Source: Candidatus Saccharimonadota bacterium (lineage in GTDB: Bacteria; Patescibacteriota; Saccharimonadia; Saccharimonadales; Saccharimonadaceae). Taken from it: a stretch of DNA of 64,000 bases. Within the stretch, counting starts at the first letter, position 1. Every line of letters starts with the position of its first letter. Made by a program: the position numbers and the translations under genes. Below are positions 1-64,000 of this stretch, one piece after another. The stretch is taken from NCBI GenBank assembly GCA_017552385.1, contig JAFZQB010000011.1:1-64000 (forward strand), written 5' to 3'. Under the pieces are notes generated by a model that did not search any database, was not told the origin of the DNA, and saw nothing but the letters and a program-made list of their open reading frames with translations.

Positions 1-1
1 G

Positions 2-808
2 AATTGGAGTGGATGTAGCTCTATGCAGACTAATCAAGTTACTGCCCTTACCGATACTCGTGATGGGAACACTTATGCTGTAGCTAAGTTTGCAGATGGC
101 AAATGCTGGATGATGGAGAACTTAAGATTAGACTTAGCGGACGCGAATACTACTATAAATGCTAGCAATACCAATAACCCGACTAGTACTTTCCTTACTG
201 AGAGAACTGCGGTAGTTGGTACCTCTAGCCCGAGAAACGACTGTTATGCTTCTAATGGTGCACAGTGCGTAAATCAAATTTCTTTCGATAATGCGAGAAT
301 AGACGGTTCGCTAACGCCGAGTCCGTATGCGGGCGATTCTGCGTGGCTTTCGGGTGGTGTGGCGTACAACTGGTATACTGCTACGGCCGGAAATGGCATA
401 TATGCAACGACGAAAGTAGATGTTTTAGCTGGAGATATTTGTCCTTCCGGTTGGCATGTTCCGACTGGTGTCGTAAATGGTGATATGTACGGCTTGATGA
501 GTTCGATAGGGAGTGTTACAAAGAACCAATATGGCGGATTATATTATGAATTGGAAAGTGACCTTGGGGCGTTTCCTAATAACTTTGTAAAGATTACTAC
601 TAGACAGTGGCGAAATACTAATACAGACGGTGCCTACTATCTCTCCACGGCTATTAACAAATCTCAAGCCAGCGAAGTGGTTTTTATGAGATTTGTTTAT
701 ATCAGTTATGATCAAATTGATGGTAAGGTGTACATGGTAGACGTAGATGAATATGCTAATGCTCCAGATAAGTCCGTAACGTTGCCGATTCGCTGTCTTG
801 TTAATTAA
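2..808 (+). CDS. FISUMP-domain surface protein, 5' truncated by window edge
   Basis: The reading frame is open to the left edge, with residues NWSGCSS in front of the first ATG at 23, so the gene begins outside the window. The visible 268 residues carry the FISUMP hallmark (Fibrobacter succinogenes major paralogous domain): a TDTRDGNTYAVAKFADGKCW block near residue 18 followed by MMENLRL, then the DICPSGWHVPT block around residue 150 and an IRCL tail. FISUMP domains sit in secreted or cell-surface proteins; their molecular role is not established. The N-terminal signal or anchor is outside the window. The Cys residues in the SGC, GKCW, DICPSGW and IRCL motifs suggest an extracellular, disulfide-stabilised domain (inference). 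No obvious terminator follows; murE starts 64 nt downstream from its own promoter. Confidence 0.85.
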   Translation, partial: NWSGCSSMQTNQVTALTDTRDGNTYAVAKFADGKCWMMENLRLDLADANTTINASNTNNPTSTFLTERTAVVGTSSPRNDCYASNGAQCVNQISFDNARIDGSLTPSPYAGDSAWLSGGVAYNWYTATAGNGIYATTKVDVLAGDICPSGWHVPTGVVNGDMYGLMSSIGSVTKNQYGGLYYELESDLGAFPNNFVKITTRQWRNTNTDGAYYLSTAINKSQASEVVFMRFVYISYDQIDGKVYMVDVDEYANAPDKSVTLPIRCLVN

Positions 809-871
809 CTAGCTTTGGCGATGCAATAGTTTACTCTTGTTTTATGAGCGCTGTGGTATAATGAAACTAAT

Positions 872-2263
872 ATGACCGAGGAGAAGAAGAAAAGTCTTAA
901 ACTGGTGTTGATGGATAATCTGCCAGGATATAATACTTTAGTTAAGCCACTGCATTTGGCGAAAGCAACGGTAGCCGGAGTGAGATATAGATTTCCGGCT
1001 AGGAAACTACGAGTAATTGGGGTGACGGGTACGAATGGAAAGACGTCGACGTGCTTTATGATCTGGAAGATGCTGAATGAAAGTGGACGTAAGGCCGGAA
1101 TAATAACCACCGTATCTTGGGGTGTTAATAGACTACACCCAGAGCTTAACCATATGACGACAGTTGATCCGATGGTTTTGAACAAAAGGATTGAAGAGAT
1201 TCGTAATCAGGGCGCTGAATTCTTGGTGCTAGAAGTAACCTCGCACGCGATGAGCCAGTTTAGGACGCTAGGCGTGCCGGTAGAGATTGCCGTATTCACG
1301 AACCTTACACACGAGCATTTAGACTATCATAAGACGATTGAAAATTATCGTAATGCGAAGTGTAAATTGTTTAAGAAAGCGAAGTTTGGTGTGGTGAATG
1401 CAGATGATGGTAGCGCAAAGGCATTTATGAAAGCATCGAAAGAATATATCACTTATGGTATAAAAAATGGAAAGTTACGTGCTAGGAAGATTAAATTGAG
1501 CCCTGATGGTGTGCAATATGCATGTGGTGATATGAAGATTAGGACTCAAATACCAGGAGAGTTCAACGTTTATAATTCCCTTGCAACGGTGGCGGTGGGA
1601 CAAAAGCTCGGGCTGAAGGATGAAGAAATAGAAAATGGAGTTGCTGCGCTGGAGAGTGTGGAGGGCAGAATGACGAGAGTGAATGAAGGCCAAGACTTTA
1701 CAGTGATTGTGGACTACGCACATACGCCAGACGCGCTGGAGAAGGCGTTTAAGGCGATTGGCGAAGTGAAAGGGCGTGTGATTAGTATCCATGGCGGAGC
1801 GGGGCGTAGAGACGAATCTACGCGGTCAGAACGCGGTGAAATCTTGGCTAAATATAGTGATTTTGTAATTATCACGGAAGACGATTCACGTGACGAGGAC
1901 CCGAGCAAGATTGCACAACAGTTCGTTGAAGGGGCAGAAAAGATGGGTAAGAAAGAAGGACATGATCTTGCGGTGAATTTAGATAGAGAGGAAGCCATAC
2001 GAGCGGCAATAAAGTTAGCAAAAAAAGGAGATGTAGTGATGCTTCTGGGCAAGGGGCATGAGAAGACAATTTTAAGAGCAGATGGACCACACGAATTTGA
2101 GGACATAAAAGTAGCGCAGAAGTATTTGAGAGAAAAGGTGAAAGAAATAAACGAGCAGCGAGAGATGGAAGAGAAAATACGTAAGATTAAGGAAGAAGCG
2201 AAGAAGAAAGAAGAAGAGAGAAAGCGAAAAGAAGAAGAAAAATACGGAAATATAGTTGATTAA
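872..2263 (+). CDS. murE: UDP-N-acetylmuramyl-peptide synthetase (MurE-like)
   Basis: A Mur ligase that would add the third stem-peptide residue to UDP-MurNAc-dipeptide in cytoplasmic peptidoglycan precursor synthesis. The ATP loop GVTGTNGKTS is near residue 50, with TNLTHEHLDYH (residues ~143-153), IVDYAHTPDALEKA (~280) and the C-terminal LLGKGHEKT. Two oddities are visible. Only about 50 residues precede the ATP loop, so most of the usual UDP-binding N-terminal domain is missing. The C-terminus carries about 45 residues of almost pure Lys/Glu/Arg, a likely charged coiled coil. The amino-acid-selecting DNPR-type motif reads DDSRDEDP; the Arg is kept but the substrate (meso-DAP or another) cannot be read off. 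The start is chosen at 872 because an extended -10 (TGG-TATAAT, 857-862) ends 9 nt upstream with no Shine-Dalgarno, implying an almost leaderless mRNA. Confidence 0.9.
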   Translation: MTEEKKKSLKLVLMDNLPGYNTLVKPLHLAKATVAGVRYRFPARKLRVIGVTGTNGKTSTCFMIWKMLNESGRKAGIITTVSWGVNRLHPELNHMTTVDPMVLNKRIEEIRNQGAEFLVLEVTSHAMSQFRTLGVPVEIAVFTNLTHEHLDYHKTIENYRNAKCKLFKKAKFGVVNADDGSAKAFMKASKEYITYGIKNGKLRARKIKLSPDGVQYACGDMKIRTQIPGEFNVYNSLATVAVGQKLGLKDEEIENGVAALESVEGRMTRVNEGQDFTVIVDYAHTPDALEKAFKAIGEVKGRVISIHGGAGRRDESTRSERGEILAKYSDFVIITEDDSRDEDPSKIAQQFVEGAEKMGKKEGHDLAVNLDREEAIRAAIKLAKKGDVVMLLGKGHEKTILRADGPHEFEDIKVAQKYLREKVKEINEQREMEEKIRKIKEEAKKKEEERKRKEEEKYGNIVD

Positions 2264-2266
2264 AAT

Positions 2267-2291
2267 AAACCCCGGCGAGAGACCGGGGTTT
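2267..2291. terminator. Bidirectional terminator between murE and rny
   Basis: Perfect hairpin AAACCCCGG / CCGGGGTTT with a 7-nt loop. It is followed by T on the plus strand, and by T on the minus strand, so it can serve both converging genes. Confidence 0.85.
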
Positions 2292-2310
2292 TTGATGTTT
2301 GAGAGCGGAG

Positions 2311-3828
2311 CTATTTAGCGTATTCGACGGCACGAGTCTCGCGGATAACGTTGACTTTGATGACGCCTGGATAGGACATGGTTGCTTCGATTTTGTTGGC
2401 GATATCGCGAGCAAGTTTTAGAGCAGTTAAATCGTCGATCTGCTTTGGCTCGACGATGACGCGGATTTCGCGGCCCGCAGAGATGGCATAAGCCTTGTCG
2501 ATGCCTTGGAAGCTGGTGGCGATATTCTCGAGGTCACGCATGCGTTCAGCAAAGTTCTCAGCGGAAATGTTGCGAGCGCCTGGACGAGCGGCGGAGATAG
2601 CGTCACAGATTTTGACGATGATAGCTTCTGGGGTGGTAGGCTCGATGTCGTCGTGGTGGGCGGCGATAGCATGGACTACTTCGTCTGGCATGCCATATTT
2701 TTTAGCTAGTTCTGCGCCAATATCGGCGTGCTTGCCTTCAATTTTATGGGTAACGGCTTTGCCGATGTCGTGGAGGAGGGTAGCGGTCTTGGTGATGCGC
2801 TTGTCGGCACCAATTTCTTCAGCAATCATGCCGGCCATGTGGGCCATTTCGATAGAATGAAGAAGAACGTTTTGACCATAGCTAGTACGGAACTTGAGCT
2901 CGCCTAAGAGGTGAAGAATTTCGCGTGGGATACCGACGACGCCGACTTCGCGGGCAGCATCTTCGCCGGCGCGAACGACTTCTTTTTCGATTTCTTTCTC
3001 GCCTTTAGCGACAGCTTCTTCGATGGAAGCAGGATTGATGCGCCCATCTTTCATGAGGCGCTCGAGAGCGTAGCGAGCAACTTGGCGACGAATTGGGTCA
3101 AAGCTGGAGAGAACAACCATACCTGGAGCATCGTCGACGACGATATCGACACCAGTGGCGCGTTGGAGGGCCTGAATGTTACGACCTTCCTTGCCAATGA
3201 TACGGCCTTTCATTTCGTCATCAGGAAGCTTTAAGGCAGTGATGGTGCGGTCGGCGGTGACTTCTGAAGACATACGTTCCATAGCGGTGAGGAGGATGCT
3301 CTGAGCGGTCTCATCGATGTCATGCTTGATTTCCTTCTGCTCTTTGGCGACGAGCGAGACGAGATCTTGTCGGATGTCATTCTCGGTCATTTTCATGAGC
3401 TTGTCGCGCGCTTCAGCTTTAGAGAGGCTAGCGATTTTCTCGAGCTTTTCGTGTTGCTTGACGCGAATGTCGCGGATCTCGGTCTTGAGATCTTCGATTT
3501 CTTTCTCGGATTTGCTGAGCTTCTCAGATTTTTTCTCGAGCTGATCGAGCTTGTTATCGAGAGAAGTTTCGCGTTCGAGGAGGCGATTTTCGGTACGCTT
3601 CCATTCTTTACGACGTTCGGCTTCTTCGGCCTGAGATTTGGAAGCAATGCGGGAAGCTTCTTTTTTGGCTTCGAGGACGATGTCGCCAGCTTCATGCTTG
3701 GCTTTGCGGATGAGATCGTCGGCTTTGTTTTTGCCACCGTTCTCTTTTTTCTTGTTATATGCGTAAATACCACCTGCGCCGGCACCTATGCCAACAACGG
3801 CGGCGATCACAATGGAGATTATATCCAT
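2311..3828 (-). CDS. rny: Ribonuclease Y
   Basis: Membrane-anchored endoribonuclease that starts mRNA decay. Domains in order: an N-terminal membrane helix (residues ~3-24), a long charged coiled coil to ~190, a KH RNA-binding domain around IIGKEGRNIQALQRATGVD (~215-235), and an HD phosphohydrolase domain with HSIEMAHMAG and the catalytic LLHDIGKAV (~350). 505 residues is close to the usual ~520. The start has a purine-rich site (AGAAAGAGAAACC), and a TATACT box at about 3916-3921 on the minus strand predicts a leader of ~80 nt, so this gene is not leaderless. With PNPase and oligoribonuclease elsewhere in the window it makes a nearly complete RNA-decay set. Confidence 0.95.
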   Translation of the reverse strand: MDIISIVIAAVVGIGAGAGGIYAYNKKKENGGKNKADDLIRKAKHEAGDIVLEAKKEASRIASKSQAEEAERRKEWKRTENRLLERETSLDNKLDQLEKKSEKLSKSEKEIEDLKTEIRDIRVKQHEKLEKIASLSKAEARDKLMKMTENDIRQDLVSLVAKEQKEIKHDIDETAQSILLTAMERMSSEVTADRTITALKLPDDEMKGRIIGKEGRNIQALQRATGVDIVVDDAPGMVVLSSFDPIRRQVARYALERLMKDGRINPASIEEAVAKGEKEIEKEVVRAGEDAAREVGVVGIPREILHLLGELKFRTSYGQNVLLHSIEMAHMAGMIAEEIGADKRITKTATLLHDIGKAVTHKIEGKHADIGAELAKKYGMPDEVVHAIAAHHDDIEPTTPEAIIVKICDAISAARPGARNISAENFAERMRDLENIATSFQGIDKAYAISAGREIRVIVEPKQIDDLTALKLARDIANKIEATMSYPGVIKVNVIRETRAVEYAK

Positions 3829-3969
3829 GGTTTCTCTTTCTAATTGTTTTTTATCTAGGTTTTGACTGTCCTAGATGGGCTAACAAATTAATACCAAATT
3901 TAATATTCCGTATCTAGTATAACATGATGATGGAGTTTTTTCTAGCATAAGTCTATTTATAAAAATGAA

Positions 3970-3994
3970 AAACCGCCACTTTTGGTGGCGGTTT
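3970..3994 (-). terminator. Terminator of the 4018-4533 orphan gene
   Basis: Hairpin AAACCGCCAC with a 5-nt loop and GTGGCGGTTT; on the minus strand it runs into a T-rich tract. It lies 24 nt beyond the stop of the minus-strand gene. Confidence 0.85.
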
Positions 3995-4017
3995 GAAGTA
4001 ACGGGGTGAGTAATGGT

Positions 4018-4533
4018 TTAGGCTCTGTATTCGCCGAAAGTCATGATCCCGGTGTCCCAGTCGAACGTGGAACGAACATTTACTGTCTCCCAGGCTTCAA
4101 GGTCTTCTTTGGATAACCCAAGTTGTTTTGCAAATATTTCGTTGTTAGGCTGGGGGATTGTAGATACACCGCAATTGTCTTCGGTCGGTATACCGTCTTT
4201 GTGGATTGAACCGACGCATATTGCGCATTCTTCTCTATAAACGAAGTAGTGCATGCGACCGAATTTGGGGCTATCCTCTTCCTTGTCCCATTCGAGTTCG
4301 GCTAACAGCCCTGAGCGGTATGCTTTACCGCCTATTGTCTGGGAATTCTTACTGGTGATAAGGAAATACTGATTTTCCAGGTTCATGATGTAAGGGATCT
4401 TTCCGACGAGCCAGGTGCGATCATACTGTCGTACTGGAAGTACCTTGAGTGCTTCCAACAGGTTCTCGTTTACAGATTTGTTGCGGTCGCCATTAGCGAT
4501 GGCAATGTATACTTCGAGCTCTTCAGGTGTCAT
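4018..4533 (-). CDS. Uncharacterised protein, 171 aa, own regulated promoter
   Basis: I do not recognise the family. It is a soluble, acidic protein with no membrane segment and two Cys in the middle (EECAICVGS, ~residues 101-109). The start is taken at ATG 4533 (MTPEELEVY) rather than the longer frame to 4623. A near-perfect Shine-Dalgarno (GGGAGGG, 4541-4547) sits 7 nt upstream of it, and the -10 box and a palindrome occupy the region a longer start would need. Promoter, palindrome and terminator make it a stand-alone unit. Unlike the neighbouring housekeeping genes it uses a classical leader plus Shine-Dalgarno, which together with isolation suggests an acquired, regulated cassette (inference). 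Confidence 0.75.
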   Translation of the reverse strand: MTPEELEVYIAIANGDRNKSVNENLLEALKVLPVRQYDRTWLVGKIPYIMNLENQYFLITSKNSQTIGGKAYRSGLLAELEWDKEEDSPKFGRMHYFVYREECAICVGSIHKDGIPTEDNCGVSTIPQPNNEIFAKQLGLSKEDLEAWETVNVRSTFDWDTGIMTFGEYRA

Positions 4534-4566
4534 TTTACTTCCCTCCCGTTTTTTAAATGTACAATT

Positions 4567-4590
4567 CAGTATGCCGATAACAGCATACTG
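4567..4590 (-). promoter_or_regulatory. Perfect 8-bp palindrome over the start of transcription (operator or leader hairpin)
   Basis: CAGTATGC, 8-nt spacer, GCATACTG. It begins 4 nt downstream of the -10 box and so overlaps the predicted transcription start, which is a classic operator position; a hairpin at the RNA 5' end is the alternative. Confidence 0.65.
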
Positions 4591-4594
4591 TGTT

Positions 4595-4623
4595 ATTATA
4601 GCATATATGCTTATCATTGTCAA
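4595..4623 (-). promoter_or_regulatory. Consensus sigma-70 promoter of the 171-aa orphan gene
   Basis: TTGACA (4618-4623) and TATAAT (4595-4600) separated by exactly 17 nt, both fully consensus on the minus strand. Confidence 0.85.
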
Positions 4624-4651
4624 TGATTAACAGAGAAGGGTTGGAAATGGC

Positions 4652-5122
4652 TTAATTAGCTGGAGGGGTGTCGGACCGCTGCTCGGCTTGTCCTTGTTGG
4701 TCTTGCGATTGCTCGTCAGCCCCCTCTTCGGTTTCTTCACCGTGCTTGAGGGCATCTAATTCGGCTTGGAGGGCGGTGTTTTGAGTCTTGAGAACTGCCT
4801 TGTCTTTTTCTATCTTATCGATGAATTCTTGAGATTCGGAATACAGGCTCTTGGTGTTTTCGAGCTCAGCTTTGAGCTTGTCGTTTTCGGTGTATTGATA
4901 GATGGCAAAACCTATAGCAGCTGCAGCGAGGAAGCCAAAAACAAGAGCAAAGATGAGGCTAATAGGAGATTTTTTATTGGCTTTTTCCTCGAGGGCGGCT
5001 AAAGCGGCGGCTTGAGCAGCCTGCTCAGCACGGGCGCGTGCCGCAATCTCAACTCTAGTCTCGGCATGAGTATTGCCGACGACGTTTTTCATGGGCGGAA
5101 CTACAGGTTTAGAACCAAACAT
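4652..5122 (-). CDS. Membrane protein with cytoplasmic Ala-rich head and coiled-coil tail
   Basis: 156 residues, family not recognised. The N-terminal ~50 residues are polar and Ala-rich (ARARAEQAAQAAALAALEEK). One hydrophobic segment (ISLIFALVFGFLAAAAIGFAI, ~residues 53-73) follows, then a coiled coil (~80-125) and an acidic Gln-rich tail. The layout suggests a bitopic protein with the coiled coil outside the membrane, but topology is inferred. TATAAT (5129-5134, minus strand) ends 6 nt before the ATG and there is no Shine-Dalgarno, so the message is predicted to be leaderless. Confidence 0.75.
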   Translation of the reverse strand: MFGSKPVVPPMKNVVGNTHAETRVEIAARARAEQAAQAAALAALEEKANKKSPISLIFALVFGFLAAAAIGFAIYQYTENDKLKAELENTKSLYSESQEFIDKIEKDKAVLKTQNTALQAELDALKHGEETEEGADEQSQDQQGQAEQRSDTPPAN

Positions 5123-5172
5123 GGTTTTATTATAGCATAAAAAGTGCTTATGGTTAAACTCGAATTTGTGTT

Positions 5173-5523
5173 TTATTTTCTTGGGGTGGAAATGTTGGCA
5201 GGACGGCCGTAGTCGGGGATGACGATGACGTGTTTTTCGCCGTGATGGTCAAAAAGCGGGATGTTTAGATCATGCGAGAGCGTGTTGGCGATGGCGGCGC
5301 CGATGCGGAGGCCGGTGAAAGAGCCAGGTCCGGACATGAAAGTGATTTTGGTGAGGTCGTGGAAGGATTTATTATGTTCGGCTAGCTTGTCTCTCAGAGT
5401 GCCGAGAAGTTTTTCGGCCATTTCGCGCCCGAGGTCTTCTACATACTCGAAAGTCTCACCGGTTTGTGTATTCGTAAGACGAAAATTGGCGACGAAAGTG
5501 GAGGTGTCGAGATAGAGTTCCAT
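5173..5523 (-). CDS. tsaB: TsaB-like protein, N-terminal domain only
   Basis: Member of the TsaB/TsaD ASKHA family. TsaB works with TsaD and TsaE to make N6-threonylcarbamoyladenosine at tRNA position 37. The family signature SGPGSFTGLRIG is clear at about residues 64-75, and MELYLDTST matches the usual first strand. At 116 residues it is about half the usual ~220-240: the second ASKHA lobe is missing and the protein ends shortly after the FDHHGEK region. There is no remnant of the missing half downstream, so this is a shortened protein rather than a fresh frameshift. The ATG overlaps the tsaE stop (TAATG), which indicates translational coupling. Confidence 0.8.
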   Translation of the reverse strand: MELYLDTSTFVANFRLTNTQTGETFEYVEDLGREMAEKLLGTLRDKLAEHNKSFHDLTKITFMSGPGSFTGLRIGAAIANTLSHDLNIPLFDHHGEKHVIVIPDYGRPANISTPRK

Positions 5524-6056
5524 TATTTTGTCTCCCTAAGCTGCTCTAGGAGAGACTGCATGGGCGCGTTGAAAGAGAGATGGCGAGTACCATCTTCCTG
5601 GACTTTGAAAGCAATGCGTAGGTGATCTTTTGGCAGGAGATCCTTGACCGAGTCGGCCCATTCGAGGACAGTGAGAGTGTTTTTCTGGGAGAGGGATTCG
5701 GCTAGATCGTCGGCCATGAGGCCTGGGTCGTCGAGGCGATAAAAATCGTAATGAACAAGCTCGAAATCGGTTTTTTCGTCTATAGAGGTGTCGCCTCTGT
5801 GACTGTCGCATTTTCTACGCGCGCTTCGTTCGTGCAGTTTTGGGGCAAAAAAGTAGTGCTTACTGATAGTAAATGACGGAGAGGTGATAGGCGCTTTGAC
5901 GCCGAGACCTTTGGCAAGGTAGCGCGTGAACGTGGTTTTGCCAGCGCCAACGTTGCCGACAAGCTCGATGCAAAGTGGTAGGTGCTTAGAGTCGCTCAAA
6001 AAGACGCCGAGTGATTCGGCGAAGTCTGCGAGAGCGGGCTCAGAAGTGAAATTCAT
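5523..6056 (-). CDS. tsaE: tRNA t6A biosynthesis ATPase TsaE, with in-frame insert
   Basis: P-loop ATPase of the t6A complex. Walker A GNVGAGKTT lies at residues ~34-42, SPSFTISKHY at ~59-68, HYDFYRLDDP at ~102-111 and LEWAD near 131. Between SKHY and the usual hydrophobic strand before HYDFYRL lies a ~27-residue insert (about residues 70-96) that normal TsaE proteins lack. It is rich in Arg, His, Ser and Asp, and its DNA (about 5765-5850) is GC-richer than its surroundings and contains a small palindrome. A minus-strand TATAAT (6063-6068) ends 6 nt from the ATG, so the mRNA is predicted leaderless. The divergent gene starts only 41 nt away. Confidence 0.9.
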   Translation of the reverse strand: MNFTSEPALADFAESLGVFLSDSKHLPLCIELVGNVGAGKTTFTRYLAKGLGVKAPITSPSFTISKHYFFAPKLHERSARRKCDSHRGDTSIDEKTDFELVHYDFYRLDDPGLMADDLAESLSQKNTLTVLEWADSVKDLLPKDHLRIAFKVQEDGTRHLSFNAPMQSLLEQLRETK

Positions 6057-6096
6057 TGTTATATTATATCATGATTTAATGTGATATCATAGGGGT
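6057..6096. promoter_or_regulatory. Back-to-back -10 boxes of tsaE and the 452-aa gene
   Basis: The 40-nt gap holds TATAAT on the minus strand (6063-6068) and TATCAT on the plus strand (6085-6090), each ending exactly 6 nt from its own ATG. The two promoters must overlap the opposite gene's start region, so RNA polymerase binding is likely to be competitive. Confidence 0.75.
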
Positions 6097-7455
6097 ATGA
6101 GCATAGACGGTTTGAATGACCCAGGAAGAAAAAGTAAGGAAGATGGGGCAGTGCCAACGATAAGAATTCCAGCTGAAAAAGGTGGTAGATATATGCACGA
6201 ACGGCCATCTGGCGGCCTTTATGGCGAAAGACCAAAGCAAGAAGAAGCTGGTAGTGACAGGGCAGGATTGCAAGCTTATGGCAGAAGAATGCGTCGGAGG
6301 ATGCTGGCAGAAGTTCCGAAAATCCGCCTTGTTGGAGAAGGTGTACTACCACCTGAAGAAGGCGAAATGATTGTAGAACAGGCCGATATTGAAGGAGACC
6401 CTTTGCTCGTCTCAAACGGCGAGAAGCTTGAGCCACAGATGCTTACGCGAGAAAAGCTGCTAGAGGCAGAATTGGAACCGAAGTACGGAATGGAGCTTGA
6501 GGGAGTGGAGTTTGGGTTTTCGGAAGTGTTTTTGATAGATGGTATGCGCGAAGCGGTGGTGGCGTATGTTGAGAAAGACGAGCAGATCTATGTAAGAGGA
6601 TATTATCGATCGGGGAATTCAGCGATGTGGCGATACCTACCAGATCGATTGCAAGACGAAGAATCTGGCGAAGTGACGTGGTATGGTGTGGGTCATAGCG
6701 AAGAGGCGCTGACACTTCCGTCTGGGATACAAGCTGCTTTGAATGAACAGTCTTTGAAAATGGAGAAAGTGCCGGAAGAAGAAATGACGGAGCGAGAAAG
6801 GTACGTGAACGGTTTGAGAAGAAACGCATTTTATGGGACGGCAAAAGCTTTGTCGAAGAGGATGATTCGGGAGAACGCACCAGGTGAACATGATGACGCG
6901 CTGGAGAAGGAGGTTGACGATAAACCGGTGTATGCTTTTCGTGACGGAGTGCCGCCAGAGCATCTTTTGCCGATAAGCGATGGGCCGTGGCCGGATTATG
7001 AGAGTGAACGAATTAGCTCGGAAGGTGAATCGCCGATATATGGGCATTTTACTGCGCGGACGTATGATAGTATCGATAAGAGAGTGAAGTGGACAATTAT
7101 GGAGGATGGTCGTGGGCAAGCTTGGGTTGGCCAAATAGAGACGAAATCACCGATTACTTCAACTGGACTGAGGAAGAGTTGGATGAACCCGGGAGGGTTT
7201 AGGAAGTCGCTTTATGAATATCCGGCGAGGGCTGGGTCATATGGCGATTATGAAGATGTGAAGTTAGGGACTGGTGCTGATGGTGCTCCTCATCCGCGTT
7301 ATGTATCTATGTGGAAGAATTATTTGTCAAAGATTGCTCTGATTCGAGAGTATGGCGCGAGGCGTGCTGATGGTTCAATAAGGAATGCGGATAGGCCAAT
7401 TTTAGAAGTTCCTGACGCTAAAGAAGAAAGTGACATGCTTGACGATTTAGAGTAA
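6097..7455 (+). CDS. Uncharacterised protein, 452 aa
   Basis: Not recognised. A hydrophilic, Glu/Arg-rich protein with no signal peptide or membrane helix. A recognisable core near residues 164-185 (YVRGYYRSGNSAMWRYLPD) contains many aromatic residues and is followed by WYGVGH; a second aromatic region lies near residue 330 (DKRVKWTIMEDGRGQAWVGQ). It looks like a large cytoplasmic lineage-specific protein. The start at 6097 is set by TATCAT (6085-6090) ending 6 nt upstream, with no Shine-Dalgarno. tRNA-Gln follows 28 nt after the stop and another unknown gene of similar size and charge lies beyond it; I see no convincing sequence identity between the two. Confidence 0.8.
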   Translation: MSIDGLNDPGRKSKEDGAVPTIRIPAEKGGRYMHERPSGGLYGERPKQEEAGSDRAGLQAYGRRMRRRMLAEVPKIRLVGEGVLPPEEGEMIVEQADIEGDPLLVSNGEKLEPQMLTREKLLEAELEPKYGMELEGVEFGFSEVFLIDGMREAVVAYVEKDEQIYVRGYYRSGNSAMWRYLPDRLQDEESGEVTWYGVGHSEEALTLPSGIQAALNEQSLKMEKVPEEEMTERERYVNGLRRNAFYGTAKALSKRMIRENAPGEHDDALEKEVDDKPVYAFRDGVPPEHLLPISDGPWPDYESERISSEGESPIYGHFTARTYDSIDKRVKWTIMEDGRGQAWVGQIETKSPITSTGLRKSWMNPGGFRKSLYEYPARAGSYGDYEDVKLGTGADGAPHPRYVSMWKNYLSKIALIREYGARRADGSIRNADRPILEVPDAKEESDMLDDLE

Positions 7456-7483
7456 TGAGGGTAAAATAAAGGGGCTGTTTTGG

Positions 7484-7558
7484 TGGACCGTCGCCAAGCG
7501 GTAAGGCACTGGGTTTTGGTCCCAGCATTCGCAGGTTCGAATCCTGCCGGTCCAGCCA
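7484..7558 (+). tRNA. tRNA-Gln (anticodon TTG)
   Basis: Acceptor stem TGGACCG/CGGTCCA, anticodon stem CTGGG/CCCAG with loop TTTTGGT giving anticodon TTG, T-arm GCAGGTTCGAATCCTGC, discriminator G and an encoded CCA (7556-7558). A TAAAAT box at about 7462-7467 is a plausible promoter. Confidence 0.97.
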
Positions 7559-7634
7559 TTTTGAATTGGAAATGCGCCATCTTGGTGCTTTTTTGTATGT
7601 TAGCGCTTTTATTGGTTTGTGGTATGATATAGTT

Positions 7635-9026
7635 ATGGAAAGTCTTAAGTATTATCCTGGGGAAGATGGGGCGGTCGATGCACTAGAAAGGAAAGATGTA
7701 CGGCGTGTTTGGCGAGGGCCGGAAGTACATGGTGATCCGTTTGCGGTGAAGCCTGGTGAAAGATTTGTGGACTTGGGAGGAAAAGAAGGTGAGATTAGGC
7801 CGGAGAATATAAGGGACTATGGAGAGGATAGAATTGAAGAAAACGTGGAAATGTTGGAGGAGATTGGTAGTACGCAGTTGGTAGACTTATATAAAAAGGT
7901 TGTAGAGGATAATCCGCAGCTTTGCGTGGTGAAGCTAGTAGATGAAGGTGCTGAGAGAAAGGCTTCTTTTGACCAAGCAATGAAAGACACAACGACTGGG
8001 CAAATCATACCGGTTGTTCGATTTAATTTTTCTAACCCAGATGCATATAGCTTAAGTTTGGTTGACACAATGTCTCCGGAAAAGGACGACTCGGATGCGC
8101 GAACGAGTATTGAATATGAGATGAAGATGTTGGCGGTTCGAACTGGCGCGGATTGGCAGAAATGCGCGCGGAGCAAGAAGCTGGCAGCAGGAATGGCTTT
8201 TCTACGTGAAATGGGGCGCGCAGAGGAATTCATTGACGATTTTCTAGTACCTGAGTATACGGCTAGAGAGGGGATATCCTCAAGAGAGCGTATGGCGGAT
8301 AGTGTAGCGGTCGCATCTAGCAAGTTGGAGACTGCTAAGTCGGATGAAGCTAAAGAGAGCGCTCGACTACAAGAGCCAATGAATCCAGAGTATAGAGTGC
8401 GTCATGATTTGCCACACGAAAAGCATGCTGATGAGTTTGCACTTAACTTTATGACGGAGCATTACGACGATTTCTTTATTGTTGATAAGCAGCCTGCCGA
8501 TACAAAAGAGGCGGTAGGTATGAAAGTGAAGGGGTCTTTGGAAAAGTATGCTTATGGTGAGGATAGGATACATGTGCAATTCGGAAGCGAAGTGCCGATT
8601 GATGAAGATCTGGCTCATATTCTAGGCGTGTCGAGGGGCAATAAAATAAGAGTGGAGCCAGTCTTGGTGAAAGAAAAGGAGTCTTCGGAATATGATATGA
8701 AAGAAGGCGATTACGGGATATATGGATATGAAGCGTCGAAACGATTTGATGAGGATGGGAACTATGTAGCACCTAAACACGCGAGAGGCCCTGTTGGCGA
8801 TCATGAGAGAATTGCCGGTGAAGGGGTGGCGTCAACAACCTTGAGAGAAGGTGCGCCGTTATATATACGCAAAGATCCAAATGAAGAGGCGAAGATGGTT
8901 TGCGATAAGACTGTGGGGGTACGATATATACCTTCTCGAGACGCCGAAAGTGGGGAGATAACTACGGAAATTTTATACAACAATACTTCGGGGCTGACAT
9001 TTAGTGTTGAAAGCTTGTCAGATTGA
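7635..9026 (+). CDS. Uncharacterised protein, 463 aa
   Basis: Not recognised. Hydrophilic and acidic, without membrane segments. The frame is open from 7566, but ATG 7635 (MESLKYYPGED) is preferred because an extended -10 (TGG-TATGAT, 7623-7628) ends 6 nt before it and the region upstream of that is promoter. Features visible: a YGEDRI motif occurring twice (near residues 55 and 300), many short charged helices, and a C-terminal strand-rich part (TTLREGAPLYIRKDPNEEAK). Like the gene before tRNA-Gln, it seems to be a large soluble lineage-specific protein expressed from a leaderless mRNA. Confidence 0.78.
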   Translation: MESLKYYPGEDGAVDALERKDVRRVWRGPEVHGDPFAVKPGERFVDLGGKEGEIRPENIRDYGEDRIEENVEMLEEIGSTQLVDLYKKVVEDNPQLCVVKLVDEGAERKASFDQAMKDTTTGQIIPVVRFNFSNPDAYSLSLVDTMSPEKDDSDARTSIEYEMKMLAVRTGADWQKCARSKKLAAGMAFLREMGRAEEFIDDFLVPEYTAREGISSRERMADSVAVASSKLETAKSDEAKESARLQEPMNPEYRVRHDLPHEKHADEFALNFMTEHYDDFFIVDKQPADTKEAVGMKVKGSLEKYAYGEDRIHVQFGSEVPIDEDLAHILGVSRGNKIRVEPVLVKEKESSEYDMKEGDYGIYGYEASKRFDEDGNYVAPKHARGPVGDHERIAGEGVASTTLREGAPLYIRKDPNEEAKMVCDKTVGVRYIPSRDAESGEITTEILYNNTSGLTFSVESLSD

Positions 9027-9052
9027 CTTTTTGACATAAGTGTGATATAATA
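9024..9052 (+). promoter_or_regulatory. Promoter of the 9126-9794 two-gene unit
   Basis: TTGACT (9024-9029), 17-nt spacer, TATAAT (9047-9052). It overlaps the end of the previous gene and predicts a leader of about 67 nt that contains a weak hairpin (TTTTGG/CCAAAA). Confidence 0.75.
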
Positions 9053-9125
9053 TGAGTATAAGCACTTGCTTTTTGGGAGGGGCCAAAAGAGCGAGTAGAA
9101 CTTTTATAAGAAGGAGTGTTAGGTT

Positions 9126-9620
9126 ATGAAGGACAGAGAGATCTATGATCCAGTTTTGGAGCGATTGTACGATGAGTATGGTGGGCTCGATAAGGAGACG
9201 AGTAGTATTTGTGCCGAATGTCAGTGGATATACCAGACGTGGACAGTCGAAAAGCTGAACGCAAAAGTGAAAGAGTATGGAAGTACGGAGTACAGGATTA
9301 TTGCTTTTAGGGAATCTATTGAGGGAAAGATTGCGCATTTGCTCGATACTGAGGAAAAAGAGCAAGAATTCTCGGATGCTGATACGCTGGCGATACTTAG
9401 GGAGCTGTCTGCATTGCAGATTAAGTTTCGTGAACACATTGATAGCCCGTTTAACACGCAGATGCGTATTTTGCGCTTGCGTCAGGCTACGCTGCTTTTG
9501 CAGTACGCAAAAGACAAGGATGACTTACAGCTACAGCTGAATACGACTCAGGATCTTTTAAGTAAAGCACGGCGGAGAAATTATTCTGGTGGCGCTACAT
9601 CATGTGAGGAGGAAGGTTAA
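9126..9620 (+). CDS. Uncharacterised helical protein, 164 aa
   Basis: Not recognised. Almost entirely helical in character, with heptad-like Leu spacing in the second half (ALQIKFREHIDS, LRLRQATLLLQYAKD). A SSICAECQW segment near residues 26-34 has a CxxC pair that might bind metal, although no second pair is present. The start has a good Shine-Dalgarno (AAGGAG, ~9 nt upstream) and a long leader from its own promoter. A 57-aa gene begins at the base right after its stop, with GGAGGAAGG inside the end of this gene, so the two are translationally coupled. Confidence 0.75.
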   Translation: MKDREIYDPVLERLYDEYGGLDKETSSICAECQWIYQTWTVEKLNAKVKEYGSTEYRIIAFRESIEGKIAHLLDTEEKEQEFSDADTLAILRELSALQIKFREHIDSPFNTQMRILRLRQATLLLQYAKDKDDLQLQLNTTQDLLSKARRRNYSGGATSCEEEG

Positions 9621-9794
9621 ATGGCTGCGAACGAAATGATGGCTTGTGACATTGATGTTTTTAAGGATCCAACGATTTCCGACTATGATTTGGAATGGCT
9701 GTATGGAGTATACGAGAAGAACCAGAAGAGCCTGTACACTGTAAACGGTGACGATGTGCGTCAATTTGATGCTTTCGGAACAAGACTCCTTTAA
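9621..9794 (+). CDS. Small uncharacterised protein, 57 aa, coupled to previous gene
   Basis: ATG 9621 directly abuts the TAA of the 164-aa gene (9618-9620) and is preceded by GAGGAGGAAGG (9606-9616). The frame runs MAANEMMACDIDVF... to LYTVNGDDVRQFDAFGTRLL and ends at TAA 9792-9794, just before a strong terminator. It is acidic and soluble. The motif of a short helix around DYDLEWLYGVYEKNQKS weakly recalls the PVLERLYDEYGGLDKETSS start of the upstream protein, so the pair may be related partners (inference). Function unknown. Confidence 0.65.
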   Translation: MAANEMMACDIDVFKDPTISDYDLEWLYGVYEKNQKSLYTVNGDDVRQFDAFGTRLL

Positions 9795-9813
9795 TAATTA
9801 TGAACAAACAAAA

Positions 9814-9836
9814 GACCCCGCGTGAGCGGGGTCGTT
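9814..9836. terminator. Bidirectional terminator between the 57-aa gene and valS
   Basis: Perfect hairpin GACCCCGC-GTGA-GCGGGGTC, with T-rich sequence after it on the plus strand and on the minus strand (TTTGTTTGTTC). Confidence 0.88.
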
Positions 9837-9846
9837 TCTTTTCCAA

Positions 9847-12477
9847 TTATTCGATGACGGAAAGCTCCAGTTTGAGGCGTTCGATGAGAACTTTCTTTTC
9901 CTCAATGCCTTTTTGGGTTTCTTCTACAAGGTGAGCAGGAGCCTTCTTGACGTAGTTTGGGTTGAACATGCGAGCGTTGAGGGCGTCTAATTCCCTACCA
10001 ACGGCAAGGATACGTTCGGTGAGCTGGTTCTTGTAAGTCTTGACGATTTCGGCAGGGACGTCTAGATAGACTTCGCGTCCAGCGACGGCCAATCTAATTC
10101 CCTTTGGCGTGCCGTCGGTTGGTTTGATGTAATCGGTTCTGGTGAGGAAGCGGATGAGCTCAGCATTATCGGCAGCGAGGGCATCATCGCCGTAAAGCAA
10201 TCCAACTGAAATGCCCTTTACAGTGTCTTTAAGGCCCGCTAAGACCTTTCTGGCTTCCGAGACGACAAGCATAAGCCTTTCGAACTGCTCGGCGCTTATC
10301 GGGTCAAATTTGAGCTCAGAAGGCCATTTTTGATTAATGATGAGTCCGTTAGTCCAGCTGAGGGATTGCCAAATGGTCTCGGTAAGGAATGGCATGAATG
10401 GGTGAGCCATAATGAGGAGATCTTCTAGTGTGCGCTTGAGTAGTGGGACGTTCTTTAGAAGCTTTTGGGACTCGAGGAACCAATCAGCGTATTTGTCCCA
10501 AATGGTACTATAGAGGACTTCAACTCCTTCGGCAAAACGGTACTTTGCAAAATCTTTTTCTAGATGGGTGCGAAGCGCGTTGATCTCGCGACAAATCCAG
10601 TCTTCGCCCATGCTATCGGTGTCATAGGTGGAGCTTGGAGTAACATCATCAGCTACGTCTTCGGTCTCATCGATCCATGATTGGATGAGACGAGAGATAT
10701 TCCAGAGCTTGTTGGCAAGGTTGCGGCCGGCAATGACGGACTCTTCGGAAAAGGCTTGTGGTAAGCCAGCGGAACGTCCACGAAGAATGCCTAGGCGGAA
10801 GGCGTCGGAGCCATATTTCCCTACCAGGTCCATTGGGTTAATGACGTTGCCTTTGCTTTTGCTCATTTTCTTGCCATGAGCGTCGAGTACGAGGCCGTGG
10901 AGATAGACTTCTTTGAATGGTACTTCGCCGGTGACATATAGTCCCATCATGATCATGCGGGCGACCCAAGCGAAGAGAATGTCGGCACCGGTCTCCATGA
11001 CATTCAATGGATAGAATGGAGAGCCGTGTTCGGAAGTCCAGTCGGTGGTGATGATTGGCCAGTGTGAAGACGAGAACCAGGTATCAAACGTATCTTCATC
11101 GCGGATATAGCGGACGCCGCCGACTTCGATTTCGGTGAGATAGACACGAACATCATATATCCAGTCAGGCGCTTCGGCATAATTGGATGCGCCGGTGGCT
11201 GCGGACGATGGAGCTTCGACTTTGTGGAACATCGGAATTGGAATGCCCCATGGAATCTGGCGGGAAATGTTCCAGTCTTTGAGACCTTTTAAGTAGTTAA
11301 TGATGACCTGCTTTTTGGAGGCGGGGTAGAATTTGATTTCGTCTTTTTCTAGGTGTTCGATCGCGGTTTTAGCGAGTTTTTCGGTATCGACGAACCATTG
11401 CTCTTTTAGAGTTGGTTCGATAACAGTGCCGCATTTGTAGCAGTGAGATACAGCGTGGGATATGTTTTTGACGCCGAGAAGTAAGCCTTGTTCGTTTAGA
11501 TCATTGAGCACTTTCGTGCGGCAGTCTGCAGTCGTGAGCCCTGAGTAGCTTTCACCTGCGGTCGTAAGCATGCGTCCGTTGTCACCGATGACGCGGAGGT
11601 TTTCGAGATTATGGCGTTTCCCTACTTCGAAATCATCAAAGTCGTGAGCTGGGGTGATTTTGACTGCACCAGTACCGTATTCTGGATCGGCGTGTTCATC
11701 GCCAATAATTGGGATAGTACGGTGAGTGAGCGGGAGTTTTACTTCTTTGCCGATGAGATCTTTGTAACGTCCATCGGCGGGATTAACGGCTACGGCTTGG
11801 TCGCCAAAGAGGGTTTCTGGACGCGTGGTAGATACAACGATAAATTGATCAGGGTCGTCTGCTAGAGGATATTTGATATCCCATAGGTGCCCTGGCTCTT
11901 CGGTGTGCTCTACTTCGATGTCGGCAAAAGCAGTCTGGTGTTTTGGACAGTAATTAACAAGTTTTTCACCACGATAAATTAGGCCATCGTTCCACATCTT
12001 CTTAAATGTCTGATAGACGAGTGCAACAACATTCTCATCAAGGGTAAACGTGAGGTCGTTCCAGGCGCAGGATGCGCCGAGCGCGCGAACCTGAAGTTCC
12101 ATATTGCCCCTTTGTTCGGCTACGAAATCCCAGACTTTGGCGTAAAGTTCGTCGCGTGAATATTCAAATCGAGTATGGCCTACTGCTTCGAGGGCACGTT
12201 CGAAAACAACCCATGTTTCGAAGCCGGCGTGATCTGCTCCTGGGATATACCAAGTGCTTTTCCCTTTTAATCTGTTGTAACGAGTGAGTGAGTCCTCAAT
12301 TGCTATGGTTAGACCGTGGCCAATATGTAAGTTGCCGTTAGCATTTGGCGGAGGCATGACAATTGAATATGTGTTTTTGTCTTCGGATGTTTGTGGGTTA
12401 AAATAGCCAGATTGTTCCCAGGCTTTATAAATGTCTGGTTCGAATAATTGTGGCTCATAAGAAGATGCAAATTTCAT
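9847..12477 (-). CDS. valS: Valyl-tRNA synthetase
   Basis: Class I aminoacyl-tRNA synthetase charging tRNA-Val. HIGH motif is PPPNANGNLHIGHG near residues 42-55, KMSKS is at ~538-542 (GKKMSKSKGNVINPMD), and a CP1 editing domain with TTRPETLFGDQAV and a D-EHADPEYGTG motif lies between. A zinc-type CYKCG pair is kept near residue 344. C-terminal residues ~810-876 form the usual tRNA-binding coiled coil. 876 residues is normal for the family. TATAAT (12485-12490, minus strand) ends 7 nt from the ATG and there is no Shine-Dalgarno: predicted leaderless. Its -35 is shared with the divergent RNA gene. Confidence 0.97.
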   Translation of the reverse strand: MKFASSYEPQLFEPDIYKAWEQSGYFNPQTSEDKNTYSIVMPPPNANGNLHIGHGLTIAIEDSLTRYNRLKGKSTWYIPGADHAGFETWVVFERALEAVGHTRFEYSRDELYAKVWDFVAEQRGNMELQVRALGASCAWNDLTFTLDENVVALVYQTFKKMWNDGLIYRGEKLVNYCPKHQTAFADIEVEHTEEPGHLWDIKYPLADDPDQFIVVSTTRPETLFGDQAVAVNPADGRYKDLIGKEVKLPLTHRTIPIIGDEHADPEYGTGAVKITPAHDFDDFEVGKRHNLENLRVIGDNGRMLTTAGESYSGLTTADCRTKVLNDLNEQGLLLGVKNISHAVSHCYKCGTVIEPTLKEQWFVDTEKLAKTAIEHLEKDEIKFYPASKKQVIINYLKGLKDWNISRQIPWGIPIPMFHKVEAPSSAATGASNYAEAPDWIYDVRVYLTEIEVGGVRYIRDEDTFDTWFSSSHWPIITTDWTSEHGSPFYPLNVMETGADILFAWVARMIMMGLYVTGEVPFKEVYLHGLVLDAHGKKMSKSKGNVINPMDLVGKYGSDAFRLGILRGRSAGLPQAFSEESVIAGRNLANKLWNISRLIQSWIDETEDVADDVTPSSTYDTDSMGEDWICREINALRTHLEKDFAKYRFAEGVEVLYSTIWDKYADWFLESQKLLKNVPLLKRTLEDLLIMAHPFMPFLTETIWQSLSWTNGLIINQKWPSELKFDPISAEQFERLMLVVSEARKVLAGLKDTVKGISVGLLYGDDALAADNAELIRFLTRTDYIKPTDGTPKGIRLAVAGREVYLDVPAEIVKTYKNQLTERILAVGRELDALNARMFNPNYVKKAPAHLVEETQKGIEEKKVLIERLKLELSVIE

Positions 12478-12484
12478 GTAGTTT

Positions 12485-12535
12485 ATTATAGCATATGCTC
12501 ACCAGATTGACAAAGAAGCTTAAGCGTGGTATAAT
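12485..12535. promoter_or_regulatory. Divergent valS / ncRNA promoters sharing one -35 hexamer
   Basis: Plus strand: TTGACA (12507-12512), 17 nt, TATAAT (12530-12535). Minus strand: TTGTCA (complement of 12508-12513), 17 nt, TATAAT (12485-12490). The near-palindromic TTGACAA serves as -35 in both directions, so only one polymerase can occupy the site at a time. Confidence 0.85.
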
Positions 12536-12541
12536 GAAAGT

Positions 12542-12890
12542 AGAAGTGGTGGCTTGTAAGAGCACCATTTACTATTTTAAGAAGGGAGGACAAACTAGTC
12601 ATGAAAAGAAGTTTGTCCAAAGAGTCTCGCGTGAACGTCGGTAAGCTTTACCCGGTGGCAGATACGGGGGAGATTCTGTCTCCGCAGGGTGAAGAAATGG
12701 AAAGCAGCGCTGAGGGTACCCCTAGGCGGGATAAGCCGAAATACGTTGGAGGGCATTCGCCCGCTAGGTCCAGCGGAGGGCAGTCTAGCCGCAGGTGCTG
12801 ATCCTGATACGAACGTTGGTGAAACCTCCCTTTGAACTTTGGCCTTCGGGCCGTAACCATAATAAGGTCCCGCGTCATGCGGGGCTTTTT
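12542..12890 (+). ncRNA. Structured RNA candidate, ~350 nt, unidentified
   Basis: A consensus promoter upstream and a perfect terminator at the end define a ~350-nt transcript. Inside are GGTG/CACC (12547-12566 region), an 8-bp hairpin GACAAACT/AGTTTGTC (12589-12596 with 12610-12617), GGAGA/TCTCC, GGGTACCC, and GGCC-TTCG-GGCC near 12840. A long-range 8-bp pairing AAGGGAGG (12582-12589) with CCTCCCTT (12825-12832) closes the whole. A 66-codon frame (12601-12801) exists, but its composition (Ser/Gly/Arg/Pro-rich) is not protein-like and its would-be Shine-Dalgarno is 11 nt away and inside the closing helix. I could not match RNase P, tmRNA, SRP or 6S consensus sequences; it could be a divergent member of one of these. 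Confidence 0.6.
12867..12890 (+). terminator. Terminator of the 12542 RNA
   Basis: GTCCCGC-GTCAT-GCGGGGC followed by TTTTT. Confidence 0.9.
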
Positions 12891-13193
12891 CACTATAAAT
12901 TATATTTCCCTATTATATAGCTATAGCGTTTTCAAGAAATTTGTTGACAACAAAACGTAAACGGTTTATTGCTTTTGACATTTTCAAAATTTATTGCCGT
13001 TTATGGTTTTACTGTTTCGAATTGTTTCTACACTCACCCAAAAGCTTTTTTTCGCAGTTTCGCTTTTGGTTAATTTCATTATATACAAATAGGGGATGCT
13101 AAGTCAAGCGCGTGCTAAATACCGGTGTATATGTAAATATTACTTTGTGGAAAATATATAATAACCTGCTTATTTTGAATTTTTGTAGGTTAA
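12891..13193. other. AT-rich intergenic stretch without a gene
   Basis: No frame of useful length. It contains a TTGTT-GAC-AACAA palindrome near 12952, repeated TTTATTG/CCGTTTATGG words, and the inverted repeat listed separately. One 9-mer (TGTGGAAAA, near 13146) resembles a DnaA box, but there is no cluster and no dnaA or dnaN nearby, so I do not call an origin. Confidence 0.5.
13038..13069. repeat. Inverted repeat in AT-rich spacer
   Basis: CCAAAAGC (13038-13045) and GCTTTTGG (13062-13069), 8 bp perfect, 16-nt loop that is T-rich. Could be a weak terminator or a protein site. Confidence 0.5.
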
Positions 13194-13297
13194 AAAAAGT
13201 GGATATACCCCAACGCCGGCCTGCGGCCGGCGTACGGCTCCAGAAATGTAGAAGGGAAAAAGTGGATATACCCCAAGGCGCTCGCTTCGCTCGCGCC
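13194..13297 (+). repeat. Two copies of a 20-nt repeat, each followed by a GC-rich palindrome
   Basis: The 20-mer starting AAAAAGTGGATATACCCC occurs identically at 13194-13213 and 13257-13276. Copy 1 runs into CGCCGGCC-TGC-GGCCGGCG (13214-13232), copy 2 into the imperfect palindrome GGCGC...GCGCC (13277-13297). The unit (A-tract, GTGGATATACCCC, GC hairpin) is repeated with a 63-nt period. It lies directly upstream of the transposase-like fragment at 13332. Confidence 0.75.
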
Positions 13298-13331
13298 TGT
13301 TTACCGCATGGTTTTGTGGTATTATAAGGTT

Positions 13332-13538
13332 ATGGCATTTATTCGGAAGTTTAAGACTGGATCTGGAAAAACTGGTGTACAAGTATGCTATAAAGACCAG
13401 GGAAAAGTTGTGAAAACTATTCACATTGGTTCGGCTGAAAGCGAAGCGGGGATTATGAGGTTGGTGAAAAAGGCGCAGGGAATTATTGATAAAGATAAGC
13501 GATCTTTGTTTGATTTGTCCGAATTCGATAAGTCTTGA
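13332..13538 (+). CDS. Orphan N-terminal domain of an IS1634-type transposase
   Basis: 68 residues, MAFIRKFKTGSGKTGVQVCY... with IHIGSAESEAGIMRLV. This matches the N-terminal segment typical of IS1634-family transposases (I/F-R-x-x-K-T-x-S-G-x-T-x-V-Q, then E/I-HIGSA and a stretch of Leu/Ala). The catalytic DDE part is absent and the protein ends naturally with FDKS and TGA. Either it is a transposase remnant or a domesticated small protein. The start at 13332 (not the frame start 13308) is supported by TATTAT (13320-13325) ending 6 nt upstream, so the mRNA would be leaderless. The repeated hairpin element just upstream may be part of the same mobile history. Confidence 0.65.
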   Translation: MAFIRKFKTGSGKTGVQVCYKDQGKVVKTIHIGSAESEAGIMRLVKKAQGIIDKDKRSLFDLSEFDKS

Positions 13539-13617
13539 CTTTGTTTAGGACGGGGGTAGAATTTTCTTATAGAGATTTTCCTCTCGTAATTTTATGTGAT
13601 TGAAAGGTGGTGAGGTG

Positions 13618-14277
13618 ATGCTGTCTATTTCTGTTAAGGCTTTTTCTGACGATGTGCAACGCGTTTGGGCTGAGGTTAATTCGCGTAGGGAAGAAGTGCT
13701 TGAAAGAGAAGAGAAGGTTTTGGCTGGTCGTTCCAGTGAATGGATTCATGGTTTTTGGAGAAACGCGCAGAAGACGCTATTGAGAAAGAGCCGGTGCTTG
13801 CCTTTTGTATCTTTTCTAATCAATCTTCTGTATGGTTGTCTTCAGAAACTGGTATGTCTTTCAATGTTGTTGGTTCTTGTTACGATGATTGTGTATATGT
13901 TCGACGATGCACCTGGTTTTATGGAGATAATTGGTAAGGTTGCTATTATTTTTCTTAAAATTGGCCTATATATCGTGGCTTTGTCGGTGATTTGTTGGTT
14001 TTGTCGCAAGATGTATGAAGGAAATATTAAGGGAAATATCGCTGTCCAGCAGATTTTAACAAAAAGATATAACCTTATCAGTCAATATTCAGATGACGTC
14101 ATTTGCTATGCCGTGGTGATGTTGGCGGCAAGTGAATTAAAGTTGTCGATTCGGGGAAGAACGAAACGGGATCTCAAGAATATGACTCAGAACATGAAGA
14201 ATGGTGTGTTCATGTTGAATACGAATGATGACATCCCGCGAGATGACGAATACGGTGAAGAAGACGGCTCTGAGTAA
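13618..14277 (+). CDS. Uncharacterised membrane protein, 219 aa
   Basis: Not recognised. After a charged N-terminal helix (residues ~1-45), a hydrophobic stretch follows with two clear membrane segments (around LVCLSMLLVLVTMIVYMF, ~80-97, and VAIIFLKIGLYIVALSVICW, ~105-125). A soluble C-terminal domain ends in a very acidic tail (DDEYGEEDGSE). ATG 13618 is preceded by GGTGGTGAGG. A promoter is visible across the previous stop: TTGACT (13535-13540) and TAGAAT with a 16-nt spacer. A terminator follows. The Shine-Dalgarno and separate promoter place it with the accessory genes. Confidence 0.7.
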   Translation: MLSISVKAFSDDVQRVWAEVNSRREEVLEREEKVLAGRSSEWIHGFWRNAQKTLLRKSRCLPFVSFLINLLYGCLQKLVCLSMLLVLVTMIVYMFDDAPGFMEIIGKVAIIFLKIGLYIVALSVICWFCRKMYEGNIKGNIAVQQILTKRYNLISQYSDDVICYAVVMLAASELKLSIRGRTKRDLKNMTQNMKNGVFMLNTNDDIPRDDEYGEEDGSE

Positions 14278-14282
14278 CATAG

Positions 14283-14307
14283 CCCCGCTTCGTAGCGGGG
14301 TCTTTTT
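14283..14307. terminator. Terminator between converging genes at 14277/14306
   Basis: CCCCGC-TTCGTA-GCGGGG followed by TCTTTTT on the plus strand; it also lies just after the stop of the minus-strand femAB-like gene. Confidence 0.8.
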
Positions 14308-15271
14308 ATAGTTTGTGGAGTTTTCGATTGATAGTTCGGAGTTTTTTATAGAGGCCGTATTTAGTCTTGTTGAACGGTAGATCCCAAGTGCCTGCGTAGC
14401 TTCTAGCGAAGCCACCGAAAGATTTCTTGAAGCGGGTAAATCCGGCCCATGGGTGGTTTGATGGTGCGTCGTCGGGTGCGATACCCCAGAAGTCGAAATA
14501 CTTGAGACCTTTTTCTTTTGCGTCAAAGATTGAGGAACAGAGTAGGCCGACCGTGGTAGGCAAGTTTTTATAGGTGGGGTCAGAAGCGGATTGCATATAG
14601 AAGCGGGTGGAGTTTTCCTCGTCATCGAAGAACAGGGAAGCGGCGACGATTTTATCGGTGTTGTCTTCAGGATTTTTGAGGTGGACAAGGTAGAGGGAAG
14701 CAAATGGCTGTTCGAGCTCTTTTCTTAGATGTGTCTCCTTGTAGGCGGTGATGCCTTTGCGTTTGGCGAGTGCTTGCTGTAAACTGACTAGGTGTTTAAT
14801 ATCGTTTGGATTGTGTGAGACTTCGATAGATAGGTTTTTACGAGGGAATTGATTGTGGCCGAGACGTGTGCCGTGAGAGAAGCCGAGAATAAGATCTTCT
14901 TTGGACTGGGTTAGATCAAGGAGCCAAGTATGCGCTGGCTCAATGTCCTTGGTCTTTTTGAACCCGCTAGAGGTTAAAAATTCGTTCGTAAAGGCCTCCG
15001 TTGGTTCAATACGGATAAAGATGCAATGCTCGCGTTTACCTAGGCTTATGAGCGATTCTATAGCCTTCTGGAATGACTTCTCTGCGATGCTTGGATCAGT
15101 TTCTGAACTTTTGACGGACGGGCCGTAGGGAACGGATAAATATGGGCCGAGTTTGGTGCTTATCTTGATAGCAAGATATTCAAAATCAGTCGTAGCTTCG
15201 CGAAATGTCTGGTGCCCGGCGGATTGTTCGTAGGCTTCCCATGCGGGAGACTGGAGGAAGTGTTTAAACAT
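14306..15271 (-). CDS. FemAB/FmhB-like peptidyl transferase
   Basis: 321 residues of the FemAB family, a double GNAT-fold aminoacyl-tRNA-dependent ligase that adds amino acids to the lipid II stem peptide. Visible family features: an opening SPAWEAYEQSAGH (FLQSPAW is typical), YLSVPYGPSVKS near residue 60, an HTWLLDL block, FSHGTRLGHNQFPRKN near 145, and the C-terminal KYFDFWGIAPDDAPSNHPWAGFTRFKKSFGG, a strong FemAB signature. The frame extends to 15412, but ATG 15271 (MFKHFLQSPAW) is chosen because TATAAT (15278-15283) ends 6 nt before it and the upstream stretch is the terminator of an RNA gene. The amino acid added is unknown; with MurE and the VanY-like peptidase it points to real cell-wall modification. 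Confidence 0.88.
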   Translation of the reverse strand: MFKHFLQSPAWEAYEQSAGHQTFREATTDFEYLAIKISTKLGPYLSVPYGPSVKSSETDPSIAEKSFQKAIESLISLGKREHCIFIRIEPTEAFTNEFLTSSGFKKTKDIEPAHTWLLDLTQSKEDLILGFSHGTRLGHNQFPRKNLSIEVSHNPNDIKHLVSLQQALAKRKGITAYKETHLRKELEQPFASLYLVHLKNPEDNTDKIVAASLFFDDEENSTRFYMQSASDPTYKNLPTTVGLLCSSIFDAKEKGLKYFDFWGIAPDDAPSNHPWAGFTRFKKSFGGFARSYAGTWDLPFNKTKYGLYKKLRTINRKLHKL

Positions 15272-15298
15272 GAGTCTATTATAGCACAATATGAGAAA

Positions 15299-15476
15299 GG
15301 CCCCGTGCGAAGCGGGGCCCCGGGAAAGATAGAGGGCTAGATAAATATGTAAGTGCAGGCTCAAAAGTAAAAGTGATCTAACTCTCTTAGTGGCGCGAAT
15401 CAAAGCGCTCACGCTTCTTTCCCTGAATGTGCAAAAATCGCTTCCGCTAAGCTGCCGATGCTTTGTTGCGGCGCGA
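15299..15476 (-). ncRNA. Noncoding RNA candidate 3 of a tandem cluster (~180 nt)
   Basis: Minus-strand unit with TTGGGT (15507-15512), 17 nt, TATAAT (15484-15489), and a terminal hairpin GGCCCCG/CGGGGCC (15299-15319). Internal pairing: GGGAAAG with CTTTCCC just before the terminator, AAGCG-TGAG-CGCTT, and CTTAG/CTAAG. No protein frame on this strand fits between promoter and terminator; the open frame crossing it is the upstream extension of the femAB-like gene. Its last ~45 nt align with those of RNA candidate 2 (TAGCCCTCT, ATCTTT-CC, GGCCCCGC, CGGGGCCTTTCT), so the two are paralogues. Confidence 0.65.
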
Positions 15477-15483
15477 TAGGTGA

Positions 15484-15512
15484 ATTATAACATTTTTTGA
15501 CGGTCGACCCAA
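15484..15512 (-). promoter_or_regulatory. Promoter of RNA candidate 3
   Basis: TTGGGT-17-TATAAT on the minus strand. Confidence 0.65.
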
Positions 15513-15550
15513 GCAAAAACGGTATAAGTGATTTTTATAGAAATAAGAAA

Positions 15551-15715
15551 GGCCCCGCGGTGCGGTGCGGGGCCTGGAAAAGATGAGAGGGCTATTTAGG
15601 GAGTTTGGCGTGAAGCCAAAGGGCGGTGAACCGCTTAATAGCCCAGGGGAGAGATTTCATCTTCTCCTCGTCTTTTCCATTTTCAAGGTGCGACAGTCGC
15701 GTATATGGACGCGGC
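15551..15715 (-). ncRNA. Noncoding RNA candidate 2 of a tandem cluster (~165 nt)
   Basis: Minus-strand unit from TTGACT-17-TATAAT to a perfect GGCCCCGC/GCGGGGCC terminator. The RNA folds on paper into nested arms: GGAAAAG/CTTTTCC, then GAAGATGA/TCATCTT as an alternative outer helix, GGGCTATT/AATAGCCC, and inside two small hairpins (GCGG-TTCA-CCGC and TTTGGC-TTCAC-GCCAAA), a cloverleaf-like shape. A short GCG/CGC hairpin sits near the 5' end. No coding frame. Length would suit 6S or SRP RNA, but I see neither the 6S open-bubble layout nor the SRP GGAAG/GCAGC motif. It shares its 3' tail with candidate 3. Confidence 0.7.
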
Positions 15716-15721
15716 TTTGAA

Positions 15722-15750
15722 ATTATAGCATGCTTAAGAGGTGTAGTCAA
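15722..15750 (-). promoter_or_regulatory. Promoter of RNA candidate 2
   Basis: TTGACT (15745-15750), 17 nt, TATAAT (15722-15727), minus strand. Confidence 0.8.
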
Positions 15751-15784
15751 ACAGAAGCACTTTTATACTTTTGGGAAAAAGAGA

Positions 15785-15808
15785 GGGCCACGCTGGAATG
15801 CGTAGCCC
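15785..15808 (-). terminator. Terminator of RNA candidate 1
   Basis: GGGCTACGC, 6-nt loop, GCGTGGCCC on the minus strand (one G-T type pair), then TCTCTTTTT. Confidence 0.8.
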
Positions 15809-16345
15809 GTCAAGATAACTAGGAGTTTTACGAAATGGAAGACCTTCCATGTACATTGGGGTGTGGCTCATTTAGGGATGTAGGTACCCTGTTCAGCGTC
15901 GCGACTGAGTTTTTCTGTGGATTTCGGTAAACGAATCAACTAGGAATGGTCGGTCGTTAGGTTTGTCCCGCTGTGAGTAATAAGTGACATAGGTACGCAT
16001 GTATGGTTTGAGCTGGTGGCCTTAGCGCTATAGGTCCACCGTAGAAACTTGGCGGAGCACAAGCAAATCAGCCCTCAAGGGGTTTGAGAAAGGAATTCGT
16101 ATTTGTCCGGAACACGATACCTGCCTCAAAGACTGAGCGATGCATGGCGGTCAAATTGATTGCCGAGCTCTGACTCTCTCGGTCAATATATGACGACCTT
16201 CAACCATGGTGACGCCAAGTTAAGATGCATACCAAAGGGTTAGCGATTCTGCTTTTTTGAACGGCAGTCTTAATAGCCCAATGGACTTCCTCCTCCTAAC
16301 TATTTGAATGTAAAGAACTACCGTGAACCCCCTTTCCCGATTGAT
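15785..16345 (-). ncRNA. Long noncoding RNA candidate 1 (~560 nt)
   Basis: Minus-strand unit bounded by TTGACA-17-TAAAAT (16352-16380) and a terminator hairpin GGGCTACGC/GCGTGGCCC followed by T-rich sequence. No frame longer than 60 codons exists on either strand. Local helices: CCGAG/CTCGG, CTCAA-ACCCC-TTGAG, ATGGAA/TTCCAT, AGTC/GACT; TAGGAG near the 5' end can pair with CTCCTA near the 3' end to close the molecule. The length would suit tmRNA, RNase P RNA or a large ornate RNA, but there is no CCA-ended tRNA-like part, and the nearest match to the RNase P core is a lone GGAGGAAGTCC near the 5' end without the partner ACAGAA-GGCTTA motif. Identity open. Confidence 0.65.
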
Positions 16346-16351
16346 AAGAGG

Positions 16352-16380
16352 ATTTTAGCACGGCAAAAAGAGGTTGTCAA
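16352..16380 (-). promoter_or_regulatory. Promoter of RNA candidate 1, overlapping the tsaD stop
   Basis: TTGACA (16375-16380) and TAAAAT (16352-16357) with a 17-nt spacer. The -35 contains the TGA stop codon of tsaD (16377-16379). Confidence 0.8.
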
Positions 16381-17606
16381 GAGATAGCTGAGCGAGGAGA
16401 AATGTCGAGCGTGTATGGATCTGTAGGTTTAACGCCGGATTGGATTTCGTAGTACGCGGCCATTGTAACCATGGCGGCATTGTCGCCGGAGTATTTTGGA
16501 GAAGGGAAATAGACGGTTAGATCGGTTTGCTCGGAGTCTTTGATATCTTGGATGGTCGATGCTGCTTCACGTAGTGCATTATTTGCACTAACTCCCCCAG
16601 CGAAGACAATAGACTTAACGTCTGGGTGCTCTTTTCTGGCGAGCTCAAGCTTTTCGAGTAGAATATCGACAGCGGTTTTTTGGAAGCTAGCGGCAAAGTC
16701 GGCGATTTGTTTTTCACTCAGCAATTTTTTTAAGTCATGCGATGGATAATCAAGCTCGACGCCACATTCTTTTTGTACGGTGCGTAGCACTGCTGTCTTG
16801 AGACCGGAGAAAGAGAAGTCGAGATCGTTGATTTTTGGGTGGGGGAACCTATATTTTTCGGGATCACCGGCCTCGGCGGCTTTGGCAATGGATGGGCCAC
16901 CTGGGTAGGGAAGGCCAAGGATTTTGGCGACTTTGTCAAAACATTCGCCGATGGCGTCATCGAGCGTGGTGCCAATGATTTCGAAAGAGTTGTGCTCTTT
17001 CATATAGATGATTTGAGTGTGCCCGCCAGAGATTACAAGAGCTAATAGCGGAAAAGTAGGTGTGGCTGTTTCATTTGCTCGTTTTTGGTCGACAGTTCGT
17101 TCCGTCGAACGCAAGTCACATCCGCCTGCCGTTGCGGGGGCCGCGCTTGCTCTTCCTTCAGACTTCGTCCTCGCCGTGTCCCATGGGTCCGGACGGTCGT
17201 AACCTGCGGAGACCGCCGGAGACGGAACTGTCTCCCCGCTCGCGGGCAACCAGTTACTATAAATATGACTTTTGAGATGATGGACGGCATAGAGAGGTTT
17301 GTTGTGAAGAATGGCTAGCGTACGAGCGGTGAGAGTGCCAATTAAGAGACTGCCAAGTAATCCTGGGGTATGAGTGACGGCGATAGCGTCGATATCGTCC
17401 CACGTGACATTGGCCTCATCAAAGGCTTGGTCGATAACTGGAAGTATAGCTTCTAGGTGGGATCTTGCGGCAACTTCAGGGATGACGCCACCGTAGCTCT
17501 TGAAAATGTCGATTTGAGAAACAACGACGTTTGATAATAACGTCGTATCATCCAATATTGCCGCTGCTGTTTCGTCGCAGCTAGACTCAATACCTAGGAT
17601 TTTCAT
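16377..17606 (-). CDS. tsaD: tRNA N6-adenosine threonylcarbamoyltransferase TsaD, with 64-residue insert
   Basis: Catalytic subunit of t6A synthesis, transferring threonylcarbamoyl to A37 of ANN-decoding tRNAs. ASKHA fold with GIESSCDETAAAI at residues 5-17, the metal-binding HHLKSH at 109-114, ISGGHTQ near 192 and SPKYSGDNAAM near the C-terminus. 409 residues against the usual ~335-345; the excess is one in-frame block (residues ~121-184) between SNWL and FPLLALVISGG. That block is low-complexity (Pro, Ser, Ala, Arg, Thr), and its DNA (about 17060-17260) is clearly GC-richer than the gene around it. The core is intact on both sides, so the enzyme is probably active. TATAAT (17614-17619) ends 7 nt before ATG 17606: leaderless, with a 10-bp palindrome over the start. 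Confidence 0.95.
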   Translation of the reverse strand: MKILGIESSCDETAAAILDDTTLLSNVVVSQIDIFKSYGGVIPEVAARSHLEAILPVIDQAFDEANVTWDDIDAIAVTHTPGLLGSLLIGTLTARTLAILHNKPLYAVHHLKSHIYSNWLPASGETVPSPAVSAGYDRPDPWDTARTKSEGRASAAPATAGGCDLRSTERTVDQKRANETATPTFPLLALVISGGHTQIIYMKEHNSFEIIGTTLDDAIGECFDKVAKILGLPYPGGPSIAKAAEAGDPEKYRFPHPKINDLDFSFSGLKTAVLRTVQKECGVELDYPSHDLKKLLSEKQIADFAASFQKTAVDILLEKLELARKEHPDVKSIVFAGGVSANNALREAASTIQDIKDSEQTDLTVYFPSPKYSGDNAAMVTMAAYYEIQSGVKPTDPYTLDISPRSAIS

Positions 17607-17616
17607 CCTAGGTATT
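17589..17616. repeat. Perfect 10-bp inverted repeat centred on the tsaD start codon
   Basis: AATACCTAGG (17589-17598), 8-nt loop containing the start codon, CCTAGGTATT (17607-17616). One arm overlaps the -10 box (17614-17619), the other encodes codons 3-6 (Ile-Leu-Gly-Ile). Confidence 0.8.
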
Positions 17617-17633
17617 ATAGCATAAGAGAACTG

Positions 17634-18866
17634 TTAGGCCCAGTATTTAAGAGAATAGATAGGATTCTTGTGAGCGGCTTTGAGCGCTGGGTAGAGGCCA
17701 AAGATGAGGCCGGTGAGCAAGCTGACGCCGAAGGTGATAGCTAGAATTTGCCATGACACGAATGGATTAAACGGTGTGACGAGACAGAGTAGGAAGGAAA
17801 GGGCATAGCCAAGGATGAGACCCATAAAGCCGCCGGCGAGAGAAAGGATGAGGGCTTCGATGAGGAATTGTAAGAGAATGTTGCCGGTGGAAGCACCGAT
17901 GGCTTTGCGGACGCCGATTTCGTGTGTGCGCTCAGCTACGGAGACAAGCATGATGTTCATAATACCGATGCCTCCGACGATAAGGGAAATTCCTGCTACG
18001 ATAGCAAGGATGCCGGAGATGATGGAGAGTAATGAGCCAGCTGGGTGAGTGATTTCATCGCCAGATAAGACGGTAAAGTTAGTGTCGCCAGATTTGGCAG
18101 CGACGAGGGATTCTTTGATTTTTTCGGCCGTGTCGGTGAGAGTATCGGTATTTTCAGTACGAACGTTGATTTGCTGGATTTGGAGAGAGTTGTCGATTTT
18201 ATTGAGTGCAGAAGCGCAAACAAAGAACGAATCATCGAGATCAACGTTATTGAAATTAATAGGATCGTCGACTTCGGCTAGTGTGCCAATAATGATGAAT
18301 CTCTGACCGAGAAGAGTGATAGTCTTACCAATTGGCTCTGCGGTGCCGAATAGAGAATTGGCTAGTTTGGTGCCGATGACGGCGGTAGGCGTTTCAGAAT
18401 CTTCGCGGAGGAAAACGCCGTTTTTGAGGCTGAGATTTTGGATTTTAAGGAAATCCGGATTAGTACCGATGACAGTAGCGGAAGGAACTGTAGTATCGGT
18501 TTCGCCTTTGAGCGAATTAACAGATATAGCTAGTGGAGAGACAGCGGCAACCCCCTCGATTTTCTTGATGGTATCGACGTCTTTTAAAGTTAAGTTGGAC
18601 TTGAGATATTGTGTGGAGGTAGTGAGCTCTGAGACGATAGAATCGACGGTGGAACGGGTAGAAGTTGGACGGACGACGACGAGGCTAGAGCCGACTTTAG
18701 AGACTTGTTCGGAGACGAGATTGGTAATACTCCCCATGAGTGATAGTATCAAGATGATTGAAGCAACACCGATAGAAATGCCGAGACAAGTGAGGAAAGA
18801 GCGAGTTCGATTGCGCTTGAGCGAAGATTTCGCTAGTTCATAGTGAGTGCGTAAAAGTAAGGCCAT
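17634..18866 (-). CDS. ABC transporter permease, MacB/FtsX type
   Basis: 410-residue MacB-like permease: an N-terminal membrane helix (GISIGVASIILILSLMGSI, ~residues 30-48), a large extracytoplasmic MacB_PCD-type domain (~50-280), and three C-terminal helices of the FtsX domain with the typical SVAERTHEIGVRKAIGAS loop near residue 310. Such permeases form mechanotransmission complexes with a LolD/MacB-like ATPase rather than moving substrate through the membrane directly. It starts 2 nt after the stop of the ATPase gene, so the two are one operon. No MacA-like adaptor is visible nearby. Substrate unknown; in other bacteria candidates are peptides, lipoproteins or signals. Confidence 0.92.
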   Translation of the reverse strand: MALLLRTHYELAKSSLKRNRTRSFLTCLGISIGVASIILILSLMGSITNLVSEQVSKVGSSLVVVRPTSTRSTVDSIVSELTTSTQYLKSNLTLKDVDTIKKIEGVAAVSPLAISVNSLKGETDTTVPSATVIGTNPDFLKIQNLSLKNGVFLREDSETPTAVIGTKLANSLFGTAEPIGKTITLLGQRFIIIGTLAEVDDPINFNNVDLDDSFFVCASALNKIDNSLQIQQINVRTENTDTLTDTAEKIKESLVAAKSGDTNFTVLSGDEITHPAGSLLSIISGILAIVAGISLIVGGIGIMNIMLVSVAERTHEIGVRKAIGASTGNILLQFLIEALILSLAGGFMGLILGYALSFLLCLVTPFNPFVSWQILAITFGVSLLTGLIFGLYPALKAAHKNPIYSLKYWA

Positions 18867-18868
18867 GA

Positions 18869-19684
18869 CTATTTTTTACCTTTTTTCTTTTTAAAGTTGC
18901 TTTTTTTGCGACTCTTGAAGATTTTGCGAGGGGTTTTGCGTTCGATTGGGACTGGGAGGTCACTATCTTTGACGGTCTTGATATCAGTATCGATGGTGCC
19001 GTCGAGCATATTGATGACGCGGGTAGCGTAGGAAGTGAGAGCGGGGTTGTGAGTGACCATGATGATAGTGTTGCCTTCGCTGTGGATGCGCCTTAGCTCT
19101 TCCATGACGGTCGCAGAGGAGCGAGAGTCGAGATTGCCAGTAGGCTCATCGGCGAGGATGATTTCTGGGTGAGAGACGATGGCGCGGGCGATAGCGGCAC
19201 GTTGCTGCTGGCCACCAGAGAGTTGGAAGGGAAGATAGTATTCTTTATCTTTTAAGTTGAAACGGTCGAGTGCTTCGGAGGCTTTGATGAGGCGGCGAGT
19301 TTTATGATAGCCAGAATAAACTAGCGGTAGGGAAACATTTTCAATTATCGAAAGATTAGGAATGAGGTTGAAGTTTTGGAAGATGAAGCCGATTTTCTTG
19401 GCGCGAAGGCGAGCTTGGCGACGAGCGGAGATACGGCTGGCTGGCTCGTCATTTAAAATATAGGTGCCGCTAGTGGGCGTATCGAGCAGGCCGATGATAT
19501 TTAAGAGAGTGGTTTTGCCACAGCCCGAAGGGCCCATGATCATAATAAATTCACCACGTTTGACTTCAAGGTTAAAATTCTTAAGCGCGTAGGATGCGGC
19601 GTCGCCGTAGCCGAAGCGTTTGGAAAGCCCTTTGAGCTCTATGATGACTTCATTGGTGTTGGATTCTTTTTGTTCCTCATTCAT
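18869..19684 (-). CDS. ABC transporter ATPase, LolD/MacB type
   Basis: 271 residues with Walker A GPSGCGKTT (~50), Q-loop FIFQNFN, signature LSGGQQQRAAIARAI (~155), Walker B ILADEPTGNLD, and H-loop VTHNP. These are typical of the LolD/MacB/FtsE group that pairs with FtsX-type permeases, and the permease follows directly. A strongly basic C-terminal tail (Lys/Arg, ~35 residues) is unusual and may bind nucleic acid or the membrane surface (inference). The frame begins at 19690, but ATG 19684 is preferred: the -10 TATAAT (19693-19698, minus strand) then ends 8 nt before the start, whereas 19690 would be within the transcription-start zone. Confidence 0.92.
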   Translation of the reverse strand: MNEEQKESNTNEVIIELKGLSKRFGYGDAASYALKNFNLEVKRGEFIMIMGPSGCGKTTLLNIIGLLDTPTSGTYILNDEPASRISARRQARLRAKKIGFIFQNFNLIPNLSIIENVSLPLVYSGYHKTRRLIKASEALDRFNLKDKEYYLPFQLSGGQQQRAAIARAIVSHPEIILADEPTGNLDSRSSATVMEELRRIHSEGNTIIMVTHNPALTSYATRVINMLDGTIDTDIKTVKDSDLPVPIERKTPRKIFKSRKKSNFKKKKGKK

Positions 19685-19815
19685 TATCATTAATTATAAA
19701 CATCCATTTATGATTTTTAAAGGGGTATTTTTAAGATTTTTTGCAAAATTGTTGTAAAAAATATGTTAATATTTCTATAGAAGTGGGTGACCTTTAAAAA
19801 TTGGAGGTGTTTTAG

Positions 19816-20313
19816 ATGAGTTGGTGGGGACGCGGCGTTATGAAACTTACTATGGCTGGGATTCTGGTGGCGCTGTCGATTGTGCTAGGCAAGGTTCTGA
19901 GCGTGACTGTCGGTGCCTTCAGGGTAAGCTTCGAGAATCTGCCAGTGATTCTGGCGGGTATTTGGCTTGGGCCGATTGTAGGTATGGCTGTAGGCGTGGT
20001 CGCGGACCTACTGGGGAGCATCCTCGTTGGTTTTGCGATTAACCCATTGATTACTGTCGGCGCTGGCATAATTGGCTTCGTGGCTGGCTTTGTGTTCCAT
20101 TTGCCTTCGGGTGTGAAGCTGGACAGGAAATTGGCGCTTTCGGTGGCAATGGCACATTTGCTGGGCTCCGTGATCATGAAGAGCATTGGATTGGGAGTCT
20201 ATTACGGTTATCCGCTACCTGTACTTCTGGTCAGAATCCCGATTTACCTCGTGACTGGCTTTATTGAGTTCTTGATTATCCGTGCGATCGTGAAAAGAGT
20301 CAAACACTTCTGA
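19816..20313 (+). CDS. folT: ECF transporter S component, probably folate (FolT)
   Basis: 165-residue integral membrane protein with about six segments. The block FRVSFENLPVILAGIWLGPIVGMAVGVVADLLG, described here by its key words VSFENLP, LAGIWLGP and DLLG at residues ~35-68, is characteristic of folate-type S components, and GVYYGYP (~137-143) fits as well. S components bind a vitamin and use a shared EcfAAT energy module, which is not in this window. A clear GGAGGTG Shine-Dalgarno precedes ATG 19816. The next gene is folC, which traps folate by polyglutamylation, so context supports folate uptake. Other ECF substrates cannot be excluded from sequence alone. Confidence 0.82.
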   Translation: MSWWGRGVMKLTMAGILVALSIVLGKVLSVTVGAFRVSFENLPVILAGIWLGPIVGMAVGVVADLLGSILVGFAINPLITVGAGIIGFVAGFVFHLPSGVKLDRKLALSVAMAHLLGSVIMKSIGLGVYYGYPLPVLLVRIPIYLVTGFIEFLIIRAIVKRVKHF

Positions 20314-20316
20314 GCT

Positions 20317-20339
20317 CCGCCCTTTAAGGGCGGTTTTTT
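20317..20339 (+). terminator. Terminator after folT
   Basis: CCGCCC-TTTAA-GGGCGG followed by TTTTTT. It sits just in front of the folC promoter, so the two genes are separate units although functionally linked. Confidence 0.9.
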
Positions 20340-20355
20340 ATGCTATAATTTTGGC

Positions 20356-21621
20356 ATGAAAAAATTGGATATGAACTCGGATTTTGATTTACCAGAAGTT
20401 GAAGAGTGGCTAAAGGATTATAGAAATTTTGAGAAAAGGCCTGAGGCGAGCATGCTCAATCTTGAACGGATGGAGGTTCTGGTAGAGTACTTTGGACATC
20501 CAGAGAGATTTTGTCCATGTTTTCATGTGGCAGGCTCGAAAGGTAAGGGAACAATTGCGACAAGTGTCGCTGCGATTCTGACTGAAGCAGGTAAGACAGT
20601 TGGTATTTATACTTCACCGCATATCCTGCATTTCACGGAGCGGGTGCGGTCTGGAGATGGGCCGTTTGAACAAAAGATTTATCACGATGCGTTAGAAGAA
20701 TTAAAGGCCGGCATGAATGAATTGATTCAGAGCGGCGCTCTTGATAAGAGTTTGGTGACTTGGTACGAAGCCGTGACAATCTATGCGATGTTGGTGTTTA
20801 GGAGAGCTGGAGTGGACTATGCAGTTTATGAAGTAGGAATGGGTGGTCGGTTGGATGCTACGAATGTGATTTTGCCTGAAGCAATTGGAATGGGGCTGAT
20901 TGAGTTAGAACATACAGAATTCTTGGGCGACACGATTAAAAAAATTGCTTTTGAAAAAGCAGGGGTTTTTAAGAAAAAAGTGCCAATTACCTCTGTTCCG
21001 CAGGTTATTGAAGCGCGTACGGTTTTTGCGAAAAAAGCGTGCGAAAAACATGCAAAAGTAGAATATGTTCCGGCATCAACAGGGAATTATCTTGAGATAG
21101 ACCAAGAGGTGGCACGACGGATGGTCAAGAAGGTTTGTCCAGACATTAGCGATGAACTTGCTAAGAAAGCTCTCTTGAGTGTTTCGCTTCCGGGTAGATA
21201 CGAGAAAGTTTTGGATATAGACGGGTTTTCTAAAATTCCATATTTGTTGATGGATGGTGCACACACAGAGCAGAGCATTGCTGAAGTGATAAAGAGAATG
21301 AAGGTTGAAGGTGATGGTGGGATTTTGATTTTTGCTTGTGCGAAGGATAAAAGGGTTGAATTAATTGCAAAAGAGATTTTTGATTCCGGACTCTTTTCTA
21401 GAGTCTATCTGACGCGACCAGGGGAATGGAAAGAAGCGGATTTGCCAAGAGCAGAGAAAGCTTTCAGTGGGGCTGGTTATGAAGGCATTACGGCGAGGAA
21501 AGATTATGTGCAGGTGATTAAGGACGCATTTGAGTTTGCGGATGAAAATAAGAGGCCTGTGGTAGTTTTGGGGTCGTTTTATATTTTGGCTGAAGTAAAG
21601 AAGGTGATCGGTCAGGGCTAG
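20356..21621 (+). CDS. folC: Folylpolyglutamate / dihydrofolate synthase FolC
   Basis: Mur-ligase-fold enzyme adding glutamate to folate (or making dihydrofolate). N-terminal YRNFEKRPEASMLNLERM, ATP loop HVAGSKGKGTIA near residue 60 (the FolC form of the P-loop), TSPHILHFTERVR (~95), EVGMGGRLDATNV (~170), LEHTEFLGDT (~190), then the C-terminal domain with LLMDGAHTEQS near 300. 421 residues, normal. No folate-biosynthesis genes are visible, so with FolT it most likely retains imported folate. TATAAT (20344-20349) ends 6 nt before ATG 20356: leaderless. Confidence 0.93.
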   Translation: MKKLDMNSDFDLPEVEEWLKDYRNFEKRPEASMLNLERMEVLVEYFGHPERFCPCFHVAGSKGKGTIATSVAAILTEAGKTVGIYTSPHILHFTERVRSGDGPFEQKIYHDALEELKAGMNELIQSGALDKSLVTWYEAVTIYAMLVFRRAGVDYAVYEVGMGGRLDATNVILPEAIGMGLIELEHTEFLGDTIKKIAFEKAGVFKKKVPITSVPQVIEARTVFAKKACEKHAKVEYVPASTGNYLEIDQEVARRMVKKVCPDISDELAKKALLSVSLPGRYEKVLDIDGFSKIPYLLMDGAHTEQSIAEVIKRMKVEGDGGILIFACAKDKRVELIAKEIFDSGLFSRVYLTRPGEWKEADLPRAEKAFSGAGYEGITARKDYVQVIKDAFEFADENKRPVVVLGSFYILAEVKKVIGQG

Positions 21622-21623
21622 GG

Positions 21624-21652
21624 TGGTCAAAACTAAAGTTTCATGCTATAAT
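21624..21652 (+). promoter_or_regulatory. tRNA-Ser promoter
   Basis: TGGTCA (21624-21629), 17 nt, TATAAT (21647-21652), 11 nt before the mature tRNA end. Confidence 0.75.
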
Positions 21653-21663
21653 GGTGCACACGC

Positions 21664-21753
21664 GGAAGTGTGTCCGAGTGGTTTAAGGAGCACGCTTGGA
21701 AAGCGTGTGAGCGGGCAACCGTTCCGGAGGTTCGAATCCTCTCGCTTCCGCCA
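21664..21753 (+). tRNA. tRNA-Ser (anticodon GGA)
   Basis: Class II tRNA: acceptor GGAAGTG/CGCTTCC, anticodon stem CACGC/GCGTG with loop TTGGAAA (anticodon GGA), a long variable arm, T-arm GAGGTTCGAATCCTC, discriminator G and encoded CCA (21751-21753). Confidence 0.97.
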
Positions 21754-21764
21754 GGAAGATTTTG

Positions 21765-21791
21765 AAAATGACCCCGAGAGGGCCATTTTTT
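21765..21791 (+). terminator. Terminator after tRNA-Ser
   Basis: AAAATG-A-CCC, 5-nt loop, GGG-C-CATTTT with one A/C mismatch, then T's. Confidence 0.7.
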
Positions 21792-21864
21792 AAAGCCTTC
21801 TTCACCTGAAGAGGGAAGAGAATCGAGCCCAGGTTCGTTATCGAGGCAAAGCCTCGATCAAGAG

Positions 21865-21884
21865 ATCCTCTCGTTTCCGCTAGG
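21865..21884 (+). repeat. Degenerate copy of the tRNA-Ser 3' end (possible attachment-site scar)
   Basis: 18 of 20 bases match the tRNA-Ser 3' end at 21736-21755 (ATCCTCTCG-TTCCGC-AGG with two C-to-T changes), in direct orientation 129 nt downstream. The stretch between holds a perfect hairpin ATCGAGGC-AAA-GCCTCGAT (around 21840-21858). Direct repeats of tRNA 3' ends are the usual mark of integrase-mediated insertion. Confidence 0.7.
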
Positions 21885-21885
21885 C

Positions 21886-21914
21886 TTTACATTTTAAAAG
21901 AGCTGATATATTAT
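21886..21914 (+). promoter_or_regulatory. Promoter of a short unit at 21.9-22.2 kb
   Basis: TTTACA (21886-21891), 17 nt, TATTAT (21909-21914); begins immediately after the tRNA-Ser repeat copy. Confidence 0.6.
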
Positions 21915-21972
21915 AGTGAACATAGCCGATCGGTGTACCTTTACTTGCAAGATATTTTGACGAAAGGAGACG

Positions 21973-22053
21973 ATGCGTTTGCGCACGGTATTCATGAATG
22001 CATTTTCGGAATCGGAACGGCGGATCGCAGTGGCGATCAATAATTCTAAGTGA
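21973..22053 (+). CDS. Possible 26-aa peptide or decayed gene start
   Basis: ATG 21973 with AAAGGAGA 5 nt upstream opens a frame MRLRTVFMNAFSESERR... to NNSK, stop TGA 22051. No frame continues it. The unit has a promoter (21886-21914) and a perfect terminator (22153-22177), so it is a defined transcript of ~260 nt. It could be a true small peptide, a small RNA, or the 5' stub of a gene whose rest decayed. The remaining 22054-22152 shows no open frame. Confidence 0.4.
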   Translation: MRLRTVFMNAFSESERRIAVAINNSK

Positions 22054-22152
22054 TGGCGCAGGGAAGTGGTGCTATCACGATCCAAGCATTTCTATCGTAG
22101 TTACCCTTAAGTAAAACGTTTTCTCAGTTTTGTTCATTAATCCTTGCAACCT

Positions 22153-22177
22153 GGCGCCCTTGGAGGGGCGCCTTTTT
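22153..22177 (+). terminator. Terminator of the 21.9-kb unit
   Basis: GGCGCCC-TTGGAG-GGGCGCC followed by TTTTT. Confidence 0.9.
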
Positions 22178-22298
22178 CATGAGTTTGTCAAAGGCTTGTT
22201 TGATGGATTTTCGACTCTAATTAAAAGAGTATGTTATACTGTAAGAATCTTGCTACAAGAGTTCTTTAAAACAGGATTTAGATAAGGAGTTGGTATTC

Positions 22299-22520
22299 TT
22301 GAAGAAGAAGCCCCACGTCAATATTGGTACCATCGGACATGTTGATCATGGCAAGACGACACTTACGGCTGTAATTAAGATGATTTTGGCCAACAAAGAC
22401 CTACTGCGGCTTGCAGAACATGCAGATGATGTGCCGCACCTTTCCGGATCTTCGATAATTGTTGTTGGAAATGATGATCTAAAACGAGAAATTTTAAAGA
22501 TGGAGGGTATGGATGGATGA
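22299..22520 (+). CDS. Small protein starting with the EF-Tu P-loop segment
   Basis: 73 residues. The first ~22, [20 protein letters not shown] after the initiator, are practically identical to the N-terminus of elongation factor Tu, including the G1 loop GHVDHGKT; the next residues LTAVI also fit. From about residue 26 ([19 protein letters not shown]) the similarity stops: no G2-G5 motifs, no EF-Tu domains 2 or 3. The rest ([20 protein letters not shown]) is unfamiliar. Likely start is TTG 22299, 9 nt after AAGGAG (22284-22289); TTG 22290 is adjacent to the Shine-Dalgarno and less likely. TATACT around 22234 gives a ~60-nt leader. The stop overlaps the next gene's ATG, so both are co-translated. 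It may have arisen by copying the 5' end of tuf. Confidence 0.75.
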
Positions 22521-23092
22521 ATGTAAACTTGAATGATTCGGGATCAATTATTCTTGGGCTCGGCGATCTGAAAGTGTCCGATACATATGATGTTTTTGGC
22601 AAAAGAGCAGAGGTTAACGGTATTTTATACCAACCGCTCGTTAACCCGGGTTCGTCAATGTCTCAACCTATCGGAGTTCATCTTGCTCTTGGTGATGCTA
22701 TGGAGGGTGTGCTTATTAAGCAGAGAGATAACGAGATCTATTTTACGTATGGTGCTAATCGGCCGACTTCCCATGCGCAAAGTATGGCTATTGGATTCCA
22801 TGACAAAGAAGGGTTTTTCTTTATAGTCGAGTATTTTACGATGGCAGAAATCTATACTTCATCCAAGCCTAAAGTATGCAGAAGGACTATTGTGAGATGC
22901 GCTTCTTTGTGCGAGCGGCGTGCCGACACGACTATCACGACGACATTTAATAAGGATTCTGATTGTAAGTTCGAAATTGGCAAGGCGGATAAAGTGTCGA
23001 TCAAAGAGCTTATGTCCAGAGTTCAGGCCGTGAGTAAGGCATTCAGCAAAGGATGTTTGGATGGCTTGTGGGCTGGTAGAAAGTCGGCATAG
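22517..23092 (+). CDS. Uncharacterised protein, 191 aa, coupled to the EF-Tu-like fragment
   Basis: Not recognised. Soluble, mixed alpha/beta in character ([36 protein letters not shown]), with four Cys in the C-terminal half ([17 protein letters not shown], then DCKFEIG) that could bind a metal. ATG 22517 overlaps the preceding stop (ATGA), with GGAGGG about 9 nt upstream. The coupling suggests the two proteins act together. A terminator follows at 23128. It lies in the tRNA-Ser island of cassette-like genes. Confidence 0.7.
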
Positions 23093-23127
23093 CGATACTC
23101 CTACTTCGCGTAATCCTGCATAATTTA

Positions 23128-23150
23128 GCGTCCCTGGGGGACGCTTTTTT
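23128..23150 (+). terminator. Terminator of the 22299-23092 unit
   Basis: GCGTCCC-TGG-GGGACGC followed by TTTTTT. Confidence 0.9.
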
Positions 23151-23234
23151 AATGCGTGTGAAATATTCCGAATTCTGGACAAGAGGTAACATTGTTGATA
23201 TAAAAAAAGTATATACATTATAGAAAGGGTGTAA

Positions 23235-23450
23235 ATGAACGGATTTGGGATACTGATGTTAATATTTGCGGTCTGCGTGTTGCTGACTGGGTTATATATG
23301 TTTACTGGACATAAGCTTGGGATAATGACTGGTCGGCCAGCATTTAAGAATCTTTCTAAGGCCGAGTGGAAGAATATTGGTAAATGGACGATGATAGTGA
23401 GCTTCTTTATTTTTGCTTTGGCGATTGCAGGGTTTGTGCTTGAGTGGTAA
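23235..23450 (+). CDS. Small two-helix membrane protein, 71 aa
   Basis: Two hydrophobic segments (ILMLIFAVCVLLTGLYMF, ~6-23, and WTMIVSFFIFALAIAGFVL, ~51-69) joined by a basic loop (GRPAFKNLSKAEWKNIGK). No family recognised. ATG 23235 has AGAAAGGGTG upstream; a TTGATA-17-TTATAG promoter is plausible directly before it. A degenerate copy of its last 15 codons lies at 23823-23867, so the gene was duplicated at least once inside this island. Confidence 0.7.
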   Translation: MNGFGILMLIFAVCVLLTGLYMFTGHKLGIMTGRPAFKNLSKAEWKNIGKWTMIVSFFIFALAIAGFVLEW

Positions 23451-23471
23451 ATTTTAATCTTAAATGAAAAG

Positions 23472-23495
23472 CTCCCCGATGCTGGGGAGTTTTTT
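23472..23495. terminator. Terminator between converging small genes
   Basis: CTCCCC-GATGCT-GGGGAG followed by TTTTTT; it also ends the minus-strand gene at 23539. Confidence 0.85.
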
Positions 23496-23538
23496 GAAAT
23501 AATAGTTCAGGATTGGTTGTATTCTGGTGTTCCTTGAC

Positions 23539-23724
23539 TCAGTTTTTCTGGCTGCTTTCTCGTCTGATTTCTTCCAGGTGCTTACCTATGTTGCGTCCTA
23601 GGGCTTCACCCCACCGTTTATCCAGTTCAACGGTAAAGCCGACTGGTTCGAGATCGTCTGCCGGTAATTCGTTTAGTACAGCCGTTGCTTTTCTTTTGGA
23701 TATCCGTTTTAATAGTCCGAACAA
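23539..23724 (-). CDS. Small uncharacterised protein, 61 aa
   Basis: Basic N-terminus (LFGLLKRISKRKA) followed by ELPADDLEPVGFTVELDKRW and a charged helix to SSQKN. No family recognised. Translation probably starts at TTG 23724, 9 nt after AAAGG; GTG 23733 in the same frame would leave no room for the ribosome site. A good promoter supports it: TAGACA (23793-23798), 17 nt, TATAAT (23770-23775), minus strand. Leader of about 35 nt. Confidence 0.6.
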   Translation of the reverse strand: MFGLLKRISKRKATAVLNELPADDLEPVGFTVELDKRWGEALGRNIGKHLEEIRRESSQKN

Positions 23725-23822
23725 TTGTATCACCCTTTCTTCGAATCCTGATGGTAAAGAGCTTCAAATATTATACCATTTTTTGGTTATTTTGTCTATT
23801 TTGAACAGGTCGTAGACGTTTC

Positions 23823-23867
23823 TTTGGTTTTGTTTTGGCGATTGCTGGTTTTGTGTTTGATTTGTAA
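23823..23867 (+). pseudogene. 3' remnant of a second copy of the 71-aa membrane protein gene
   Basis: Reads F-G-F-V-L-A-I-A-G-F-V-F-D-L-stop against FIFALAIAGFVLEW-stop of the gene at 23235-23450; 37 of 45 bases agree, including the stop codon. Nothing upstream preserves the rest. Confidence 0.7.
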
Positions 23868-23880
23868 GGTGAAAAGAAAA

Positions 23881-23898
23881 GCCCGCTTCTAGGCGGGC
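23881..23898 (-). terminator. Terminator of the vanY-like gene
   Basis: GCCCGC-6 nt-GCGGGC followed on the minus strand by TTTTCTTTTC. Confidence 0.8.
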
Positions 23899-23910
23899 AT
23901 TTGAACAGGT

Positions 23911-24597
23911 TTATTTTTGGATTTGTGCGAGGTATTCCTCGATGGTGAGCTTGTTTTCGAAAATTTCTTTGGCGACGTCCTCGCCGACGAAGCGGAAGTG
24001 CCAGGGTTCGTAGTTGTAGCCGGTAATGTCTTCTTTGCCTTCAGGATAGCGGAGAATAAAGCCGAACATGGCGAGTTTCTCGTGGATTCTAGCGAAGGTT
24101 TCGCGGTCGGCGATCATCTCGTCGTTTTCGCGCTCAATGGTGCCGTCAGGTTTGACGATGAAGATGTCGATGGCGAGTCCCGTGTGATGTTCGGAATAGC
24201 CGACCTTTGCGAGGTATTTTTCGCAATATTCGGGTCCGAGCTCCGGATCTGCTAACCATTCATCCCAGATTTCCTGTTGTTCTTCGAGGGAACGGTAGGT
24301 GCTGTCGAGCTCGATTTGGATGCCTTCTTTCAAAAGCTTTTCGCGGAGCATGTTAAAATGTCCCAGTGTAATTTCTTCGACGAGGAAATCTTCTCCGAGT
24401 GAGTTTTGAGCAGGTTTCAGGACGATAAGATCAAGCCAGTTGTCAGGGAGTTTGTTTTCCTTGTTGACCAGAACGAGGTACGGATTGGGTCCGAACTTGC
24501 CTTCGATGGTGGGGGAAGGGACATAGCTTTCGGCAAACGCGGTCATGGAAATTGTGGTAAGCAGCAGACAGATGACCAGGGAAATAAACCGTTTCAT
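23911..24597 (-). CDS. VanY-type D-Ala-D-Ala carboxypeptidase, exported
   Basis: 228 residues. Signal peptide: KR, a hydrophobic core (FISLVICLLLTTISMTAFA, residues ~4-22) and a likely cut after AFA. The mature part is a VanY/LAS metallopeptidase with DSTYRSLEEQ (~98-107), the zinc motif SEHHTGLAIDI (~133-143) and EPWHFRFVG (~197-205), which supply the His, Asp and His ligands and the catalytic Glu. It would trim the terminal D-Ala from stem peptides outside the membrane. Promoter TTGATT (24653-24658), 17 nt, TATAAT (24630-24635), minus strand, with GGGGGTG as ribosome site. It may act on the cell's own wall or on the wall of a host bacterium (inference). Confidence 0.9.
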   Translation of the reverse strand: MKRFISLVICLLLTTISMTAFAESYVPSPTIEGKFGPNPYLVLVNKENKLPDNWLDLIVLKPAQNSLGEDFLVEEITLGHFNMLREKLLKEGIQIELDSTYRSLEEQQEIWDEWLADPELGPEYCEKYLAKVGYSEHHTGLAIDIFIVKPDGTIERENDEMIADRETFARIHEKLAMFGFILRYPEGKEDITGYNYEPWHFRFVGEDVAKEIFENKLTIEEYLAQIQK

Positions 24598-24784
24598 GTA
24601 AGGAACACCCCCTATAATATAGTTGTATTATTATATCATAAGTTTAATGTAAAATCAAGGAATAGGGCTTTTTCGTATCTGTTGTTTGTCTTCAAGATTT
24701 GAGTTATATCTGTTATAATATAGAAACATCTCGTATCGTTCTTTAAAAGAGACAGAGCATGCTATGAAAGGAGTGCGGATTACC

Positions 24785-24868
24785 ATGGATGCGACGATTA
24801 TTTTCATTGCCGTGATTGCTGTGATTATTATCGGCATAACTGTTGTTCACTTCATGTTTAGGAAGTAG
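24785..24868 (+). CDS. 27-aa single-helix membrane peptide
   Basis: ATG 24785 follows AAAGGAG with a 10-nt gap and encodes MDATIIFIAVIAVII... to HFMFRK, one hydrophobic segment with a basic end. An in-frame ATG at 24764 would add MKGVRIT but has a poorer ribosome site. A TATAAT near 24715-24720 gives a leader of ~60 nt that contains GTTCTTTAAAA, a word also found in the leader of the EF-Tu-like gene. Function unknown; size and shape recall small membrane regulators or type I toxins, but there is no direct evidence. Confidence 0.6.
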   Translation: MDATIIFIAVIAVIIIGITVVHFMFRK

Positions 24869-24923
24869 CTGACCAAGACTATGATGGTAAAAAGATGGTT
24901 GAGATAATGAAAGGTTGGGGATT

Positions 24924-25127
24924 ATGAGCGACTCAAAAGCTGGGTATTCTTTTACCTGTAAAGTGTGTGGAAACATACACATCATGGACGAAGGCAAACC
25001 TCGTAAGGGAATTTGTGTACCATGCGCGATAGACCGGACCAAAGTGAGAAAATATGGTAGGAATGATTTTACTTTTTGGTACGGCACAGCTTCTTTATTT
25101 GCATCTTTTGTACAAGAAAGAAAATGA
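24924..25127 (+). CDS. Zinc-ribbon mini-protein, 67 aa (tandem copy A)
   Basis: Two CxxC pairs, Cys12/Cys15 (FTCKVCG) and Cys31/Cys34 (GICVPC), form a likely treble-clef or zinc-ribbon site; the C-terminal half has the motif DF-x2-W-x-G-x-ASLF-x2-FV-x-E-x-K. Family not recognised. ATG 24924 is chosen over the upstream TTG 24915; GAAAGG precedes it. It stands directly before a paralogue of the same length with ~45% apparent identity by eye, in an operon-like arrangement. Confidence 0.72.
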   Translation: MSDSKAGYSFTCKVCGNIHIMDEGKPRKGICVPCAIDRTKVRKYGRNDFTFWYGTASLFASFVQERK

Positions 25128-25146
25128 TTAGGAGGAATGAATTACA

Positions 25147-25359
25147 ATGAGTGAACGGACAGAAAGAACTGGTTACAGCTTCCAATGTAGGGCATGTGGT
25201 GATATGCATATATTGGAGTCGTCATGCAAGCCCCACGATGGCATTCTTGTGCCTTGTGCGTTTGACGATAGGGAACTGAAAGAATACAATCTCCATGATT
25301 TCCAGCCATGGCGTGGCGTCGCTTCTCTGTTTACACTGTTTGTCCGAGAGAAAAAATAA
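25147..25359 (+). CDS. Zinc-ribbon mini-protein, 70 aa (tandem copy B)
   Basis: Paralogue of the preceding gene, sharing GYSF-x-C-x2-CG-x2-HI, KP-x2-GI-x-VPCA and the DF-x2-W-x-G-x-ASLF tail. The metal site differs: Cys14/Cys17 are kept, but the first Cys of the second pair is Leu34 (ILVPC); an extra Cys27 and His30 in the loop may take its place. AGGAGG lies 11 nt before ATG 25147 and the gap to copy A is 19 nt, so both are co-transcribed. The terminator at 25381 ends the unit. Confidence 0.72.
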   Translation: MSERTERTGYSFQCRACGDMHILESSCKPHDGILVPCAFDDRELKEYNLHDFQPWRGVASLFTLFVREKK

Positions 25360-25380
25360 ATATTCTGTTTAATTCTATAG

Positions 25381-25403
25381 GCGTCCCTAAGGGGGCGCTT
25401 TTT
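25381..25403 (+). terminator. Terminator of the zinc-ribbon unit
   Basis: GCGTCCC-TAAG-GGGGCGC (one G-T pair) followed by TTTTT; it also abuts the end of the ATP-grasp gene on the other strand. Confidence 0.85.
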
Positions 25404-26313
25404 ACAACTCTTCAATTGCTTTGAGAAATTCGTGGATGCGGTCATCTTTGAAGCTCTCTACGGTAACGAGCTGAGGATTGTAGTTTACTTCGAGTACATA
25501 GGCGCGTTTGGAGTGTTTGTCGATGATGACATCAACGCCAGAGATATCGCGTTTGAGGACTCTTGAGGCGCGAGAAGCTGCGAGGCGTACGGGGCGAGGA
25601 ATGTCCTGTGTTTCTAGAAATGTAGCATTGCCCCCACCGGCTGGTTTATATATATGGGAAAGATGACGTTCATGGTCTTCCGGGGCATCATCGAGAGAGC
25701 GGAAAACGCCGTAGGCCGGTCTTCCATAGAAGCAGTTGATGCGATAAAAACCGGTGCTCTCTATATACTTCTGTAGGATCCAAATTGATGAGTCTTCTTT
25801 GCCGTCAAGAAGGTCAAAGACTTCGTTCTTGTTGAAGATGGTGTAGTTTTCTGATCCACGCATGCCATCTGCGAGCTTCATGATTAGTGGAAAATCCAAG
25901 GTGACTTTTCCAGAGGTGAGTGCGCGAATAATAGCAGTTTTAGTGCCGGCATAGCTTTTCGGCATGAGAATATTATGGCTGACGAGCTTGGCTGCTTCGG
26001 ATATTTTGGAAAGGGAAGGCGCGTTGATGAGTTCACGGTCGACGACGTGGATGCCTTCAAAATCTAGGATAGTCGCTGCAGTGAAAGCTAGGTCTGGGCA
26101 GCTGAGATAGCCAGTGAGATAGACTCCGGAATAATGATAGGAAAGACGGTTGGTATCCAAGTTTAAGAACTGGATGGAATGGATCAAGGTATTATCGAAT
26201 TTAAATAGTAAATCGTGATAGCCGCTATAATCAAACAATTCTTTTCCGTTTTGGATTTTCGTAAAAAAATCGTTAAACTCCATGGATTGATTATGGGAGA
26301 GTATTAACTTCAT
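25402..26313 (-). CDS. ATP-grasp protein, RimK/glutathione-synthetase-like
   Basis: 303 residues with an ATP-grasp layout: a pre-ATP domain, then LIMKLADGMRGSENYTIF (~145-162) with the conserved Lys and glycine loop, WILQKYIES (~178-186) for adenine binding, YRINCFYGRPAYGVFR (~190-205), and the Mg-binding SGVDVIIDKHSKRAYVLEVNYNPQL (~254-278; D, E and N ligands). Such enzymes join a carboxylate to an amine or thiol. The partner is unknown; RimK-like modification of a protein or peptide tail is one option. GAAAGG precedes ATG 26313 and TATAAT at about 26353 on the minus strand gives a short leader. Confidence 0.82.
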   Translation of the reverse strand: MKLILSHNQSMEFNDFFTKIQNGKELFDYSGYHDLLFKFDNTLIHSIQFLNLDTNRLSYHYSGVYLTGYLSCPDLAFTAATILDFEGIHVVDRELINAPSLSKISEAAKLVSHNILMPKSYAGTKTAIIRALTSGKVTLDFPLIMKLADGMRGSENYTIFNKNEVFDLLDGKEDSSIWILQKYIESTGFYRINCFYGRPAYGVFRSLDDAPEDHERHLSHIYKPAGGGNATFLETQDIPRPVRLAASRASRVLKRDISGVDVIIDKHSKRAYVLEVNYNPQLVTVESFKDDRIHEFLKAIEEL

Positions 26314-26463
26314 GCGCGCCTTTCATCTTCGTAAAATATGGGTATGGCTTTATTATACGATAAAAGCTTATGTTTGTAGAAAAATAGGTCAAAAACTAGT
26401 TGCATATTAAGTGCTTGTGCTATAATTAAGAAAACTAGCGTGGGCAAATAAGGAGGTGTCCCG

Positions 26464-28062
26464 ATGCAGAAAAATAAAAAACTAAAACAAACTAAATATA
26501 TCTTTGTGACGGGTGGTGTTTTGTCTGGCGTAGGCAAGGGAATTACCGCTGCGAGCATGGGCGCAATTTTGAAAGCAAAAGGTTACCATGTGACGATGCA
26601 AAAGTGTGACCCATATTTGAACGTTGATGCGGGTTTGCTGAATCCAGTAGAGCATGGCGAGTGCTTTGTAACGGCGGATGGAGTTGAGACAGATCTTGAT
26701 TTGGGACACTATGAGAGATTTCTGGACTTCGAAACTTCGAAATATTCGATTACGCTTTCTGGCTCGATCTTTAAAGAGCTAATCGATAAAGAGCGAAGCG
26801 GCGGGTTTAATGGTAAGACGGTGCAGTTGGTACCACATTTTACGAATTTAGTACAGGAAAAGATCGAACGAGCGTCTGCCGATTCGGACATTCACATTGT
26901 TGAGATTGGTGGTACGATTGGTGATTATGAAGGTCTGTCGTTTGTTGAGGCGATTAGGCTGTTCGCGAATAAGGTTGGCAGAAGGAACTGTCTATATATA
27001 TCAGTAGTGTATGTGCCATGGATTAACACTAGCAAAGAATTCAAGACAAAGCCGGCGCAGAATGCACTGAAAGATTTGCGCGGATTTGGTATTATTCCTG
27101 ACATTGTATGTACGCGTACAGAAAGGCCCGCACCAAAAGAAATTCAAGAAAAGATTGCCGCCTTTGCTGGTATCGATAAAGATGCTGTGGTGAATCTACC
27201 GGACATTAAATCGGTCTATGATGTGCCGTTTAATGTGCTCAAATCTGGAGTGCTTAATATATTGAATGATTTTGTGGGTGATGACACCAGGCCAGACATG
27301 AGCCGTTGGGAGAAATTCTCAAAGCTGAGGAATAAAGAGTTTAAGAAGACGGTGAAGATTGGTCTAGTTGCTAAATATGTAGGTAATAATGATACGTATA
27401 TGTGCGTGACTGAAGCTTTGAAGGCGTCTGCGGCTTGGAATGAGGTGAATTTGGACCTAGTGTGGAAGAATGCAGAGGAAGTTACCGAGAAAGACCTGGA
27501 AGGATTAGATGGAATTGTGGTGCCTGGTGGATTTGGCGTTAGAGGCGTAGAGGGGAAGATCTTGGCCGCTAAGTACGCTCTCGAGCACAACGTCCCTTAT
27601 CTTGGGCTTTGTTTAGGATTGCAGGTTGCTTGTATAGCATCAGCGAGGCTTGGTGGCGTGAAGAATGCGAACTCTGAAGAGTTTGGGGCAAGTGCGAAAG
27701 CGAAGAACAATGTGATATATATTATGGAAGGCCAAAAAGGTAAGGAGTCGACTGGTGGTACGATGAGGCTTGGCGACTATCCAGCAAAACTCGTAAAAGG
27801 ATCTAAGACCGCAGAAATATATGGTTCGGCAAAGGTAGTTGAACGCCATAGGCATCGTTATGAAGTAAACCAGAAGTTTTTGCCAGAGATTGAAAAGGGC
27901 GGGCTTAAGGTGTCTGGAACTAGTCCAGACGGAACATTGGTTGAATTTGTGGAAGCACCTGGAAAGAAATTCTTTGAAGCCACTCAGGCGCACCCAGAGT
28001 TTAAAAGTAGACCACTGCATCCACACCCACTATTTCTCGAATTCGTCAAAGCTTGTAAATAA
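26464..28062 (+). CDS. pyrG: CTP synthase
   Basis: Makes CTP from UTP, ATP and glutamine. Amidoligase domain with FVTGGVLSGVGKGITAASMG near residue 14 and EIGGTIGDYE (~145), then a class I glutamine amidotransferase domain with PGGFGVRGVEGK (~352) and the catalytic Cys in YLGLCLGLQVA (~380), HRHRYEVN and the C-terminal HPEFKSRP-HP motif. 532 residues, complete. AAGGAGG lies 9 nt before ATG 26464, and TATAAT upstream gives a leader of ~30 nt; it is thus one of the few core enzymes here with a strong Shine-Dalgarno. A pyrimidine-controlled leader cannot be confirmed. Confidence 0.97.
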   Translation: MQKNKKLKQTKYIFVTGGVLSGVGKGITAASMGAILKAKGYHVTMQKCDPYLNVDAGLLNPVEHGECFVTADGVETDLDLGHYERFLDFETSKYSITLSGSIFKELIDKERSGGFNGKTVQLVPHFTNLVQEKIERASADSDIHIVEIGGTIGDYEGLSFVEAIRLFANKVGRRNCLYISVVYVPWINTSKEFKTKPAQNALKDLRGFGIIPDIVCTRTERPAPKEIQEKIAAFAGIDKDAVVNLPDIKSVYDVPFNVLKSGVLNILNDFVGDDTRPDMSRWEKFSKLRNKEFKKTVKIGLVAKYVGNNDTYMCVTEALKASAAWNEVNLDLVWKNAEEVTEKDLEGLDGIVVPGGFGVRGVEGKILAAKYALEHNVPYLGLCLGLQVACIASARLGGVKNANSEEFGASAKAKNNVIYIMEGQKGKESTGGTMRLGDYPAKLVKGSKTAEIYGSAKVVERHRHRYEVNQKFLPEIEKGGLKVSGTSPDGTLVEFVEAPGKKFFEATQAHPEFKSRPLHPHPLFLEFVKACK

Positions 28063-28121
28063 CCTAGTCGCCATAAGGGTTGTGGTAGCTATGCCGAGAT
28101 AATATGGTATAATTTAAGGTA

Positions 28122-29792
28122 ATGGAAGAGATAAGAAGTACAATTTGTGAAACTATAAAGCGAGTCTTTGAGATTGCCGATGATTTTGATATAGAATTGA
28201 CGCCGGCACCGGAATTAGAAGGGAACGGAAGTGATTTTAGGGCGGATCTTGCAACGAATGTAGCGATGAGACTGGCTGGGAAGCTACACAAGAATCCACG
28301 CGAGGTGGCTGAAACTCTGAGAACCGAGCTCCTGAATGCGTTTTCAGATAAGATGCCGGTAAGAATTGAGATTGCTGGCCCCGGGTTCATGAATTTTATG
28401 CTGCCGGATGAATATTTTAAAGAAGTATTAGCCAAATTTACAACTGGGTTCGATAAAAATATATCATGTGATGAATATTCTGGTAAGGAAGTGGTGACGG
28501 AATTTTCTGATCCGAACCCATTTAAGGTTCTGCATATAGGCCATCTTTATACGTCCATTATGGGAGAGAGTATTTCTAGGTTGATTGAATATGCAGGAGG
28601 AAAAGTCCATCGTGTAAACTTTGGCGGGGATGTTGGGTTACATGTTGCAAAAACGTTATACAGCTTAAACTTTAGTAAAGAGTTTACTATTGAGGATATT
28701 GCGCAGGCTTACGTGGAGGGAACAAGGGCGTATGAAGAGGACGAAGAAGCGAAGAACAAAATTGTTGCATTAAACAAGCAGATTTATGAAATTGCTGAGA
28801 AAGATTTGCACGATTCGGACTTAGCGAATGCATACTGGAAGGGAAGAGAACTAAGTTATAAATACTTTGATGATTTTTACGATCGAATCGGCGTGAAGTT
28901 TGAGAGATATTATCCAGAGTCAACAGTAGCCCGCAAAGGTCTTATGACCGTGCGTGAGCATATACCGGTAGTGTATCAGGAGAGCGATGGTGCGATTGTG
29001 TTTAGAGGGGAAGATTATGGATTACATACACGTGTGTTTATTAACAAAGAAGGCCTGCCAACCTATGAAACAAAGGATGTTGGGCTACTCTTCACGAAGA
29101 ACGATGATTATCATTTTGATGAGTCGGTGGTAATCACGGGGAATGACATAGTTGATTATATGAAGGTGGTTTTAAGGAGTATTGAACAATATGCGCCTGA
29201 GCTAGTGGAGAAGACGCAGCATATCACGCATGGCAATGTGAGGTTGCCCGGTAACGAGAAGATGTCGTCAAGAAAAGGGAACTTTATCAAAGCCGTAGAT
29301 ATTCTCAACGAGGTAGAACAAAGAGTTAACTCTAACTCGATGTTGGCGTTGGGTGCGATTAAGTATTCTTTGCTTAGATACCGCATTGGTGGAGATATCA
29401 TTTTCGATATTGATGAGTCTGTGTCTATGACTGGCAACTCAGGGTTGTATTTGCAATATTCAGCTGTGCGTGCGAATAAAATTTTGAGCAACCTGGCTGG
29501 CGCCGAACATGAAATGAACATAAATTGGAAACTGAATGCATATGAAATAAAGATTTGCAAGAAACTTGTTCAGTACGGCGATGTATTAAGAGATGCAGTA
29601 CGAGGGAAAGCTCCACACATTGTATGTAACTATTTGTTCGAGTTAGCACAAGAATTTAGTCGATTCTATGAAGAATGTAAAGTTGCGGGTGACGAATTTG
29701 AACAAGAGCGTAAGAAAATTGTTCAAAGTTTTGCGAACGTCATGACGCACGGTCTAAATATATTAGGCATCGATGTGCCGGAAAGTATGTAA
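28122..29792 (+). CDS. argS: Arginyl-tRNA synthetase
   Basis: Class I synthetase, 556 residues. The N-terminal Add-1 domain precedes the HIGH motif in SDPNPFKVLHIGHLYTS (~residues 128-144); a KMSK-type loop is at NEKMSSRKGNF, and the C-terminal DALR helical bundle has LQYSAVRANKIL and FYEECKVAGDE. An extended -10 (TGG-TATAAT, 28108-28113) ends 8 nt before the ATG: leaderless. The oligoribonuclease gene follows 1 nt after its stop and the YjbR-like gene overlaps that, so all three form an operon ended by the terminator at 30627. Confidence 0.96.
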   Translation: MEEIRSTICETIKRVFEIADDFDIELTPAPELEGNGSDFRADLATNVAMRLAGKLHKNPREVAETLRTELLNAFSDKMPVRIEIAGPGFMNFMLPDEYFKEVLAKFTTGFDKNISCDEYSGKEVVTEFSDPNPFKVLHIGHLYTSIMGESISRLIEYAGGKVHRVNFGGDVGLHVAKTLYSLNFSKEFTIEDIAQAYVEGTRAYEEDEEAKNKIVALNKQIYEIAEKDLHDSDLANAYWKGRELSYKYFDDFYDRIGVKFERYYPESTVARKGLMTVREHIPVVYQESDGAIVFRGEDYGLHTRVFINKEGLPTYETKDVGLLFTKNDDYHFDESVVITGNDIVDYMKVVLRSIEQYAPELVEKTQHITHGNVRLPGNEKMSSRKGNFIKAVDILNEVEQRVNSNSMLALGAIKYSLLRYRIGGDIIFDIDESVSMTGNSGLYLQYSAVRANKILSNLAGAEHEMNINWKLNAYEIKICKKLVQYGDVLRDAVRGKAPHIVCNYLFELAQEFSRFYEECKVAGDEFEQERKKIVQSFANVMTHGLNILGIDVPESM

Positions 29793-29793
29793 T

Positions 29794-30327
29794 ATGAAAA
29801 AAGCAAAACTACTTTGGATTGATTTAGAAATGACTGGTCTTGAGCCTGAGAAAGACAGGATTCTTGAAGTGGCCGCGATTGCGACTGGATGGGATTTAGA
29901 GCCTATTGCAGAATATCAAGCCGTAGTGCGTCAGGAGCCATCATTACTTGAGGCGCGCATGGTAGGTGAGTTTTGGGACAAGAATAAAGCTTCGCATGAT
30001 AGCTTGGTGGCTCAGAACGCGGGAGGGAAGGATGAGAAGACAGCTGAGGACGAACTAGTTGAATTTATGAGTAAGTATTTCGGAGATGAGATTATCCTTG
30101 CTGGCAACTCAATCCATCAAGATAGGAAATTTATTGACCGTGAGATGCCGAGAGTAGCTGAGAAGCTGCACTATAGAATGCTTGATGTAAGCGCGTGGAA
30201 AGTATACTTTGAAGGTGCGCTTGGCAAGAAGTTCATAAAGCCAGAGAACCACCGTGCATTTGACGACATTAAGGGTTCGATGGATGAGTTAAAGTATTAT
30301 TTAGGGTTTTTGAAAAATGGACGTTAA
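29794..30327 (+). CDS. orn: Oligoribonuclease
   Basis: DEDDh 3'-5' exonuclease that clears 2-5 nt RNA fragments left by PNPase and others. Exo I WIDLEMTGLEPEKDRILEVA (~8-27), Exo II NSIHQDRKFIDREMP (~108-122), Exo III HRAFDDIKGSMDELKYY (~155-171) supply the D, E, D, H and D residues. ATG 29794 is separated from the argS stop by one base; the longer frame from 29773 overlaps argS and is rejected. 177 residues, normal length. Confidence 0.94.
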   Translation: MKKAKLLWIDLEMTGLEPEKDRILEVAAIATGWDLEPIAEYQAVVRQEPSLLEARMVGEFWDKNKASHDSLVAQNAGGKDEKTAEDELVEFMSKYFGDEIILAGNSIHQDRKFIDREMPRVAEKLHYRMLDVSAWKVYFEGALGKKFIKPENHRAFDDIKGSMDELKYYLGFLKNGR

Positions 30328-30628
30328 ACAAATATCTGGAGTAGAAAAGTTTGAAAAAGTCGAGGAGGTGATCGACGAGAATAATACGCGTGAAGTGTAT
30401 AAGGTGCCAGAGGGGAAGGCTTTCTTTGTCGAGAATAAACATACGATAGAAATGCGCTGCGATCAGAAGTTAAAGGATTTGCTAGTTGATAAATATGAGA
30501 GCGTGATGGAAAGTCGGTACTTTGGCCGTGGTGGGATAGAAATCGTGACTGAGGGGAAACAACTCGAAGAACCTGAAATAGAAGACTTAGTGAGATTATC
30601 ATATAACCTTACGAAAGAGCTGAAATAA
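30317..30628 (+). CDS. MmcQ/YjbR-family protein
   Basis: 103 residues ending in the YjbR signature: AFFVENKHTIEMRCDQKLKD, then a VMESRYFGRGGIEIVTEG block and a closing IEDLVRLSYNLTKEL helix. The fold (CyaY-like) is often annotated as a DNA-binding protein, but a function is not established. ATG 30317 overlaps the end of orn by 11 nt, so it is translationally coupled, last in the argS-orn operon. Confidence 0.8.
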   Translation: MDVKQISGVEKFEKVEEVIDENNTREVYKVPEGKAFFVENKHTIEMRCDQKLKDLLVDKYESVMESRYFGRGGIEIVTEGKQLEEPEIEDLVRLSYNLTKELK

Positions 30629-30652
30629 AATCTCCCCGAGAGGGGAGATTTT
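30627..30652 (+). terminator. Terminator of the argS-orn operon
   Basis: Perfect 11-bp hairpin AAAATCTCCCC-GAGA-GGGGAGATTTT; symmetrical, so it can also serve mscL on the other strand. Confidence 0.92.
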
Positions 30653-30676
30653 ATGTGTGTGAGGTGGGTATGGGAA

Positions 30677-31186
30677 TTATTTCTTATTTTGTTTTTTCAG
30701 AAGATCACGGATTTCTTTAAGAACGGCGGTCTGATCTTCTTCGGCCTTGGCGTTGGCTTTGTCTTCAACTGGAGCAGGAGTGGCTTTCTTCTTCATGCGA
30801 TTGAGGCCACGGACCATGAGAAAGATAACGAAGCCGATAATGAGGAAGTTAACAACGGCTTGGATAAAGTTGCCGTAGTTGATAGTGGCTGGTTCGATGC
30901 CTTCAATGTAAGCTGGGATAGTAAGTTTGAGTGACGAAAAGTCGAAGCCACCGATAATCATAGACACAACTGGCATGACGACATCATTGACCAGGGAAGT
31001 GACGATGGCGGTGAATGCGCCACCAATGATGATACCTACGGCTAGGTCGGTAACTGATCCGCGATTAATGAATTCTTTGAATTCTTTGAACATTTTTGGC
31101 TCCTTTTGCTTAATTGTATTAGTGAAGTCAGCCCCTTTTTTACGGGCTGCTTCGGCTTTAGCTTTTAGGTTTGTTTCTTTGTTCAT
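30677..31186 (-). CDS. mscL: Large-conductance mechanosensitive channel MscL, with N-terminal extension
   Basis: Osmotic release valve of the inner membrane. FKEFINRGSVTDLAVGIIIGGAFT is the usual N-terminal helix and TM1, followed by the periplasmic loop, TM2 (NFIQAVVNFLIIGFVIFLMV) and a charged C-terminal helix. Two starts are possible. ATG 31186 has TATAAT (31195-31200) ending 8 nt before it, so a leaderless mRNA would add 31 basic residues (KAKAEAARKKGAD). ATG 31093 (MFKEFKEF) gives the normal ~138 residues and has a strong AAAAGGAG Shine-Dalgarno 8 nt upstream. Both may be used; the family length favours 31093 as the functional channel. Confidence 0.9.
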   Translation of the reverse strand: MNKETNLKAKAEAARKKGADFTNTIKQKEPKMFKEFKEFINRGSVTDLAVGIIIGGAFTAIVTSLVNDVVMPVVSMIIGGFDFSSLKLTIPAYIEGIEPATINYGNFIQAVVNFLIIGFVIFLMVRGLNRMKKKATPAPVEDKANAKAEEDQTAVLKEIRDLLKKQNKK

Positions 31187-31216
31187 ACAGGGATATTATA
31201 TCACACCGCAAAAGGA

Positions 31217-31828
31217 TTAGTCGGATTCGGAAAAGTTGCGGAATGATTCTTCGAGAATGGAAAGGGAATTGCCTGAAGAGTCGATGGACGCTTTGAGGGT
31301 GGCGTCTTTGGTTTTGGTGTAGACGGACTGTTCTATGGTAAGAAGATAGCGAATCTGGTAGTACATTTCCGACGCGAACTTGCGGTCTAGGATACCGTTT
31401 AAGCGTGCAGTTTCGAGGTCTTTATTGAGATTTTCAATGTCAAGTGCATCCTCGGCGGTCATTACAACACCTTTAAGATCGATGCCTAAAGTTGCAGTAA
31501 GGTAATTTGACGATGAAGACGAGACTTCTGTGAGAATCGTAGAAAGCTGCGCCGCATTGGAACGAAGCGAAGAAGAGCGGACGTTAGAGTTGTATTTGGC
31601 AATGGTTTTGTTGACTTCGGTTGAGCGGGTATAGAGACGTCCTAACTCAGAGGGGACTGTAGACTCGGTCTTCGAGGAACCGCCGGCGGCAACGGCTATA
31701 ATGATGAACAGAATAACAATGCCAACAAGTGCGCCAAGAACGATCTTCATCTTCTTGTCGAAAAAACCTGTTTGTGCTGGTTGATTAACTTTTGCTGAGA
31801 TTTGATTTAAGTATTCCAAATCGTTCAT
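31217..31828 (-). CDS. Single-pass membrane protein, 203 aa
   Basis: Not recognised. A short cytoplasmic N-terminus (EYLNQISAKVNQPAQTGFFDKK) is followed by one membrane helix (IVLGALVGIVILFIIIAVAAGG, ~29-50) and a Ser/Thr-rich, helical outer domain with long coiled-coil-like stretches. TACACT (31835-31840) with TGG before it ends 6 nt from the ATG: leaderless. It is divergent from dnaG and shares the 38-nt promoter gap with it. Confidence 0.72.
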   Translation of the reverse strand: MNDLEYLNQISAKVNQPAQTGFFDKKMKIVLGALVGIVILFIIIAVAAGGSSKTESTVPSELGRLYTRSTEVNKTIAKYNSNVRSSSLRSNAAQLSTILTEVSSSSSNYLTATLGIDLKGVVMTAEDALDIENLNKDLETARLNGILDRKFASEMYYQIRYLLTIEQSVYTKTKDATLKASIDSSGNSLSILEESFRNFSESD

Positions 31829-31866
31829 GGTTTAAGTGTACCATAAAAAGGTGATATACTGAAGAT
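31829..31866. promoter_or_regulatory. Back-to-back -10 boxes of the 203-aa gene and dnaG
   Basis: TGG-TACACT on the minus strand (31835-31840) and TATACT on the plus strand (31855-31860), each 6 nt from its ATG, within 38 nt. Confidence 0.75.
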
Positions 31867-33501
31867 ATGAATGACGCAAAGGAGGAGATAAGGGCACGAC
31901 TTCCGGTTGAGGATGTTATTTCGCAGTATATTGAATTGAAGCGTGCAGGACGAACGTTGAAGGGAAGATCGCCATGGGGAGTGGATAAGACACCTTCATT
32001 TATGGTTAGTCCAGAAAAAGGGATTTGGCATGATTTTTCAGCAAATAAAGGTGGCGATATTTTTACCTTCGTGATGGAAGTTGAGGGGATAAGCTTCAAG
32101 GAGGCTTTGGAAAAGCTAGCTGCACAAGCTGGAGTGGATATTTCCAGATATGCAGGCGGAGATGCCAAGCTTGCCAAACGCAAGGCAAGAGCGCGAGAGG
32201 CTTTGGAACTCGCAACAAAATATTATCAGTACTGTTTGTCAAAGAGCCGACGAGTTTCGGAATATGTTTTCTATAAGCGGAACTTGAATCGAGCGATAGT
32301 GAAAGAATTTAGGATAGGCTATGCGCCAAAAGAAGGGCAGGCTTGCAAGAAGTTTCTTCAGAGTCGTGGGTTTTCTGAGAGCGAATTAATTGACGCTGGG
32401 TTACTTAATAGGTTTAATGGCGATATGTTTCGCGGGAGAATGATTGTACCGTTTATCGACACGACTGGTAATGTAATTGGTTATACGGCTAGAGTTTTGG
32501 ATAAGAGTGAACCGAAATATTTGAATACTCAAGATACGCTATTATTTAATAAGAGTCGATTTATTTTTGGGCTAGCACAAGCAAAGGAAGCAATTCGGAA
32601 AAGTGGCTTTGTGGTGATTGTAGAAGGGAACATGGATGTAATTTCCAGCCATCAAGCTGGTGTGAAGGAAGCGGTGGCTACCAGTGGCACGGCGATGACG
32701 GAACAACATTTGAAGGCATTATCTAGGCTTACGGCCGATATACGTTTAGCATACGACGGTGACGAGGCTGGCGTGAAAGCAGCAGAGCGCGCAATTATGA
32801 TGGCCGGAGATTTGGGGATTAATTTGACTGTAATATCGGACTATCAAGGCGCGAAGGATCCTGACGAGCTGATTCAGCGTGGAGCAAGGTTGTGGCAAAA
32901 AGCAGTGGAAGAACGAAAGCCAGCGGTAGAGTGGCTACTTGAGAAGTATGAAGAAAAGGTTGATTTGAAGACTGGGTTTGGGAAGCGAGAGTATTCGGAT
33001 ATTGCTTTGAGATTGCTTGGTTTTGTGAAAGATAAAGTTGAACGCGCACATTATGAAGAAGAAGTGGCAAAAAAGCTAGATGTGAGCAGGGAAGATTTGC
33101 ATGGTAAGGCAGACGATTTAGCGCGAAAGATGTCGGAAAGGCCGAAAAAGAGACTGAAGAAGGCCAAGACAGAAATGAAATCTGATCGGATTATTGGTCT
33201 TGAAGACAATCTTCTATCAATAATGGTTTATGGTGGCGTTGATGGGCCGGAAGAACTGGAGGTGCCAGAAGACGAAACAAAGCTTAGTGAGCTGGAATTG
33301 ATTTTTGATAATACATATAAGAATTACAGTAAGTCAGATTTGGAAAAGGAAGTGGAAGATTTATATAAGGCACTGAAGAATGAAATGGCAAAGAATGAGA
33401 TAGAACAACTGACGGCGGAGCTGGAGAATGAGGATATTGAGCCTGAAAGAGAAAAAGAGGTCCTCAAGAAGATAAACGAGTTGCAAAAATCAAAAAAGTA
33501 G
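31867..33501 (+). CDS. dnaG: DNA primase without zinc-binding cysteines
   Basis: Makes RNA primers at the replication fork. The N-terminal CHC2-like domain is recognisable (IELKRAGRTLKGRSPWGVDKTPS and GGDIFTF) but its zinc ligands are gone: where CPFH is expected it reads SPWG, and where CFGCGxGGD is expected it reads HDFSANKGGD. The TOPRIM domain is intact (VVIVEGNMDVISSHQAG, ~257; ATSGTAMT; IRLAYDGDEAGVKAAERA, ~295). The C-terminal part ends in charged helices. 544 residues. TATACT (31855-31860) ends 6 nt before the ATG: leaderless. rpoD follows, which keeps part of the dnaG-rpoD macromolecular synthesis arrangement. Confidence 0.94.
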   Translation: MNDAKEEIRARLPVEDVISQYIELKRAGRTLKGRSPWGVDKTPSFMVSPEKGIWHDFSANKGGDIFTFVMEVEGISFKEALEKLAAQAGVDISRYAGGDAKLAKRKARAREALELATKYYQYCLSKSRRVSEYVFYKRNLNRAIVKEFRIGYAPKEGQACKKFLQSRGFSESELIDAGLLNRFNGDMFRGRMIVPFIDTTGNVIGYTARVLDKSEPKYLNTQDTLLFNKSRFIFGLAQAKEAIRKSGFVVIVEGNMDVISSHQAGVKEAVATSGTAMTEQHLKALSRLTADIRLAYDGDEAGVKAAERAIMMAGDLGINLTVISDYQGAKDPDELIQRGARLWQKAVEERKPAVEWLLEKYEEKVDLKTGFGKREYSDIALRLLGFVKDKVERAHYEEEVAKKLDVSREDLHGKADDLARKMSERPKKRLKKAKTEMKSDRIIGLEDNLLSIMVYGGVDGPEELEVPEDETKLSELELIFDNTYKNYSKSDLEKEVEDLYKALKNEMAKNEIEQLTAELENEDIEPEREKEVLKKINELQKSKK

Positions 33502-33516
33502 CTTATAATGCTAAAA

Positions 33517-34473
33517 ATGGATCAAGACAAAGACGACTTATTGTTGGAGCCGATGGAGCCAGACGCTCTTGATTTGGCAGACGAAGAAGAGCTTTCTGAT
33601 GAAGATCTTGAGATTACTGTGGACAACGTAGATGCGTTTGCGGATGACTCTGTAAGGTTGTATTTGCGTGAGATTGGTAAAATCCCACTACTTTCTTCTG
33701 ATGAAGAAACTGAACTAGCAAAAAGAATTGTTGAAGGTGATAAAAAAGCAAAAGACAAAATGGTCGAGGCAAACATGCGCCTTGTTGTCTCGATTGCGAA
33801 AAGATATTCTGGGCGTGGCCTAGATTTTCTTGATCTTATTCAGGAGGGGAACACCGGACTTTTGCGTGCGGTAGAAAAGTTCGATCCAGAAAAGGGCTTT
33901 AAATTTTCGACTTATGCAACTTGGTGGATTAGACAAGCTATTACGCGTGCGATTGCCGACCAGGCAAGAACAATTCGTATTCCAGTCCATATGGTGGAAA
34001 CGATTAATAAAGTTTTGCGCACAACAAGAAAGCTGACTACTGAACTTAATCGCGAACCAACTATCGAGGAAATCGCTAAAGAACTTGACATGGAAGTCGA
34101 TAAAGTGGAATATGTGATGCGCATTAAACAAGATATCGCTTCGCTTGATGCTTCCGTAGGACGTGATGGAGATGATGAGGATTCAGTATTAGGCGATTTT
34201 GTCGAGGACGAGGAGCGGGCTTCACCGGAGGATTCTGCGGCAAATCAAATACTCAAGGAACAATTAGCTTCAATTATTTCGACACTTTCCGATCGTGAGC
34301 AAAAGATTATTAAGATGCGTTTTGGTATCGGTGGAGAACGACCACATACTTTGGAAGAAGTTGGTTATGAGTTTTCTGTAACTAGAGAGCGTATTCGCCA
34401 GATTGAGGCGAAAGCGCTTTCTAAGCTCAGGAAACATAAAGACACGAAAAAATTACATGAATACCTAAGATAA
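33517..34473 (+). CDS. rpoD: Primary sigma factor RpoD
   Basis: 318-residue sigma-70 without the long 1.1 and non-conserved regions. After an acidic N-terminus, region 1.2 ([16 protein letters not shown], ~45-60), region 2 ([27 protein letters not shown], then [13 protein letters not shown] for -10 recognition), region 3 ([13 protein letters not shown]) and region 4.2 ([25 protein letters not shown]) are all present. The frame begins at ATG 33508, but that codon overlaps TATAAT (33504-33509), so ATG 33517, 7 nt after the box, is the likely leaderless start. TTGCAA (33481-33486) with a 17-nt spacer supplies the -35. This factor should read the TATAAT and extended -10 boxes seen throughout the window. 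Confidence 0.96.
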
Positions 34474-34481
34474 GGAGGTTT

Positions 34482-34799
34482 ATGTATAACATTCTAAGAA
34501 TAATTGCGGCCAATACTTGCGGGGAAGGATCGGTTAGCACGGCTTTAATTGGATCTGGTGGTTGTTATAGTGAGGGTATTTACGGGTTGTTAGGCCTTGG
34601 TATAGATGTTTTGACCATACTTATTGGTGCGGCTTCAGTGATTGGTCTTATTATTTCTGGTATTCAATATGCGACGTCGAGCGGAGAACCAGCTACAGTA
34701 ACAAAAGCGAAACGCCGTATTATTGAGATTGTGATTGGGATAGCACTTTATGGCTTGTTCTATGCTATAATGCGCTTCTTGATTCCGGGTTGGAGTTAA
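34482..34799 (+). CDS. VirB2/TrbC-like T4SS pilin-type membrane protein
   Basis: 105 residues with two membrane segments (IYGLLGLGIDVLTILIGAASVIGLIISGIQ, ~33-62, described as one long helix plus turn, and RIIEIVIGIALYGLFYAIMRF, ~79-99). A short polar loop YATSSGEPATVTKAKRR between them is the hallmark of the pilin family that is common in CPR genomes (PF18895 type). AAGGAGG lies 4 nt before the ATG and 9 nt separate it from rpoD. No VirB4, VirB6 or VirD4 genes are in the window, so whether it builds a secretion pilus or has another role is unknown. Confidence 0.82.
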   Translation: MYNILRIIAANTCGEGSVSTALIGSGGCYSEGIYGLLGLGIDVLTILIGAASVIGLIISGIQYATSSGEPATVTKAKRRIIEIVIGIALYGLFYAIMRFLIPGWS

Positions 34800-34822
34800 A
34801 CAACGAAGGGGGAGGTTGAAGT

Positions 34823-35746
34823 TTGAAACGGTTGATAATTGTCTACAGCCAGTACTCGACTCTTTTTGCTGAAGCGAATATAAAAGTGATTGCAGAATCA
34901 CGAAAATTAAAAGGTTGGATGGTGGCAAAATTCGAGGTGAAGGAGCTTTCGGATTACAAAGAGACATTAAGAAACCTGGCGAGAATTATTCGCAAGGGTG
35001 ATTTGGTGCTGGCTGCAGGTGGAGATGGTTTAGCAACAATGGCGATGAATGCAGTTATCCAGTCTGGTGTAATTGCTACGCTCGCGGTAATGCCGTTTGG
35101 AAATTTCAATGATTTTGCTAGCACGCTTGGCAGGATGGATTTTGAAACAATAATCAGAAAATTTGAGGAGGGCAGATATGAAGAATTTTACCCGCTTGAA
35201 GTGAGAGTGAATGATCGTCATTACACTTATTCTGGGGTATATTTTACTGTTGGAATGATGGCAGAAGCGGCGGAAGTCCTGGAAGATTTAAAAGTGCGAA
35301 AGAAATTGACGCGTGCGAAGAATCGAATGAAATATTCTGCGAAGAAATTATTTAGATGGTATAGGAAAAATAAACATCGAAAAGATTTATTGCCTGAGGC
35401 GATGAGATTAAATGACACTAAAGTCATGAAGTACACTACGGATTATGTTGCGATGAATGGCGCGAGTTTAGCAGGGGTGGTGCCTGGTGGAACGTGGTAT
35501 AAGGATGCGGAGAAGTTTTGGAGCGGGACGATGCGGAATCGTAGTATTGTAAGAATGTTTAGGAAATTCGTGAAAGCCCTAGAGGGGGAACTTCCTGGAA
35601 AAGAAAGTAGGAGAGATGTATTAACGTTTGACAAGCCAAGTGGCGTGTTTGTTTGTGCTGAGGGAGATGGATATAAACTCGATGACGTCAGTAAAATTGA
35701 AATTAAAAAGAGCGATAAATCTCTTCGCGTAATTCAAAACAACTGA
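34823..35746 (+). CDS. Diacylglycerol/lipid kinase-like protein (DAGK_cat)
   Basis: 307 residues with the DAGK catalytic core: a first strand IIVYSQYST, LVLAAGGDGLATMAMNAV (~65-82) with the GGDG nucleotide loop, and LAVMPFGNFNDFASTLG (~92-108), the counterpart of PxGTxND but with F and G shifted, so nucleotide binding may differ. The C-terminal beta-rich domain is present. It would phosphorylate a lipid or lipid-like substrate at the membrane; which one cannot be told. Translation starts at TTG 34823 after GGGGGAGG. Confidence 0.78.
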   Translation: MKRLIIVYSQYSTLFAEANIKVIAESRKLKGWMVAKFEVKELSDYKETLRNLARIIRKGDLVLAAGGDGLATMAMNAVIQSGVIATLAVMPFGNFNDFASTLGRMDFETIIRKFEEGRYEEFYPLEVRVNDRHYTYSGVYFTVGMMAEAAEVLEDLKVRKKLTRAKNRMKYSAKKLFRWYRKNKHRKDLLPEAMRLNDTKVMKYTTDYVAMNGASLAGVVPGGTWYKDAEKFWSGTMRNRSIVRMFRKFVKALEGELPGKESRRDVLTFDKPSGVFVCAEGDGYKLDDVSKIEIKKSDKSLRVIQNN

Positions 35747-35831
35747 TATGATTTTTGTCTAGAGTCTCGGGTGTTTTTGGTTCTATTAAGAGAAGTATTG
35801 TGATATAATAATAAAAATTAAGGAGGTCGTC

Positions 35832-36410
35832 GTGGCGAAAGAAGATAGAGGCGTAAAAATTCTTGCAGTAGTGGGGATGAGTGGAAGTGGCAAGAGCGTC
35901 GCTGTGGATTATTTGACGGGGCTTGGTTACCCAAAGGTTTATTTTGGTGGAATGATCTATCGCGAGATGGAACGACGCGGGATTGAGCGTACGCCGGATG
36001 GTGAAAGCGAAAAGAAGTTCCGCGAGATGATCCGTGAGACTGAGGGGAAAGATTGGGTTGTGAAACAAGTAATAAATGACGTGCATAAGTTAATCGAAGC
36101 GGGGCAAAAGCGGATTGTGCTTGACGGCGTGTACTCGTGGACTGAGTATGTGACTTTGAAGAAAGAATTTCCTGGAGAAATGATTTTCGTAGCTGTCGTG
36201 GTAAAGAAGAAGCTTAGGTATAAGCGTGTAGCGGAACGCCCAGATAGGCCATTTAACCGTGCGGAGATTATGGAAAGAGACCGTAGCGAGATAGAGAACC
36301 TTGAAAAAGGAGGTCCGATAGCTGCAGCGGATTATTATATTTTGAACGATGGCACAATTGCGGAAGCAAATGAGCAATTAGCAACGATCCTAAAGGAAAT
36401 TGAGTTTTAA
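35832..36410 (+). CDS. P-loop nucleotide kinase-like protein
   Basis: 192 residues. Walker A GMSGSGKSVAVDYL (~15-28), then VYFGGMIYREMERRGIE, IVLDGVYSWTEY as a Walker-B-like strand (~92-103), and a lid region rich in Arg (RVAERPDRPFNRAEIMERDRSE). It resembles the dephospho-CoA kinase/UPF0200 group rather than any one well-defined enzyme. Starts with GTG 35832 after AAGGAGG. polA begins with no spacing after its stop, so they are co-transcribed. Confidence 0.75.
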   Translation: MAKEDRGVKILAVVGMSGSGKSVAVDYLTGLGYPKVYFGGMIYREMERRGIERTPDGESEKKFREMIRETEGKDWVVKQVINDVHKLIEAGQKRIVLDGVYSWTEYVTLKKEFPGEMIFVAVVVKKKLRYKRVAERPDRPFNRAEIMERDRSEIENLEKGGPIAAADYYILNDGTIAEANEQLATILKEIEF

Positions 36411-38807
36411 ATGAAGAGAATAGTCGTCATTGATGGTAAGTCGGTATTCTACCGAGGGTACTATGCAATGGGGGCTTTATCGACAAGTGATGGTACCCCA
36501 ACTGGTGGTATATATGGATTTGCCGCTATTGCGATGGAGCTTGTAAAAAAGTTAAGCCCAGATAAAGTAATTGTAGCTTGGGATAAAGCGGGCGGCACAG
36601 CTATAGCTAAGCGTAAAGAGATTTATAGTGAGTACAAAGCGGGTCGGACGAAACCACCGGAAGATTTTTATACACAAATTCCGCTACTTCGGAATTTGAT
36701 TGACGCGTTGGGATGGGAGTTCGTTGAGCTTGATGGTTATGAGGCAGATGATATCATTGGTACGCTGGCCAATCAGGTATCAGAAGCATGGAAGAAGAAT
36801 GTCCAAGCTTCTCAACTATATGAAATGAGCATTATTTCTTCTGATCTAGATATGCTGCAAGTAGTGGGGGAGCACGTGAAAATGTATCGGCTCCTGAAAG
36901 GTTTTTCTGAGCTTGAAGAACTTGATGTGCCGGCGGTCGAAGCTAAGTATGGTATCCGCCAAGCGCAGTTTTTGGATCTTAAGGCGTTGAAGGGCGATGC
37001 GTCGGACAATATTCCTGGCGTGCCCGGGATTGGCGAAAAGGGAGCTGTTAAGCTATTGAATGAATACGGTAGCTTAGATGGTATATATGACAATATAGAT
37101 AATATTTCCGGTTCTACGCAGCAGAAATTGATTAACGGTAAAGAATCGGCTTATATGAGCTATAAATTAGCGAAGATGATGCTAGATGCCCCGGTTAACC
37201 TTGAAGAAATGCCAGACTTGGTGATTGACAAGGGCAGAATTGTTGATGCGTTGAGGAACTTGGAATTTAGGAGTCTAGAAAGGCGTTTTATGAAAGATTT
37301 AAGTGAAGCTGAGATGGAGCCGAACCTAGAAGAGAAAACGGGAGTTAGCGACGAGGCTTTGCCGGATGATATCATTTTCAGTTTTGATGTTAAGGCCTTG
37401 ATGCATCGTGACGAAAAGATTGCTAAAAAGATTCTTAGTGGTGCAGAATTTTATGATTTGGGTCAGGGAAGATTCTTGTTAAATCCATTGGAGCGTAAAT
37501 CGGACGAGCAGACGAGCTTGTTTACGGATGATCCTGAAGGAATGCGCGTTGAGTATAATCAGCAAAAACAAGAATTTTCGAAAAACCCGAAACTATACAA
37601 GGTATTAGCTGAACTGGATTTTCCGATGATTCCAGTACTTTATAAAATAGAAAAGCGCGGAATGAAGATTGATCGAGAATATTTTGAGAAAATGCGCGTA
37701 GAGTATGAGGGATATGTTGACAGACTAGCGACTGAAGTATATATGGCGGCTGGCACTGAGTTCAATATTAACTCGCCTGTACAACTTTCTGATATTTTAT
37801 TTGGCAAATTGGGTTTGCCCGTAAAGGGTGTCAAAAAGACTCAGCGTGGGTATTCGACTGGCGCGAAAGAGTTAGATAAGTTGAAAGATTTGCATCCAGT
37901 AATTCCGAAATTGATGGAGTATCGTGAAGCAGCAAAATTACTTTCTACTTATATTTTACCTTTACCGCAGCTAGCAGACGAACATGATAGAATACACACT
38001 ACTTTCACACAGAATGTGACGGCGACAGGACGACTCTCGAGTCTTAATCCTAATTTACAGAATATCCCAACGCGCACTGAGGAAGGGAAGAAGATACGTG
38101 GTGGGTTTGTGGTGGATGAGGATAAAATATTGATCTCAGCGGATTATGCGCAGTTTGAGCTGCGTCTTGCGGCTGTATTGTCCGGAGACGAAAAGCTCAT
38201 TGAAGATTTTAATAATGGCGTGGATATTCACACTAAAACCGCTGCAGAAGTGTATCACGTGCCAATGAGCGAAGTGACAAAAGATCAACGCCGATTAGCT
38301 AAGGTTGTGAATTTCGGGATTATTTACGGGATGAGCGCGAAAGGTCTGGCAGACGCAACGGGCATGTCGATACAAGAAGCGAAAGAATTTGAAGATCGGT
38401 ATTTTACGTTAAGAAAGCCGATTGCGGATAAGTTGAAAGTATATCTTGATCAGGCTAGAAAGCAAGGCTATGTGGAGACATATTTTGGTAGACGTAGACC
38501 GACCCCAGACGTGAAGAGTTCGAACTTTATTGTGCGAATGGGCGCAGAAAGAGCGGCACAAAATATGCCAATTCAGGGCACGGAAGCCGACTTAATGAAG
38601 GTTGCGATGATAAGGCTTGATAGCAAGTTGCCGGAGGGGGCGGAGATGATTATGCAGGTGCACGATTCGATTATGGTTGAGTGCAGACCGGATGTGGTAG
38701 AGGAAACAAAGAAGGTCTTGAAAGAAGTGATGGAAGGTGTGGCGCCAGAGCTAGGAGTGAAGTTGGAAGTGGATGTTAAAGATGGCCACAGGTGGAGCGA
38801 AGTGTAG
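36411..38807 (+). CDS. polA: DNA polymerase I
   Basis: Repair and Okazaki-fragment polymerase, 798 residues. The N-terminal 5' nuclease domain is intact (RIVVIDGKSVFYRGYYAM, ~2-19; YEADDIIGTLA, ~112; PGVPGIGEKGAVKLL, ~203). The middle 3'-5' exonuclease region is short (~330-400) and lacks the usual DxE/YAAD active-site motifs, so proofreading is probably absent. The polymerase domain has TATGRLSSLNPNLQNIPTR (~540), ISADYAQFELRLAAVLSG, DQRRLAKVVNFGIIYGMS and MQVHDSIMVE. Its ATG comes directly after the stop of the P-loop kinase gene. Confidence 0.96.
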   Translation: MKRIVVIDGKSVFYRGYYAMGALSTSDGTPTGGIYGFAAIAMELVKKLSPDKVIVAWDKAGGTAIAKRKEIYSEYKAGRTKPPEDFYTQIPLLRNLIDALGWEFVELDGYEADDIIGTLANQVSEAWKKNVQASQLYEMSIISSDLDMLQVVGEHVKMYRLLKGFSELEELDVPAVEAKYGIRQAQFLDLKALKGDASDNIPGVPGIGEKGAVKLLNEYGSLDGIYDNIDNISGSTQQKLINGKESAYMSYKLAKMMLDAPVNLEEMPDLVIDKGRIVDALRNLEFRSLERRFMKDLSEAEMEPNLEEKTGVSDEALPDDIIFSFDVKALMHRDEKIAKKILSGAEFYDLGQGRFLLNPLERKSDEQTSLFTDDPEGMRVEYNQQKQEFSKNPKLYKVLAELDFPMIPVLYKIEKRGMKIDREYFEKMRVEYEGYVDRLATEVYMAAGTEFNINSPVQLSDILFGKLGLPVKGVKKTQRGYSTGAKELDKLKDLHPVIPKLMEYREAAKLLSTYILPLPQLADEHDRIHTTFTQNVTATGRLSSLNPNLQNIPTRTEEGKKIRGGFVVDEDKILISADYAQFELRLAAVLSGDEKLIEDFNNGVDIHTKTAAEVYHVPMSEVTKDQRRLAKVVNFGIIYGMSAKGLADATGMSIQEAKEFEDRYFTLRKPIADKLKVYLDQARKQGYVETYFGRRRPTPDVKSSNFIVRMGAERAAQNMPIQGTEADLMKVAMIRLDSKLPEGAEMIMQVHDSIMVECRPDVVEETKKVLKEVMEGVAPELGVKLEVDVKDGHRWSEV

Positions 38808-38862
38808 TTTGAGCGAATACACATTTGATCAATTATTTTATACAACGTAAAGCGGAGGCGCG

Positions 38863-39828
38863 ATGGAAAGAGGTTTAGAGATATATCGAGTGGAAGAGGG
38901 CGAGGTCATTTTTGATATAGACAAAGAAAAAGAAACAATTTGGGCGACTCAGGAAGAGATATCGAAGCTATTTAATGTAGACAGAACGGTAATAGGGCGT
39001 CATTTAAGGAATATCTTTAAAGACGGGGAACTAGAGGAAGTTCGAGTATGTGCAAAAAATGCACATACTGCCGCAGATGGGAAGACTTATCTGACTAAGT
39101 TTTATAATCTTGATGCGATTATATCAGTAGGCTATAGGGTCAACTCGAAAAAAGCGACTAAGTTTAGAGTCTGGGCGACTACTGTACTGAAAAAATATAT
39201 TGTCGATGGGGCTGCGGTGAATGAGCGCAGAGTGCGCGAACTTCCGAGCGCAAAATTGGAGCAGCTTGAGGGGGCGCTTTCAATGGTACGAAGACTAATG
39301 TCTAAGACTGAACTTGAGGAGGGAGAGGCAAAAGGCATTTTGGAAGTTATTTCTCGCTATGGGAAAACTGTGGAGATAATTCAAGATTATGATGCGGGCG
39401 AGATCCCGGTGTTCAAGAAAGCTAGCGGATTAAGAAGGAATGTGAGTCTTGCCGAGGTAGAGAACTTAGCGGATAATTTGCGAGAGAAGCTTCACGAAAG
39501 TAGCGAGTTCGGTGAACCAAAAGACGAAGTGAAAATCGAGAAGACGTTGAATAATCTGGCATTAGATGAAACGGGTAAGACCGTTGCAGAAAAAGCAGCA
39601 AGACTGTTGTATTATGTCGTGAAGGAAAGGCCATTTGTAGAAGGCAACCGACAAATAGGCGCGTTGGTATTTATATATTTCTTGACTATTAATGATTGCC
39701 ACCTATCGGATGACGGAGAAACAAAAATATCCGATCGTGCTTTGACTGCGATTGTGCTACTTATCTCTGAGAGCAAGCCAAACGAAAAAGAGTTAATTAT
39801 TGATTTGATTACGAAGTTGCTCGGCTAA
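38863..39828 (+). CDS. RhuM-like / Fic-domain fusion, catalytic His replaced
   Basis: 321 residues. N-terminal RhuM-type domain (ATQEEISKLFNVDRTVIGRHLRNIFKDGEL and the KFYNLDAIISVGYRVNSKKATKFRVWA block, ~residues 80-105), then a helical C-terminal Fic domain. The Fic motif should read H-P-F-x-x-G-N-R/K; here it is RPFVEGNRQIGALVF (~270-284), so the catalytic His is Arg while the nucleotide-binding GN-R is kept. AMP transfer is therefore unlikely, unless another residue substitutes. RhuM-Fic proteins are often part of accessory or defence regions. GGAGG precedes ATG 38863. Confidence 0.85.
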   Translation: MERGLEIYRVEEGEVIFDIDKEKETIWATQEEISKLFNVDRTVIGRHLRNIFKDGELEEVRVCAKNAHTAADGKTYLTKFYNLDAIISVGYRVNSKKATKFRVWATTVLKKYIVDGAAVNERRVRELPSAKLEQLEGALSMVRRLMSKTELEEGEAKGILEVISRYGKTVEIIQDYDAGEIPVFKKASGLRRNVSLAEVENLADNLREKLHESSEFGEPKDEVKIEKTLNNLALDETGKTVAEKAARLLYYVVKERPFVEGNRQIGALVFIYFLTINDCHLSDDGETKISDRALTAIVLLISESKPNEKELIIDLITKLLG

Positions 39829-39871
39829 CCATTAAGATTTTAGCGGGTTTGTGCTAATATATATATTATAT

Positions 39872-40924
39872 ATGGAAGAGGTGAAGAAATCTAAAAAACA
39901 AAAAGTGCAGAAATATAGCAAGCCTCATAAATCAGAGGATGTTAAGCTTGCAAAAAAGGATGAGCAGGAAGATTTAAAGGAGCCAAAAAAGAAGAATGCT
40001 AAGACCTGGATTATACTACTGGTGCTCGTGATTTTGATTGGCGGTGGAGGATTTGCTGCAAAAACAATTCTGACAAGGACGACAGTGGGGGAAGAATCGG
40101 CAAAACTTGCTGATGATGCACGAGGTTTTTCAAATTATTTTAAAATATATTTGACGAATCGCGTCCGCGCGGAAGAGTTACTAAAATATAGTTTTAAAGA
40201 GCTTGCGAACGAGCAGATCGTAGCAGAGCTATCTGATTTGAAGGAAGGTTTTTCTAAGGTACTAAATGGCCTGAGTGGTAATTACGGAACCAGTGAGTAT
40301 AAAGAACTTGCCGAAGTGCTAGAAGCGGATGCTCAAACCTATCTTACGGCGGTGAGAGAGTTGAGGTCGGTTATGACTTCGGGATTTGGCAGCGAGGATG
40401 AATGTAGGGCTGCGTTTGCTAAAAAAGTTGAGGAGACAACCGGAGAACTACGTAGTGCATTATATATCGCGACAAGGGCGTTTGATGGAGATGTCGCAGG
40501 GTTTAGTTCAAAGAGCGTGCTAATATTCCATGGTTCGGTGTTGGTGGAAGTCGGTGGTGGTGTGATGAATATTCTTCTTGGTGATTTTGATGGCCTATAT
40601 GTGAGTATTTCTAGCGTACAGATGAGCGAGAATATAAAACTTATCGATGCGCAGAAACTGTATGGTTATGCATCGACAAGGCTGTTCAGAATTGGAACGA
40701 GCTTGAACGGAATATTAGAGTCTGGTTGGCTGAAAGATATACGAGCGGACGTGAGCAGGACTGACGTGAAACTGACAACGACAAGAATAAGTATGGTTAT
40801 GAAGAACGTTCGGGGGTTAGATGAAGAATTGCAGGAGCAGGGGATAAAAGGCTTGATTGATACTAGCGAAGTGGTAGAGAGCGAGCAGCTGAACAAGGTG
40901 GTGAAGGGTTTGGCTGGTAAATAA
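39872..40924 (+). CDS. Membrane-anchored uncharacterised protein, 350 aa
   Basis: Not recognised. A very Lys-rich cytoplasmic N-terminus (~45 residues) is followed by one membrane helix (TWIILLVLVILIGGGGFAAKTIL, ~47-69) and a helical outer domain of ~280 residues with Leu/Ala heptads. The frame starts at 39851, but ATG 39872 (MEEVKKSKKQ) lies after the AT-rich TAATAT/TATTAT promoter boxes and is preferred; no Shine-Dalgarno. mutM begins 2 nt after its stop, so both are probably co-transcribed. Confidence 0.72.
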   Translation: MEEVKKSKKQKVQKYSKPHKSEDVKLAKKDEQEDLKEPKKKNAKTWIILLVLVILIGGGGFAAKTILTRTTVGEESAKLADDARGFSNYFKIYLTNRVRAEELLKYSFKELANEQIVAELSDLKEGFSKVLNGLSGNYGTSEYKELAEVLEADAQTYLTAVRELRSVMTSGFGSEDECRAAFAKKVEETTGELRSALYIATRAFDGDVAGFSSKSVLIFHGSVLVEVGGGVMNILLGDFDGLYVSISSVQMSENIKLIDAQKLYGYASTRLFRIGTSLNGILESGWLKDIRADVSRTDVKLTTTRISMVMKNVRGLDEELQEQGIKGLIDTSEVVESEQLNKVVKGLAGK

Positions 40925-40926
40925 TA

Positions 40927-41787
40927 ATGCCAGAATTACCAGAGGTTGAAACTATTCGTCGTGGGCTTGAAGAGTGTTTGACGCGAAAAAGAAGCGGAAG
41001 GGTTTTGAGTGTCGAAATTCTGGAGACGAAGAGCTTTATTGGAGAGCCAGAGGAAATAATAAGTGCTGACGTGATTGCTATGCGACGGCGTGGTAAGGCG
41101 TTAATTTTTGATTTGTCGAACGGGAAGAGCTTAATTTGCCACTTAAGGATGACTGGTCAGATGATATGGTCTAATGGTAAAGAAAGATTTGCTGGTGGAC
41201 ACCCGAACGATAATTTTATAGCGGAATTGCCAAATAAACAGACGCGTGTGGTTATAGATTTTGAAAATGGAAGATTATTCTTTAATGACCAGCGTAAATT
41301 TGGTTTTATGAAGGTCGTGCCAACAAATGGGGTTGAGAAAGACGCTTTTATACGCAAATTAGCTAAAGAGCCTTGGGAAATGTCTGGGGAAGAGCTATAT
41401 GCAAAGCTGCAAAAACATAAGGGCGCACCGATTAAGAGCGTGATCCTTGATCAGACGATTATAGCTGGGTTAGGAAATATTTACGCTGACGAGGCATTAC
41501 ACTATGCGATGGTTAACCCTAAGAGGAAGGCGGGATTGGTTTCAAAAGAGGATGCAGAGAAAATAATCGCTGGCGCGCGGACGGTAATGGAGAAAAGTTT
41601 GGATGCCGGCGGTTCGACAATCCGGAATTATGTGAAGAGTGACGGAACGAGAGGGGATTATCTGGAACTTTTCGCGGAGGTTTTCAATCGGCAAGGGAAG
41701 GAATGTCGTCGGTGCGGAGAGAAGATAGTAAAAACGAAAGTTGGTGGAAGGGGAACGCATTATTGCCCGAGGTGTCAAAAAACGTAA
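40927..41787 (+). CDS. mutM: Formamidopyrimidine-DNA glycosylase
   Basis: Base-excision repair enzyme for 8-oxoguanine. Starts MPELPEVETIRRGLEE with the catalytic Pro2 and Glu3; Lys in RRRGKALIF (~60), the H2TH motif near LDQTIIAGLGNIYADEALHYA (~175), and a C-terminal CxxC...CxxC zinc finger (ECRRCGEKIV, THYCPRCQ). 286 residues, complete. Unlike DnaG and PilB here, its zinc cysteines are kept. Confidence 0.96.
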   Translation: MPELPEVETIRRGLEECLTRKRSGRVLSVEILETKSFIGEPEEIISADVIAMRRRGKALIFDLSNGKSLICHLRMTGQMIWSNGKERFAGGHPNDNFIAELPNKQTRVVIDFENGRLFFNDQRKFGFMKVVPTNGVEKDAFIRKLAKEPWEMSGEELYAKLQKHKGAPIKSVILDQTIIAGLGNIYADEALHYAMVNPKRKAGLVSKEDAEKIIAGARTVMEKSLDAGGSTIRNYVKSDGTRGDYLELFAEVFNRQGKECRRCGEKIVKTKVGGRGTHYCPRCQKT

Positions 41788-41816
41788 AGTTTGGTACAAT
41801 GAAGAAAAGGAGGAGC

Positions 41817-41930
41817 ATGGACGAGAGAACAGAAGCTGAGATGGAAGAAGATAAGGATATTGAGCTTTTGGAGAGTGAACGCGAGGATAATTACGATACG
41901 GACGAAGAAAAGGGCGATTGTGGGGATTAA
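41817..41930 (+). CDS. Tiny acidic ORF (37 aa) overlapping the holA start
   Basis: ATG 41817 is preceded by AAAAGGAGGAG and a TGG-TACAAT box 16-20 nt further up. It encodes MDERTEAEMEEDKDIELL..., 15 of 37 residues being Asp or Glu, and stops at 41930, 11 nt inside holA. It may be a real microprotein, or simply a leader whose translation feeds ribosomes to the weak GTG start of holA. Confidence 0.45.
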   Translation: MDERTEAEMEEDKDIELLESEREDNYDTDEEKGDCGD

Positions 41931-42549
41931 GATTTTTACTGGAGATGATCGAGTAAAAATCGGCGAACAAGTAGTTAGAGAATTAGGTGAGGGGTACGAG
42001 GTATTTGAGGGCGAAAGTCTAACTAGAGAGAGTTTGCCGAGTTTGTTTTTGGGCGGCTCATTATTTTCGGTGGGCGAGAGGAAGATCTTAATAAAAGATT
42101 TTGGTGAGAATAGTGAAGTTTGGAATGATTTTGCCGAGAAGATAAATGATTATTTGAAGACTGATTCCGAGATTGTTATTTGGGAGACGAAAATCGATAA
42201 GAGATTATCATCAACAAAGAATATTGTAAAATCCGGCGTGGAGATTATTGAGTTTAAATTAGCACCATCAATCGATATGAAGGCAGTATTCAATATATAT
42301 GATATGGCGTTAAAGGATGGCATGCAGGCGATACGAGAGCTTGAGAAAATTGAGAGCGCCCAAGATCCATATATGTTCTTTGGGTTAATGGTGTCACAGG
42401 CGTTGAAGAAGCTGGAATGGCGGCCGCGAGGAATAAAAGAAAAACGAATATTAAAAGAATTAGCAGTAGTTGATATGCAAATGAAATCCACGGCTGTTGA
42501 GCCGTGGACATTGGTGAAATCTTTTCTTTTGAGATTAGCGACTATTTAG
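41920..42549 (+). CDS. holA: DNA polymerase III delta subunit, short form
   Basis: Clamp-loader subunit that opens the beta clamp. The first residues IKIFTGDDRVKIGEQVV match the usual start, with ESLPSLFLGGSLFSVGERKILIKDF (~40-65) typical of delta. The rest is shorter than normal, 209 residues against ~330, the C-terminal collar domain being reduced (FGLMVSQALKKL, LLRLATI). Start GTG 41920 overlaps the tiny acidic frame. The order holA then rpsT (converging, overlapping by 8 nt) is a widespread bacterial arrangement and supports the call. Confidence 0.85.
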   Translation: MGIKIFTGDDRVKIGEQVVRELGEGYEVFEGESLTRESLPSLFLGGSLFSVGERKILIKDFGENSEVWNDFAEKINDYLKTDSEIVIWETKIDKRLSSTKNIVKSGVEIIEFKLAPSIDMKAVFNIYDMALKDGMQAIRELEKIESAQDPYMFFGLMVSQALKKLEWRPRGIKEKRILKELAVVDMQMKSTAVEPWTLVKSFLLRLATI

Positions 42550-42850
42550 TAGCTTTAGCGACTTTTTTGGCGGTCTTGTTGACTGCCTTTTTGGCTTTTT
42601 TCTCAACTTTGTTTAATTCTTTAGAAAGCTTAGCGAGGCGAGATTTGCGGCGAGAAGCTGTGTTCTTCTTGAGCAAACCTTTTTTGACGGCTTTGTCGTA
42701 CTCGCTCTGAATTTTCTTCATATTCTCAGCAGTTGGGTTGTTCTTGAAGTTCTTCAATGCTGCTTTGATGTTCTTCTTGATTTCTTGGTTTTTGGCGGTA
42801 CGCTTAGTTGCCTGACGGGCAGCTTTCTTAGCGGATTTAATAATTGGCAT
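42542..42850 (-). CDS. rpsT: 30S ribosomal protein S20
   Basis: Highly basic helical protein, 102 residues, beginning MPIIKSAKKAARQATKRTAKN, typical of S20, with an additional Lys/Ala-rich C-terminal tail of ~15 residues. It binds 16S rRNA. ATG 42850 has a weak AGGAATT site and a TATAAT (42887-42892, minus strand) that gives a leader of ~35 nt. It converges on holA and overlaps its last 8 nt. Confidence 0.95.
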   Translation of the reverse strand: MPIIKSAKKAARQATKRTAKNQEIKKNIKAALKNFKNNPTAENMKKIQSEYDKAVKKGLLKKNTASRRKSRLAKLSKELNKVEKKAKKAVNKTAKKVAKATK

Positions 42851-43030
42851 TAGGAATTCCTGTTAAATTTATATAACTTTTGTGATATTATACCCTATTA
42901 CTAAAAAAACTGCAAGGTGGAACCAAGATAATTGCAAAGGTGCGGTTTCGAATCGAATTTATCAGGAAAATAGATTTATAGATTGCTTAATATGGTTATG
43001 TTATAATAGTGATAAAGGAGATTTTTGAGC

Positions 43031-44212
43031 ATGAAAATAAGTAGTGTCTACGTAGGTGGGTGGTTCCAACGAACAATGTTGCAGCTTTCTGAGGTGTATG
43101 ATTTTTTGCGTGGAACCGGTGGTGTGATTAACCTTAATGAGAAGAAGTTACAAGAGCATCGAGATGCGCTCGAAATCGAAGAGCTGGACTATGGCGTGAG
43201 CGGCGAGGAGTATTTAGAGTTTACTTCAAAACAGGGAATTAGAGTGAAGATTTTTGAAGATGGCCTTATCACTTTGAGAAATAGTAACGTGACGACTGAT
43301 ACGCTGAGTTTAGACATTAAGAAAGTTCAAGATTATTACGAGACGAAACTATCCCCGGCGATTAACTATTTGTTTAGCTTGGGCGCGCCAGTGCCAAAAG
43401 AATTGGCAAATATCGAGAATGTATATCCGTATTTTATTGTGCTCGATAAAGCGGCTAAAAAAGAGATGGAAGCACTTTTGGAACAAACCGATAAGCAGAA
43501 ATATTTCGAGTTTGATAACGATAAGTATGATGTTCTGCGTGGAGATAAGTACTATTTCATCAATAATAAATCTAAAAAGTTGGATGAAATAGAACGATAC
43601 ATCGAAGAGCAGGTGTTTATACGGGAGTTCAAAGGGCAGATGCATAGATATCTAAACATTCACCGCATTTTGTGGGAAAGAATTGATGATGTAAAAGCCC
43701 ATAAGATGGTGAAAGGATCGGAAATTGTGAAGTTTGCGACGAAGCTAGAAGCCTATGCTAAAACGATTACATTGATTGATGGGCGCATCAAGCAGATGTC
43801 TACTTATCTTCCTACGCGCGAGAAGATTGCTAAGAGCGACAAAGAGCTTGCAGAATTCTTGGTGATTTCTGGTTATAGGTACGAGACGCTTGCGGATACG
43901 CTGAAGTATGTTACATATCTTTGGGAAATGACAAAGAACTATGTTGGTTCGGCCCAAAAGCAGTTTGACGAACTAAAGTCGGACGTAACGAGCAAGTCGG
44001 TGAATACTTTGACTATCGTTACTTCCATGAGCGCGGGCGCTGCGATCTTGGGCTTATTCCAACAATCGGCGCCAAAGTTTACGTGGTTTGGCGCAGTATA
44101 CTTCTTTGTATTAGCACTTATTGGGTGGGGTTCCAATAAGTTGCTCAGAGCTATATCCAAGAGACAAAAGTATGATGTGACGGATGTGGAGTACGAAAAG
44201 AATATTAGATGA
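43031..44212 (+). CDS. Uncharacterised protein with C-terminal membrane hairpin, 393 aa
   Basis: Not recognised. A large cytoplasmic part (~320 residues) of mixed alpha/beta and coiled-coil character ends in two membrane helices (VNTLTIVTSMSAGAAILGLF, ~325-345, and WFGAVYFFVLALIGWGSNKLL, ~352-372), with a short basic tail. The domain order recalls CorA-type proteins, but the GMN pore motif is absent. ATG 43031 follows GGAG by 11 nt; TTG 43025 is an alternative. An extended -10 (TGT-TATAAT, 43001-43006) lies before it. The stop overlaps the ATG of the ABC exporter-like gene, indicating coupling. Confidence 0.72.
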   Translation: MKISSVYVGGWFQRTMLQLSEVYDFLRGTGGVINLNEKKLQEHRDALEIEELDYGVSGEEYLEFTSKQGIRVKIFEDGLITLRNSNVTTDTLSLDIKKVQDYYETKLSPAINYLFSLGAPVPKELANIENVYPYFIVLDKAAKKEMEALLEQTDKQKYFEFDNDKYDVLRGDKYYFINNKSKKLDEIERYIEEQVFIREFKGQMHRYLNIHRILWERIDDVKAHKMVKGSEIVKFATKLEAYAKTITLIDGRIKQMSTYLPTREKIAKSDKELAEFLVISGYRYETLADTLKYVTYLWEMTKNYVGSAQKQFDELKSDVTSKSVNTLTIVTSMSAGAAILGLFQQSAPKFTWFGAVYFFVLALIGWGSNKLLRAISKRQKYDVTDVEYEKNIR

Positions 44213-45216
44213 AGCAATATGTAGAGATTATTCGGAACTTGAGAAGGGTGGCAGGGCGCCGACGGCATTTGGATTACCTAATGCTTTTCTCTTCAGCTGC
44301 GTATAACCTTGCAGGACTATTGCCGCCGTTGGCGACATCTGGGATTATCCGGATGATCACAGAGGATAATTATTCTGGGATTTGGGTGTATGTTGGCATG
44401 TACGTGGGGTTTTATGCTTTGTATTTTGGGTTTTTGAGGATAAACCATTATGCGTATATGAGAATGGCTGAGTTCTACCACGTAAGTTTACAAGAACGAA
44501 TGTTCAAAAATGTTGAACAGCATCCGGAGCTATTAGAAAAGATGCCAGAAGGGCGAGTAATAGATACTTTTGCGGATGACATACGTTGGGTAGTTGATGG
44601 TGTGAATGTAGCGTATGAAGCACTATTGCTATTGATAAGATTATTGATTATCTTTGTGATTTTCTTGACTCAGGACTTGCTGATCGGCTTGATTGCGGTT
44701 TTTGTAGATTTGATATATTTGTGGTTGCTTAATGGTAACGCAAAGGAAGAAGCAAAGCGATATGGTAATGCAAGGAAGGTCGAAGATCGCGTGATTAGCG
44801 CTTTTACAGAAATGATTAACGTCAAAGCGGAAGTATCGCGAGAGAAGCGTGAGGAATTGGGGATAATAGGTGTTGCGAGCGAAGAACGAATAGAGGCCGC
44901 AGAAAGCACGGAAATAAATGAGCAATGGGCTAAGATGGAGAAGAGCTTTCCTGGCTGGGTGAGAGAATATCGTAAACGAAGACGTGCGATTGCGCGCAGA
45001 AATACGATATGGGCTTCATTGCCTTACTTTGGGAAGATAATGCTTTATATTATGCTCGCAAAGATGGTGATAGATGGATCTATAGGAATTGATGTGCTGG
45101 TGCTGCTTATAGGCTACTTTGAGATGACTATTACTTGTATGGATAAGATGACAGATCACTTGCTATCGCTTTCGAACTATGGCGTGAGGGTGGATAGAAT
45201 AAAGAAGCTTTTGTAA
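44209..45216 (+). CDS. ABC exporter transmembrane domain without ATPase domain
   Basis: 335 residues with the six-helix type I exporter layout: TM pairs near residues 25-45, 55-75, 130-170 and 270-310, and the coupling-helix region FADDIRWVVDGVNVAYEALLLL. The end SNYGVRVDRIKKLL is exactly where such proteins pass into the linker before the nucleotide-binding domain; here it stops. No decayed Walker A or signature sequence follows in the next 70 nt. ATG overlaps the upstream gene by 4 nt (ATGA). It may need an ATPase from elsewhere or serve without one, together with its coupled membrane partner. Confidence 0.82.
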   Translation: MKQYVEIIRNLRRVAGRRRHLDYLMLFSSAAYNLAGLLPPLATSGIIRMITEDNYSGIWVYVGMYVGFYALYFGFLRINHYAYMRMAEFYHVSLQERMFKNVEQHPELLEKMPEGRVIDTFADDIRWVVDGVNVAYEALLLLIRLLIIFVIFLTQDLLIGLIAVFVDLIYLWLLNGNAKEEAKRYGNARKVEDRVISAFTEMINVKAEVSREKREELGIIGVASEERIEAAESTEINEQWAKMEKSFPGWVREYRKRRRAIARRNTIWASLPYFGKIMLYIMLAKMVIDGSIGIDVLVLLIGYFEMTITCMDKMTDHLLSLSNYGVRVDRIKKLL

Positions 45217-45303
45217 AAAGTGGCCTTGCATTTTTGTTTTTCTATTTTTCTATTTTAAAACCATAAGTTTTATGATACACTGGATTTGAGAATTGTTTTT
45301 ATT

Positions 45304-47817
45304 ATGGAAAATAACGGCGAAGATCGAAAAAATACTAAATCGGGTGGCGGAAATGCCGGCACTAATACAAAAACAAACGCAGATCCAAAGCTTGACGAAG
45401 TATTAGACAAAATTCAAGATGCTGAGAGCGTGTTAGTTGCGCTATCTAATGATCCGACTGTTGATGAAATCGCGGCTGCGATGGGCCTTTCGATGGCACT
45501 TGATAACATTGGCAAGCATGTCACAGCTATTTATTCTGGTAAAACGCCGAATGTATTGGAATTTTTGAAACCGAGGGAAAGATTCGAAACTGGTACAGAA
45601 AGTTTGCAAGATTTTGTGATTGCTCTAAATAAAGACAAGGCGGATCATCTAAGATATAAGATTGATGGCGATTTCGTAAAGGTCTATGTCACGCCATATA
45701 AGACGACGATTTCTGGCGATGATTTGGAGTTCTCACGTGGCGATTACAATGTGGATCTTGTAATTGCTTTGAATGTGCCGGCGGCAACAGAACTTGATGC
45801 TGCATTGAAAGAGCACGGTCGAATTATGCACGACGCTTCATCGATTAATATTACGAACGGGGCAGAAGGAAAGTTTGGTGATGTAGAGTGGGTTGATGCG
45901 AGCGCGAGTTCGATTTCTGAAATGGTATCTAAACTTGCTTTTGCGATTAACCCTGATATGGATGCTAGTACTGCAACTGCTTTGCTAACGGGACTTGTGG
46001 CGGCGACAGATAGGTTTAAGAACCCTGAGACGACTCCAGATGCGATGGCGCTTGCGGCTAAGTTGATGGGCGCTGGCGCTGATCAACAGCTAGTAGTACA
46101 GAATGTTCAAGGTGAAGTGGTATTTAATGGGGAAGACGAAGGTGAAAAGAACGTTGTTGTTCCTGGAGCGGATGGCGAGGGCAGTGCAAATCCTGAAGAT
46201 GCAACAAAGTTAGAAATAAACCATGGGGAAGGTTCGGAGGAACAGAATGACGAAGTAACTCTTCCTGGTATAGCCGGTGCGGATACACCTGAAATACGTA
46301 CTAGCAGCGGCGCACTGATAGAGCCGAATGTTGCAGAAGTTTCGGAAGAAAGCTCGGATGATGCAACGGTGCAAACGACTGGTGTTGATAGTACTGATGC
46401 TCTAGCGAGTAAGGCTATGATTAGTACTGATGAGGCTAGCTCGGAGGTTAGCACACAAGAAACCACCGAGGCTGAAACTGCGACTGGAGGACTAGCCGAC
46501 ACGATTTCTGTTCCGCAGGAGGAGAGCAACCAGGAAGTTGAAGCCGCTTTACCTGCTGTGAATGAAGCAGAAGAGCAGAGCTCTACGGATGACAATACTC
46601 CGGCTGGATCTCCTACTTCGGATAATCCGTTGGTGTCGGTGGACGAGAATTCTTCTGAGGCTAATGAGGCGGTACGTGCGGCAATGGCCGAAGCGATGGG
46701 CCCTATGGAGGCTACTAATACGCCGACTAACGATGGAACTGTCGCCGGAGTTGATGTAGCTGTTGTACCAGAGAATGCTGATGGTTATGCTGGTGGGGAA
46801 ATAGCAGACCAGATTTTAAATGGAATTGAAAAAGAAAATTCCAATGTAGGCTCTACTGACTATGGCAAGATGATAGATGATGCGCTGAACGAGCCTCTTC
46901 CTGGTGAAGGAGGAATACAAGTTGGAGAGAATGGCCCAAATGGTGCAATGGTTGGTACTCAGGATGTTGATCAGGCAGATGTTCCGGATGGCAATTTGAT
47001 GGCGATGATGGAAGAAGACAATACTAATGTTGCTAGCGACATTGGTGCGAAGATGATGGCGAATGCTGGGGCTGGTCTTGAGGGACAGCAAACGATGGCG
47101 GATATTCCAATAAATAACCCAGTTGCTAATGCTGGAGTTGATTTAAATGCGAGCGTAGATATGGGCGCAAATATGATTCCTCCGCAACCCTCTGGAATGA
47201 GCGAAGAAGAAGCTTTGGATTTAATTAAGCAAGGTCAAGCCGAATCCGAGGCGAATCTGCCAGGCATTACAAATGGTGGGGAGATGCCGAAGATTATTAC
47301 CGGTGGAGGTATGGGGCTTGATGAGTCTCCAGTGGGAATGGATGCTGGGGTTATGGGCGGAGAGCCTAATCCAGCAATGGCACAGGCGCCAGGTATAGAA
47401 ACAACTGAAGCCGCTGGGGTGCCAGATATGAATTTTCAGGGGGAAGGTGGAGGCAGTGCTAATAATACTATCGAAGCGACCCCCAGTGCGATGCCTTTGC
47501 CTGGGCAGGAAATTGCTCCGCCACCAGTAGCGCCAATGCCTGATTTTGGCGCGATGCCACCAGCGAGTCCAGAGGTAGCTCCGGCTGGAGATAATACTGC
47601 TATGGATTCTGTTGCAAATGTGCAAACGTCGAGTGCGACTGTGCAACCTGACGCAACTATACCGGAGAGTACGAATGGCTTGGCACAAATGCCACAAGTA
47701 GCTGGTGATGGAACGATGTCTACACCTGCTAACCCAAGTAGCTTTCAGGTACCGGGTGCTGTAGGAAGTGGTTTATCGGATCCGGGTGCCTTTAAGATTC
47801 CTGGGATTCACACTTAG
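45304..47817 (+). CDS. DHH-fold (NrnA-like) protein lacking DHH motif, with long disordered tail
   Basis: 837 residues. Residues ~30-270 resemble the NrnA/RecJ-like DHH phosphoesterase: VALSNDPTVDEIAAAMGLSMALDNIGKHVTAIYSG near 47 and LLTGLVAATDRFKNPETTPDAMALAAKLMGAGAD near 225. The catalytic words are missing: the first HxxPDGD-like motif reads SNDPTVD, and the DHH position reads HDASS. Residues ~290-837 are low-complexity (Ala, Glu, Asp, Asn, Gly, Pro, Met, Ser) and surely disordered. In other bacteria nrnA sits beside truB; here truB follows, which supports the ancestry. ATG 45304 is chosen over TTG 45286; no Shine-Dalgarno, TACACT ~20-25 nt upstream. Confidence 0.8.
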   Translation: MENNGEDRKNTKSGGGNAGTNTKTNADPKLDEVLDKIQDAESVLVALSNDPTVDEIAAAMGLSMALDNIGKHVTAIYSGKTPNVLEFLKPRERFETGTESLQDFVIALNKDKADHLRYKIDGDFVKVYVTPYKTTISGDDLEFSRGDYNVDLVIALNVPAATELDAALKEHGRIMHDASSINITNGAEGKFGDVEWVDASASSISEMVSKLAFAINPDMDASTATALLTGLVAATDRFKNPETTPDAMALAAKLMGAGADQQLVVQNVQGEVVFNGEDEGEKNVVVPGADGEGSANPEDATKLEINHGEGSEEQNDEVTLPGIAGADTPEIRTSSGALIEPNVAEVSEESSDDATVQTTGVDSTDALASKAMISTDEASSEVSTQETTEAETATGGLADTISVPQEESNQEVEAALPAVNEAEEQSSTDDNTPAGSPTSDNPLVSVDENSSEANEAVRAAMAEAMGPMEATNTPTNDGTVAGVDVAVVPENADGYAGGEIADQILNGIEKENSNVGSTDYGKMIDDALNEPLPGEGGIQVGENGPNGAMVGTQDVDQADVPDGNLMAMMEEDNTNVASDIGAKMMANAGAGLEGQQTMADIPINNPVANAGVDLNASVDMGANMIPPQPSGMSEEEALDLIKQGQAESEANLPGITNGGEMPKIITGGGMGLDESPVGMDAGVMGGEPNPAMAQAPGIETTEAAGVPDMNFQGEGGGSANNTIEATPSAMPLPGQEIAPPPVAPMPDFGAMPPASPEVAPAGDNTAMDSVANVQTSSATVQPDATIPESTNGLAQMPQVAGDGTMSTPANPSSFQVPGAVGSGLSDPGAFKIPGIHT

Positions 47818-47822
47818 ATTTA

Positions 47823-47858
47823 GGAATAGACAAAAGGCTCTGTAAGGAGCTATTTTGT
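47823..47858 (+). terminator. Possible terminator after the DHH-fold gene
   Basis: CAAAA-G-GCTC, 6 nt, GAGC-TA-TTTTG: imperfect hairpin ending in T's, immediately before the truB promoter. Confidence 0.45.
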
Positions 47859-47879
47859 TTTGGATGATATAATAGTCGT

Positions 47880-48545
47880 ATGGATGAAGTTTTGTTGATC
47901 GATAAGCCTTTTGGAATATCATCATTTGGCGTAGTCGCAAGGGTGCGTCGCGTATTGTCGGCGAAGGCGGGGAAGAAAGTGAAAGTGGGACACACTGGGA
48001 CGTTGGATCCTTTTGCGACTGGGTTGTTGATTTTGCTTGCAGGCAAAGCAACAAAACGTTCAAATGAATTTTTAAAACTGGATAAAGAATATATTGCCGA
48101 AATAAGGCTTGGCGAAACGTCGACAACAGGGGACCCAGAGGGGGAAATAACAAATAGTTATTCAAATGACACGCCCAAGACGGATGGTGAGGTTAAAAAA
48201 GTTGTTCAAAGTTTTATTGGTGAGATTGAGCAAAAAGTGCCAGCATTTTCGGCCGTAAAAATAAACGGCCGACGAGCATACGAACTAGCGCGGAAAGGAA
48301 TGGAAGTCGATACGCCGACGCGAAAAGTACATATATATAATATAGAGATTTTGGAATATAAGTGGCCGAATCTCAGAATAAGAACAGAAGTATCGAGCGG
48401 GACGTATATTAGGGCGCTCGGTGAAGATATAGGGAAGAAGTTAGGAACGGGTGCATATTTGACTGCATTGAGAAGGACAAAAATAGATAAGTATAGTATC
48501 GAACAGGCTACTCCACTGGAGGATTATCTTAAGATTAATTCTTAA
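47880..48545 (+). CDS. truB: tRNA pseudouridine-55 synthase
   Basis: Makes pseudouridine 55 in the T-loop. N-terminal LLIDKPFGISSFGVV, the catalytic Asp in VGHTGTLDPFATGLL (~40-54), YIAEIRLGETSTTGD (~78), and the RAYELARKG block are conserved. 221 residues: shorter than E. coli TruB (314), the C-terminal PUA domain being absent. TATAAT (47868-47873) ends 6 nt before ATG 47880: leaderless. Confidence 0.94.
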   Translation: MDEVLLIDKPFGISSFGVVARVRRVLSAKAGKKVKVGHTGTLDPFATGLLILLAGKATKRSNEFLKLDKEYIAEIRLGETSTTGDPEGEITNSYSNDTPKTDGEVKKVVQSFIGEIEQKVPAFSAVKINGRRAYELARKGMEVDTPTRKVHIYNIEILEYKWPNLRIRTEVSSGTYIRALGEDIGKKLGTGAYLTALRRTKIDKYSIEQATPLEDYLKINS

Positions 48546-48616
48546 AGTTGGACGAGATAGTATTATAAGGGCTGTTTCACTTGCCTAAACAATACCCCTA
48601 TGATATAATTGGGCGC

Positions 48617-48883
48617 ATGATTAGCAAAGATAAGAAAGCAGAGGCTATCAAGAAGCTCGCACGTTCTGATAAGGACGTTGGTTCTCCTGAAGTGCAGGTT
48701 GCAATTCTCACTGAGAGAATAAAAGAAGTAACTGAGCACGTAAAGGCTAACAAGCACGATTTTATGGCTCGTCGCGGGTTGATGCAGATGGTTGGGAAGC
48801 GCAAAAAACTTCTCAAGTATCTCGAGAAGACTGACTTCAATCTCTACAAAGAGACTGTTTCGAAGCTTGGTCTACGTAAGTAA
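48617..48883 (+). CDS. rpsO: 30S ribosomal protein S15
   Basis: Primary binder of 16S rRNA, 88 residues: DVGSPEVQVAILTERIKEVTEHVK (~20-43) and the HDF-x-ARRGL-x2-MVGKRKKLLKYL block (~50-70). The frame opens at 48581, but ATG 48617 gives the normal S15 length and lies 7 nt after TATAAT (48604-48609). It is thus a clear case of a leaderless ribosomal protein gene. In most bacteria pnp follows directly; here an unrelated gene on the other strand separates the two. Confidence 0.96.
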   Translation: MISKDKKAEAIKKLARSDKDVGSPEVQVAILTERIKEVTEHVKANKHDFMARRGLMQMVGKRKKLLKYLEKTDFNLYKETVSKLGLRK

Positions 48884-48942
48884 CCTCTTAAATACATCTT
48901 TTCTCCGGGCTGATTCGCAAAGATTCAGCGCAGGGAAAAGCG

Positions 48943-48974
48943 AAATCCCCGTCTATAAAAGGCGGGGATTTTTG
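48943..48974. terminator. Terminator between rpsO and the inserted orphan gene
   Basis: AAATCCCCG, 11-nt loop, CGGGGATTT then TT; the stem is symmetrical and can act for both converging genes. Confidence 0.8.
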
Positions 48975-48976
48975 AG

Positions 48977-49612
48977 TTATTGAGGGCTATTCGTGGGCGG
49001 TTTTTTGGCACGGCGGTGAGGTTGCGCCGTTTTTGCATGCTCGGGATGAGCTTCAATGTAGGCTTGGCGCCGTGCTTCCTTAGAGGGCTGTTCTTCTGGC
49101 TGTGGAGGCGTGGGCTTAGATTCTTTGATGCCAATCCCGATGAGATAATTATCGATTGAACTCTTATTCTTATCCCTGAGGAATACGATTAGACCATTGT
49201 CGGCCGTGATCCATCCGTCGCAGATTGCAGTAAGCGTTCTTAACATGCTTGGCACCAGCTGGTCAGCTTGGCTCATTAGATCGTCTATCGAGACATTCGA
49301 TCTTTTGATTGGGCCATATGAAACCTCGTATGTACGAACGATCTCTCCTTCCTCGGACCTTTGATCTGGGCCATGTTTGAATATGCCCAGGTTTAAGTCT
49401 GTGTCCTTTCGCAGTTGATGGTTGATGGGGCGCCAGAGTTCTACTATCGGGTCGATAGTGATCTTCGGGTTGGCAAAGCCTGCCCAAGTGACAGAAAATC
49501 TTTTCTGTTTCAGAGTGACGTTGCCGAGTTTTGCGTTGGCGTCGAAACACTCACTGATCTTGGGGCAGGGAAGCTTTTCCGCGGCGATTGCAGATTCTGG
49601 TGTCCAGGGCAT
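48977..49612 (-). CDS. Uncharacterised protein, 211 aa, inserted between rpsO and pnp
   Basis: Not recognised. A structured N-terminal domain of ~165 residues (VTLKQKRFSVTWAGFANPKITIDP, then a WRPINHQL block and DGWITADNGLIVFL) is followed by a Pro/Lys/Arg/His-rich, probably disordered tail. ATG 49612 has GAGAGGAG upstream; the longer frame to 49621 would start at GTG inside that site. It has a fully consensus promoter and a perfect hairpin in its leader, the same layout as the 171-aa orphan gene at 4018-4533. Its position splits the usual rpsO-pnp pair, which suggests insertion. Confidence 0.72.
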   Translation of the reverse strand: MPWTPESAIAAEKLPCPKISECFDANAKLGNVTLKQKRFSVTWAGFANPKITIDPIVELWRPINHQLRKDTDLNLGIFKHGPDQRSEEGEIVRTYEVSYGPIKRSNVSIDDLMSQADQLVPSMLRTLTAICDGWITADNGLIVFLRDKNKSSIDNYLIGIGIKESKPTPPQPEEQPSKEARRQAYIEAHPEHAKTAQPHRRAKKPPTNSPQ

Positions 49613-49642
49613 ATAAACCACTCCTCTCCCTTGAAATGTACT

Positions 49643-49669
49643 CTATTTCTACTTTTTGGGTAGAAATAG
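49643..49669 (-). promoter_or_regulatory. Perfect 10-bp inverted repeat in the leader of the 211-aa gene
   Basis: CTATTTCTAC, 7 nt, GTAGAAATAG; starts 12 nt after the -10 box, i.e. just inside the transcript, and ends 30 nt before the start codon. Operator or RNA hairpin. Confidence 0.7.
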
Positions 49670-49681
49670 GCTTATACTTTA

Positions 49682-49710
49682 ATTATATCATAGAGTATCT
49701 ATAATGTCAA
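49682..49710 (-). promoter_or_regulatory. Consensus promoter of the 211-aa gene
   Basis: TTGACA (49705-49710), 17 nt, TATAAT (49682-49687), minus strand, with TGA in front of the -10 as an extended element. Confidence 0.88.
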
Positions 49711-49735
49711 TGCTTATAATAGGGAGAGAGTGTGA

Positions 49736-49824
49736 TATAATGTAATTAATATTAGTAATTTGAGAAAACGGCAGAGAAGGGGAACGAAAGAAGGTTTCGA
49801 GCTCGCTCTCTGAGGTTTTCTCAA
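49736..49824 (+). promoter_or_regulatory. pnp promoter and structured leader
   Basis: Extended -10 TGA-TATAAT (49736-49741). The leader folds into a stacked hairpin: TTGAGAAAAC (49760-49769) with GTTTTCTCAA (49815-49824), then CAGAGA (49772-49777) with TCTCTG (49807-49812), then CGAAA/TTTCG. Only ~5 nt separate it from the ribosome site AAAGG. Confidence 0.75.
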
Positions 49825-49838
49825 GAAAGGGATCCTTA

Positions 49839-52013
49839 ATGGATATCATTAATCCAGGTGGCAAGAAGACCACTGTGGTAAAGACAAAATGGTTAGGGCG
49901 TGAGCTCTCGCTTGAGGTGAATAGAGTTGGTTTTCGTACGACCTCTTCGGTGCTTGTAAAATATGGCGATACAGTGGTACTTGGCTCTGTTGTTGTAGGT
50001 ACAAAACCTGTAGTGCAGGATTTCTTCCCACTTTCTATTGATTACGAAGAGAAATATTATGCTTCTGGGAAGATTTCTAGCTCAAAGTTTATTAAGAGAG
50101 AAGGCAAGCCAAGCGATAATGCAGTGCTCGTTGGTCGTTTGATTGATCGTCCGATTCGTCCTCTATTCCCGAAGGGCTATCGTCAAGAGGTACAGGTTGT
50201 GGCAACTGTTCTTTCGATGGACCCAAGTTTCCGCCCAGATGTGATCGGCATGTTGGCTGCTTCTAGCGCATTAATGAATGCGGGCGTACCGTTCGATGGG
50301 CCAGTAGCTGGACTTCGTATTGGTAGAATTAACGGTGAATTTAAGGCATTTCTCACTCCAGAAGAGCGCGAACAGTCTGCTCTGGATCTTGTAGTTGCTT
50401 GTAAAGATGGCAAGGTGGTGATGGTGGAAGCTGGCGCTAAGGAAGTGCCTGAAGAGATGATTATCGAAGCGATGCATTGGGCTGTAGAAAACGTCCAACC
50501 AGCGCTTGATCTTCAGCGCGAGTTGCAGAAAATTGTAAATACCCCAGCACAAGAGTACGAACTAGTGTTACCAGACCCAGAGATTCAGGAACGTGTAGAC
50601 AAGTGGACTGAAGGTAAATTTGGTGAAAAAGTACGTGGGAACGTACTGGAACGTGCGCGTGTTCTTGATGAAATGAAATATGAGATGCATGATGAATTCG
50701 CATTAGAACTTGGGCAAGGTGAGACTGATAACGAAAAAGTTGAATGGTATGACGAAAATTTGCGCGATCAGTATAATCAAGCATTTGAACTTGCGGTACA
50801 TCATGAAGTACGTCGTTCGATTGTTGAAGATGGCGTACGTCCAGATGGACGAAAAACCACAGAGGTCCGTCCACTTAGCTCTCAAGTTGGTATTTTGCCG
50901 AGAACGCATGGTTCAAGCCTCTTTACGCGTGGCGTAACACAGGCTATGAACATTGTGACCCTTGCGCCACTTTCCTTTGCTCAGCTGGTTGATACTATGG
51001 AAGTGACGGACGGCAAGCGTCGTTATATGCATCACTATAATGCACCGGCGTATACAGTTGGTGAGATTGGCAGACTTGGTTCTCCTGGACGTCGTGAAGT
51101 TGGTCACGGATATCTCGCGGAACGTGCGCTTCTGCCGGTATTGCCAAGTGAAGAAGATTTCCCATATGCTATTCGCTCAGTGACCGAGATTATGTCGCAG
51201 AACGGTTCAACTAGTATGGCTGCAACTTGTTCTAGCTGTCTTGCTTTGATGGATGCAGGCGTGCCTCTGAAACGACCCGTCTCCGGTGTGGCCATGGGTC
51301 TTATGGTGGATGTTGAGAAGGGTAAAGATATCACGGCTGACGATATCGACAAAGCGTATGTGTTGACTGATTTGATGGATGCTGAGGATTTCGCTGGCGA
51401 TATGGACTTCAAGGTAACTGGTACGACTGAAGGTGTGACTGCACTTCAAATGGATATGAAAGTACATGGACTTCCGGTTGAGATTCTTGAGAAAGCTATT
51501 AAGCAATCTCACGAGGGAAGAATGTTTATTCTAGAACATATGCTTTCGGTTTTGCCTGGCCCTAGAGACAAGATTTCTGATTATGCACCGAGAATTGAGA
51601 AGCTGATGGTCAATAAAGATAAAATTGGCGCCATTATTGGTAAGGGTGGTGAGACTATCAATAAGATTACTTCTGAAACTGGTGCGATGATTGACATCGA
51701 AGAGTCAGGGTTGGTCACGATTGCCGGCAACGATCCAAAGTCTATCGAGAAAGCTCTTGAATGGATTAAGGGGTTAGTAGAAGAACCGGAGGTAGGGAAG
51801 ATTTACGATGGTGAAGTCGTAACGATTAAGGATTTCGGAGCGTTCGTAAATATTATGCCTGGTATTGATGGCATGCTTCACGTTTCTCAAATTTCCGATA
51901 AACGGGTAGATAAAGTATCCGATGTTCTGAAAGTTGGGCAAAAAGTGAAAGTAAAGCTGGTGGCGATTGATGATAAAGGTCGGCTCAGCTTGACAATGAA
52001 GCACCTCGATTAG
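49839..52013 (+). CDS. pnp: Polyribonucleotide nucleotidyltransferase (PNPase)
   Basis: Phosphorolytic 3'-5' exoribonuclease. First RNase PH domain (GDTVVLGSVVVG, DFFPLSIDYEEKYYASGKI, RLIDRPIRPLFPKGYRQEVQV), an alpha-helical linker, second RNase PH domain (VRPDGRKTTEVRPLSSQVGILPRTHGSSLFTRG, SEEDFPYAIRSVTEIM), KH domain (IGAIIGKGGETINKI, ~600) and S1 domain (EVVTIKDFGAFVNIMPGIDGMLH, ~665). 724 residues, complete. ATG 49839 has AAAGG 10 nt upstream and a long structured leader, typical of a gene under autocontrol. Confidence 0.97.
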   Translation: MDIINPGGKKTTVVKTKWLGRELSLEVNRVGFRTTSSVLVKYGDTVVLGSVVVGTKPVVQDFFPLSIDYEEKYYASGKISSSKFIKREGKPSDNAVLVGRLIDRPIRPLFPKGYRQEVQVVATVLSMDPSFRPDVIGMLAASSALMNAGVPFDGPVAGLRIGRINGEFKAFLTPEEREQSALDLVVACKDGKVVMVEAGAKEVPEEMIIEAMHWAVENVQPALDLQRELQKIVNTPAQEYELVLPDPEIQERVDKWTEGKFGEKVRGNVLERARVLDEMKYEMHDEFALELGQGETDNEKVEWYDENLRDQYNQAFELAVHHEVRRSIVEDGVRPDGRKTTEVRPLSSQVGILPRTHGSSLFTRGVTQAMNIVTLAPLSFAQLVDTMEVTDGKRRYMHHYNAPAYTVGEIGRLGSPGRREVGHGYLAERALLPVLPSEEDFPYAIRSVTEIMSQNGSTSMAATCSSCLALMDAGVPLKRPVSGVAMGLMVDVEKGKDITADDIDKAYVLTDLMDAEDFAGDMDFKVTGTTEGVTALQMDMKVHGLPVEILEKAIKQSHEGRMFILEHMLSVLPGPRDKISDYAPRIEKLMVNKDKIGAIIGKGGETINKITSETGAMIDIEESGLVTIAGNDPKSIEKALEWIKGLVEEPEVGKIYDGEVVTIKDFGAFVNIMPGIDGMLHVSQISDKRVDKVSDVLKVGQKVKVKLVAIDDKGRLSLTMKHLD

Positions 52014-52020
52014 AAAGGAA

Positions 52021-52047
52021 AGACGCCCCCTAGGGCGTCTTTTTTTG
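52021..52047 (+). terminator. Terminator after pnp
   Basis: AGACGCCC-CCTA-GGGCGTCT followed by TTTTTTT. Confidence 0.93.
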
Positions 52048-52181
52048 ATAAAATATTTTTATGAAATTGTCAAAAAATCTATATGCTAAGCTTTACTTTT
52101 TTGGGTTTTTATGATACGATGAAAAGATACGGTAGTTCTGAAAAGGGCTGCCGAAATTTATTCTGGGGAGGGGATGCACCT

Positions 52182-52364
52182 ATGCTCTTTTGGATTGTTG
52201 GTGTTGTGGCTATCGTATGTGTAATCGGTAGGTTTGTAAACAGGAGTGATCGAAGCGGTTTCATGACAGAAAGGCAGTTCTATAGAGATGAATACCGTAA
52301 CGAGTGGCGAGAAGTGAATGATCCACTGTTGATTGACTTGAAGATGCGCATGCGTCTACCATGA
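52182..52364 (+). CDS. Small membrane protein, 60 aa
   Basis: ATG 52182 follows GGGGAGGGG with a ~9-nt gap. One hydrophobic segment (LFWIVGVVAIVCVIGRFV, ~2-19) and a charged tail rich in Arg, Glu and Asp. No family recognised. The frame extends up to 52083, but that part would cover the promoter-like TACGAT region. A terminator follows 22 nt after the stop, so it is a separate small unit like those in the tRNA-Ser island. Confidence 0.65.
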   Translation: MLFWIVGVVAIVCVIGRFVNRSDRSGFMTERQFYRDEYRNEWREVNDPLLIDLKMRMRLP

Positions 52365-52385
52365 CCAACAATATCCAAAATCCTG

Positions 52386-52410
52386 CCCGGCTTTTAGCGG
52401 CCGGGTTTTT
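52386..52410 (+). terminator. Terminator after the 60-aa gene
   Basis: CCCGGC-8 nt-GCCGGG followed by TTTTT. Confidence 0.88.
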
Positions 52411-52452
52411 CTTTGCGAAAAATATTAAGATGTGTTACTATGGTAAACAGTT

Positions 52453-54795
52453 ATGGCTAATACGAAGAAGAAATCAAGTCGTGGTGGGAGAAGCTCTGGT
52501 CGGGGAGGAAGCCGGGGTAGAAGTGGATCTAAACGTAGTACTAGGGAAGTAAGAAAAAAGCAAGAATTACCTGGTGGCTGGGGACAACAGGTATTAGCGC
52601 TGATTTTGATTGCGATATCTGTAATTGTGGTTGCGACGTGGTTTTCTGGTGAGCAAAGTAGAGCTTATAAGATTGTATTCTCAATAATTGGTAATGGCAT
52701 GTATGTGATACCATTCTTGTTTACTTATTTAGCTGTCAAAATCTTTAGAAGTGACGATAATAGATTGCCAACGATTGTATGGATTGTATCTATATTACTC
52801 ATTGCGTTTGCCGCTGGAGCAAGCGGAGTCTTGAGCTATGGGAATAAAAGCGGAATAGCGCATGGTGGGGCGGTTGGAGAATGGATTAATGAATTAGTAG
52901 TGCCGATGTTTGGAGATAGCACAGCAGTGTTTGTATATGTAGTATTAATATTGGTTTGTTTATTGTTTATCCTGCAAAAAACACCAAGCGCAGTAGTCAA
53001 AGGCCTAAAGAGTTCATTGAAGGGTAAAGAGAAGGATGTTGCGCCTGAGATGAAAGAAGACAATATTGAAGAAATAGAAGATGATAAGAAGCGCAGGCTG
53101 GAATTCCGTGTGAACAAAGGTGTGGCTGTAGAAGAGAAGAAGGAAGAAGAAGCACCAGTGAAGAAGCGTGGGCTCTTTGGGCGTGGGAAGATTGAAGAAG
53201 TCGAGACGCCAGTGAAGCCGGAAGCTAAGATTGAAAAGCCAGCAGGCGCATTGACGTCAGTAGCGGATAAAAATTGGAAATTCCCACCAATAGACTTACT
53301 CGAGAAGAAGCAAAGTCCAGCAGATGCCGGTAATATTCAACAGAATGCTGTGATTATTAAATCGACACTTGCTGAGTTTGGCATTGATGTGGAGATGGAA
53401 GGCGCAAATATTGGACCAAGAGTAACACAATATACTATGCGACCGCCGGCAGGCGTGAATCTGTCTAAAATTTTGGCGCGTGATAAGGAGTTGGCGTTGA
53501 ATTTGGCTGTAGATAAGATTCGTATTGAAGCGCCGATTCCTGGAACCAGAAGTGTAGGTGTAGAGATCCCGAATGTAAAGTCTGCTAGCGTGATGATGAG
53601 AGGGATAATCGATAGTCGTGAGTGGAAGAACGCGAAGGAGCCGCTAACATTTGCTGTAGGTAAAGATATTTCGGGCAAGAACGTAGTGGCAAATCTGGCA
53701 AAAATGCCGCACCTTCTTATCGCTGGTACTACCGGTTCTGGTAAGTCCGTGATGACAAACACACTAATAAGTTCGTTGCTTTATCGCAATTCGCCGAGCG
53801 ATTTGAAGTTGATTATCGTGGATCCAAAACAAGTTGAAATGGCTCAATATGAAGATATTCCGCATCTTTTGACGCCAATTATTACCTCCGTAGAAAAAAC
53901 GATGTCGGCTATGAAATGGGCAGTAAATGAAATGGAAAAGCGTTATTCGCTCATGGCAGAAAAGAAAGTGAAAAACATTGCAGATTATAATGCGAGAATT
54001 GAAGCCGGAGAAGATGAAGTCAAAGTTGAAGATGGTAAGATTGAAGAGGCCGAACAGAAGCCGCAAGAGGGGAAAATGCCATACATTGTTGTCGTGATTG
54101 ATGAGATGGCAGACTTGATGATGATGGCTGGCAAGGACCTAGAGATGCTGATTGTCAGAATTGCTCAAAAAGGCCGTGCGGCGGGTATACATTTGGTGCT
54201 CGCAACTCAGCGTCCAGAAGTCAAAGTTATTACTGGTCTGATCAAAGCAAATATTCCTGGTAGAATTGCATTTGCGGTGGGTAGCCAAATTGATTCTAGA
54301 ATTATGCTTGACCAAGGTGGTGCTGAAAAATTGCTTGGCAAGGGCGACATGTTGATGCTTACGACTGAGATGATGGGCAAACCTAGAAGAATTCAGGGCG
54401 CTTGGGCATATGAAGACGAGCGCGGTAATGGCGACGTAAAAAAACTGACTGACTTTTTAAGAGCTCAAAGAGCACCTGAATATAATCCGGAAGTTGTGGC
54501 TCAGCCAGTGCAGATTAAAGGTTTGGGGCCGACTGATGGTGGCGCGTTTGGTGATTTAGGACGTAAGTATGATCCGAATGACCCAGTAGTCAGAAAGGCA
54601 GTCGAGATATCTATTTCCAAGGGGAAATTCTCTACGGCGATGCTGCAGACATATTTGGGCAAGGGGCACGGGTTTGTATCTGGTCTTGCGATATGGTTTG
54701 AAGAAATTGGCGTGATTGGCCCGCAAAATGGGAACAAACCACGTGATATGCTTATCAAGAGTCTTGAAGAATTTGATCAATTAGCCTCAAATTAG
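52453..54795 (+). CDS. ftsK: DNA translocase FtsK
   Basis: Septum-located DNA pump, 780 residues. Very basic Ser/Gly/Arg N-terminus, four membrane helices (~40-175), a charged linker (~180-290), the alpha domain (QNAVIIKSTLAEFGIDVEMEGANIGP, ~298), the RecA-like motor with Walker A LIAGTTGSGKSVMTN (~425) and Walker B YIVVVIDEMADLMMMAG, and a C-terminal gamma winged helix (DPVVRKAVEISISKGKFSTAMLQ, ~712) that reads polar DNA sites. ATG 52453 is 11 nt after a TACTAT box and lacks a Shine-Dalgarno. Confidence 0.95.
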   Translation: MANTKKKSSRGGRSSGRGGSRGRSGSKRSTREVRKKQELPGGWGQQVLALILIAISVIVVATWFSGEQSRAYKIVFSIIGNGMYVIPFLFTYLAVKIFRSDDNRLPTIVWIVSILLIAFAAGASGVLSYGNKSGIAHGGAVGEWINELVVPMFGDSTAVFVYVVLILVCLLFILQKTPSAVVKGLKSSLKGKEKDVAPEMKEDNIEEIEDDKKRRLEFRVNKGVAVEEKKEEEAPVKKRGLFGRGKIEEVETPVKPEAKIEKPAGALTSVADKNWKFPPIDLLEKKQSPADAGNIQQNAVIIKSTLAEFGIDVEMEGANIGPRVTQYTMRPPAGVNLSKILARDKELALNLAVDKIRIEAPIPGTRSVGVEIPNVKSASVMMRGIIDSREWKNAKEPLTFAVGKDISGKNVVANLAKMPHLLIAGTTGSGKSVMTNTLISSLLYRNSPSDLKLIIVDPKQVEMAQYEDIPHLLTPIITSVEKTMSAMKWAVNEMEKRYSLMAEKKVKNIADYNARIEAGEDEVKVEDGKIEEAEQKPQEGKMPYIVVVIDEMADLMMMAGKDLEMLIVRIAQKGRAAGIHLVLATQRPEVKVITGLIKANIPGRIAFAVGSQIDSRIMLDQGGAEKLLGKGDMLMLTTEMMGKPRRIQGAWAYEDERGNGDVKKLTDFLRAQRAPEYNPEVVAQPVQIKGLGPTDGGAFGDLGRKYDPNDPVVRKAVEISISKGKFSTAMLQTYLGKGHGFVSGLAIWFEEIGVIGPQNGNKPRDMLIKSLEEFDQLASN

Positions 54796-54913
54796 GCAAT
54801 TATAGCTTGATCGTGTGGTCTCTAGGCAAAACCGTTTGTCTGTGATATAATATTGGCAATATTAACTCAGGGAATGGATTAAGTCGCATTCCCATTAACC
54901 AAAGGAGCAAATC

Positions 54914-55282
54914 GTGAAGCAATACGAACTTACGTTCTTGGTTCATCCAGATCTTGAGATGAATCTTGATACAGTGGTTAGTAAAGTAAAAGAGCTGATT
55001 TCTGCCAATGGTGGTAAGGTTACGAAAGAAACCAATGAAGGCAAGAAGAAACTTGCTTATACCATTAAAGGCCAGGATTTTGCTGTTTATTACTACATGG
55101 AACTCGATCTGCCGGCGGAAGCGCCTGCAAAGATTTCTAGTACACTAAACATTGTAGACGAAGTGTTGCGTTATCTCTTGGTTACAGTTGACGAGCGTAA
55201 ACTCAAGCTTGAAGCGAAGAAGGAAGAACGTCAAACAGACCAAGCTGACGAAGCACAAGATGATAAAACTGAGGAGGAATAA
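54914..55282 (+). CDS. rpsF: 30S ribosomal protein S6
   Basis: 122 residues: YELTFLVHPDLEMNLD at the start, GKKKLAYTIKGQDFAVYYYMELDLPAEA (~40-67) and VLRYLLVTVDERK. An acidic tail ends the protein, as often seen in S6. Start is GTG 54914 with AAAGGAG 6 nt upstream. First gene of the standard rpsF-ssb-rpsR operon. Confidence 0.95.
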   Translation: MKQYELTFLVHPDLEMNLDTVVSKVKELISANGGKVTKETNEGKKKLAYTIKGQDFAVYYYMELDLPAEAPAKISSTLNIVDEVLRYLLVTVDERKLKLEAKKEERQTDQADEAQDDKTEEE

Positions 55283-55287
55283 TAATT

Positions 55288-55734
55288 ATGCGTGGCTTTA
55301 GCAAAGCTATTATTACAGGAAACTTAACAAGAGATCCAGAACTAAGGACGACCCCAAATGGCGCAAGCGTTTGTTCGTTCTCAGTAGCCGTTAACCGTGT
55401 ATTTAGAGATTCGAGCGGGAATCAACAAGAATCCGTGTCATTTATTGACTGTTCGGCTTGGGGTAAGCTTGGCGAGATGATTGGCCAATATGCCAAGAAA
55501 GGCTCTGGTGTGCTTGTGTCTGGCCGTCTTGACCAACGCAGTTGGGAAGATAAGAATTCTGGACAAAAACGTAGCCGCGTGGAAATCGTAGTGGAAGATT
55601 TCAACTTCACTGGACCAGCAAACAGTTCTGAAGGTGGAAGTAGGGGTGGCTCCAGAAACGAGGAGCCAGTCGTACAAGAAGAGCCACAAGATGGTGGTGA
55701 TGAAGAAATCGACCTGTCAGAAATCCCATTTTAA
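55288..55734 (+). CDS. ssb: Single-stranded DNA-binding protein
   Basis: 148 residues: OB-fold with AIITGNLTRDPELRTTPNGASVCSFSVAVNR (~7-37), SFIDCSAWGKLGEMIGQYAKKGSGVLVSGRL (~50-80), a Gly/Ser/Asn-rich linker and the acidic tip EIDLSEIPF that recruits replication partners. 5 nt after rpsF stop. Confidence 0.96.
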   Translation: MRGFSKAIITGNLTRDPELRTTPNGASVCSFSVAVNRVFRDSSGNQQESVSFIDCSAWGKLGEMIGQYAKKGSGVLVSGRLDQRSWEDKNSGQKRSRVEIVVEDFNFTGPANSSEGGSRGGSRNEEPVVQEEPQDGGDEEIDLSEIPF

Positions 55735-55758
55735 TAAATTTTAATAAGAGAAAGAAAT

Positions 55759-55956
55759 ATGAGACGAGTTAAAGTTGACCCGAAAATCTATTTTGACTAC
55801 AAGGATGTAAAAACTTTGCAGAAGTTTCTTGATCCTTATGGTCGTATTGAAGCGGGTGCTAGAACTGGCTTGACGGCAAAGCAACAAAGACAACTTGCAG
55901 TTGCAGTTAAGCGTGCGAGACATTTGGCTTTATTGCCATTCGTTAGCGCAAACTAA
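55759..55956 (+). CDS. rpsR: 30S ribosomal protein S18
   Basis: 65 residues, [51 protein letters not shown] pattern (key words FDYKD, L-x-KF-x-D-x2-G-I, TG-x2-A-x2-QR, RAR-x-LALLPF). Partner of S6 on the platform. AGAGAAAG lies before the ATG. Confidence 0.95.
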
Positions 55957-55979
55957 ATTTTATAGAGGTTATATATTAT

Positions 55980-56540
55980 ATGTATGGACCTACAGATTTG
56001 AAGAAAAACGTACTTATCACGCTTGACGGACAGCCATATAAGGTAGTTGAGTATTCACAGAAAGTAATGGGCCGTGGTGGCTCCATTGTGAACGTGAAAG
56101 TAAAAAACTTGGTTACTGGTGCATTGCTCCCAAAGACCTTTAAGGGGCAAGAGAAGATTGAGCCTGCTGAGGTGACTACTCGTAAAGTGCAATATCTTTA
56201 TAAGGATGATGAAAAATTTTATTTCATGGATCCAGAGACTTTTGAGCAATATGAGTTAGCTGCCGATATGGTTGGTGATGCAAAAGATTTTATGAAAGAT
56301 GGTGATGAGATGGATATTCAGTTCTATAATGGAACTCCTATTAATCTCGCACTTCCGAAGAATCTTTGGCTCGAAGTGACTTATACTGAGACTGCTGTGA
56401 AAGGAGACACTTCGACATCCGTCATGAAAGACGCAACGCTTGAAACTGGCGTAGTCGTGAAAGTGCCGGCGTTTATCAAGGTTGGTGACATTATTAATGT
56501 CGATACCGAGACGTACACATATCGCGAAAGAAAAAAGTAA
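55980..56540 (+). CDS. efp: Elongation factor P, Arg32 type
   Basis: Relieves ribosome stalling at polyproline. KOW-like domain I, two OB domains (YLYKDDEKFYFMDPETFEQY, ~63-82; the C-terminal signature FIKVGDIINVDTETYTYRER). 186 residues, complete. The tip of the domain I loop, normally a Lys in GKG, reads MGRGGS with Arg32. Arg32-type EF-Ps are modified by the rhamnosyltransferase EarP in some proteobacteria; no earP, epmA or epmB is seen in this window. AGAGGTT precedes the ATG. Confidence 0.95.
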   Translation: MYGPTDLKKNVLITLDGQPYKVVEYSQKVMGRGGSIVNVKVKNLVTGALLPKTFKGQEKIEPAEVTTRKVQYLYKDDEKFYFMDPETFEQYELAADMVGDAKDFMKDGDEMDIQFYNGTPINLALPKNLWLEVTYTETAVKGDTSTSVMKDATLETGVVVKVPAFIKVGDIINVDTETYTYRERKK

Positions 56541-56563
56541 CGGTATATAGTTATGAATATTGG

Positions 56564-56594
56564 ATGAGCTACGGTGAGACGTAGCTCATTTTGT
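56564..56594 (+). terminator. Terminator of the rpsF-efp region
   Basis: Perfect 10-bp stem ATGAGCTACG-GTGAGA-CGTAGCTCAT followed by TTTG. Confidence 0.85.
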
Positions 56595-56648
56595 TATGTA
56601 TGAATTTTAAAGATAGGCGTCGAAATGTAATTAGTGTATAATAAGGAT

Positions 56649-57203
56649 ATGGTAGTTGGAAGAGCAGAATATAAGATTGAAAATGCGGTAAAGGCATTTA
56701 ATTTTGATTTTCGAGGTAAGACAGTGCTAGATATTGGTTCAAGTACGGGAGGGTTTACCGAATATGCTCTAGCGCGCGGGGCGCGAAAAGTAGTGGCGGT
56801 AGAGAAGGGGACTAATCAGATGAAAGCACCATTACGTTTCGACCCCAGGATCGAGCTACATGAAAAAACTGATATATTTGATTTTGAGACGAAAGAAAAG
56901 ATAGAGGTGGTGTTGGCCGATGTCTCGTTTATTAGTTTGAGGCCAGTGTTGTTGTATGTAAAAAAAGAGTTAGCCCAGAAGGATACTGAGTTTTTGGTGA
57001 TGCTAAAGCCGCAATTTGAAGCTGAGCCTAAGCAGCTAGTGAAGGGCGTAGTGAAGAATGAAAAGATGAGAAGAGAGATTATGAAGAGTTTTGAAAGCTG
57101 GGCCCAAGAAAATGGATTTATTTTGATTGGTAAGCGCGATAATAGTTTGGCGGGGAAGAGTGGGAATCTGGAAAGATTTTATTATATGTCACTTGCAAAA
57201 TAA
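56649..57203 (+). CDS. TlyA-like rRNA methyltransferase without S4 domain
   Basis: 184 residues, a FtsJ/TlyA-type Rossmann methyltransferase: VLDIGSSTGGFTEYALARGARKVVAVEKGT (~27-56) for SAM binding, ADVSFISLRPVLLYV (~98-112) with the catalytic-type Asp, and LVMLKPQFEAEP (~124) with the Lys. TlyA methylates ribose in 16S and 23S rRNA; the usual N-terminal S4 domain is missing here. The frame starts at GTG 56634, but ATG 56649 is preferred, 6 nt after TATAAT (56637-56642): leaderless. Confidence 0.88.
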   Translation: MVVGRAEYKIENAVKAFNFDFRGKTVLDIGSSTGGFTEYALARGARKVVAVEKGTNQMKAPLRFDPRIELHEKTDIFDFETKEKIEVVLADVSFISLRPVLLYVKKELAQKDTEFLVMLKPQFEAEPKQLVKGVVKNEKMRREIMKSFESWAQENGFILIGKRDNSLAGKSGNLERFYYMSLAK

Positions 57204-57221
57204 AAAACATAAGCATATAAT
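57193..57221 (+). promoter_or_regulatory. Promoter of the type IV pilus operon
   Basis: TTGCAA (57193-57198), 17 nt, TATAAT (57216-57221), which ends 7 nt before the pilM ATG. Confidence 0.8.
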
Positions 57222-57228
57222 ATAATAT

Positions 57229-58275
57229 ATGAAACTATTACAAGGAGTGGGCGATTTCTTCGCGATGGATATCGGGACAACCTCGATTCGCATAGTACAA
57301 CTCGGAGGGGACCAACACAAAGGTTGGAGTTTGCAGAAGTATGCTTATGTTCCTGTTGATGAAAAGATTCTTCAGGATTCTAGTGATGCTGGAAAAAAGA
57401 AATTCCAGGATGTTGTTCTTACCGCTGTAGAACAAGCTGGGATTCACACAAAGAATATTGCCGTAGGTATGCCTGCGGGAAAGACTTTCACTACGGTCGT
57501 GGAAGTAGATAGCCAAGATCCGAAAGATTTAGCTAAGACGATTAAGTATCAGCTTGACCAATATATTCCGATGGCAGTTGATGAAGCAAAGGCGGACTAT
57601 GTCATGCTTGGTCCGTCGCCCAACGATCCAGCAAAGGTTGAGGTACTGGTTTCTTCTACGGCGAATGATTATGCGGAGAATTTTCTCGAGAGAATCGAAG
57701 GAATGGGGCTTAATGTAGTAGCGATGGAACCAGAGCCATTGGCGATGGCTAGAGCTTTAACTCCTGTTGGCGTAGTAGATGCACGAATGATTGTTGACCT
57801 TGGCGAAAGATCGACGGATCTTGTGGTGGTGTTCCATGGTGCGCCTAGGTTAGTACGTTCAATTCCTGGCGGTTTCGACGCATTAGTGAAGACTGTAGCC
57901 GGGTCGCTCTCTGTTCGCGAGGATCAAGCTAGACAGTTTATCTTAAAGTTTGGTTTGGCACAGGATAAGATTGAGGGTCAAGTATTTAAGGCGTTGGATT
58001 CAACATTGGAAGCATTTGCTTCCGAGCTTACAAAGTCTGTACTATTCTTCCAGGGTAAATATACAAATGTGAAAGTAGGCGGCATTATTCTATCTGGTTT
58101 TGCAGAGATAATTCCATTTATTGCAGAGTATATTGAAGCAAAAACTGACGTGCCAACGATGCAAGGCAACCCATGGCAATTGGTGCGCGTTTCGCCTGAA
58201 CAACAAAATGCTTTGATAAATGTTGCGAGCGAATTTGCCGTAGCGATTGGCTTGGCAGAGAGGAGCAATGAGTAA
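57229..58275 (+). CDS. pilM: Type IV pilus assembly protein PilM
   Basis: Actin-like ATPase that links the cytoplasmic motor ring to PilN. FAMDIGTTSIRIVQLG (~12-27), YQLDQYIPMAVDEAKADYVMLG (~104-125), VVAMEPEPLAMARAL (~163), MIVDLGERSTDLVVV (~188-202) and GGIILSGFAEII (~283) are typical PilM/SHS2 motifs. 348 residues. Leaderless start after TATAAT. The stop overlaps the pilN ATG by one base (TAATG). First gene of an operon that runs through pilC with little spacing. Confidence 0.94.
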   Translation: MKLLQGVGDFFAMDIGTTSIRIVQLGGDQHKGWSLQKYAYVPVDEKILQDSSDAGKKKFQDVVLTAVEQAGIHTKNIAVGMPAGKTFTTVVEVDSQDPKDLAKTIKYQLDQYIPMAVDEAKADYVMLGPSPNDPAKVEVLVSSTANDYAENFLERIEGMGLNVVAMEPEPLAMARALTPVGVVDARMIVDLGERSTDLVVVFHGAPRLVRSIPGGFDALVKTVAGSLSVREDQARQFILKFGLAQDKIEGQVFKALDSTLEAFASELTKSVLFFQGKYTNVKVGGIILSGFAEIIPFIAEYIEAKTDVPTMQGNPWQLVRVSPEQQNALINVASEFAVAIGLAERSNE

Positions 58276-59447
58276 TGTACGAGATTAACCTAGTTCCTGA
58301 TATTAAAGCCGATATGATAAAAGCGCAGAAAAAGCGCAATGTTGTGCTTTTTGCATCTGTTGCCGTGTCTGCCGTAGCTGCCGCAATAGTGGTCGTTTTG
58401 CTAGGCATTAAGGTTGGTCAGGACATAACATTGAATGATCAAGATTCACGTCTTGAAGCGATGTCCAATACTATTGAGAGGTATGATGGCCTCAGCAATC
58501 TCCTAACTGTTCAAAAGCAGTTATCGGATATAAATGCGATTACGGAGAAGAAGACTATGCTTTCGAGAGTGTTCACCGTTTTGCATTCGATTGTACAGCA
58601 AGAAAATGGTGATGAGATTAAGATTTCTTCGCTTGATATAAATATGGATTCGGCTGATTTGACATTTGATGGGCAAGCAGATGCAGGCCCAACCACGGAT
58701 GGTATCGATTATCGTGTCCTCGAATCATTTACAAAATCTATTAAACTCATGAAGTACGACTATGGTAGATATGTTGATAAGAATGGGAAAGAGATTCCAA
58801 CGATGTGTATTTCTGAGTCGGATACGAATGGCGTGCCATTTACCGATGAGAATGGGAGCGTTTATGCCGTGTGGGCTAAAAGTGCGGAAGGCTGCGACCC
58901 TTCGTTAAATACAGACACAGAGGCTTCTACTAGAAGTAATGACTATAGTGATCAGGATAGGGATATTGCTGATACGCCAACTAATTCGACTGGTAGGACG
59001 TTGATTCAAGATGTCGATTTCAGCCAAGCGATTGATGGCGAAAATCTTGTGAAGATTTATAGGACTCCACAATTCTCGGACTGGTATAGGAAGGGATATA
59101 TGGATACGAGTGGTAAGATTGAAAAAGTTGAACACTTTGAGAGCAACTGTATTCAATATTGGGGTACTGAAGTTGGGAATACCGTGAACTGGAGCAGCAC
59201 AAACTTAGAATGTGATATGGCCCCCGAAGGAATAGAAATTGAGAACTCGACAAATGGTAAACAAACTGGTGGAAAATTGGTTTTGATGTTTAGTGCTGTA
59301 CTGCATCTAAATCCAGATGTACTTAGCTTCTCTAAGAAACATGTGATTGTTATCTTGCCTTCAGGACACCAAAACGTAACAGATTCATTTATTCAGGTTG
59401 GTGACATGTTTGCAGAACGCGCTAAAGCAATTAATCCAGGCGAATAG
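58275..59447 (+). CDS. pilN: PilN-like inner-membrane assembly protein, enlarged
   Basis: 390 residues: the N-terminal YEINLVPDIKADMIKAQKKRN (INL-P motif that binds PilM), one membrane helix (VVLFASVAVSAVAAAIVVVLLGI, ~23-45), a coiled coil (~50-95) and a ferredoxin-like outer domain. The outer part is about twice the usual PilN size and contains an Asp/Ser/Thr-rich insert (~195-240) and four Cys. It overlaps pilM by 1 nt; pilO follows after 9 nt. Confidence 0.85.
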   Translation: MYEINLVPDIKADMIKAQKKRNVVLFASVAVSAVAAAIVVVLLGIKVGQDITLNDQDSRLEAMSNTIERYDGLSNLLTVQKQLSDINAITEKKTMLSRVFTVLHSIVQQENGDEIKISSLDINMDSADLTFDGQADAGPTTDGIDYRVLESFTKSIKLMKYDYGRYVDKNGKEIPTMCISESDTNGVPFTDENGSVYAVWAKSAEGCDPSLNTDTEASTRSNDYSDQDRDIADTPTNSTGRTLIQDVDFSQAIDGENLVKIYRTPQFSDWYRKGYMDTSGKIEKVEHFESNCIQYWGTEVGNTVNWSSTNLECDMAPEGIEIENSTNGKQTGGKLVLMFSAVLHLNPDVLSFSKKHVIVILPSGHQNVTDSFIQVGDMFAERAKAINPGE

Positions 59448-59456
59448 GAGAAGGAT

Positions 59457-60350
59457 ATGAAAAAGAAGAATGCGGGAGTAGGGAAGAAGATAAAGATTAG
59501 TAAGTCACAGCAAGTAATGCTTGGTGCAGTTGCTTGTGCGTCTCTGATTCTCGGTGTTTGTTTGGTTTTCTCCGTTTATTTCTTGAGATATATTAAATTC
59601 AATAGTAAGGTCATTTCCGAAAAAGGCAAAGCTATTGATGGATATAATTTAGCAATCAAGAATATTGGTATATGCAAGGCGCCTAGCGGGAAGACTTATA
59701 CGATTTCTGAGCTGGAATCTTGTGAGCCAGACGATATTGATTTGTCTCTTCTTAAGAATACGCTTCGCTATAATGTCATTATGAACTTATCTCGAAATGA
59801 AGACCTCGAAAGCGTAGCAAGGCGTGGACTTTCGATTTGTTTTGATTCTTCGACAAACCAAAGAGTTAGTGTAGACGAGTTGATTGAGCGTTATCGTATG
59901 CAGACTGATGATGACGAGAAGGCGTCATATTTGGAAAGAATTGCGATGTGTTCGGCATTGCGCGTTATTCCTGATGCTTTGCCTTCTGCAGCAAATCAAT
60001 TGGCGGTTGGCGCAAGCTTGAACAAATTATTTACGATATCTGGTTATTCGCCTGAATCTATTACTCCAGGTGAAGTTGGCGAAAGTACGATTCCTGGTGT
60101 TGGAGCGATTGGCATCAACCTCGAGATTGAGGATTCTGTAGACGTAACGATGCAGGCACTAAGTAATATCGAGAGGTCAATTCGTGAGTTTAATATCAAG
60201 AGTGCTAGGATAGAGAGAAGTGGTGGCCGTTTGAAGCTTGAAGCTATGGCTGAAGCTTATTACACTGAGACTGCTATATTGAATGAATCCATCGAGGAGG
60301 TTCGGGGCGATGGCAAAGTATTAAAGAATGTAAGTTCGGAGGATGAATAA
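59457..60350 (+). CDS. pilO: PilO-like inner-membrane assembly protein
   Basis: 297 residues with a basic N-terminus, one membrane helix (MLGAVACASLILGVCLVFSVYFL, ~20-42), a coiled coil and a C-terminal domain with the alpha/beta pattern VDVTMQALSNIERSIREFNIKSARIER (~225-252). Position after pilN and topology support PilO; sequence identity to classical PilO is low. Several Cys in the outer part (GICKAPSGK, SCEPDD, SICFDSS, MCSALR) may form disulfides. Confidence 0.75.
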   Translation: MKKKNAGVGKKIKISKSQQVMLGAVACASLILGVCLVFSVYFLRYIKFNSKVISEKGKAIDGYNLAIKNIGICKAPSGKTYTISELESCEPDDIDLSLLKNTLRYNVIMNLSRNEDLESVARRGLSICFDSSTNQRVSVDELIERYRMQTDDDEKASYLERIAMCSALRVIPDALPSAANQLAVGASLNKLFTISGYSPESITPGEVGESTIPGVGAIGINLEIEDSVDVTMQALSNIERSIREFNIKSARIERSGGRLKLEAMAEAYYTETAILNESIEEVRGDGKVLKNVSSEDE

Positions 60351-60862
60351 TGAAGACTTCTGATTATGTAACGGTTGGTTTTATAGCTGTTTTCGTAACC
60401 ATCATTTCATACTTTGCCGTTAATTCATTTCTCGGTGACCCTAAGGAGTTATCTGTTAAGTTTGAATATTTGAATACTACCTCGACTCAACTAGCTGCCC
60501 CAAATACGGATATTTTCAATGCTGGCGCAATTAACCCGACCGTTGAGGTGTATGTGGGTTCTTGTGTGGACCAAGATCAGAACGGTATTTTGAGCGAAGA
60601 GGAAAAAATAGCTTGTGGCCAGGATGCAATGCGTACTAATACTGGTCAGACTGAGAGTGATTATTTGCAAGAAAATAATGGGCTCAGCAATGACGAGAAC
60701 GATACTATCAATGCAAATGAAGGTTATGCAAATGGCACGACTGCGCAGCAGCGTGAGGCTGTCGAAAACGATGTAAATCAGTATCGCGAGAACCAAGGAA
60801 ATACTAACACACAAAATGCTGCGGAGAATGCGGCTAGACAAGAGACCGTCTCGGGGAGCTAG
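60350..60862 (+). CDS. Pilus-operon orphan: membrane-anchored Asn/Gln/Glu-rich protein
   Basis: 170 residues. One N-terminal membrane helix (YVTVGFIAVFVTIISYFAVNSFL, ~6-28), a short structured stretch with VEVYVGSCVDQDQNGILSEEEKIACGQD, whose DQDQNGILSEEE resembles an EF-hand-like loop (D-x-D-x-N-G), and a disordered tail of Asn, Gln, Glu and Thr. It fills the place of pilP between pilO and pilB but has no PilP features. The ATG overlaps the pilO stop (TAATGA), so it belongs to the operon. Confidence 0.75.
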   Translation: MKTSDYVTVGFIAVFVTIISYFAVNSFLGDPKELSVKFEYLNTTSTQLAAPNTDIFNAGAINPTVEVYVGSCVDQDQNGILSEEEKIACGQDAMRTNTGQTESDYLQENNGLSNDENDTINANEGYANGTTAQQREAVENDVNQYRENQGNTNTQNAAENAARQETVSGS

Positions 60863-60864
60863 TA

Positions 60865-62631
60865 ATGGCGCTCTTGACCAAGGATATCCAGGAAAGAGTC
60901 GTATCGCTACTACAGGATGAGGGGCTGGTTGATGCTGAGAAGGTAGCGGCGGTTAGACAGAATGTAACTGCTTCTAAGCAGCCTATCTTGGCGGCTCTTG
61001 TAGCGCAGAAGTTGACGAGCAGCGAAACTATTACACATGCGACCGCAAGTGTAATGAGAGTACCGTATGCAAACTTGAAAAATGTCAAAATTGAACAAGA
61101 GATTTTGTTAAATTTACCGCAAGATGTGGCTGAACGCAGTATGGCGGTTCCACTATCTGATGCTGATGGTCGACTTACGGTCGCCATGTTGGACGTGACT
61201 AACGTTCAGGCGACTGATTATCTGGCTACATTAGTTAAGAAGCCGATACGGACGGTGATGGCGAGCGAAGATGGCATTAGGGCGATATTGATTCAGTATC
61301 GAAGTGATTTCTCTAGTGTAAAAAAAGCTGCCCAGTCTTCTCAGGAAGAGCAAGCTCAGAAGGTACATAGTGCGAATGTAAAAACAATTACCCAGGATTC
61401 GCCGATCTCCAAGGCTCTTACATCTATTCTTGACTATGCGGCGAAGTCGAAGGCTTCGGATATCCATATTGAACCGCTGGAGAATTCACTAGTGATTCGT
61501 TGTCGTATAGATGGCGTGCTTCGACAAGTAATGGAGTTGCCAAAGGCAATCGAGCCAGCACTTGTATCCCGTATAAAAATTTTGTCCAATCTAAAAATCG
61601 ATGAACATCGCGTACCGCAGGATGGTCAGTTTACTGTGGCTGTGGATGATAAAGAGATTGATTTACGTATTGCAATTTCTCCAGTTGTATGGGGCGAGCA
61701 AGTAGTTATCCGTCTTCTTGATAAAACCGGAACGGCTATGGAAGTCGAAAAGATGGGCATGACCGGACGTGCGCTTCGAGCTGTTACGAAGGGGATCGAA
61801 AAGCCAAATGGCATGATTTTAACATCTGGTCCTACTGGTTCTGGTAAGTCGACAACGCTTTACGCTTTGATTAAAAAGATTAAGTCTGAAGCTATTAACA
61901 TTGTCACGCTTGAGGACCCAGTTGAGTACAAAATGGATGGCGTAAACCAAATTCAGGTAAATGTGGATGCTGGGTTAACCTTTGCGTCCGGCCTTCGTTC
62001 TATTTTGCGTCAGGACCCAGACGTAGTGATGGTAGGCGAGATTCGCGATGGAGAAACGGCTAACCTAGCGGTGCAGGCGGCACTTACTGGGCACTTGGTG
62101 TTCTCGACACTACACACGAACTCTGCGGCTGGTATTTTGCCTCGTCTTTTGGATATGGGTATCGAACCATTCTTAATTGCATCTACTTTAAATACGGTGA
62201 TTGGCCAGCGTTTGGTGCGTCGTGTTTCTGATAAAAAAGAGATTTATCAGTCTAATGAAATGGAGACACGTGAGATAAACGATGTACTAGGGAAGGTCCT
62301 TCCGCAAAGTCAACAAGAAGTGCCGAGCCTTTCGGAAGACTTGGGTTATCCTGGGCTGCCGGTTGCGAACTCTAAAGGATATGCGATTGCGAGAGGTGTG
62401 GAAACGAGAGAGGCTCCTGGAGGCTACGTTGGGCGCGCCGGTCTTTATGAGGCAATTGAAGTGGATGACGATATTCAGAAATTGATTGTGGCTCGTGCAA
62501 CGGCAGGTGACATTATGAAGGTTGCAAAGGCAAAGGGCTGTATTACGATGAGGCAGGATGGGATGCTGAAGGCACTTTCAGGAATAACAACTATAAAGGA
62601 GGTAGACCGCGTAGCATCCGATTTGGCGTAA
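60865..62631 (+). CDS. pilB: Type IV pilus extension ATPase PilB, without tetracysteine motif
   Basis: 588 residues, GspE/PulE family. N-terminal T2SSE domain (~1-150), Walker A SGPTGSGKSTT (~322-332), Asp box EDPVEYKMDGV, Walker B RQDPDVVMVGEIRDGETA (~385-402) and His box TGHLVFSTLHTN are intact. The region after RLVRRVS should carry a CxxC...CxxC zinc site; here there is no Cys at all between residues ~455 and 530, and the gap is filled with a Glu/Gln-rich stretch, after which GYVGRAGLYEAIEV resumes the normal pattern. It powers pilus growth. Confidence 0.94.
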   Translation: MALLTKDIQERVVSLLQDEGLVDAEKVAAVRQNVTASKQPILAALVAQKLTSSETITHATASVMRVPYANLKNVKIEQEILLNLPQDVAERSMAVPLSDADGRLTVAMLDVTNVQATDYLATLVKKPIRTVMASEDGIRAILIQYRSDFSSVKKAAQSSQEEQAQKVHSANVKTITQDSPISKALTSILDYAAKSKASDIHIEPLENSLVIRCRIDGVLRQVMELPKAIEPALVSRIKILSNLKIDEHRVPQDGQFTVAVDDKEIDLRIAISPVVWGEQVVIRLLDKTGTAMEVEKMGMTGRALRAVTKGIEKPNGMILTSGPTGSGKSTTLYALIKKIKSEAINIVTLEDPVEYKMDGVNQIQVNVDAGLTFASGLRSILRQDPDVVMVGEIRDGETANLAVQAALTGHLVFSTLHTNSAAGILPRLLDMGIEPFLIASTLNTVIGQRLVRRVSDKKEIYQSNEMETREINDVLGKVLPQSQQEVPSLSEDLGYPGLPVANSKGYAIARGVETREAPGGYVGRAGLYEAIEVDDDIQKLIVARATAGDIMKVAKAKGCITMRQDGMLKALSGITTIKEVDRVASDLA

Positions 62632-62644
62632 TTTATGCTATTTA

Positions 62645-62658
62645 TCGTCATGTGACGA
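62645..62658. repeat. Short perfect palindrome upstream of pilT
   Basis: TCGTCA-TG-TGACGA in the pilB-pilT gap, 31 nt before the pilT -10 box. Possible operator. Confidence 0.4.
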
Positions 62659-62700
62659 AAATACCTATAAATTATAAAAAGCTTGTGGTAAAATAGAATT

Positions 62701-63774
62701 ATGGAAAATAGTAGTGGGCCTAGGATTGAAACTTTACTTGAAGAATGTATCCGCAAGAATGCTTCTGATATACATGTGCAGGTGGGCTTACCTCCGATTT
62801 TGCGTGTTGATGGGCAATTGATTGCTATTGCTAATCAACCAGTGCTAACGCCACAGATGGTGGAGAGTTTGATTTTTGCGACTCTAGACGAAGCACAACA
62901 GAAGATTTTGTTAAAAGATAAGGAATTTGATTATTCATTTGCATTCGGCGAATTAGGACGTTTCCGCGCAAATGCGTTCCACGAACGTGGCAACTTGGCT
63001 TGTGCGTTTCGTTTGATTCCGAATAAGATTCAGACGATTGCGGAATTAGGGTTGCCTGGTGTAGTGGAGAATTTTGCGGATTATCCACGTGGATTGGTCC
63101 TTGTAACTGGCCCAACTGGTTCTGGTAAGTCGACGACACTTGCGGCAATTGTTGATAAGATTAATCGTGAGAAAGCAGTACATATTTTGACGATTGAGGA
63201 CCCGATTGAATTTACTCATAAATCTCAGCGCTCTGTGGTTGTGCAGAGGGAAGTACACTATGATACTTTCTCGTTCTCAGCAGCACTCAGAAGCGCACTT
63301 CGTGAAGATCCAGATGTGGTGCTTCTAGGTGAGATGCGTGATCTTGAGACGATTTCTTCGGCTATTACAATTGCGGAAACTGGTCACTTGGTGCTTGCGA
63401 CATTGCATACGAACTCTGCGGCGCAGTCTGTGGACCGCATGATTGATGTGTTCCCAGCACATCAGCAGCCACAAGTACGTTCTCAGCTGTCTAATATTCT
63501 GATGGCGATTTGTGCGCAGAGACTTGTGCCAGCAATCGGTGGTGGACGTATTGCGGCAGCAGAGATTATGGTAGCTAATTCAGCAATTCGATCTCTCATA
63601 CGTGATGGTAAGACGCATCAGATTGATTCAATGATCCAGACTGGTGCGAGCGCTGGAATGCAGACGATGGATGCAACACTGGCCAAACTTGTTAAGAGCG
63701 GTACGGTGTCGTTTAATGATGCTCGTGACTTTGCGGTTGATGTAGAAAACTTTGATAGACTAGCAAGAGGGTAG
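62701..63774 (+). CDS. pilT: Type IV pilus retraction ATPase PilT
   Basis: 357 residues. N-terminal PAS-like domain (ASDIHVQVGLPPILRVDGQL, ~20-39), Walker A VTGPTGSGKSTTLAAI (~135-150), Asp box EDPIEF, Walker B REDPDVVLLGEMRDLETI (~202-219), His box ETGHLVLATLHTNSAAQSVDRMIDVFP (typical PilT wording). An extended -10 (TGG-TAAAAT, 62689-62694) ends 6 nt before the ATG, so pilT also has its own leaderless promoter within the operon. It drives pilus retraction and twitching. Confidence 0.95.
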   Translation: MENSSGPRIETLLEECIRKNASDIHVQVGLPPILRVDGQLIAIANQPVLTPQMVESLIFATLDEAQQKILLKDKEFDYSFAFGELGRFRANAFHERGNLACAFRLIPNKIQTIAELGLPGVVENFADYPRGLVLVTGPTGSGKSTTLAAIVDKINREKAVHILTIEDPIEFTHKSQRSVVVQREVHYDTFSFSAALRSALREDPDVVLLGEMRDLETISSAITIAETGHLVLATLHTNSAAQSVDRMIDVFPAHQQPQVRSQLSNILMAICAQRLVPAIGGGRIAAAEIMVANSAIRSLIRDGKTHQIDSMIQTGASAGMQTMDATLAKLVKSGTVSFNDARDFAVDVENFDRLARG

Positions 63775-63776
63775 AT

Positions 63777-64000
63777 ATGAGAAGATATAATTATAAGGCG
63801 ACTGAAAAATCAAGTAGGAAGACCGTTACTGGCGTTATTCAAGCAGAAAGCGAGCGAGAAGCTGGTAAGCTGTTGGTTGACCAGGGGTATATTCCTGAGA
63901 GGATTGAAGAAGAGGACAAAAAGAGTCTTATTGCAAAGATGAAGAATAAGGTCGGAACAAAGGACCGTATTATCTTCACAAGACAGTTTGCTACTCTTAT
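63777..64000 (+). CDS. pilC: Pilus inner-membrane platform protein PilC, 3' truncated by window edge
   Basis: The visible 74 codons (MRRYNYKATEKSSRKTVTGVIQAES..., then LLVDQGYIPERIEEEDKK and RIIFTRQFATL) match the N-terminus of GspF/PilC proteins: an F-x-Y-x-A initial strand, the A-E-S-x-R-E-A helix and the FTRQFATL motif that opens the first membrane domain. ATG 63777 lies 2 nt after the pilT stop. Confidence 0.88.
   Translation, partial: MRRYNYKATEKSSRKTVTGVIQAESEREAGKLLVDQGYIPERIEEEDKKSLIAKMKNKVGTKDRIIFTRQFATL

Follow-up and report, generated by a model that had tools for sequence, protein, structure and literature searches.

We favour, with moderate confidence, the reading that a transposase DNA-binding domain has been exapted as a regulator which, by binding one operator, governs both its own gene and a divergently transcribed RNA, and that the repeated 20-mer/hairpin units upstream of the gene were added later. 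The locus lies in a stretch of 64,000 nucleotides from a Candidatus Saccharimonadota bacterium (contig JAFZQB010000011.1, positions 1 to 64,000; hereafter the window) and combines the features by which an exapted regulator is recognized, namely an immobile single-copy gene, purifying selection and a conserved cis site that is co-inherited with the gene.

The gene (13332-13538, plus strand; ATG at 13332, stop codon at 13536-13538) encodes a protein of 68 residues, of which residues 1-63 can be aligned to the beginning of the IS1634 family transposases (35-40% identity, best E-value 6e-6 in tblastn), the alignment beginning at the first methionine. A first-pass annotation of the sequence had called the protein equal to the first domain of these transposases, which is too strong for this level of identity, although the homology itself holds; it was right that no catalytic part follows, as the ORF ends at residue 68. 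The aligned transposases sit on actinobacterial plasmids (a context inspected in one example). Searches of Pfam and NCBIfam with this orphan domain yielded nothing credible, and the model of the transposase family (NF033559) misses it. Elsewhere in the phylum, full-length relatives are found and the domain mostly forms the start of ORFs of ~500 aa that are bounded by inverted repeats. The orphan differs from such transposases in that it is devoid of the catalytic part, single-copy and vertically kept, and no IS ends were found at its locus.

Orphan proteins of this kind, which the first-pass annotation proposed to look for in other Saccharibacteria, proved to be widespread: a stand-alone orphan of 64-80 aa, nearly always in single copy, is present in 100 of the 118 genus genomes and in all four genomes sampled from the sister genus g76. 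The remaining 18 genus genomes, several of which are incomplete assemblies, gave no orphan by a profile search either, with a profile that did match elsewhere. Among 16 genomes that represent the family's other genera none has an orphan, and across 380 genomes of the phylum short orphans of close type are confined to this genus and its sister. A full-length IS1634 transposase was found in none of 128 genus genomes, by a search that was positive in five control genomes. In a tree of 66 columns, which therefore carries moderate weight, the orphans group together as a single clade, separated from the transposase N-termini by one branch (support 88/84, 90% of bootstrap trees). Length and start of the orphan are alike over ~100 species, and between close species dN is 0.007 against a dS of 0.23-0.26 (dN/dS ~0.03), i.e. 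the gene is under strong purifying selection. That the locus is a decaying IS fragment accompanied by chance repeats would fit the fact that the first domain alone remains, but it is refuted by this conservation and can be given practically no credence. The domestication of an IS1634 DNA-binding domain, as proposed earlier, is well supported by its single copy genus-wide, purifying selection, single clade and the missing parent IS.

Two variants of the domain stand apart. One locus (L219, G078:C15) carries a second, divergent orphan of 95 aa, which has a basic tail and no operator; its genome contains the normal copy as well, and the second orphan may represent bin contamination. Another (L300, genome G422, ~430 bp around the ORF) is a short element whose inverted ends are CTTCCCGACTTG..CAAGTCGGGA and whose coding capacity is limited to the IS1634 N-terminal domain; it is a possible model of the stage that precedes domestication.

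The AlphaFold2 model of the orphan (pLDDT 89.6) has the order E-E-E-H, that is three strands and a helix. This is the layout of sheet-type DNA binders and recalls the arm-type and AP2-like domains (the integrase arm; AtERF1 with its GCC-box), in which a three-stranded antiparallel sheet is followed by a helix. Nevertheless, the fold matches are too weak to serve as proof: a PH domain ranks best (Z 5.2), and the integrase arm domains (Z 3.8-4.2) and the AP2/GCC-box domain (Z 3.5) do not score above unrelated rows (the matching structures, at Z 3.5-4.2, being 3jtz, 3rmp, 3ju0 and 1gcc). Unlike those domains, the orphan has no Pfam sequence match, and no solved structure was found for any IS1634 N-terminus. 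Because a -10-like hexamer stands shortly ahead of the ATG in 102 of 103 relatives (TATTAT at 13320-13325 on the plus strand in the window, from which the transcription start is inferred), the mRNA is predicted to be leaderless; an SD-like motif precedes 9 of the 103.

Upstream of the orphan there is, genus-wide, a direct repeat GGWTGCTAR-N7-GGWTGCTAR with a period of 16 bp (probe form GGTTGCTAAGTCAAGTGGTTGCTAA), the putative tandem operator. In the window it reads GGATGCTAAGTCAAGCGCGTGCTAA (13094-13118, plus strand), just beyond the upstream side of the segment 13194-13538 to which the first-pass annotation applied; its half 2 is degenerate there, with 2 mismatches to the consensus. The operator lies within 600 nt of the orphan in 94 of 103 loci and farther upstream, past an inserted gene, in 5 more (99/103), and besides the inserted-gene cases 0.9 Mb of control strand contained two matches at 3 mismatches. 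Whole-genome scans recovered it in 15 of 17 gene-bearing genomes, nearly always once and adjoining the orphan, versus 2 of 34 genomes that lack the gene. The sister genus shows the operator too, with three of its four copies falling outside the 1-mismatch pattern.

The operator is in contact with, or directly next to, the -35 of a promoter on the minus strand. Since gene and operator are present or absent together, the orphan protein is favoured as the reader of the operator, and its binding there would be the simplest account of this co-inheritance, the fixed 16-bp repeat and the position beside the divergent -35. The distance from operator to orphan start is ~80-290 nt, at which the protein could repress its own gene directly only by looping or if there were a second promoter. 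An origin of the operator as a fossil IS end is not supported, since the inverted repeats of the full-length elements in the phylum (TCCCGACTTG.. and TCCTGACTTC..) have no more than short words (GACTT, CTAA) in common with it.

The divergent promoter is present in all 99 operator loci, and in the window it consists of TTGACT-N18-TATAAT (13078-13107, minus strand; 11/12 consensus). Its predicted transcript is headed by a 5' hairpin of 8 bp (CCAAAAGC/GCTTTTGG, 13038-13069, minus strand), the halves of which covary between loci: by an anchored count over loci with differing loop lengths, 7.05 of 9 positions are paired, compared to 5.96 (maximum 6.28) when the halves are re-dealt. The variable positions show 4-6 standard pair types, and the mean MFE is -12.5 kcal/mol versus -8.3 kcal/mol for shuffled sequences. 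The divergent promoter is followed in most species by a FemAB-like gene, frequently one that has a promoter of its own, and in those species the RNA might serve as the leader of an mRNA. In the clade of the window no gene in sense orientation lies between the promoter and valS; that the promoter, the hairpin and 20-30 nt beyond it persist there all the same speaks for a small RNA. The candidate ncRNA would measure ~130 nt (12935-13070, minus strand), with a putative 3' end at a second hairpin (TAAACGG/CCGTTTA) followed by a T-rich stretch; a canonical terminator was not found for it in the window, and Rfam gave no match.

Between valS and the divergent RNA (region 12507-12895), a gene for a small basic protein of 66 aa (12601-12801, plus strand) is preceded by a 12/12 consensus promoter and an SD and followed by a terminator-like hairpin; the protein has a relative in L224 (55% identity) and no match in Pfam. 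Immediately 3' of the orphan, a gene absent from the corresponding position in L220 encodes a protein of 219 aa (13618-14274, plus strand) that has a hydrophobic middle and is possibly membrane-bound; Pfam and NCBIfam gave no credible family for it.

The 20-mer/hairpin units were correctly described as two identical 20-mers, each leading into a palindrome, ahead of the orphan ORF. The 20-mers (AAAAAGTGGATATACCCCAA; 13194-13213 and 13257-13276, plus strand) have a spacing of 63 and are identical over 20 nt, or 22/23 over the extended repeat. Both GC-rich palindromes are present, and they are of unequal strength: the one at 13213-13233 (ACGCCGGCC-TGC-GGCCGGCGT, no strand) has a stem of 9 bp and is strong (z -4.0), and the one at 13276-13298 (AGGCGCTCGCTTCGCTCGCGCCT, no strand) has an outer stem of 6 bp and an imperfect inner part and is weaker (z -1.5). 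The first is followed by CGGCTCCAG (13235-13243, plus strand) with the motif GCTCCAG, which is found upstream of the orphan in 20 of 103 relatives where ~2 are expected. In general form, a unit consists of A(n)GTGGATATACCCC or a variant (e.g. GGTATTTTACCCC), then a palindrome and often GGCTCCAG. Such units occur in 1-2 copies upstream of the orphan in ~15 of 102 species (11 rows identified by script, the others by eye); the palindromes that further species carry at this position are quite unlike them. Stems of at least 7 bp were counted in 48 of 103 upstream regions versus 52 of 275 random stretches, a rough comparison as the control is mostly coding. In seven loci (L012, L029, L149, L157, L010, L193 and L206) long complex palindromes of ~60-110 bp, unrelated from lineage to lineage, lie between operator and -10. 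Because the stems of the units stay paired while their sequence changes, the units probably have a structural role (as a cruciform or as RNA, which might for example insulate or pause transcription) rather than that of the primary binding site, and they are best read as a lineage-specific later addition.

The units had reminded the earlier annotation of REP/RAYT-like or MITE-like relations, and a short repeat with a palindrome beside a transposase-derived coding sequence does recall such systems. The genome-wide counts (pattern searches) refute the reading of the units as dispersed repeats that a transposase mobilises, which we consider as good as eliminated: in the 766-kb genome the 20-mer occurs twice, both times here, with no third site at up to 3 mismatches, and the hairpin core GCGCTCGCTTCGCTCGCGC of palindrome 2 occurs once, so there is no dispersed family. 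In contrast to REP/RAYT the locus has no HUH (Y1) nuclease, no other transposase is linked to it and the IS1634 catalytic domain is absent; in contrast to MITEs, which have several copies and terminal inverted repeats, it has two local copies in direct orientation. Within the genus (up to 1 mismatch), every exact unit match is at an orphan, and the three single off-locus matches are at chance level (~8 expected by our own estimate). Most matches in a scan of the collection with 14 bases, an insufficient length, were due to chance, but two Saccharibacteria rows are real and mark the organism as a Saccharibacterium: L106, which across the compared region is identical to the genus genome G016, and L119, which comes from the genus genome G203. 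Repeats unique to this spot and a randomly truncated protein had been named beforehand as what would speak against a functional pairing: the former is what we find, whereas the protein is no random truncation.

That the orphan recognises the units, namely A5GTGGATATACCCC (core GGATATACC, elsewhere GGTATTTTACC) or the hairpin, as was suggested at the outset, would agree with their near-exclusive occurrence at the orphan gene, often in two copies and adjoining its promoter. As a general rule it is not supported, since the protein is almost the same in all species and only ~15 of 102 have units, nearly all sharing the different tandem repeat instead; moreover, the spacing of the unit copies varies (63, 67, 86 and 128 bp) while that of the operator half-sites is fixed. 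We regard it as rather improbable. Somewhat less improbable, though still unlikely, is that the orphan is an ordinary conserved protein whose function lies elsewhere (in RNA binding, in the nucleoid or in connection with replication), that the operator is read by another regulator and that DnaA may control the gene. The motif TGTGGWWAA, which resembles a DnaA box, is enriched 44-fold upstream of the orphan genus-wide (TGTGGAAAA at 13146-13154, plus strand, in the window), the dnaA gene has such boxes (TGTGGAAAAC) in its own flanks, and the orphan lies 19-67 kb from dnaA in all 9 genomes that have both on one contig. Against such a role stand the co-occurrence and co-absence of operator and orphan gene, and the finding that the locus is not oriC: this identity, suggested by the DnaA-box-like motifs, was rejected on account of the uniform GC skew of the window, the boxes around dnaA itself and the skew change in G099, which is near dnaA and ~20-35 kb from the locus. 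Contig C4 of G099 contains more TGTGGAAAA clusters (at 5456, 85688, 134344 and 186143), which are off dnaA and have their motifs 12-24 bp apart.

The preferred reading, an exapted domain acting at a single operator, can be put as a sequence of events. A single capture of the N-terminal domain of an IS1634-type transposase would have taken place in an ancestor shared by the genus and its sister, and the domain would have been kept after loss of the catalytic part. The protein, probably as two molecules side by side, would bind the direct repeat next to the divergent -35 and in this way control the divergent RNA as well as, autoregulating its gene, the leaderless mRNA that encodes it; with both under one operator, each genome would hold essentially a single target site. 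Later, in part of the genus, the units would have arisen between operator and promoter. The more specific formulation, in which the target is a hairpin-headed small RNA and protein, operator and ncRNA form a module near the replication origin throughout genus and sister genus, is put forward tentatively.

Catalytically inactive transposon proteins that are reused or act as DNA-binding regulators include the TnpB-derived TldRs and the InsA-type repressors of IS1; TldRs are RNA-guided, InsA resides in a live IS, and both belong to a different protein family from the orphan. The reuse of transposase domains as regulators is already known, but the orphan family, its operator and the divergent RNA are absent from the databases and literature searched, in which no paper joins IS1634 with Saccharibacteria. 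Few clear cases exist of bacterial transposase DNA-binding domains that are kept without the nuclease. Here, ~100 species of episymbionts with tiny genomes retain the same 68 residues, which implies that a useful function must exist, and with one operator per genome the question is directly testable. The locus allows parent IS, orphan and site to be compared inside one phylum. Regulation in this phylum is almost unexplored, and the divergent RNA, conserved as it is, would there constitute a new family of RNAs.
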